The notes under the pieces: generated by a model
Databases searched by the model: none
What the model saw: only the letters and a program-made list of their open reading frames with translations
What the model was told of the DNA's origin: nothing
Shown: positions 1 to 21,494 of the stretch, piece after piece
Layout: every line of letters starts with the position of its first letter
Position numbering within the stretch: position 1 is the first letter of the stretch
Source: a virus
IMG/VR virus record: IMGVR_UViG_3300033145_000979
Location: 1-21,494 of that record
Length of the DNA stretch: 21,494 nt
Strand: one strand, 5' to 3'
Translations under genes and position numbers: made by a program

Positions 1-866
1 TGCGCCCTCTCTGCACTAAATATCTTTTCCTGTTTTGCTCTAACGGGAACTGCTTTTTTAAGTGCTTCAGTCATTCTTTGCACAGGGTCAATTACTTCGG
101 CTTGTTTCGTGGGAATAGCTGCTGGAACTTGCGCCCCCGCGGTAACTTGGCCTGCTGGGGTGGGAGCGGGTTGTACTCCTCCAACTCTACCCTTCCTGGT
201 AAACTCGATTGCAAATTTCTTAAATGATGCTTTTCTGCCTGCGGGTAACTTCTTAATTATCTTTGCAAAATCTTTGCCTTTTTCTAACTCGGCAAATAAC
301 TGTTCATCCGGAAGGCTCGCTAAACTTCTTGCCCTCACTGCGGGTATTTTCTTAAACGCTTTAACCGCAGAACGCACAGCACTTGCCCCAATCTGCACCC
401 CTATTAAAGCTAAAGTCATTGGGTCTGTAGAAAGATTTGCGAGTTCTCTTGCCAACATACTTTGTAATTCAGCTTCTTCTTTGAAAGGAGTAACTTTAGG
501 AGACAGAATACCAAAAGGTGTTTTTTTCATAAAAGTTTCTATGCCAGTTTCTTTTGGGAATTGTTCGGGATCTTGGAAGTCTTCAATACCTGTAAGAGAT
601 TTCCTAAACTTTTTTGTTCCGGTTTCTTTTATCTCGGGAGACTTTGCAAATATTTCCGCGAATGGAGATTTACCGACGAATGGTTTGAGTAATTCCTTGC
701 CAACACCTACAACTTTTTCTCCGATGCCCGGCTTCTTTTCTGCCAACAAGTCTCTTGGTTGAGATGCTAATAAATCTCTTGGCTGGCTTGAAGCTAATAA
801 GTCTTTAGGACCTTCCTCGGCCAGCAGGTCCCTTGGTTGTGAATTTGCGAGTAAGTCCCTTGCCAC
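1..866 (-). CDS. Large virion/ejection-type protein, N-terminal part (runs off left edge)
   Basis: This reading frame is open from a GTG at 866-864 to the window edge, giving 288 codons of an incomplete gene. The GTG is chosen because AGGGAG lies 8 bases upstream, inside the end of the preceding gene. The first 42 residues hold five copies of a P-[RK]-D-L-L-A motif. A less repetitive region follows, with a hydrophobic stretch around PMTLALIGVQIGASAV and then a Pro/Ala-rich linker. I recognise no catalytic domain in the visible part. Its place as the last gene of a short-tailed-phage virion operon, after two ejection-like proteins, suggests a large internal virion or DNA-ejection protein, possibly with an enzymatic domain beyond the edge. 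That role is inferred from position only. Confidence 0.75.
   Translation of the reverse strand, partial: MARDLLANSQPRDLLAEEGPKDLLASSQPRDLLASQPRDLLAEKKPGIGEKVVGVGKELLKPFVGKSPFAEIFAKSPEIKETGTKKFRKSLTGIEDFQDPEQFPKETGIETFMKKTPFGILSPKVTPFKEEAELQSMLARELANLSTDPMTLALIGVQIGASAVRSAVKAFKKIPAVRARSLASLPDEQLFAELEKGKDFAKIIKKLPAGRKASFKKFAIEFTRKGRVGGVQPAPTPAGQVTAGAQVPAAIPTKQAEVIDPVQRMTEALKKAVPVRAKQEKIFSAERA
741..866 (-). repeat. Five-copy [RK]DLLA peptide repeat in the N-terminus of the leftmost gene
   Basis: Residues 3-7, 11-16, 20-25, 29-34 and 37-42 of the encoded protein read RDLLA, PRDLLA, PKDLLA, PRDLLA and PRDLLA, spaced 8-9 residues apart and separated by short S/Q/E/G linkers. The codons differ between copies (CTC, CTG, TTA and TTG for Leu), so the peptide rather than the DNA appears to be conserved. 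The regular spacing suggests a multivalent short binding motif, but no partner is known from the sequence. Confidence 0.85.
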
Positions 867-870
867 TTAT

Positions 871-1404
871 TTATCTCCCTAATCTTTTCAGTAATTCCTC
901 TCTCGTAAGTTCAGGATGTTGGCTTAATGTAAATGCTATATCCGCTTCAGTTATTCCTTGAGGTGCTCCAGTTGTATCTTGGATGGTGGTGGGAGGAGTC
1001 TCAAGGGGGGAAGTAGGGGTTTGTCCTCGAGATTGTCCTCCCGTGAAAAAATTTGAAAGAAATGATAAAGGATTAGTTCCCTTCTGTTTTGCTCGCGATG
1101 CCCCGCCACCAGTAGAAAGTTCTTCTATTAGTTGCTCTATGGGATCCTTCACGCCAAGTTCACTCTTTGTCTTTAAGGTTTTCCTTTTTTCTTCCCCTAT
1201 TACCTTCTCAAGCTCTTTCTTATAAAGAAAATCCTGGTTTAATACGTTTAATGATTTTTCTAATTCAAACTCCTCTTTTTTTCTACCCTGATCTTCTTTA
1301 TATCTGCGCGCTTGAGATTCTTTAAAACTTGAAAGAAGAATGTTGAAAGGATTGTTGCTGCTCGCTTGTTTACCTGCTAGTACGCCTTGCCCAAAATTTC
1401 CCAT
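871..1404 (-). CDS. Hypothetical virion-associated protein, 177 aa
   Basis: ATG start with AAAGGAG 5 bases upstream; the stop lies 4 bases before the next gene's GTG. The protein has a basic, charged helical middle (residues about 25-85, rich in K/E/R), a Gly/Pro/Thr-rich low-complexity linker (about 100-145), and a C-terminal helical segment containing LSQHPELTREELLKRLGR. This looks like a small helix-helix module, possibly a docking motif. There is no signal peptide or membrane helix. It sits between two ejection-type proteins in the operon and is probably a minor internal virion protein. I do not recognise a named family. Confidence 0.75.
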   Translation of the reverse strand: MGNFGQGVLAGKQASSNNPFNILLSSFKESQARRYKEDQGRKKEEFELEKSLNVLNQDFLYKKELEKVIGEEKRKTLKTKSELGVKDPIEQLIEELSTGGGASRAKQKGTNPLSFLSNFFTGGQSRGQTPTSPLETPPTTIQDTTGAPQGITEADIAFTLSQHPELTREELLKRLGR

Positions 1405-1414
1405 ATAAACTCCT

Positions 1415-2524
1415 TTAGTTACCTCTTATAAAAGGTATTTTTTTCCTCCTGCCGGTTACATCTGAAAGACTTAATAGTGGATCGCTTCCACCCTTGGTAT
1501 TACTTAATAATTCATCAAAACTTGAAGTAGTTGGTTGGTCTTTTTTATAAAGGTCTGTAAATAAGTCTCCTGCGACTCCACCGGCAACATCGCCTATTGC
1601 GCTTAACCCTCCTGCTGCTGGACTCTGTATTCCTCCTCTAAATCCTTGTATGCCTATAAGCTCACTTGTAGCTCTGTCTCTTGAGGTTTGGGCTGTACCA
1701 AATACATTTGTAGCCACATTCGCAGATCTGCCCTTTGCTCCGGCTGATAATTGTTCCATTTGAATGAGAAATTGATCCAATTCATTTCTTGCTTGGTCTT
1801 TGGCGGATAGTGCAGCTTCCCCGACTACCCCTGCCTCTCCCCTAGCTTCTTTAGATAAATTCTGGAATTGACTTGCCAAAGCAGACGCACTCGCTAATGA
1901 TTGCTGTCTGGCCTGTTGTTTTGCAATAGCTGATTTTATCGCTAAATCCACACCGGCTCTCCCAAGATTTTCAAACCTTATGCCGCCTTCAGGTGTACCT
2001 CCAAATACTCCCCTGCGGTTAGCTTCTTGATTTACAGCCAGCCTTGCTTGCTCTAATTCAGGCCCAAGTGTGCTCTCAAAAAAAGCACCAGGGTCTTGGA
2101 TTTCTGCTAATACTTGATCTCTTAAAGCAGCCGGGATGTCTCCTTCTGCTGTAAACAACTCTTCTCCTGTCATGCCAAAGCGTTCTGCGATACTGTCAAG
2201 CAAAGCTCTTGTGTTGGGGCCAGCCTCTCTTAAAAGCTCTTCTCCGGGTAAACCCTCCCTGCGCTCTAATTCCGTTTGCCTCTTAGCCTCAAGACCCGGT
2301 TCCCCGTCTTCTCCAAATATTCTGCGTTCTCTGTCTAGTTCTCCTGGGGTTAGACCAAACTTTTCTTCTAGTCTCTGTTGTTCTGCGGTTGCTTGTGACT
2401 GTTGTTCTCTTGCTAAAGCCTCTGCTTTACTTGCTGCACTTTTTTGGGCCTTGGAACTAATCACTGTTGAGGCTATTACCGCCGTTCCTGCTACTGCTGC
2501 TGCTGCAATTACTGGTACTGGCAT
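1415..2524 (-). CDS. Probable internal virion / DNA-ejection protein, 369 aa
   Basis: The ATG at 2524 has AAAGGAG about 8 bases upstream and overlaps the preceding gene by 16 bases. Residues 4-23 form an Ala/Val-rich hydrophobic helix with no clear cleavage site. A long Ala/Gln/Glu-rich helical region follows (residues about 25-60 and 150-270), and then a Gly-rich stretch (GGLSAIGDVAGGVAGDLF) and a basic tail. An Ala-rich hydrophobic N-terminus followed by long helices resembles the DNA-transfer proteins that short-tailed phages eject into the cell envelope ahead of DNA. The position after the tail genes agrees. The family is inferred from composition and context, not from a diagnostic motif. 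Confidence 0.7.
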   Translation of the reverse strand: MPVPVIAAAAVAGTAVIASTVISSKAQKSAASKAEALAREQQSQATAEQQRLEEKFGLTPGELDRERRIFGEDGEPGLEAKRQTELERREGLPGEELLREAGPNTRALLDSIAERFGMTGEELFTAEGDIPAALRDQVLAEIQDPGAFFESTLGPELEQARLAVNQEANRRGVFGGTPEGGIRFENLGRAGVDLAIKSAIAKQQARQQSLASASALASQFQNLSKEARGEAGVVGEAALSAKDQARNELDQFLIQMEQLSAGAKGRSANVATNVFGTAQTSRDRATSELIGIQGFRGGIQSPAAGGLSAIGDVAGGVAGDLFTDLYKKDQPTTSSFDELLSNTKGGSDPLLSLSDVTGRRKKIPFIRGN

Positions 2525-2925
2525 AATATTTTCTCCTTTACCTTAAAAATATTTAATTTCGTCATATCAATACTGTTCCAACATACATTATCAGGATGTT
2601 CTTTTTTAATAACTTGTTTTAAGCCTTGTAAAATTGTCCTTGTACCATCTGCCAATAAATATAAAAAGAAAATATTATTCCCATTACCGCTTAAAATCAT
2701 ATTTATATCTTCTGGTTTAGAAACGTCATAAGTTCGTGATTTTATCTTATCCATTGTTTCATCGGAAATCCTGGCGTATAAAGCAGTACCCATAAACTTG
2801 CCATCTTTTTTAATAGTAATGATTTTATCTGCATTCCTATCAAGGAGACTTAGTATTTGCCAATACTTTGCCTTACTCTGTATGTTAGGATACCGCGAAT
2901 AAATATAATCACAAAGTTCAATCAT
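2509..2925 (-). CDS. Small acyltransferase-like (GNAT-type?) phage protein, 138 aa
   Basis: ATG start with AGGTGA upstream, 2 bases after the preceding stop. The sequence looks like a small alpha/beta protein: helical N-terminus, a strand pair IITIKKDGKFMGTALYARI, a second strand FFLYLLADG, a helix, and a C-terminal strand region. A hypothetical gene with this layout, often annotated as acetyltransferase-like, is common between tail and ejection genes in short-tailed phages. The canonical GNAT acetyl-CoA loop (Q/R-x-x-G-x-G/A) is not evident, so activity is doubtful. Length is on the short side for GNAT. The assignment rests on position and general pattern. Confidence 0.5.
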   Translation of the reverse strand: MIELCDYIYSRYPNIQSKAKYWQILSLLDRNADKIITIKKDGKFMGTALYARISDETMDKIKSRTYDVSKPEDINMILSGNGNNIFFLYLLADGTRTILQGLKQVIKKEHPDNVCWNSIDMTKLNIFKVKEKILCQYQ

Positions 2926-2927
2926 CG

Positions 2928-3464
2928 TTAAGTCACCTTAGTTTTTTTCTTCCACGCGGTTCCCCCTAACGCAACTAATGCCGCAGCTAAAGCCGCAAGC
3001 GATAAACCGGAACCATCATTTTTTGCCTCATCTAAAGCAGTTTTTAACTCGGGGTCGTCTACTGATAATTCTTCGAGCCTCGCAAGCACTTCTTGTTTGT
3101 CGGCCAAATTATCCTTAAATCTCTTTATCTCTCTTGCCTCTGTATTTTCCTGGTGTTTTTTTAGATCAGTTGTGCGTTTATCTTTTCTTGCTTGAATTAC
3201 CACCTGTCTTGCTTTTATAACTTCGGTTGTCCATACAGTATTTGCTATCTCTTTAACCTTGATATTTTCGTTTGTTAAATCAGCACCAACTTCAAGGCAA
3301 TGCCGATGATTTCTTTTTATTTCTACGCCATCTTTAAATGTTGTTGTCACTTTCTTAACCTGCAATCTTCCATCTGCAAGAACCTCAACTTGATAACTTT
3401 CTGTTGCAAAAACAAACGCTGTCATTGAACAGAATAAAACCAATGTTAGTAATGTTATCCTCAT
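2928..3464 (-). CDS. Exported or virion-associated protein with signal peptide and C-terminal membrane helix, 178 aa
   Basis: ATG with AAGGGAG 5 bases upstream. Residues 1-20 are a textbook Sec signal (MR, hydrophobic core LLTLVLFCSMTAFVFA, likely cut before TE). The next region, YQVEVLADGRLQVKK and DGVEIKRNHRHC, resembles a beta-rich segment seen near tail genes of other phages (a DG-x-(I/L)-QV strand, DGVEI, then an R-H-R-H turn); this likeness is from memory. Residues about 90-150 are a charged coiled coil. The C-terminus has a hydrophobic helix (LSLAALAAALVALGGTAW) followed by KKK. The signal plus C-terminal anchor predicts an envelope protein or a virion protein that meets the membrane, perhaps a spanin-like or tail-associated factor. 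Confidence 0.7.
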   Translation of the reverse strand: MRITLLTLVLFCSMTAFVFATESYQVEVLADGRLQVKKVTTTFKDGVEIKRNHRHCLEVGADLTNENIKVKEIANTVWTTEVIKARQVVIQARKDKRTTDLKKHQENTEAREIKRFKDNLADKQEVLARLEELSVDDPELKTALDEAKNDGSGLSLAALAAALVALGGTAWKKKTKVT

Positions 3465-3474
3465 AATATCTCCC

Positions 3475-4413
3475 TTATTGTGCTATGTAATGACCCATTA
3501 GTAAAACTCTACTTGCATTACCAAGATTATTCTCTGTTAGGGTTGTATTTGTCCCGCCTTCTGTTATTTCGTGAAGCCCAATGATTGTATCATTATTATT
3601 GAGATGACAATAATAAACATCGGCGAATGTAGCATCAAAAAGAGACATACTTGGCACACTATCAAACGCATCACCGTTACCCACCACAAAAGGCAACCCT
3701 GTTATAGTGGCATCCCCGGTAGAATCACCATTATCTGTTAAAATAATATACACTTTAAAAAATACTCTATCTCCAATTTTAGTATATTTCCCTGCTTGTT
3801 GACTATAAGTAGTATTTGTTGAAGCCCCGCCAAACTCAAGTTCTGGCGTAAATGTCCCTTCTTCATAATCATCTAAAGTATTTACATCTGCACTCGGGTT
3901 ATCAATACTGGGGAATTTTATTTGCCCACCAGTAAAAGAAACTGTGGGTCCAGAAATAACATCTGTGATAATAGTGCCCACAGTAAAAACTGTCATATTG
4001 TCAACTAAAATCTTACCAGCCGTTCCCGGTGTTAAAAGTGTACCTTCAAAACTTATTCCAGTTCCGCTTAATACAATCGAAGATGTAACCCCGTCTGTTG
4101 ATAGTATCCAGTTATTAGCAGTATCGTCATATTTTATAAATGGTTTATTAGCATCAGCATTATTGGCATTTATGGTTTTATCTCCCACAGCTCCATCGCC
4201 TACATTCAAAGTATTTGCTGTTTGGTTTATATCTATATGATCATGGGCATTAAATTTTGTGCTTACCTCGTTATTCCTTGCATTTTCATCTGCTGCCGTA
4301 ATAGCCGTTCCCGAAGAAGCTGACGGAGAAATTGACATGCTATTCGTTGGTGCAGCCATGACTTTCATAGTAAACATTAGTCCTATCAAGACAAAGATAA
4401 TTTTCTTATTCAT
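3475..4413 (-). CDS. Tail-fibre-like protein with signal peptide, 312 aa
   Basis: ATG with AGGAG upstream, 11 bases after the preceding gene. Residues 1-20 form a signal-like segment (MNKKIIFVLIGLMF... ending VMA, then APTNS). The early part has SGTAITAADENARNNEV followed by HDHIDI, a pattern seen at the start of phage fibre and host-recognition proteins. The middle is Gly/Thr/Asn-rich and beta-prone. The C-terminal region contains LDDYEEGTFTPEL, then YTKIGDRV and ATITGLPF, a signature I associate with tail-fibre or receptor-binding C-termini in many metagenomic phages. It probably forms a trimeric receptor-binding fibre. The Sec signal is unexpected for a virion protein. Confidence 0.75.
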   Translation of the reverse strand: MNKKIIFVLIGLMFTMKVMAAPTNSMSISPSASSGTAITAADENARNNEVSTKFNAHDHIDINQTANTLNVGDGAVGDKTINANNADANKPFIKYDDTANNWILSTDGVTSSIVLSGTGISFEGTLLTPGTAGKILVDNMTVFTVGTIITDVISGPTVSFTGGQIKFPSIDNPSADVNTLDDYEEGTFTPELEFGGASTNTTYSQQAGKYTKIGDRVFFKVYIILTDNGDSTGDATITGLPFVVGNGDAFDSVPSMSLFDATFADVYYCHLNNNDTIIGLHEITEGGTNTTLTENNLGNASRVLLMGHYIAQ

Positions 4414-4424
4414 GTAATCTCCTT

Positions 4425-4700
4425 TTATATTTGTTGCCAGGTTGTATCGCTATCAGTATTTACCCATAAAGTAAATGTCCCTGAATTATTATATAAAACT
4501 GGTTGCCCTAGTACCCCTTTAAGTGTCCCATTAGGAGCTGATGTAACGACATCCATTCTATTTATTCCATTATATATTTCAGAAAAATATGCTTGTTCCT
4601 GTGCTGGTTCCCCTGATAATGGGGGAGGCGTAGAAATAGTTGCTCCTATTGTTCCCGCAATAAAAAACCCTAAAACGATTCCACTTATAAAATTTCTCAT
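4425..4700 (-). CDS. Short tail-fibre-associated protein with N-terminal signal, 91 aa
   Basis: The ATG overlaps the upstream stop as ATGA, so it is translationally coupled to the large tail gene. Residues 1-20 are hydrophobic (FISGIVLGFFIAGTIGA) and read as a signal peptide or an N-terminal anchor. The rest is TPPPLSGEPA, then an Asn/Asp-rich beta stretch ending LWVNTDSDTTWQQI. The VVTSAPNGTLKG...LWVNTD pattern matches short modules found at the base or middle of phage fibres. Its position between the large tail protein and the fibre gene suggests a fibre adaptor. Function is inferred. Confidence 0.7.
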   Translation of the reverse strand: MRNFISGIVLGFFIAGTIGATISTPPPLSGEPAQEQAYFSEIYNGINRMDVVTSAPNGTLKGVLGQPVLYNNSGTFTLWVNTDSDTTWQQI

Positions 4701-6265
4701 AGTCTATCCTGCTGTTCTACATAAATTTGAAATCCCTTTACCTCAACCGGTTCGTCTAAATTAGAATTTAAAAAATTAACTTGGAAAAACTTTCCTTCCT
4801 TGTTTACTTCAATCCTTCCTATGATGACATTCTGCCCGCCATATATATCCGTATCAAAAATAGCAGTGTCCCATAATGAGCTGTCCCCTAAAAGATTTAT
4901 ATTCTCTGTGGTGCCTGTTCCTTCAAAATCCCTCCTTGTTTCTACCGTTAAATCATAATCCCCCTTTTGTGAAGCATATACATTTAGCAGCTTCCAATCT
5001 TTATCTGGATTTAACTCGGGGAACCTATATTGCTTGGTAGTATAAAAAGCGTCAATAGCTGTGCCATTATCATTAGTTCCGGAAGGATACTTATAAGCAA
5101 GCCCGCCGTAATCCCCAAAAACTAGCATGTCTTTTCCATTGCCATCATCAGCAACGGTCATAGCGTTAGCATTGATTCCACTAAACCTTGTCCACGCCTG
5201 ATTAAAGCTATCAAATAATAAAATGGAATCGTGCATCGAAGCGCTTGATGTCGAAAAAGAAATATAAAAATTCTTGTCAAATTGCTCTGTTACTGAATAT
5301 TGCCACCTTGAAAAATTAGCTGTATCCCGCGTTCCTTCTACATTTTTTGAGATAAGCTGTACTCTTATTGCTCCATCATAAATGTATGAATCACCTTTCC
5401 CGTCGGTAAAAAAGAAACTATTGCCTATTCTTTTTACTGCATTCGGAGAGGTACAGCCAATTCCTGATACCATTCTCTGTAATTGAAAATTGTCTTTATC
5501 GTCACCGCTCAATCTCCAAATAGAAGTGTCTTTAAATATATACAAGGAATCAAACCCAGGTATTATAGATCTGATTATAGATCCGTCGTCTGTGTCCAAT
5601 GCAACATTGCCGCTTATACCCGTTGTCCAATTTTCAATATCACCAACATCAGAAAAATAAAGGGTGGATGGGTTTGAGTCGTTGCCGGCTGCAAAACCCA
5701 TGTTTTTATGAAAAGCTACTACAGAAGCGTTTGGTGGGCTTCCGGCCAATAGAGCAGCATTACCAACTTCAGACCATACATAAGGAGCAGTAGAATTTAA
5801 ACCATCCTCGATTATTATGGCATCTTCTCCTACAGCAAAGGAGGAGAGGTTGTCTTGGCCTATGGCGAAAGACAATGTGCCGGTAATATCATCCCATGTT
5901 CCATCCGGACCGCCCCCAACCCCATAATCCATTTTAAAAATCTTATTGTTATCGGCTACACTAATGATATATTTTGAACCCGACGTAGGTGCGTAATAAC
6001 TAATTCCAGTGAATGCAGGTGTACCACTTAGCGCTACTGAGTTTAATGTTGAGGTTCCGGCCCTAGTCGCAAAACTGCCATAAGTTGATAGGGTCATATT
6101 TTGTACGTCAGCAGCTTCCCCATCCGCTATCGCCGTTGGCGCAGACACATCATTTATCCCGCCTGAATTATCAAAAAAATCAAAATGGGCCCAAGTAATT
6201 TCAGCATGAGCGAAATTAATGAATGAAAGAACTATTAATATTGTACTTAATATAATTTTCTTCAT
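4697..6265 (-). CDS. Large tail (stabilisation/nozzle-type) protein with signal peptide, 522 aa
   Basis: The start overlaps the previous stop as ATGA. Residues 1-21 are a clear signal peptide (MKKIILSTILIVLSFINFAHA, then EITWAH). The mature start has the pattern of short-tailed-phage tail proteins: GGINDVSAPTAIADGEA followed by QNMTL and a G-x-(x)-RAG turn, usually read as G(I/L)N...DGE...QN...G...RxG. The body is beta-rich with repeated aromatic/Gly-Asp turns (for example WTTGISGN, FKDTSIWRLSG, FFFTDGKGDSYIYDG, AWTRFSGI, LVFGDYGGLAYKY), consistent with a beta-propeller in the tail nozzle or stabilisation protein. It follows the adaptor gene, as expected. The added Sec signal is the oddity. 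Confidence 0.8.
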   Translation of the reverse strand: MKKIILSTILIVLSFINFAHAEITWAHFDFFDNSGGINDVSAPTAIADGEAADVQNMTLSTYGSFATRAGTSTLNSVALSGTPAFTGISYYAPTSGSKYIISVADNNKIFKMDYGVGGGPDGTWDDITGTLSFAIGQDNLSSFAVGEDAIIIEDGLNSTAPYVWSEVGNAALLAGSPPNASVVAFHKNMGFAAGNDSNPSTLYFSDVGDIENWTTGISGNVALDTDDGSIIRSIIPGFDSLYIFKDTSIWRLSGDDKDNFQLQRMVSGIGCTSPNAVKRIGNSFFFTDGKGDSYIYDGAIRVQLISKNVEGTRDTANFSRWQYSVTEQFDKNFYISFSTSSASMHDSILLFDSFNQAWTRFSGINANAMTVADDGNGKDMLVFGDYGGLAYKYPSGTNDNGTAIDAFYTTKQYRFPELNPDKDWKLLNVYASQKGDYDLTVETRRDFEGTGTTENINLLGDSSLWDTAIFDTDIYGGQNVIIGRIEVNKEGKFFQVNFLNSNLDEPVEVKGFQIYVEQQDRL

Positions 6266-7386
6266 GATCTATTATAAGGTATCGGCACGTTATATCCTGC
6301 CGGTAAATTAAACCTCCTTCTGTGAAAGAATAAATCATCCTGGGAAGACCTCGGCAACGAAACATTGCGATTTATATTCCCAATTCTTTTCCAAACATTT
6401 TCTATTTGTGCTTGGAATAAAGCCTCTTGTTTGGTGGCCTCTGTTTTATCCTTAGTCATCCATGCCCATATAAGACCGCCTGTTATCAGCACATATTGAT
6501 ACTTCTCTGGGAAATCCGGTATGTCTTGATCATTAACCAATGGTGCTGCTATCCTCTGATACCTGAAATATATATGCTGCACAATGTCCGGTATTTGGAA
6601 AAACTGCACTATTAAATTATCCAAGTGAAGAATGAAAGACGCTCCTGTTGCCGCAGAGACTAATCTATCATAAATTGTTATCTGAGTATTACTATCAACT
6701 GATTTAACAGTATACACATTTGCGCCTATTGTTATCCTGGTGCCCGCGCTTAATCCTTCAACTGAAAGCCATGATGTCCCTACGCCCGTTAACGTACTGG
6801 TATTTACTGAGCCGGACAATGTTCCTGTAGTATTCTCATCTAATTGTGAACCAATAAGTATTTGAAAATTAGGGTTCCCTTCGCTTGTCGGAGTGGGTTC
6901 GTAAACATCAAACGCAGTATCAGGTATCCCTATTAAAGCTACCCCGTCTTGAATTTGACGCATTACTTTATACACATCTAAATCTGCTGGCAACTTATAC
7001 TCATCTTTAAAAATCAAGAAAGTAGCCTCTGTATCAGTATCGCCCTGGTATACTACTTCTAAGGTCAGATTATTCGCATCAGCAACACTCTTAATGACAT
7101 AAAATGCGTTGTCTCCCTCCACTCTTAACTTCCTTCCTACCATAGCCGATGTAAACGCGGTGGTAGTACCCACAACGGCGGCAGAACCATTATTTACTTC
7201 AATAGTTCCTGTTTCATAAGTTGCAACTGTTGTTATAATGCCTTTGCTGTTTAAGTATGGAAGATTAAACGCTGTAGCTCTATCGAGCGCCATCTGGATA
7301 CCACTTTTAATTAATGTATCTTGAGATTGCACATTCGATATATCCTTTATCGCAGAAAGTATCGTCGAGAATTGGAACCTTGGCAT
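6262..7386 (-). CDS. Tail adaptor / head-tail connector-like protein, 374 aa
   Basis: ATG with AAGGAAA upstream; the stop overlaps the next gene's ATG. The N- and C-terminal parts are mostly helical (residues 1-50, and about 265-374 with FPEKYQYVLITGGLIWAWMT), typical of the adaptor ring that bolts the tail to the portal (the role played by T7 gp11 or P22 gp4). Two similar beta modules are inserted, residues about 58-117 and 187-246; each runs GT-I/L-x...S/A...GxGT/GTT...G-x-x-I/L-x-V/I...V-K/I-S-V...LT/IT. There is no signal peptide, unlike its downstream neighbours. The role rests on operon position and the helical/beta layout. Confidence 0.7.
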   Translation of the reverse strand: MPRFQFSTILSAIKDISNVQSQDTLIKSGIQMALDRATAFNLPYLNSKGIITTVATYETGTIEVNNGSAAVVGTTTAFTSAMVGRKLRVEGDNAFYVIKSVADANNLTLEVVYQGDTDTEATFLIFKDEYKLPADLDVYKVMRQIQDGVALIGIPDTAFDVYEPTPTSEGNPNFQILIGSQLDENTTGTLSGSVNTSTLTGVGTSWLSVEGLSAGTRITIGANVYTVKSVDSNTQITIYDRLVSAATGASFILHLDNLIVQFFQIPDIVQHIYFRYQRIAAPLVNDQDIPDFPEKYQYVLITGGLIWAWMTKDKTEATKQEALFQAQIENVWKRIGNINRNVSLPRSSQDDLFFHRRRFNLPAGYNVPIPYNRS

Positions 7387-7398
7387 AATAGTTTCCTT

Positions 7399-7872
7399 TT
7401 ATTTTTTTACCTTTTTAGATGGTTTTTTCTTAGCCGCTTTCTTTTTTTCAGTTTTAGGAGCCGATCCAAGTTCTGCAAGTTTTTTCTCATATTGCTCTAT
7501 CAATAACTTTGCCTTTTTCTGATCGGTTAATGATTTTGTTTTAGCTGATGCCGCATTTTTCTTTTCCTCGGCAAACGCTTTTTTCTGTTCGTCCAATGCT
7601 TTAACTTGATCTTGGATAACAAGCGTATCACTATCCCGGGTTTCTGCTGTACTCAATAACTCTTGAGCCTTTTTACGAATGTTCTGTGCTTCATTTTTAA
7701 GCTTGATACATTCTCTATCACAAGCTTGTTTTGTCGCTCTTGCTGATTTTTCAGCATCCCCTAAAATCTTATCCCTCTGGTTCACCAAAACTTCTATTTC
7801 TGAGGATACAAATTTCTTTCTTGAATCCAGTGCCTTTAATTCACTTTTAATCAGTTTATCAATTTCGCTCAT
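7399..7872 (-). CDS. Coiled-coil protein with lysine-rich tail, 157 aa
   Basis: ATG with a perfect AGGAGG site, overlapping the preceding stop. Almost the whole protein is one charged coiled coil (K/E/A/Q-rich, residues about 1-135), ending in a cluster of lysines with Ala/Pro (EKKKAAKKKPSKKVKK) that resembles histone-H1-like tails. It forms a pair with the next upstream gene, another coiled-coil protein. It lies between the O-antigen-ligase-like gene and the tail adaptor, so it may be a DNA-binding internal component or an assembly factor. I do not recognise a family. Confidence 0.7.
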   Translation of the reverse strand: MSEIDKLIKSELKALDSRKKFVSSEIEVLVNQRDKILGDAEKSARATKQACDRECIKLKNEAQNIRKKAQELLSTAETRDSDTLVIQDQVKALDEQKKAFAEEKKNAASAKTKSLTDQKKAKLLIEQYEKKLAELGSAPKTEKKKAAKKKPSKKVKK

Positions 7873-8602
7873 CTTTCTTTTCCTCCTCTAATAGTTTCTC
7901 CCAATTATCACAAATAACCTCTAATTCTTTAATCCTTTTGCCTTGCTCTGCTATGACATCTTTTGATTCATCATGGGTTTTATCATGTTGCTTTAAGCCC
8001 ATAAAATTTTCTTTCTCTATTTCAAAAGACTTTATTTCAGTCTGAAGTTTCCCTATCGTATCGTTCCATTCTTTTTCCTTGGCTTCTGTAGCAATGGCGA
8101 CACCTTTAAGTCTGTCTCTTTCAATATTTACTTCTTTCCATGCAACATCGGCAGAATTGATTATCTCTTTTGCCTCTTTTAATTCTTCTCCAATTTTCCT
8201 TTTGTACTCCTCAAAATTGGATCTCTCTAAATTCAACTTGCCATATCTTTCTTCTAAATCAAACGCTCTTGCTTCTCTTCTGTCCATCCCAATCTTGCGC
8301 TGATTTATGCTTTGCTCAAGAATCTCAACTTGGTCGATTCTCTTTTCTACGGCAACTCTTTTTAGCTCGATGCGTTTTTCTTCTGCAGCATAAGTCGTCA
8401 TTCTAGCCTGATGACGATGCTTTTCAGCTTCCTCATCCTGGAGGTCAGCAGAATGCGCTATTGCCTCCTGCCCGTTCCTGGCAATTTGAAGTTTCTTAAT
8501 ATCCTCCTCTAATACCTTTTTAACTTTTTCCAGGGTTCCTATATCTTCTAAATCCTTTTTTGTTTTTTCATCTGGTTTGATTTCTTTAACTTGTTCACTC
8601 AT
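7859..8602 (-). CDS. Long coiled-coil protein, 247 aa
   Basis: The GTG at 8611 is in frame, but the ATG at 8602 is preferred: it has AGGAAAGG upstream and overlaps the stop of the membrane-protein gene. Residues about 10-245 form a nearly unbroken heptad-rich coiled coil (for example KKVLEEDIKKLQ, EEKRIELKRVAVEKRIDQVE and KRIKELEVICDNWEKLLEEE). A 14-base overlap links it to the next coiled-coil gene. No enzyme motif, signal peptide or membrane helix is visible. A rod-shaped assembly, chaperone or internal core protein is possible but unproven. Confidence 0.75.
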   Translation of the reverse strand: MSEQVKEIKPDEKTKKDLEDIGTLEKVKKVLEEDIKKLQIARNGQEAIAHSADLQDEEAEKHRHQARMTTYAAEEKRIELKRVAVEKRIDQVEILEQSINQRKIGMDRREARAFDLEERYGKLNLERSNFEEYKRKIGEELKEAKEIINSADVAWKEVNIERDRLKGVAIATEAKEKEWNDTIGKLQTEIKSFEIEKENFMGLKQHDKTHDESKDVIAEQGKRIKELEVICDNWEKLLEEEKKDERN

Positions 8603-9755
8603 ACGATTCACCTTTCCTCATTATGGCCTCAAGCGCCGCTACATATATTATCCCTGTTAACGCCAGTGGCGCTATCCTCATAGGGAAATTTCCTTGACAA
8701 ATAAATAAAAATGCCGCAAAAGAACTAGCAAACCCTACGATCAACATATTCTTTTTCGTGTAAAAAATTCTTTTTATCAAATCAAACACATACATAAGTA
8801 CAAAAAATAAAAGAACCAAGCCTCCATCGTGAACTATCTGCAACGTTTCAGAGTGGGGAGATAACGCTACCCGGCCATATAAAGGACGGTACATGTTAGA
8901 GGCAAAATTACCTAATCCCTTACCGAACAATGCTGTATCTTTGCACCATCCTATAACCTGTGGCCACATCTTAAGCCTATCCCCGTCACTTAGATAGTGT
9001 GGCATTTTTATTAATATAAAAATAAAACCCATAAATCCGATTGCTGTTAATATAGATAATAATTTCCATTTTTTAGATAATAGAAGATAGAAAAATAATC
9101 CTACACCGCAAGCAAGAAAAGATAAAGAGCTTCCGGTTAAATAAACTGCTAACAAACAAAGTAAATAAATAACTTTATATTTTTTCTCTGTAAACATTAA
9201 ACATAGAGGAGATAGTGCAGCCAAGAAATTACCTGTAAGATTTTGGTTCCCCATAGTAGTGATTGCGGCAAACCCAGAGAATAGTTTAACCGCTTGAGAA
9301 TTACATATTGGGTCCAGCGCTAACACCTGTATGAACGAGTATATTGAAAACCCAAACGCTGTCCAACACAGCATCTTTGCCATATCAACCCATCTGGCTA
9401 AATTATCTGTATACTCAACTAATGTCTGTATTATCCACAGAGAGAGTATAACATTTATAAACGGTCTGATTAGCCATAAATTCCAAACTACCGGTGTTCC
9501 GGGCCGCCCATTTGTAATAGGCAAATAAAAATACCATATAAAGGATATAGCGCAATGGATTAAAATTATTGCCAGCCATTTATTTTTGAACGTAATACTT
9601 TTGGGTTGCGTAGAAATCCATGATGCTCCAATAAAACAAAACCCGAATAAATTGAATACCATTTCTTTGGGTATCCAAAATATATCGCCAACCCCACGCA
9701 TAGGATTAATCGCTATTGCCGTTAAAATGAATAGTATATAAAAAAATATCCACAT
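8595..9755 (-). CDS. O-antigen ligase/polymerase-like (WaaL/Wzy_C) membrane protein, 386 aa
   Basis: A polytopic inner-membrane protein with about ten or more hydrophobic segments. Hallmarks of the O-antigen ligase/polymerase superfamily are visible: GNQNLTGNFLA at residues 169-179; a long periplasmic loop with DR and W (about 259-264), then FGKGLGNF (277-284); and a conserved histidine in SPHSETLQ (H301) followed by HDGG. Known members transfer or polymerise O-antigen or related glycans in the periplasm. It sits between decoration and coiled-coil virion genes, unlike a normal host locus, so it is probably a phage-carried modifier of the host surface glycan. The ATG at 9755 lacks a clear Shine-Dalgarno and follows a strong hairpin, so expression may be damped. 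The precise reaction is not known. Confidence 0.8.
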   Translation of the reverse strand: MWIFFYILFILTAIAINPMRGVGDIFWIPKEMVFNLFGFCFIGASWISTQPKSITFKNKWLAIILIHCAISFIWYFYLPITNGRPGTPVVWNLWLIRPFINVILSLWIIQTLVEYTDNLARWVDMAKMLCWTAFGFSIYSFIQVLALDPICNSQAVKLFSGFAAITTMGNQNLTGNFLAALSPLCLMFTEKKYKVIYLLCLLAVYLTGSSLSFLACGVGLFFYLLLSKKWKLLSILTAIGFMGFIFILIKMPHYLSDGDRLKMWPQVIGWCKDTALFGKGLGNFASNMYRPLYGRVALSPHSETLQIVHDGGLVLLFFVLMYVFDLIKRIFYTKKNMLIVGFASSFAAFLFICQGNFPMRIAPLALTGIIYVAALEAIMRKGESYE

Positions 9756-9764
9756 AGTTAGTTA

Positions 9765-9798
9765 GAGGGGAAGGGGATAAATCATCCCCCATCCCCTC
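9765..9798 (-). promoter_or_regulatory. GC-rich stem-loop between decoration and O-antigen-ligase-like genes
   Basis: Just after the stop of the decoration gene the transcript can pair 9765-9771 with 9792-9798 (7 bp) and then 9773-9778 with 9784-9789 (6 bp) around a 5-base loop. No U-run follows on the minus strand, so it is not a standard terminator. A stable stem here could protect the abundant upstream capsid/decoration message, or reduce translation of the next gene, which lacks a Shine-Dalgarno. Confidence 0.7.
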
Positions 9799-9807
9799 CC
9801 TTTCGAT

Positions 9808-10317
9808 TTAATCTGCTCCTGTTGGTGCTATCCAAATGATAATCTTATCTCCGTCAGTTGCATCGCCTGCTTCTAAGGCAATACCTAGGTTACTTCCTCC
9901 ACCTACATACCCACGGTTAGGCCCATCATCTGCCAGAATCTTGATAGAAGTTCCTACCGATGCTCCTGAAGATACTGCATCGGATTTGTCATTGACAAGA
10001 GTATCAACCGGTCCGCGTACAACAATTATACCGGGAGAACCAACAGCGATAGTAGTCTGGACTTCAGCAATAACTCCAACTACTAATACGCTATCTGCGC
10101 CTGATACAACTGTTATATAGCCACCGAGGGTGGTGCCCGCAGTTGCCGAAGTATCTAAAATAACTGCCATTCCGGAAGAAAGCACAGAACCAGAGTTATT
10201 AAAGAACACTTCAGTTTCCTGAAGCTGCCGATAGTCAGAACCGTCACCGGCAAACGCTACTCCACTAAATGCAAATACTGCAATTAACAGAGCAATGAAC
10301 ATAATCTTATATTTCAT
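9808..10317 (-). CDS. Capsid decoration-type protein with Sec signal peptide, 169 aa
   Basis: An upstream ATG at 10329 overlaps the capsid stop but has no Shine-Dalgarno. The ATG at 10317 has GGAGG 5 bases upstream and is preferred. It begins with a clear signal peptide (MKYKIMFIALLIAVFAFSGVAFA, cut before GDGSD). The rest is a compact Gly/Ser/Val-rich beta protein (VLVVGVIAEV, SPGIIVVRGPVDT, KIIIWIAP), similar in size and style to decoration or head-fibre-base proteins encoded directly after the capsid gene. The position next to the capsid gene supports that. A secreted decoration protein is unusual: either the signal is real and the product is exported, or the segment has another use in the virion. 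Confidence 0.75.
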   Translation of the reverse strand: MKYKIMFIALLIAVFAFSGVAFAGDGSDYRQLQETEVFFNNSGSVLSSGMAVILDTSATAGTTLGGYITVVSGADSVLVVGVIAEVQTTIAVGSPGIIVVRGPVDTLVNDKSDAVSSGASVGTSIKILADDGPNRGYVGGGSNLGIALEAGDATDGDKIIIWIAPTGAD

Positions 10318-10328
10318 TTTAGCCTCCA

Positions 10329-11330
10329 TTAGTCAGTATCCGCGTTTAGTAAAACACCGTTTCGTCCGAGGTTAGTCATGATTGCATTCCCGGCCCACAA
10401 TACATAAGTAACCAGATCATCAGCACCTTGAGACTTGATGAAGTCACCTATTTCTGCGTCTCTTCCTTCTCTTACGAAAAGACGATAATACTTGGCTATG
10501 TTCAAAAAATACCCGAAATTTGCAGGACAAGCATCATCCGCAAATACTAAGGCATTCTTATACCGGATATTACCAAATCCGGCATCTATCATAGCTTCTT
10601 TACCTGCTGCAATCCCCACAAGAGGAAGATTGATGGTATAAGAAGTTGACAGATTAGCCTCGAAGTTATCCATAGCTGCACCTGTTAACACAACTGTGTC
10701 TATAACTTCATTGAATCGTGATGTTTGACGATACAGGGTTCTAAATCTTGCTAACCCGTTTGCGCTAAAATCACTAGACACATTAGCGGACTGATGACGC
10801 CATTTCGCTAACGTAGCCCTACTCAACTTTCCTACTGTCCCTGATGTAGTAGATGTAGTCAACATATTCTGTAAGCCAGTAATTTTTCTCAAGTCGGTTT
10901 CATTCGCACTTGAAAAAAGACCTATTTCTTTTCCGCCAATAGATTCAGTCATTGCTAATTCTGCTGTTTGTAAAAACATCTCAACTAGATCTATTTCATT
11001 ACCCTCTGGGGTCTTGATCATATCTGAACCGGAAACCTGCACTGGAACTGCAATCTGTTTCCATTCATAGATACATGACGTTACTGGATCTCCTCTTACC
11101 GGAGTTAACGGATCTAAGTCAGTATAACCTTGAGCTACCGGAAGTTCTTTTATGATGCTGAACCTAAGATGTGGTTTTCCGCCAGTTCTGATTATAGCGT
11201 TCATATCCTGCAAACGATATAAAAGCGCTGTCTTAGTTGTCGCGTTATCAAACAGAACACCTTGGGCTTCATCAGCTACGATTGAGAATATTCTCTGATA
11301 TTCTCTGGTTACTGATAAATTACCTGCCAT
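10329..11330 (-). CDS. Major capsid protein (HK97-like fold expected), 333 aa
   Basis: ATG with AGGAG upstream. The gene follows scaffold and precedes decoration, the standard capsid position. The protein has an N-terminal charged helix (VTREYQRIFSIVADEAQ), a central region with VSGSDMIKTPEG and a helix LVEMFLQTAELAMTES, a Gly/Thr loop, a helix-rich SRATLAKWRHQ and FNEVIDTVVLTGAAMDNFEA, and a C-terminal domain (FGYFLNIAKYYRLFVREGRDAE). These features and the length fit HK97-fold capsid proteins of short-tailed phages. There is no signal peptide and no protease-processing gene nearby. The fold is inferred from length and context. Confidence 0.85.
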   Translation of the reverse strand: MAGNLSVTREYQRIFSIVADEAQGVLFDNATTKTALLYRLQDMNAIIRTGGKPHLRFSIIKELPVAQGYTDLDPLTPVRGDPVTSCIYEWKQIAVPVQVSGSDMIKTPEGNEIDLVEMFLQTAELAMTESIGGKEIGLFSSANETDLRKITGLQNMLTTSTTSGTVGKLSRATLAKWRHQSANVSSDFSANGLARFRTLYRQTSRFNEVIDTVVLTGAAMDNFEANLSTSYTINLPLVGIAAGKEAMIDAGFGNIRYKNALVFADDACPANFGYFLNIAKYYRLFVREGRDAEIGDFIKSQGADDLVTYVLWAGNAIMTNLGRNGVLLNADTD

Positions 11331-11362
11331 TTAATACTCTCCTTTGGTGTGTAGACAGGAGA

Positions 11363-12271
11363 TCATTTCTTTCCCAAGCGTTCTTTAATTCTCTTCATTA
11401 CATCGCCAAAATTCTTTCTACCTCGATCATCTTTTCTTACCTCAGTAGTCGGAATGAATGTTGATGAAGGCCCGCCTGGTCCTGAACCATCTTTCTTCCT
11501 GTCAATTTCTCTCTGTTTATTAATTTCAGCCTGCTTTAAAAGAGCGGCTTTAATTTCAGAGTCGTCTGCAAAATGATAGAGAAGTTTAGAGACTTTCTGA
11601 TTTGGATATTTTATCGCATGAGACACAATTTCTCTCTTATGCTTGGCAACCAAATCTATCCCAAACTCTTCCTCTAATTTTTTCACCTGAACTTCTATAG
11701 TACTTGCATGTCCCAATAACGCCGTGCTTTCAACTGTAGCGAGTTTTGTCTGTAATTCCAGTATCATCTTCTCTAGCTCCGCAGTTTTTTCACTAGCATT
11801 ATTGCCAGGCGCCTCTTGCTGAACGATTTTTCTGATTAATCTTAGTTGCTCTCTTCCTGCCGGATCCGCAGTTTCCTCAATCAGTTTATCAATTTCTTTC
11901 AAGTTAGCATCCTTAACTACAGGATTAATAACCTTGCCCGCCTTGGTATCATTATATGCTTTCGTCATAGCTGCTTTAAGTTTTGGGTCGGCCTCCATCT
12001 CATTGAATACTGAAGACAGTGCATCAACCCTAACTTTTTCTTCCGCGAGGGAATCCTTATCCTTTTTGAGTCCCTCCATAGATTGAGCATAGTGTTTACC
12101 TTGTTGGGCGTAATTAACCAATTCTTCTTGAGTAACTTCGATTTCCTGCCCGTCGACTTTTATCGTGGTTTTTTCTGGTGCATTTACTTCTCCTCTGTTA
12201 TTAAAAGGAAAAGGTGCAACCTTACTATTCCACAATAGGTTCTTCAGGACTTTATTAATCATGTTCATCAT
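11363..12271 (-). CDS. Capsid scaffolding protein, 302 aa
   Basis: ATG with AAGGAG upstream. The N-terminal segment contains TTIKVDGQEIEVTQEELVNY, a motif I associate with scaffold-type proteins of metagenomic phages. The body is strongly helical and charged, with a coiled coil around residues 150-200. The C-terminus is basic (KKDGSGPGG..., ending FGDVMKRIKERLGKK), as expected for the capsid-binding tail of a scaffold. It lies directly upstream of the capsid gene. No protease motif is visible, so a non-proteolysed scaffold is likely. Confidence 0.8.
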   Translation of the reverse strand: MMNMINKVLKNLLWNSKVAPFPFNNRGEVNAPEKTTIKVDGQEIEVTQEELVNYAQQGKHYAQSMEGLKKDKDSLAEEKVRVDALSSVFNEMEADPKLKAAMTKAYNDTKAGKVINPVVKDANLKEIDKLIEETADPAGREQLRLIRKIVQQEAPGNNASEKTAELEKMILELQTKLATVESTALLGHASTIEVQVKKLEEEFGIDLVAKHKREIVSHAIKYPNQKVSKLLYHFADDSEIKAALLKQAEINKQREIDRKKDGSGPGGPSSTFIPTTEVRKDDRGRKNFGDVMKRIKERLGKK

Positions 12272-12324
12272 TCCGACACTCCTTATCTAGTCGTACTTTC
12301 GCATTGGACTATTGGTTTGTGTAT

Positions 12325-12347
12325 ATTTCGGGGAGCTACCCCAAAAT
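12325..12347 (-). promoter_or_regulatory. Short hairpin between the 48-aa gene and scaffold
   Basis: On the transcript, four A-U pairs, one G-U pair and four G-C pairs (12325-12333 with 12339-12347) close a 5-base loop. It falls just after the stop of the small basic protein gene and before the scaffold Shine-Dalgarno. There is no trailing U-run. It could set relative expression or mRNA stability. Confidence 0.5.
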
Positions 12348-12351
12348 TTCT

Positions 12352-12498
12352 TTATTTTTTACCAGTAAAAGGTTGCAGATTTTTCGCCTGATTCGATGGT
12401 CCATTAACTATCGAAGTCGTAGGTGATTTAGGTGCGCCGCCTTTTCTGCTCACGTCACGAGGGTTACTTACCCTTTTAGGGTTATTTCCACCTGCCAT
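12352..12498 (-). CDS. Small basic protein, 48 aa
   Basis: The ATG at 12498 has a strong GGAGG 5 bases upstream and the frame runs 48 codons to TAA. The protein is Asn/Pro/Lys/Ser-rich (starting MAGGNNPKRVSNPRD, ending LQPFTGKK), basic and probably disordered. Small proteins of this style are often found between portal and capsid genes in short-tailed phages, but I cannot name a family. The good ribosome site and operon spacing support that it is real. Confidence 0.65.
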   Translation of the reverse strand: MAGGNNPKRVSNPRDVSRKGGAPKSPTTSIVNGPSNQAKNLQPFTGKK

Positions 12499-12522
12499 GA
12501 TGTCCTCCTTTCTCTTTTTAAG

Positions 12523-12795
12523 TTAACGTTTCTTTCCACGTACAAAATCAAGCATCCCATGTTTTGCGGGGATTATCTTTTTCATCTGCGCAGCCTGCAT
12601 TTTTGCAATATGACTATCCACTCCCATCTTTCCCATATCACATAATCCATAACCTGTCACCGCATCCGGAACATTGGTTTCAAATCCAAACTCTTTTGTC
12701 TTTGTGTTGAAAAATATTTTAATGAAACAATCAAACGGATTTTCTTTATTTTCTTCTGTGTTATTGATTCCTTCTACCTTTTCCCCGGGTTCCAT
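12523..12795 (-). CDS. Hypothetical phage protein, 90 aa
   Basis: The ATG lies 22 bases inside the end of the upstream zinc-finger gene, with AAAGG upstream. It has an acidic N-terminus (EPGEKVEGINNTEENKEN), a likely beta hairpin around IKIFFNTKTKEFGFETNV, and a basic, helical C-terminus with MQAAQMKKIIPAKHG. No known motif is visible. It sits in the portal-scaffold interval, where small conserved proteins of unknown role are frequent. Confidence 0.6.
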   Translation of the reverse strand: MEPGEKVEGINNTEENKENPFDCFIKIFFNTKTKEFGFETNVPDAVTGYGLCDMGKMGVDSHIAKMQAAQMKKIIPAKHGMLDFVRGKKR

Positions 12796-13214
12796 ATTAA
12801 CCTTTCTTTGTTTGCTAGAAATATCTTTTCTGCTATCTTTTTCCTGTTCCGGCCATCATCTTCTTTATTTATCCTTTTTCTAAACCTTGCTTCATCCATG
12901 CACTCCTTTGGTGACGCATTTGCATAACCATGTTCTTTAAGCATTTTTTCATAATGACGCTTTGATCTAATTTCTACCGGTGTTGGTCCGAATATTTCAG
13001 CATTAAAGTAATACGCCTGGTCTTTATGTGTATTAAACGCTCCTGTTACCTGTATCCCTATGCTCGGTGCTTTATTAAAACATCCCTTGCAAAGTTTTTT
13101 TCCATTAATTTTGTACGGAGTTTCCAGTTCCTTTTTGCACTGTTCACAGTTTGAACACGTCTTACCGTTCACCGCTACTGTGAAACTTTTTTCTTGCCAA
13201 CTACAACCGGACAT
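12774..13214 (-). CDS. Zinc-finger phage protein, 146 aa
   Basis: Starts at an ATG that overlaps the portal stop (TAATG), with a GGGGGGAG Shine-Dalgarno. Near the N-terminus the Cys pattern C-x2-C-x2-C (CSNCEQC), then CKGC about 20 residues later, suggests one zinc-binding site of LIM/treble-clef style. The C-terminal part includes SKRHYEKMLKEHGYANAS and a basic helix. The SKR-helix-HGY pattern recurs in short proteins encoded beside phage portal genes (FmdB-like zinc-ribbon group); this link is from memory. Role unknown. Confidence 0.65.
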   Translation of the reverse strand: MSGCSWQEKSFTVAVNGKTCSNCEQCKKELETPYKINGKKLCKGCFNKAPSIGIQVTGAFNTHKDQAYYFNAEIFGPTPVEIRSKRHYEKMLKEHGYANASPKECMDEARFRKRINKEDDGRNRKKIAEKIFLANKERLIWNPGKR

Positions 13215-15238
13215 TATCTCCCCCCCTGTTCTCCGCCAACTCCCCGGCTACTTCTTACTGAACCAACTATGTCAGGGAATGCAGTAACCCCTCCCCTGCG
13301 TTGGTCCGGGTTATTGGTCTGTGGGGCTATTTTGCTATCTCCTCTTTGAGGTAAAACATTTGGATTCTGTGCTTCAAAATTCTGTTTATGTTTTAATAGG
13401 TGCTCATCCATCTCTTTAGGTATCTCTAGCCCAGGAGTTTCGTAAGCCTGAGAATGAACCTGCATATGCAACATGTGGTTTTCATTCGGAGATACTACTT
13501 GTGGCACGCCCTCTAATAATAATTTATTTTCTTCCTGCGCGGCAGCTATCTCTTCCTCATCATGCCCAAGCACTGCTCTTTCAATGTCTCTAAAATTAAA
13601 CTTCTTCAATAACTGCTTTAAGAGTATAGATTCATTGAACCTCCCCGGGAAGTTCGCTTTAATTACGCCCATTAAATCCGTCCATTGTTTCCTTTCTACT
13701 GCCTCGTCCTTTGCCGGCCTCATTGAACCTGCTTCTATACTGAATCTTAAAAGCCTGTTTATGATCTTTCTTGCTTCATTCCTAGGGACTTTAGTTATGT
13801 CCGGCCATTGCTTGTCAGTGGGCACTTCCCCAATAACCTCTTCCACGTCTTTTTTATTTTTAAATTCCCATAGCAAAGCAGCTAAACCCTTCCCTACTTC
13901 AGTAATAAAATCTTCAACTACATCCACCTTTTCCGATTGCCTTAATACGGCGCCAGCTCTAACATTCTCACTTTCAGTCGCGGTCTGCACTCCTCTTGCT
14001 ACACCTAGAAGCTGGTTATATCCGCTAATCCTCATCAAGCTTTCAAGGATAATGCCTCTCAACGCATAAAAATCTTTAGGCAATGCAGGCGGGGTGAACC
14101 CTTTAACAAATTCCTCTGAAATTTCATCAAGCAAAACAAAATCTATATCACTCGCTTTTTGTATTTTATCAGCCTGCGCTGGAGTTACCGCACCATTTTT
14201 AGCAATTATTAATGTGCCCGCTCTTTTTCTGTGCTTCATCATCGCAGTAGTTATGAACGATAGTTCTTTTAATTGAGGTATAAGAGGAACTATATCTGAT
14301 AACCCGAAAGAGTGACAGTTATTATCGGTCTTGGGGATCTCATTAAAAATCAGAGGATAAAGCACATGCCCTTCATTAAGATAATCCCAATTATTTTCAT
14401 GTATAGCATCTTCATCAAATCCTTTTATAAGAGTAAATCTTTTCCTGCCGACTTTATCAAAAATATGATATAAAGTTATCGGAGTAAGTTCAAAATCAAT
14501 CTGAGTAAAATCTATGCTCTTCGGCAATGCCGTTAAATTGTAAGCCTTGACCGAGCTGATTTTATTATGCACCACACCTAATTGCCTGATTTTATCTTTA
14601 TGTTTATACGACGGGTTATCCAGTACAATGTCTAAAGTAGTGTCCTCTTCTACGATCATGTACGGCGATTCTCTTATGTCATGGTATCCATTAGGCCACA
14701 TCACGTCACGGCTTGACCTGTGATTTAAAAATACATCATCCTCTTTTATTGTCTCGTCGAGGATTCCCTTTTGCTCTTCTACTTTCTCATTACCGAGTTT
14801 TTTCAATTCAGGGAACTCTTGCTCTATTTCTTTTTCCTGCTTTTTCTTTTCTGATATAAATAAATATCCTATTTCCAAAAATCCCGGGGTCTGTAATATA
14901 GCATCCAGTATCGCCTGCTTTGTTTTCTTCTTTCCTTTTTTAGTTCTCCATGTATCATTCAGCATCAACTCCATTGTCTCCGCGAACTCCCCAAGTTTAG
15001 GATTTTTAGTTCTAATAAAGAAGTTTGGATCTCTGGAATAAGAAGCGGAAAGAACAACCTGGACATATTCATAAACAAAATTCTCGTCTATCATCTCCCC
15101 GTCTTGGTTGAAAACATTGCCAAAGAAAGAACTGGTATACATCTTAACTATTGTATCCCGTTCTTCTTTTTTTGTATTACGAAGATCTATAGCTCTGCTT
15201 ACCCTTTGGAACCACATTTTTACTTTATTTGATTTCAT
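13214..15238 (-). CDS. Portal protein, 674 aa
   Basis: ATG with GGAGAC upstream, overlapping the lipoprotein stop (ATGA). The size and place between terminase and scaffold/capsid genes fit a portal protein. The N-terminal part is basic and helical (MKSNKVKMWFQRVSRAI, then KKEERDTIVKMYTSSFFG). A central region contains LNEGHVLYPLIFNEIP and long helices (FALIP-like stretches are absent, but QLKELSFITTAMMKHRKRAG and the helical VQTATESENVRAGAVLRQSE look like the typical stem/wing region). The C-terminus is Gly/Arg-rich (RGGVTAFPDIVGSVRSSRGV) and probably disordered. I could not place it in a particular portal subfamily. Confidence 0.85.
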   Translation of the reverse strand: MKSNKVKMWFQRVSRAIDLRNTKKEERDTIVKMYTSSFFGNVFNQDGEMIDENFVYEYVQVVLSASYSRDPNFFIRTKNPKLGEFAETMELMLNDTWRTKKGKKKTKQAILDAILQTPGFLEIGYLFISEKKKQEKEIEQEFPELKKLGNEKVEEQKGILDETIKEDDVFLNHRSSRDVMWPNGYHDIRESPYMIVEEDTTLDIVLDNPSYKHKDKIRQLGVVHNKISSVKAYNLTALPKSIDFTQIDFELTPITLYHIFDKVGRKRFTLIKGFDEDAIHENNWDYLNEGHVLYPLIFNEIPKTDNNCHSFGLSDIVPLIPQLKELSFITTAMMKHRKRAGTLIIAKNGAVTPAQADKIQKASDIDFVLLDEISEEFVKGFTPPALPKDFYALRGIILESLMRISGYNQLLGVARGVQTATESENVRAGAVLRQSEKVDVVEDFITEVGKGLAALLWEFKNKKDVEEVIGEVPTDKQWPDITKVPRNEARKIINRLLRFSIEAGSMRPAKDEAVERKQWTDLMGVIKANFPGRFNESILLKQLLKKFNFRDIERAVLGHDEEEIAAAQEENKLLLEGVPQVVSPNENHMLHMQVHSQAYETPGLEIPKEMDEHLLKHKQNFEAQNPNVLPQRGDSKIAPQTNNPDQRRGGVTAFPDIVGSVRSSRGVGGEQGGR

Positions 15239-15624
15239 TTTGTCTCCGTATTAAGTTTTATCATTGGCATATCCATCGGCACCCATTCCCATTTCTCGTC
15301 CACTTTAGTAAGCAAACTCATGGCCGGGTATGATAACTTAAAAGATTTATAACCCTGGTTTTGCCCCCAATACTCCCAACCGTTAAGAAAATTCTCACAA
15401 ATAGGGCAGTTTATCTCTCGTTTTGGCAATTTATATTGAAATATACCCCATATCTTAACTGATTTAAAGCCTTTCTTGTCTAAGCTATTTTTTTCTATTA
15501 AATCGTTATCATAATTGTAAACATGTTTCCTGCATTCCGGACAGTACACCGCAGTCACATCTTTGGGTTTGCTGCACCCGCTCAGTAATATACAAAAACA
15601 TAATGCTATTAAAAGTTTTCTCAT
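15235..15624 (-). CDS. Lipoprotein with zinc-ribbon motifs, 129 aa
   Basis: The ATG overlaps the large-terminase stop (ATGA), with AGGAA upstream. Residues 1-17 (MRKLLIALCFCILLSGC) contain a lipobox (LSGC) with the lipidated Cys at position 17. The mature part has CPEC (Cys28, Cys31) and CPIC (Cys73, Cys76) 42 residues apart, together suggesting one zinc-ribbon. The C-terminal half is aromatic-rich (WGQNQGYKSFKLSYP). The predicted product is exported and membrane-anchored. Some phages carry lipoproteins that block re-infection (T5 Llp is one), but those are not known to be zinc-ribbons. Placement between terminase and portal is odd. Function unassigned. Confidence 0.75.
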   Translation of the reverse strand: MRKLLIALCFCILLSGCSKPKDVTAVYCPECRKHVYNYDNDLIEKNSLDKKGFKSVKIWGIFQYKLPKREINCPICENFLNGWEYWGQNQGYKSFKLSYPAMSLLTKVDEKWEWVPMDMPMIKLNTETK

Positions 15625-17327
15625 TTAATAATTCCTGACGTTATTAATTCATAAGGATTTTTACCTTTAGTCGCATTCAATCTTTCATCCTTTAAAGCGC
15701 CATATGTTCCGAAGGTCATCTGTTTTTGTTCCTCGGGACCTTTAATCTCCGGGGGCTTTATTGTCGGTATTTTATTTATAAACGTCATGTCATCCATAAT
15801 GTCATCATGCTTACACAATGGAAACTGAGTTAATTCTAACTCCATGTCATCAGTAAGATCATAATTCCTACCGTCATACCCCATATTTACAATGGAACCC
15901 TTTTTCGGCCACAGCCAGTTATGCTGTGTATAATCCGGAACCAAGCTTCTAATCCTGTCTTCCTTGGACGCAGTTTGAGAATTAATCTCCGTGACTGAAA
16001 AGAACAACCTCTCTTCCTTGCGTTTTTCCTTAAAGTAATAGACATCTGTTTCCTGGAACCCTATTGCTTCCCAGCCGCAACCTTTAATCTTCCACTTTTT
16101 AGCCAGCCTGATCGCTTCATCAACCCTTCTTTTTGGGTCTATCTTATCCCTGATGCCATCAACAATAAACTTCCGGATACGCCCCTCATACCATGCTAGA
16201 CCGACTACCAGCATAACTGTATAATCACTTCTTTTCTTTCTACGACTTGCAGGGTCAATCAATAGGTAAAAGTTGCACACAGAGGGTATAAAGCTAAAAT
16301 AGCTGATCATCCCTTCATTAAACTGCATTCTGGCCGGGTCATCGGGCTTTAAAAGCATCTGGCAGTTAAACACCCACATATCCCGCATCATTTCCTGAAC
16401 ACCTTCAACACTGAACCTATCCGGATTAGAAATATTCTCAACTGCTAAGTTCTTAGGATCCTTGTCTTTCAAAAGAGGGAAGTCAAGAACCTTTATGCGA
16501 GGGTTGTTAATCTTCACACTATAAAGGTCGACATGATGATACCTAGTGCCCTCGTAATCCTGTAAGGTTATCTGCGGATCGTCAAAATGGCCCTGGTTAA
16601 ACCGGTTATCCCAATCAAGAGTCTTTTTAATCTGCTCTTCCGTGTTCACACTTTTTTCAGTGACTAAATCGTTCTTCTTTGCCACCTGCCAGTGACGTCC
16701 AGTGATTTCAGTATCTACTCCAATGGCCTCGACACTATCCTCAGACCGGGATTTATTCGACCTGCAGGCCACGCTGAACCCGCTCATATTGCCCCAATCC
16801 TTCCGATCAGGAATGTACTCAGGGTACAAATACTTTAAAGAACTAGATAAAAACGTATTCTTAATCGCCATTAAATTATCAGAACTGTTATCCTGCCGGT
16901 TGTGACATAGGGCAATAACAATATCCGGAAAGTTTAATAATAACTGAACCGTGTGTTTCTTGGTAATAATCGTAGTCTTATAAAAGGTTCTGTGACACAG
17001 ATACATCCTCTCCATACACAAATCTTTCTTAGGGTCATCAGTAACTTCGTCCACCCTCAATCCGTACCGGCTCATCTTGTGCATCTTAATATGTAAAATC
17101 TGCCAGTTCATTAAAGCTATCTCGTCACAAATAGGACGGTAATACTCCGGATACTTGGCTATTAAATCATCTCCGGTCAAGCAGCACAGATAAAAAAGGT
17201 CGTTTTGACACAAGAACTTCCTTTTATCATGCAGAATCTTTACAGCAATATTCTCCGATCCCGCACCCGCAATCTCTTGGTCGAACATTAATTTCCTGGC
17301 TTCTATTGTTTCCCGCAGTTTAATCAT
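15621..17327 (-). CDS. terL: Terminase large subunit, 568 aa
   Basis: DNA-packaging motor protein with an N-terminal ATPase and a C-terminal nuclease. The Walker A position holds HRTFYKTT (residues 112-119), matching the R-x3-K-(S/T)-(S/T) form seen in many phage terminases. The expected Walker B site, after TGRH, reads WQVAKKNDLVT (213-223). It lacks the hydrophobic strand and the first Asp of the usual hhhhDD, although the second Asp and the adjoining LVT are kept. EGTRYHHVDLY (259-269) fits the coupling motif. The RNase H-like nuclease is well preserved: IDPAS (Asp358), WEAIG (Glu420) and KHDDIMDD (Asp508/509, 512/513). The gene follows a 45-residue ORF by one base. Confidence 0.9.
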   Translation of the reverse strand: MIKLRETIEARKLMFDQEIAGAGSENIAVKILHDKRKFLCQNDLFYLCCLTGDDLIAKYPEYYRPICDEIALMNWQILHIKMHKMSRYGLRVDEVTDDPKKDLCMERMYLCHRTFYKTTIITKKHTVQLLLNFPDIVIALCHNRQDNSSDNLMAIKNTFLSSSLKYLYPEYIPDRKDWGNMSGFSVACRSNKSRSEDSVEAIGVDTEITGRHWQVAKKNDLVTEKSVNTEEQIKKTLDWDNRFNQGHFDDPQITLQDYEGTRYHHVDLYSVKINNPRIKVLDFPLLKDKDPKNLAVENISNPDRFSVEGVQEMMRDMWVFNCQMLLKPDDPARMQFNEGMISYFSFIPSVCNFYLLIDPASRRKKRSDYTVMLVVGLAWYEGRIRKFIVDGIRDKIDPKRRVDEAIRLAKKWKIKGCGWEAIGFQETDVYYFKEKRKEERLFFSVTEINSQTASKEDRIRSLVPDYTQHNWLWPKKGSIVNMGYDGRNYDLTDDMELELTQFPLCKHDDIMDDMTFINKIPTIKPPEIKGPEEQKQMTFGTYGALKDERLNATKGKNPYELITSGIIK

Positions 17328-17511
17328 TTTATATACTCTCGTTGTCTAGCAACAACTTACAACTTTTACTATTGTCGTAAGTCCTTTGTTTATGCTTTAA
17401 ATCTTCCCACATCCTTAACCAACCTTGCATCCCTTTTATAGTTACCCTCTGAGACTTCTCTTCCATTTTATTTAACCCCATTGTTAGACAACGACTTACG
17501 ATTTTTATTAT
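17325..17511 (-). repeat. Two imperfect ~50-base direct repeats, each with a hairpin and a start site
   Basis: On the minus strand the leader at 17511-17464 and that at 17375-17325 align over about 50 bases with scattered differences. Both share a run like GTAAGT(C/T)GTTG, a small hairpin (CGTTG/CAATG around UCUAA at 17493-17479; GTTG/CAAC around CUAGA at 17353-17341), a G-rich ribosome-binding region (GGGG or GAGAG), and an AT-rich run ending TAAAATG. The first ends at the start of the 45-residue ORF, the second at the start of the large terminase. It reads as a duplicated translational leader, possibly bound by the same protein. Confidence 0.6.
17329..17466 (-). CDS. Small ORF, 45 aa, leading into the large terminase
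   Basis: This ORF runs from ATG (17466) to a TAA one base before the large-terminase ATG. An in-frame ATG at 17481 has no Shine-Dalgarno; the 17466 start is preferred because it shares its leader with the terL start. The protein is basic, with MEEKSQRVTIKGMQGWLRMWEDLKH at the start, rich in Lys, Trp and Met, and ends in a Leu-Leu-Leu-Asp stretch. No domain is recognised. It may be a real small protein, or it may simply couple translation to the large terminase. Confidence 0.5.
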   Translation of the reverse strand: MEEKSQRVTIKGMQGWLRMWEDLKHKQRTYDNSKSCKLLLDNESI

Positions 17512-17520
17512 AAAATTTTT

Positions 17521-17685
17521 TTACCTCTTTGTTCCCCTCATTGCCCTCGTAGCTGCCTTCGCCTGTCTCCCCAGCTCTTTCTTCACTGCCGGCATAATCT
17601 TCTTATCAGCCTTGATCTCCTGCGCTCTTATTAACGTCCTCGCAGCGTCCTCTACTTCCCACTTCTTATCACTATTTAATGGCAT
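17521..17685 (-). CDS. Small basic protein, 54 aa
   Basis: A start at 17706 gives 61 residues but has a weak site. The ATG at 17685 has AGGGG 5 bases upstream and is preferred. The protein (MPLNSDKKWEVEDAARTLIR onwards) is helical and basic, rich in Ala, Arg and Lys, and ends in MRGTKR. Short proteins with the W-E-V-E-D-A-x-R-T-L-I-R-A pattern are common in phage genomes near the terminase; function unknown. It may bind DNA. Confidence 0.65.
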   Translation of the reverse strand: MPLNSDKKWEVEDAARTLIRAQEIKADKKIMPAVKKELGRQAKAATRAMRGTKR

Positions 17686-17702
17686 ATTTACCCCTTTTCT
17701 GC

Positions 17703-17954
17703 TCATAACTCTCTTAGTAACACTAGGTTACACTCTCCATTTGCAAAATTTACTGCGACTAATTCTGTGGCGGGCAGTGATATACCCCCACCCCCCTCAA
17801 GGCGAACTCGTTCACCCTTGAGCACCGTCGACACCTTCCTATAATAACTAGTATGTAAACTTAATTTGAATAGCTCTTTATCTATAAGCTTAATGATTCT
17901 AATGACATACAACTTGATAGCTTCAATTTGGTTAGTTATGGGATACCTTAACAT
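17703..17954 (-). CDS. Hypothetical protein, 83 aa
   Basis: The ATG at 17954 overlaps the small-terminase gene by 23 bases and has only a weak AGGA upstream. The stop overlaps the next ATG (ATGA). The N-terminal half is helical and amphipathic (ITNQIEAIKLYVIRIIKLI), the C-terminal half beta-like, with a Gly4 run then ISLPATELVAVNF. No family is recognised. The Gly run comes from a G-rich tract next to a hairpin, so part of this region may have a DNA or RNA role in addition to coding. Confidence 0.45.
   Translation of the reverse strand: MLRYPITNQIEAIKLYVIRIIKLIDKELFKLSLHTSYYRKVSTVLKGERVRLEGGGGISLPATELVAVNFANGECNLVLLREL
17785..17822. other. C-tract and adjoining inverted repeat inside the 83-aa ORF
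   Basis: The plus strand shows CCCCCACCCCCC (17785-17796), immediately followed by an inverted repeat with 7-bp arms CTCAAGG (17796-17802) and CCTTGAG (17816-17822). The stretch is unlike its AT-rich surroundings and lies about 110 bases past the small-terminase stop. Tracts like this sometimes mark packaging (cos-type) sites or slippery sites, but there is no direct evidence here. Confidence 0.45.
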
Positions 17955-18369
17955 GGCTTAGTGTCCTATCTCTGATGGCCTGTACTTCTATCTTATCCTC
18001 TTTGTTAACAGATAGTTCTGTCTTATTCTCGGTCTTTTCGATGAATCCGCCCTTTATCCTGGCCATACCTTCGAGCGAGCGCAATGTATTGGAATTATCC
18101 TTCTCCTTCTTGCATCTCTTCAGGGTCTTTTTATACTCTCTCTTAATATAATCTAAGTCGAAAATGTCTTTTATTTTAGGGTGAGTTCGTATAGATTTAT
18201 AGAAAGCCCCAGAGTCAACTGTACTACCAGCATAGCCCGCTTCTATTGCGCTTTTTCGTATGTTATGATCGTTTTCTGGTAACTTTATAAGTAGTTTTTG
18301 CTGTTTTGGGGTAAGTCTGCGGGAATACTTCTTTCTCTTCGGCTTCGCTTCGCTCTGCTGGTTAGACAA
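17932..18369 (-). CDS. terS: Terminase small subunit, 145 aa
   Basis: Starts at TTG (18369) with GAAAGG upstream; no in-frame ATG lies nearby. The N-terminus is very basic (KPKRKKYSRRLTPKQQKLL). A helix-turn-helix-like segment typical of small terminases follows: LTPKQQKLLIKLPEN then IRKSAIEAGYA, where AA-x-x-AGY is a common element in Terminase_2-type subunits. A charged linker and a C-terminal region complete the protein. It is the first gene after the late promoter and lies upstream of the large subunit, the usual order. It would recognise the packaging site and form a ring. Confidence 0.8.
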   Translation of the reverse strand: MSNQQSEAKPKRKKYSRRLTPKQQKLLIKLPENDHNIRKSAIEAGYAGSTVDSGAFYKSIRTHPKIKDIFDLDYIKREYKKTLKRCKKEKDNSNTLRSLEGMARIKGGFIEKTENKTELSVNKEDKIEVQAIRDRTLSHVKVSHN

Positions 18370-18424
18370 TTTAAAGCCTTTCTTTTAGTGGAATGTTGTT
18401 TTGTGCTTTTTTCCTTATGTGTAA

Positions 18425-18454
18425 AGTATATCACTGTTGCCTGGGTAGTGTCAA
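18425..18454 (-). promoter_or_regulatory. Sigma70-like promoter for the virion operon
   Basis: On the minus strand TTGACA (18454-18449) and TATACT (18430-18425) are separated by 18 bases. The expected start of transcription is near 18418, about 50 bases upstream of the small-terminase TTG. It faces the long virion gene array. Confidence 0.75.
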
Positions 18455-18536
18455 GAGAAATGTTTACATAACGAATATTATACGATTCTTTGAGAGGGAG
18501 CAAGTTAACATAACATATTTATTTGTGTTTTAACCC

Positions 18537-18565
18537 TTGACATGGTGTTGTTGTTGTGGTAAGCT
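18537..18565 (+). promoter_or_regulatory. Candidate promoter for the plus-strand cassette
   Basis: A perfect TTGACA at 18537 is followed after 17 bases by TAAGCT (18560), a weak -10. It lies upstream of a GGAGGG site and an ATG. The divergent placement against the virion promoter about 80 bases away suggests shared regulation. Confidence 0.5.
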
Positions 18566-18574
18566 TGTCTTAGG

Positions 18575-18592
18575 TCAAGGAATTAACCTTGA
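18575..18592. promoter_or_regulatory. Operator-like dyad TCAAGG/CCTTGA
   Basis: Arms TCAAGG (18575-18580) and CCTTGA (18587-18592) flank AATTAA, at about +3 to +20 relative to the expected plus-strand start. A third copy, CCTTGA at 18535-18540, overlaps the -35 box. Three half-sites around one promoter look like a repressor operator, but no repressor gene is visible in this window. Confidence 0.45.
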
Positions 18593-18613
18593 TAAAAATG
18601 GGAGGGTAAAATA

Positions 18614-18880
18614 ATGATAGAATGGGGAAAGATAACAAAAAAGGATAATAAGCTTATATGTAAAATTGTAAATAAAGCAAATAAAACCTGGGTTAACATT
18701 AATAAATTTGACCTGATTATGGATATAAGCGCCACGCATTTAAGCAACCCGCTACGGCTAAAAGCCTTACTTGAAGCTGATGCTTTTAACTTTAGCCACG
18801 ACATCAACGGGATTATGATGTATCTCAATAGAACCACCGGACAATTAACTAATTGTTTTAGCCCAAGATTTAGTAAATAA
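18614..18880 (+). CDS. Hypothetical protein, 88 aa, first gene of plus-strand cassette
   Basis: ATG at 18614 with GGAGGG 7 bases upstream. The protein has a strand-like N-terminus (MIEWGKITKKDNKLICKIVN), a second strand region (WVNINKFDLIMDI), a helix with LSNPLRLKALLEADAF, and an aromatic/Thr C-terminus (YLNRTTGQLTNCFSP). No known domain is recognised. Its strand and promoter differ from the virion operon, so it may belong to early or regulatory genes. The next gene overlaps its stop. Confidence 0.75.
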   Translation: MIEWGKITKKDNKLICKIVNKANKTWVNINKFDLIMDISATHLSNPLRLKALLEADAFNFSHDINGIMMYLNRTTGQLTNCFSPRFSK

Positions 18881-19050
18881 TGATATTAAGGGGGCACAAA
18901 GCATATAAAAAATACTTTCTAGGATTGAAGTCTAGATATACCTTAAAACAAACTACTAAAGACCAACAAGACTATATAGCTGAATTAAAGCGCCTTTATA
19001 AAAAAATCTCTATAAAAGCAAGAAAAATTAAGAGAGGAGCGGGTAAGTAA
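18880..19050 (+). CDS. Small basic protein, 56 aa
   Basis: The ATG overlaps the preceding TAA (TAATG), so it is probably translated by coupling. It is Lys/Arg/Tyr-rich (MILRGHKAYKKYFLGLKSRY at the start), strongly basic and helical, with a C-terminal KARKIKRGAGK. Such small basic proteins may bind nucleic acid. No family is recognised. Confidence 0.6.
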   Translation: MILRGHKAYKKYFLGLKSRYTLKQTTKDQQDYIAELKRLYKKISIKARKIKRGAGK

Positions 19051-19178
19051 TGAAAAAACATAAACTAAAATGCTGGAACTGTGGGTATATATGGATCCCG
19101 CGAAAGAAGGGCCCTCATGTTAAATGTGCTGAGTGTCAAGTAAGGTTTAGCACCTGGCAGCCTAACAGATTGCTTTAA
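19050..19178 (+). CDS. Zinc-ribbon microprotein, 42 aa
   Basis: The ATG overlaps the preceding TAA (TAATG), with GAGGAG upstream. It contains two CXXC pairs, CWNC (Cys8, Cys11) and CAEC (Cys26, Cys29), 14 residues apart. The spacing is compatible with a single zinc site in a ribbon or knuckle fold. It is the last gene before a strong terminator. Role unknown; regulators and nuclease-inhibitor-like proteins of phages can be of this size. Confidence 0.65.
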   Translation: MKKHKLKCWNCGYIWIPRKKGPHVKCAECQVRFSTWQPNRLL

Positions 19179-19183
19179 TACTT

Positions 19184-19224
19184 AAGGGGAGTGGCTGATC
19201 TTTAACCATTCCCCTTTTCTTTGT
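19184..19224 (+). terminator. Rho-independent terminator of the plus-strand cassette
   Basis: An 11-bp stem (19184-19194 with 19206-19216, one G-U pair) with four consecutive G-C pairs and an 11-base loop, followed by TTCTTTG. It starts 5 bases after the stop of the zinc-ribbon gene. On the opposite strand there is no U-run, so it mainly works in the plus direction. The stop of the converging 46-aa gene falls inside its loop. Confidence 0.8.
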
Positions 19225-19342
19225 CTATACTTATAGCTTTTGATTTTCTCTTATTACTTAAGGCTTTTGCTCTCCGGTTATGCATGGTTACTTCTCCAGC
19301 CATCGCCGTTACTGCAATACAAGCTCTAACTACGCCTAGCAT
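19202..19342 (-). CDS. Small protein, 46 aa
   Basis: The ATG at 19342 has a strong GGGGTG site upstream. The short N-terminus is hydrophobic (MLGVVRACIAVTAMAGEV) and the rest is basic and Ser/Lys/Arg-rich (MHNRRAKALSNKRKSKAIS). Its stop lies in the loop of the converging terminator. No function is recognised. Its overlap with a regulatory element limits confidence that it is translated. Confidence 0.5.
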   Translation of the reverse strand: MLGVVRACIAVTAMAGEVTMHNRRAKALSNKRKSKAISIDKEKGNG

Positions 19343-19354
19343 TATTCACCCCCC

Positions 19355-19546
19355 TTACTTATGGCTTATTGTGTAAGGAATAAATACTGAACTTAACCCT
19401 ACTGCTGGAGTATTGTCTAGCCCGCCGTATTCAACCCAAGAATTTGTGTAAATCCACCCACCCGGGACTCTTATAACCTTAGTAACTCCATTCTCAAGAG
19501 TTATGCTCTCATGTAATTTTAAATCATAAATTGTTTTATTCTTCAT
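19355..19546 (-). CDS. Hypothetical protein, 63 aa
   Basis: The ATG has GAGGTGA upstream and lies inside the end of the preceding gene (11-base overlap). It looks like a small beta protein: LHESITLENGVTKVIRVPGG, then WIYTNSWVEYGG, and a C-terminal VFIPYTIS. Short proteins with this V-x-R-V-P-x-G-W-I-Y pattern are frequent among phage early genes of unknown role. Coupled to the one-helix membrane gene upstream. Confidence 0.6.
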   Translation of the reverse strand: MKNKTIYDLKLHESITLENGVTKVIRVPGGWIYTNSWVEYGGLDNTPAVGLSSVFIPYTISHK

Positions 19547-19739
19547 CGCTCACCTCTTCCAGGCTTTCAACCTCAATTACCAAGCATTTATGGCAACTTT
19601 TTTCTCTATACTTACCCACTTTTTTTATTTTAAACTCGTGATTGCAAGTTTCGTGGCGCCAATTTATTGCGCTGCATATCAAAAAAAGTACTACTATCAT
19701 CATAAGCATTACTTTAACATACTCTATAAACTCTTTCAT
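19536..19739 (-). CDS. Single-pass membrane protein with Cys/His pairs, 67 aa
   Basis: ATG with AGGAGGGG upstream. Residues about 7-27 form one hydrophobic helix (YVKVMLMMIVVLFLICSAI). The downstream part has CNHEF, then CHKC (residues about 49-52) and an acidic tail (EVESLEEVSDEE). The Cys/His residues could bind a metal. Orientation across the membrane is uncertain. Possible roles (regulator of host membrane proteins, holin-like) are not supported by a motif. Confidence 0.6.
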   Translation of the reverse strand: MKEFIEYVKVMLMMIVVLFLICSAINWRHETCNHEFKIKKVGKYREKSCHKCLVIEVESLEEVSDEE

Positions 19740-19747
19740 TCCCCCTC

Positions 19748-19828
19748 CTAGTTATTCAATTCTCCGCAATCTTTACACTTTACTTGATTGTCTGGCATCC
19801 CATTACCACAACGATCACAGTTTTTCAT
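19748..19828 (-). CDS. CXXC microprotein, 26 aa
   Basis: The ATG has a perfect AAGGAGG upstream, 14 bases inside the preceding ORF. The 26-residue product contains CDRC and CKDC, with NGMPDNQVK between them, a minimal zinc ribbon. The strong ribosome site and intact motif argue that it is expressed despite its size. Role unknown. Confidence 0.6.
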   Translation of the reverse strand: MKNCDRCGNGMPDNQVKCKDCGELNN

Positions 19829-19964
19829 GGCTTTCCCTCCTTGTTTTAGCAGTTATCTCCTCCGTCTCTACCTCAACCATGCTTTTGATCATTTCAAATG
19901 CCTCCTCGCAATTTTTCTTGTTTTTCCCTGTCACTTTAATTTTTAATATTTTTATTATTTCCAT
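19815..19964 (-). CDS. Hypothetical protein, 49 aa
   Basis: The ATG at 19964 has AAGGG upstream and lies 29 bases inside the end of the endonuclease-like gene. The protein begins with a strand-like MEIIKILKIKVTGK, followed by a charged helix (KNCEEAFEMIKSMVEV) and a basic end. It overlaps the CXXC microprotein start by 14 bases. No family is recognised. Codon-level overlap with two neighbours is typical of compact phage early genes. Confidence 0.5.
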   Translation of the reverse strand: MEIIKILKIKVTGKNKKNCEEAFEMIKSMVEVETEEITAKTRRESHEKL

Positions 19965-20463
19965 AATTTACCCTTTTATTTAGTTTCTTAATATTATCTA
20001 CTCTTTCCATAAATTGACAATTTGCATATTCATAATTGCCGTCGTTGTTAATCTTATCAATGGATGGGGTTTTCATATTATATGCCTTATACCTGAACCA
20101 TAATTCTTTTATTTCTAACATAGTTAATTTAAATTTAATCCCCCTGCCACCATAACGACTGTAAGCAGTATTATTTGGGTTTGTACATCTTGATTTAGCA
20201 CTTATATAAGAAACCGCCCAAGGATTATCTTTTAGCCATTTACGCCTAAGATGATACATTCTTTTTTTATGCTTAATATTATAGTTTTTCTTATCTATTT
20301 TTAATTTTTCTTTATTTCCTCTTGCATATTTCCTGACAGCTTTTTTTATCTTTTCTTTATTCTCTTTGTAATAGTTTTGCTTATCTTTTTTTATTTTCGC
20401 TTTATTTTTAACTCTATATATACGATAATATTCTTTTGTCTGCTCTTTATCTTTCCAATCCAC
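19936..20463 (-). CDS. HNH-type (homing-endonuclease-like) protein, 175 aa
   Basis: The GTG at 20463 is chosen for its GGAGGG site 4 bases upstream; a longer start would lie in the leader RNA. The N-terminal half (residues about 1-80) is Lys-rich with repeats such as NYYKENKEKIKKA and YARGNKEKLK. The C-terminal domain has the pattern SRCTNPNNTAYSRYGGRGI, a helix ELWFRYKAYNMK, then PSIDKINNDGNYEYANCQF and ERVDNIKKLNKR. This is the D-(R/K)-I-(D/N)-(N)-x-G-Y-x-x-x-N-C motif of phage homing-type endonucleases in the HNH superfamily. The classic first His is not seen, so nuclease activity is uncertain. It has a clear relative about 1 kb upstream. Confidence 0.7.
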   Translation of the reverse strand: MDWKDKEQTKEYYRIYRVKNKAKIKKDKQNYYKENKEKIKKAVRKYARGNKEKLKIDKKNYNIKHKKRMYHLRRKWLKDNPWAVSYISAKSRCTNPNNTAYSRYGGRGIKFKLTMLEIKELWFRYKAYNMKTPSIDKINNDGNYEYANCQFMERVDNIKKLNKRVNYGNNKNIKN

Positions 20464-20477
20464 AATACCCTCCAAAT

Positions 20478-20576
20478 AAAAAAGCCCCATTTCTGCGGTC
20501 AGTAGAAAGAACGGTTAATCCTTTCACGCATACTTTGAGGCTGTCTTGACATAAAAAATCCGTACTCTCTACTGAC
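20478..20576 (-). ncRNA. Compact structured leader RNA or small RNA, about 99 nt
   Basis: The predicted start of transcription coincides with a 12-bp helix: 20576-20565 (GUCAGUAGAGAG) pairs with 20509-20498 (CUUUCUACUGAC), with one G-U pair. A U-U mismatch and ACGG/CCGU (20563-20560 with 20514-20511) extend it. A segment inside the loop, AGCCUC (20542-20537), can pair with GGGGCU (20488-20483), which lies outside the helix and directly precedes UUUUUU (20483-20478). This could be a pseudoknot or an alternative terminator. The RNA ends before a GGAGGG site and the GTG of the HNH-like gene. I do not match it to a known riboswitch or sRNA. Confidence 0.55.
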
Positions 20577-20582
20577 GACTTA

Positions 20583-20611
20583 ATTATATCATTTATTGGA
20601 TTCATTGTCAA
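20583..20611 (-). promoter_or_regulatory. Consensus sigma70 promoter for the structured RNA and HNH-like gene
   Basis: On the minus strand TTGACA (20611-20606) and TATAAT (20588-20583) are both perfect and separated by exactly 17 bases. The expected start of transcription is about 20576. This is the strongest promoter in the window and lies in the gap downstream of the Cys-rich gene. Confidence 0.85.
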
Positions 20612-20629
20612 CATCTTACTGAGTCTCAC

Positions 20630-21109
20630 TTACTCTTGTGTTATAGCCTTGTGGATTGCCTTGTCTAAATTAAATTTGCTATTTTCTTCTGTATAACAAA
20701 ATTCGCATTGCTCTTGCTCATGTTCTATTCTTGGGCAAATTGCCTGACAAGTATCATCATCCCCATTACATTGATGAACAGATATTTCTCTGACCATATA
20801 TCCAACATTATCACAATTAGGGCAATCTAATCTCGACTTAATAATATCTGCTATTTCCTCAACACTCAAAGTCTTGCGTGTGTTCCAAATAATATTAATT
20901 ACTTCCCCTTCATCAAATCTAATACAATCACCCTCGCAATGATTTACAGATTCATTAAAACCACAATTACAAACTTCCATATCTTCTAAAATTTTTTCTT
21001 CGCAAGGGATTCCATTTTCTTTTGTCCACTCATATTCTTTGCTTTCTAATATATTACCAAAATTATCTTTTACTTTAAAGCTACACTTCTTCAATTTCTC
21101 AGTGGACAT
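20630..21109 (-). CDS. Cys-rich protein of unknown function, 159 aa
   Basis: The ATG at 21109 overlaps the upstream stop (TAATG) and has AGGGGG 5 bases upstream; a GTG at 21115 lies too near that site. The protein is acidic and rich in Cys: CNCGF then HCEGDC (residues about 45-65), CPNC, HQCNGDDDTC, CP, and CEFC near the C-terminus. These could form two or three zinc sites. A helical segment (LSVEEIADIIKSRL) separates the clusters. No named family is recognised. It sits between two HNH-like genes and may be an independent early gene. Confidence 0.65.
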   Translation of the reverse strand: MSTEKLKKCSFKVKDNFGNILESKEYEWTKENGIPCEEKILEDMEVCNCGFNESVNHCEGDCIRFDEGEVINIIWNTRKTLSVEEIADIIKSRLDCPNCDNVGYMVREISVHQCNGDDDTCQAICPRIEHEQEQCEFCYTEENSKFNLDKAIHKAITQE

Positions 21110-21494
21110 TAACACCCCCTACTTTGAGCTAAATTTTCTTTGAACTCCATAAAACAGCAATTACTAAACTCATAATCTCCGTTACTGTTTTCCCTATGTA
21201 TGCTCGGTTTATTCATTAGTCTAGCATTATCTCTGTGCCACAATTTCTCAACTTCTTTTAATGTGAGCTTAAACTGTATTCCTTTCCCCCCATACCATTT
21301 ATACCCTTGATATTTTTCGTCGACACATCTTTTTTTAGCACAATGATAATGAGTTGACCATGGAGCTTTCTTCCGCCATTCTCTTTGGAGTTTTAATGCT
21401 AGTTCTGGTTTATTTTTTCTAAATGCTTCACTCACTTTGCGTATTTTTTCTCTATTTCTTTCACACCATTTTCTCTTTGATTCTTTTACTTTTT
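21109..21494 (-). CDS. HNH-type endonuclease-like protein, C-terminal part (runs off right edge)
   Basis: The frame is open from the right edge to TAA at 21109. An internal GTG at 21435 is unlikely to be the start because the sequence upstream of it (KWCERNREKIRK) matches the basic N-terminal style of the related gene. The core reads CAKKRCVDEKYQGYKWYGGKGI, then KLWHRDNARLMNKPSI, then NSNGDYEFSNCCF. It shares the YGG(K/R)GI and GDYE-(Y/F)-x-N-C signatures of the gene at 20463-19936 but is clearly diverged. The DR-x-D of the family is HREN here, so activity is uncertain. It is a 5'-truncated gene at the window edge. Confidence 0.7.
   Translation of the reverse strand, partial: KVKESKRKWCERNREKIRKVSEAFRKNKPELALKLQREWRKKAPWSTHYHCAKKRCVDEKYQGYKWYGGKGIQFKLTLKEVEKLWHRDNARLMNKPSIHRENSNGDYEFSNCCFMEFKENLAQSRGC

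Follow-up and report, generated by a model that had tools for sequence, protein, structure and literature searches.

Predicted Sec signal peptides are found, in a clade of short-tailed phages, on the proteins expected to lie outside the sealed head. As far as sequence can tell, the signals are genuine, occur throughout the clade and are confined to proteins with a predicted external place, a distribution that favours export. The window, the whole stretch of DNA that was analysed, is a linear IMG/VR virus record of 21.5 kb, and its phage is, judged from capsid, adaptor and nozzle genes in matching order, short-tailed and of the P22/HMO-2011 type. The morphogenesis block lies entirely on the - strand of the window. 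It runs from the terminase through the CxxC protein, the probable portal, the probable scaffold, the capsid protein, the protein starting at 10317 and the Wzy_C membrane protein to two coiled-coil proteins, the SU10-type adaptor, the nozzle, the 91-aa protein, the fibre and the 178-aa protein; a 138-aa protein follows, and then three genes at the position of ejection proteins. The main features are listed below.

15621..17327, - strand: terminase large subunit (phrog_38, E 1.5e-44); no signal
15235..15624, - strand: small CxxC protein, between terminase and portal; lipoprotein signal, Cys 17
13214..15238, - strand: probable portal, by position and size; no signal
11363..12271, - strand: probable scaffold, by position; no signal
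10329..11330, - strand: major capsid protein (NF033394, capsid_maj_Podo, E 6e-40); no signal
9808..10317, - strand: probable decoration protein, directly after the capsid gene, role by position only; signal peptide 10249-10317
8595..9755, - strand: Wzy_C (O-antigen ligase-type) membrane protein (PF04932, E 4.6e-12)
6262..7386, - strand: head-tail adaptor (SU10_adaptor, E 4.4e-9); no signal
4697..6265, - strand: tail nozzle or stabilization-type protein (phrog_5107, E 1.5e-20; phrog_3287, E 2.9e-18; phrog_578, E 5.6e-6); signal peptide 6203-6265
4425..4700, - strand: 91-aa tail-region protein; signal peptide 4641-4700
3475..4413, - strand: tail fibre (tblastn to phage tail-fibre proteins, phrog_17970); signal peptide 4354-4413
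2928..3464, - strand: 178-aa protein (phrog_6228); signal peptide 3405-3464

The name nozzle is taken from PHROG families labelled virion structural protein, head closure and amidase, and from phage genes annotated as stabilization proteins. Virion membership is probable by homology for the nozzle and fibre proteins and by gene position for the decoration protein, the role we consider probable for the product of the 10317 gene. A search for sequence or fold similarity to known decoration proteins gave no support, with phrog_14282 at E 0.098 as the only hit; the structure model of this product (pLDDT 37) was too poor for a fold test, and hhalign against outgroup post-capsid genes returned 0.3%. 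No solved structure related to the nozzle or decoration profiles was found. At its C-terminus the 178-aa protein has a hydrophobic stretch and then KKKTK, an arrangement that resembles an envelope-anchored protein. Elsewhere in the window, at 19936-20490 and 21109-21435, two related proteins share the motif Y.RYGG[RK]GI..KLT and are possibly homing-endonuclease-like paralogues.

Ten relatives, mostly fragments, were retrieved by capsid, terminase and nozzle queries (G001-G006, G300, G301 and the capsid-level fragments G302 and G303). The nozzle gene of G003 spans the ends of its 40.8 kb contig, so G003 is probably a complete, permuted genome. The only link of the clade to a host phylum is G001, which was binned with a Planctomycetota MAG. 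In tetranucleotide composition it correlates at 0.79-0.82 with six contigs of that MAG; another MAG contig reaches 0.91 and the window 0.65. A search of 293 other Planctomycetota genomes gave one weak match, to the nozzle (E 7e-5). A scan of clade contigs turned up no tRNA genes. Two relatives have an interrupted capsid gene (L131, that is G301:17251-19053, and L001:10001-11221), and the insert in G301 encodes a Cys-rich, homing-endonuclease-like protein. A small protein of G003 (L025:12585-12986) has a signal-like start, ends in ALLKYKF and looks like an outer-membrane protein, which hints at a two-membrane host.

Signals were called with a rule-based scorer written for this analysis, which uses n-region charge, hydrophobic core, permitted -3/-1 residues and lipobox. 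Among the E. coli controls, it called all secreted proteins (8/8) and a lipoprotein (nine in all), and it rejected the cytoplasmic controls GroEL, LacZ and T7 gp10. It wrongly called LacY; thus the scorer alone cannot split signal peptides from multi-span membrane proteins, and membrane proteins have to be judged separately. In the window, 6 of 21 proteins were positive and 0 of the 15 others. The positives include the five ORFs for which the original prediction had proposed signal peptides, each of which has a positive start, a hydrophobic core of 12-16 residues and a permitted cut site (10317, VAFA/GDG; 6265, AHA/EIT; 4700, IGA/TIS; 4413, VMA/APT; 3464, VFA/TES; the slash marks the cut). These predicted peptides have the sequence features of Sec/SPase I substrates, namely a positive n-region, a core of about 7-16 residues and small -3/-1 residues. 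The sixth positive, which the original prediction did not include, is the protein starting at 15624 (15235-15624), with an LLSGC lipobox. GGAGG precedes the start at 10317, and the upstream ATG at 10329 lies directly ahead of this motif; the start of the nozzle gene overlaps the stop of the adaptor gene. The five genes had been described as one operon; they are co-directional but not contiguous, with the Wzy_C gene, two coiled-coil genes and the adaptor gene between the decoration and nozzle genes.

The same signals recur in the relatives. Allowing any plausible start, all 37 orthologues in five families carry one (decoration 8/8, nozzle 7/7, 91-aa protein 7/7, fibre 7/7, CxxC protein 8/8), in line with the consistency across homologues that had been proposed as a check. 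When starts were chosen by ribosome-binding site only, the count was 35/37. Among the other soluble families, signals were called in 0 of 86 proteins over 14 families (terminase 10, portal 11, scaffold 10, capsid 10, adaptor 7, p369 7, p146 7, coil250 7, p177 4, p90 4, coil157 3, 138-aa protein 3, p145 2 and injA 1), and the claim that portal, capsid, scaffold and adaptor lack a signal holds for every orthologue counted in these families. The integral membrane Wzy_C gene was scorer-positive in 1/8. These counts include the window itself, leave out the CxxC orthologue of G303, which has no start codon in range, and are not independent because the sequences are related, so that the Fisher value computed for the split is not to be taken as a probability. 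The split follows the expected topology: the parts that build, fill or cap the head are unsignalled, and those beyond the adaptor or outside the shell are signalled. The 178-aa protein has no orthologue by sequence among the relatives; G001 and G002 encode other signal-bearing small proteins at or near its position. G001, G002, G003, G300 and G301 encode further large proteins with signals downstream of their tail genes, and only some of these proteins match fibre families.

The N-termini are conserved as signals rather than as sequences. Signal regions are only 27-35% identical to each other, yet at the boundary set by the mature protein, placed by hand from alignments, position -1 is A, G, S or C in 29/29 sequences and position -3 is permitted in 29/29. 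The 91-aa protein has the conserved mature start ..IS(A)PPPL. The scorer still called 27-46% of shuffled signal regions with the same residues, and the case therefore rests on the fixed boundary, the lipobox swap and the family split rather than on the score by itself. The swap concerns the CxxC protein, which has a lipobox in two orthologues (window and G002) and an AxA-type cleavable site in six relatives, so that membrane anchoring appears to switch between relatives; its loci are window 15235-15624, L029:3031-3309, L034:3466-3837, L026:11534-11899, L030:7545-7913, L032:8681-9055, L017:3107-3478 and L130:12830-13171. The original prediction had named export, membrane docking and late periplasmic assembly as options and had not chosen among them. 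The sequences favour cleaved export over docking, because the cores are short and permitted residues persist at -3 and -1 of a fixed boundary in otherwise divergent signals. Signal-bearing proteins also have a lower pI and Lys content, which fits exported proteins and also fibres, and do not differ from other proteins in cysteine content. Starts were screened across the families for internal sites that would give an unsignalled form; none is conserved at the mature boundary, and dual forms from internal starts were rejected.

Outside the clade, all 12 nozzle homologues examined are without a signal and start within or shortly before the mature domain. In the alignment, MaAM05 starts MRTFQFFDNAGGIN where the window has AHA/EITWAHFDFFDNSGGIN. 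These 12 outgroup proteins indicate that the peptide was added in this clade to a pre-existing virion domain. Aligned homologues without the N-terminal segment had been named as grounds against the signals; they exist outside the clade, as these nozzle proteins, and inside it all members carry the segment. Because all clade members carry the signal, such homologues mark a discrete gain and not an artefact. Similarly, a 431-aa signal-bearing protein of G301 matches phrog_1645 (E 7e-95), annotated as virion structural protein, and four cyanophage members of that family have MAQ(W/Y).. in place of the G301 signal. As background, 3 of 695 genes of at least 80 aa score in further contigs whose capsid or nozzle proteins are related. 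Among the genes of eight such contigs that were read at length, 17/281 score, mostly those of small membrane proteins and the fibre-like proteins of G306 and G308, where one signal-like fibre each is a tail-collar fibre (phrog_523, E 2e-33 and 3e-35). A fibre-like protein of a cultured Myxococcus phage, Mx8p64, also has a signal-like start, so fibre signals may have arisen more than once. The distant signal-like fibre loci are L136:5145-6926, L136:11842-12582, L140:13122-13946, L141:1417-3252 and L152:32777-33847. Signals on nozzle and decoration proteins, as predicted here, were seen only in this clade. As sources of the clade's signals, chance is excluded and wrong start codons are rejected, on the family counts, the fixed boundary and the background of 3/695. 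In the open full-text literature, which most subscription journals lie outside, we found no report of signal peptides on several tailed-phage virion proteins.

From these sequence patterns we infer export, cleavage and a place of assembly, with graded confidence. There is an even chance, in our view, that the external virion proteins are Sec-exported and cleaved and join cytoplasm-packaged heads late. A two-compartment virion, in which heads would be made and filled in the cytoplasm and the outer layer and tail Sec-exported, matured in the periplasm and added afterwards, falls just short of that. The proposed route would begin with Sec/SPase I signals on the parts outside the sealed head, namely the probable decoration protein, the nozzle, the small tail protein and the fibres. 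Capsid, scaffold, portal, terminase and adaptor would remain in the cytoplasm, where the DNA would be packaged, and the external parts would be exported, cleaved and folded in the periplasm. They would meet the filled heads late, once lysis has opened the inner membrane or if the head comes to the envelope in some other way. The open literature searched gave no tailed-phage precedent for such a route. It counts against the route that periplasmic tail parts must meet cytoplasmic heads, for which a membrane breach is needed. In P22, the tail proteins corresponding to these plug the filled head, and export of such proteins thus poses the question of how the DNA is held.

Several other explanations would account for part of the pattern. 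If the signals were cleaved slowly or not at all, they could act as membrane tethers, with tail and decoration proteins gathering on the inner membrane and heads completed there before lysis. This is unlikely: hydrophobic N-termini on all these proteins would suit it and it would solve the meeting of tail parts with the head, but cores of 10-16 residues with permitted cut-site residues throughout point to cleavage, an AxA site is needless for a tether, and the folded part would end on the outer face unless translocation were blocked. The reading of the N-termini as structural hydrophobic elements of the virion seems highly improbable. Some virion proteins do have such elements and the shuffled regions score often, but the same n/h/c pattern recurs on several unrelated proteins, permitted cut-site residues hold a fixed place, and two orthologues have a lipobox instead of the cut site. 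It is also quite improbable that the exported pool acts alone, in receptor blocking or exclusion of other phages, with virions assembled from copies that are not exported. Cell-surface binding by fibres and nozzle proteins would suit this, and phages do export exclusion proteins; against this, the unsignalled form would lack a conserved internal start at the mature boundary, and a signal on the decoration-type protein and on every fibre is hard to explain.

Export for modification, by contrast, would add to late joining of exported parts and does not replace export. Here the block-encoded Wzy_C protein would put host lipid-linked glycans on exported virion proteins before assembly, to which we give little probability. 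Its gene lies between the decoration and tail genes in eight clade genomes, this enzyme class works on the periplasmic side, and the mature signal-bearing proteins are richer in Ser/Thr than the others (15.0% vs 11.2%). The Pfam Wzy_C match is above cut-off in the window and in 4 of 5 relatives tested, with G003 below. However, the presumed catalytic Arg and His vary among members: the candidate Arg is kept except in G301, and a His is at the usual place in 3/8 by inspection. A structure and fold search gave no significant match, and a change of host O-antigen would be an equally natural role.

The assembly of tailed phages is generally placed in the cytoplasm, and a clade with export signals consistently on external proteins would break this rule. 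Export by Sec with late joining could allow periplasmic modification of virion proteins, and the clade lends itself to a clear test of the site at which tailed virions are finished. Annotation is affected too, because in metagenomes such fibres can easily pass for secreted proteins of the host.

Compared with known systems, the clade shares with Mx8 and HMO-2011-like short-tailed phages the order terminase, portal, capsid, adaptor and nozzle, and related capsid or nozzle proteins. In contrast, the nozzle, capsid and other structural proteins tested in those phages are without signal peptides, and no Wzy_C match was found in 50,697 phage records. In carrying signals on structural proteins the clade thus differs from the 12 outgroup nozzle proteins, whose lack of a signal is not a formal group criterion. 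In filamentous phages (Inoviridae), coat proteins are Sec/YidC-dependent, virion proteins are made as signal-peptide precursors and the virion is completed at the envelope. Host secretion is used for their assembly (PMC4823517). Unlike the clade, Inoviridae are not tailed and have no prefilled capsid, whereas the capsid and packaging proteins of the clade are without signal. Sec-exported endolysins (fOg44 Lys44 and SAR endolysins) are another case of late phage proteins on the host Sec system (PMC6116005); they are lysis enzymes and not, as predicted for the proteins of this clade, parts of the virion.
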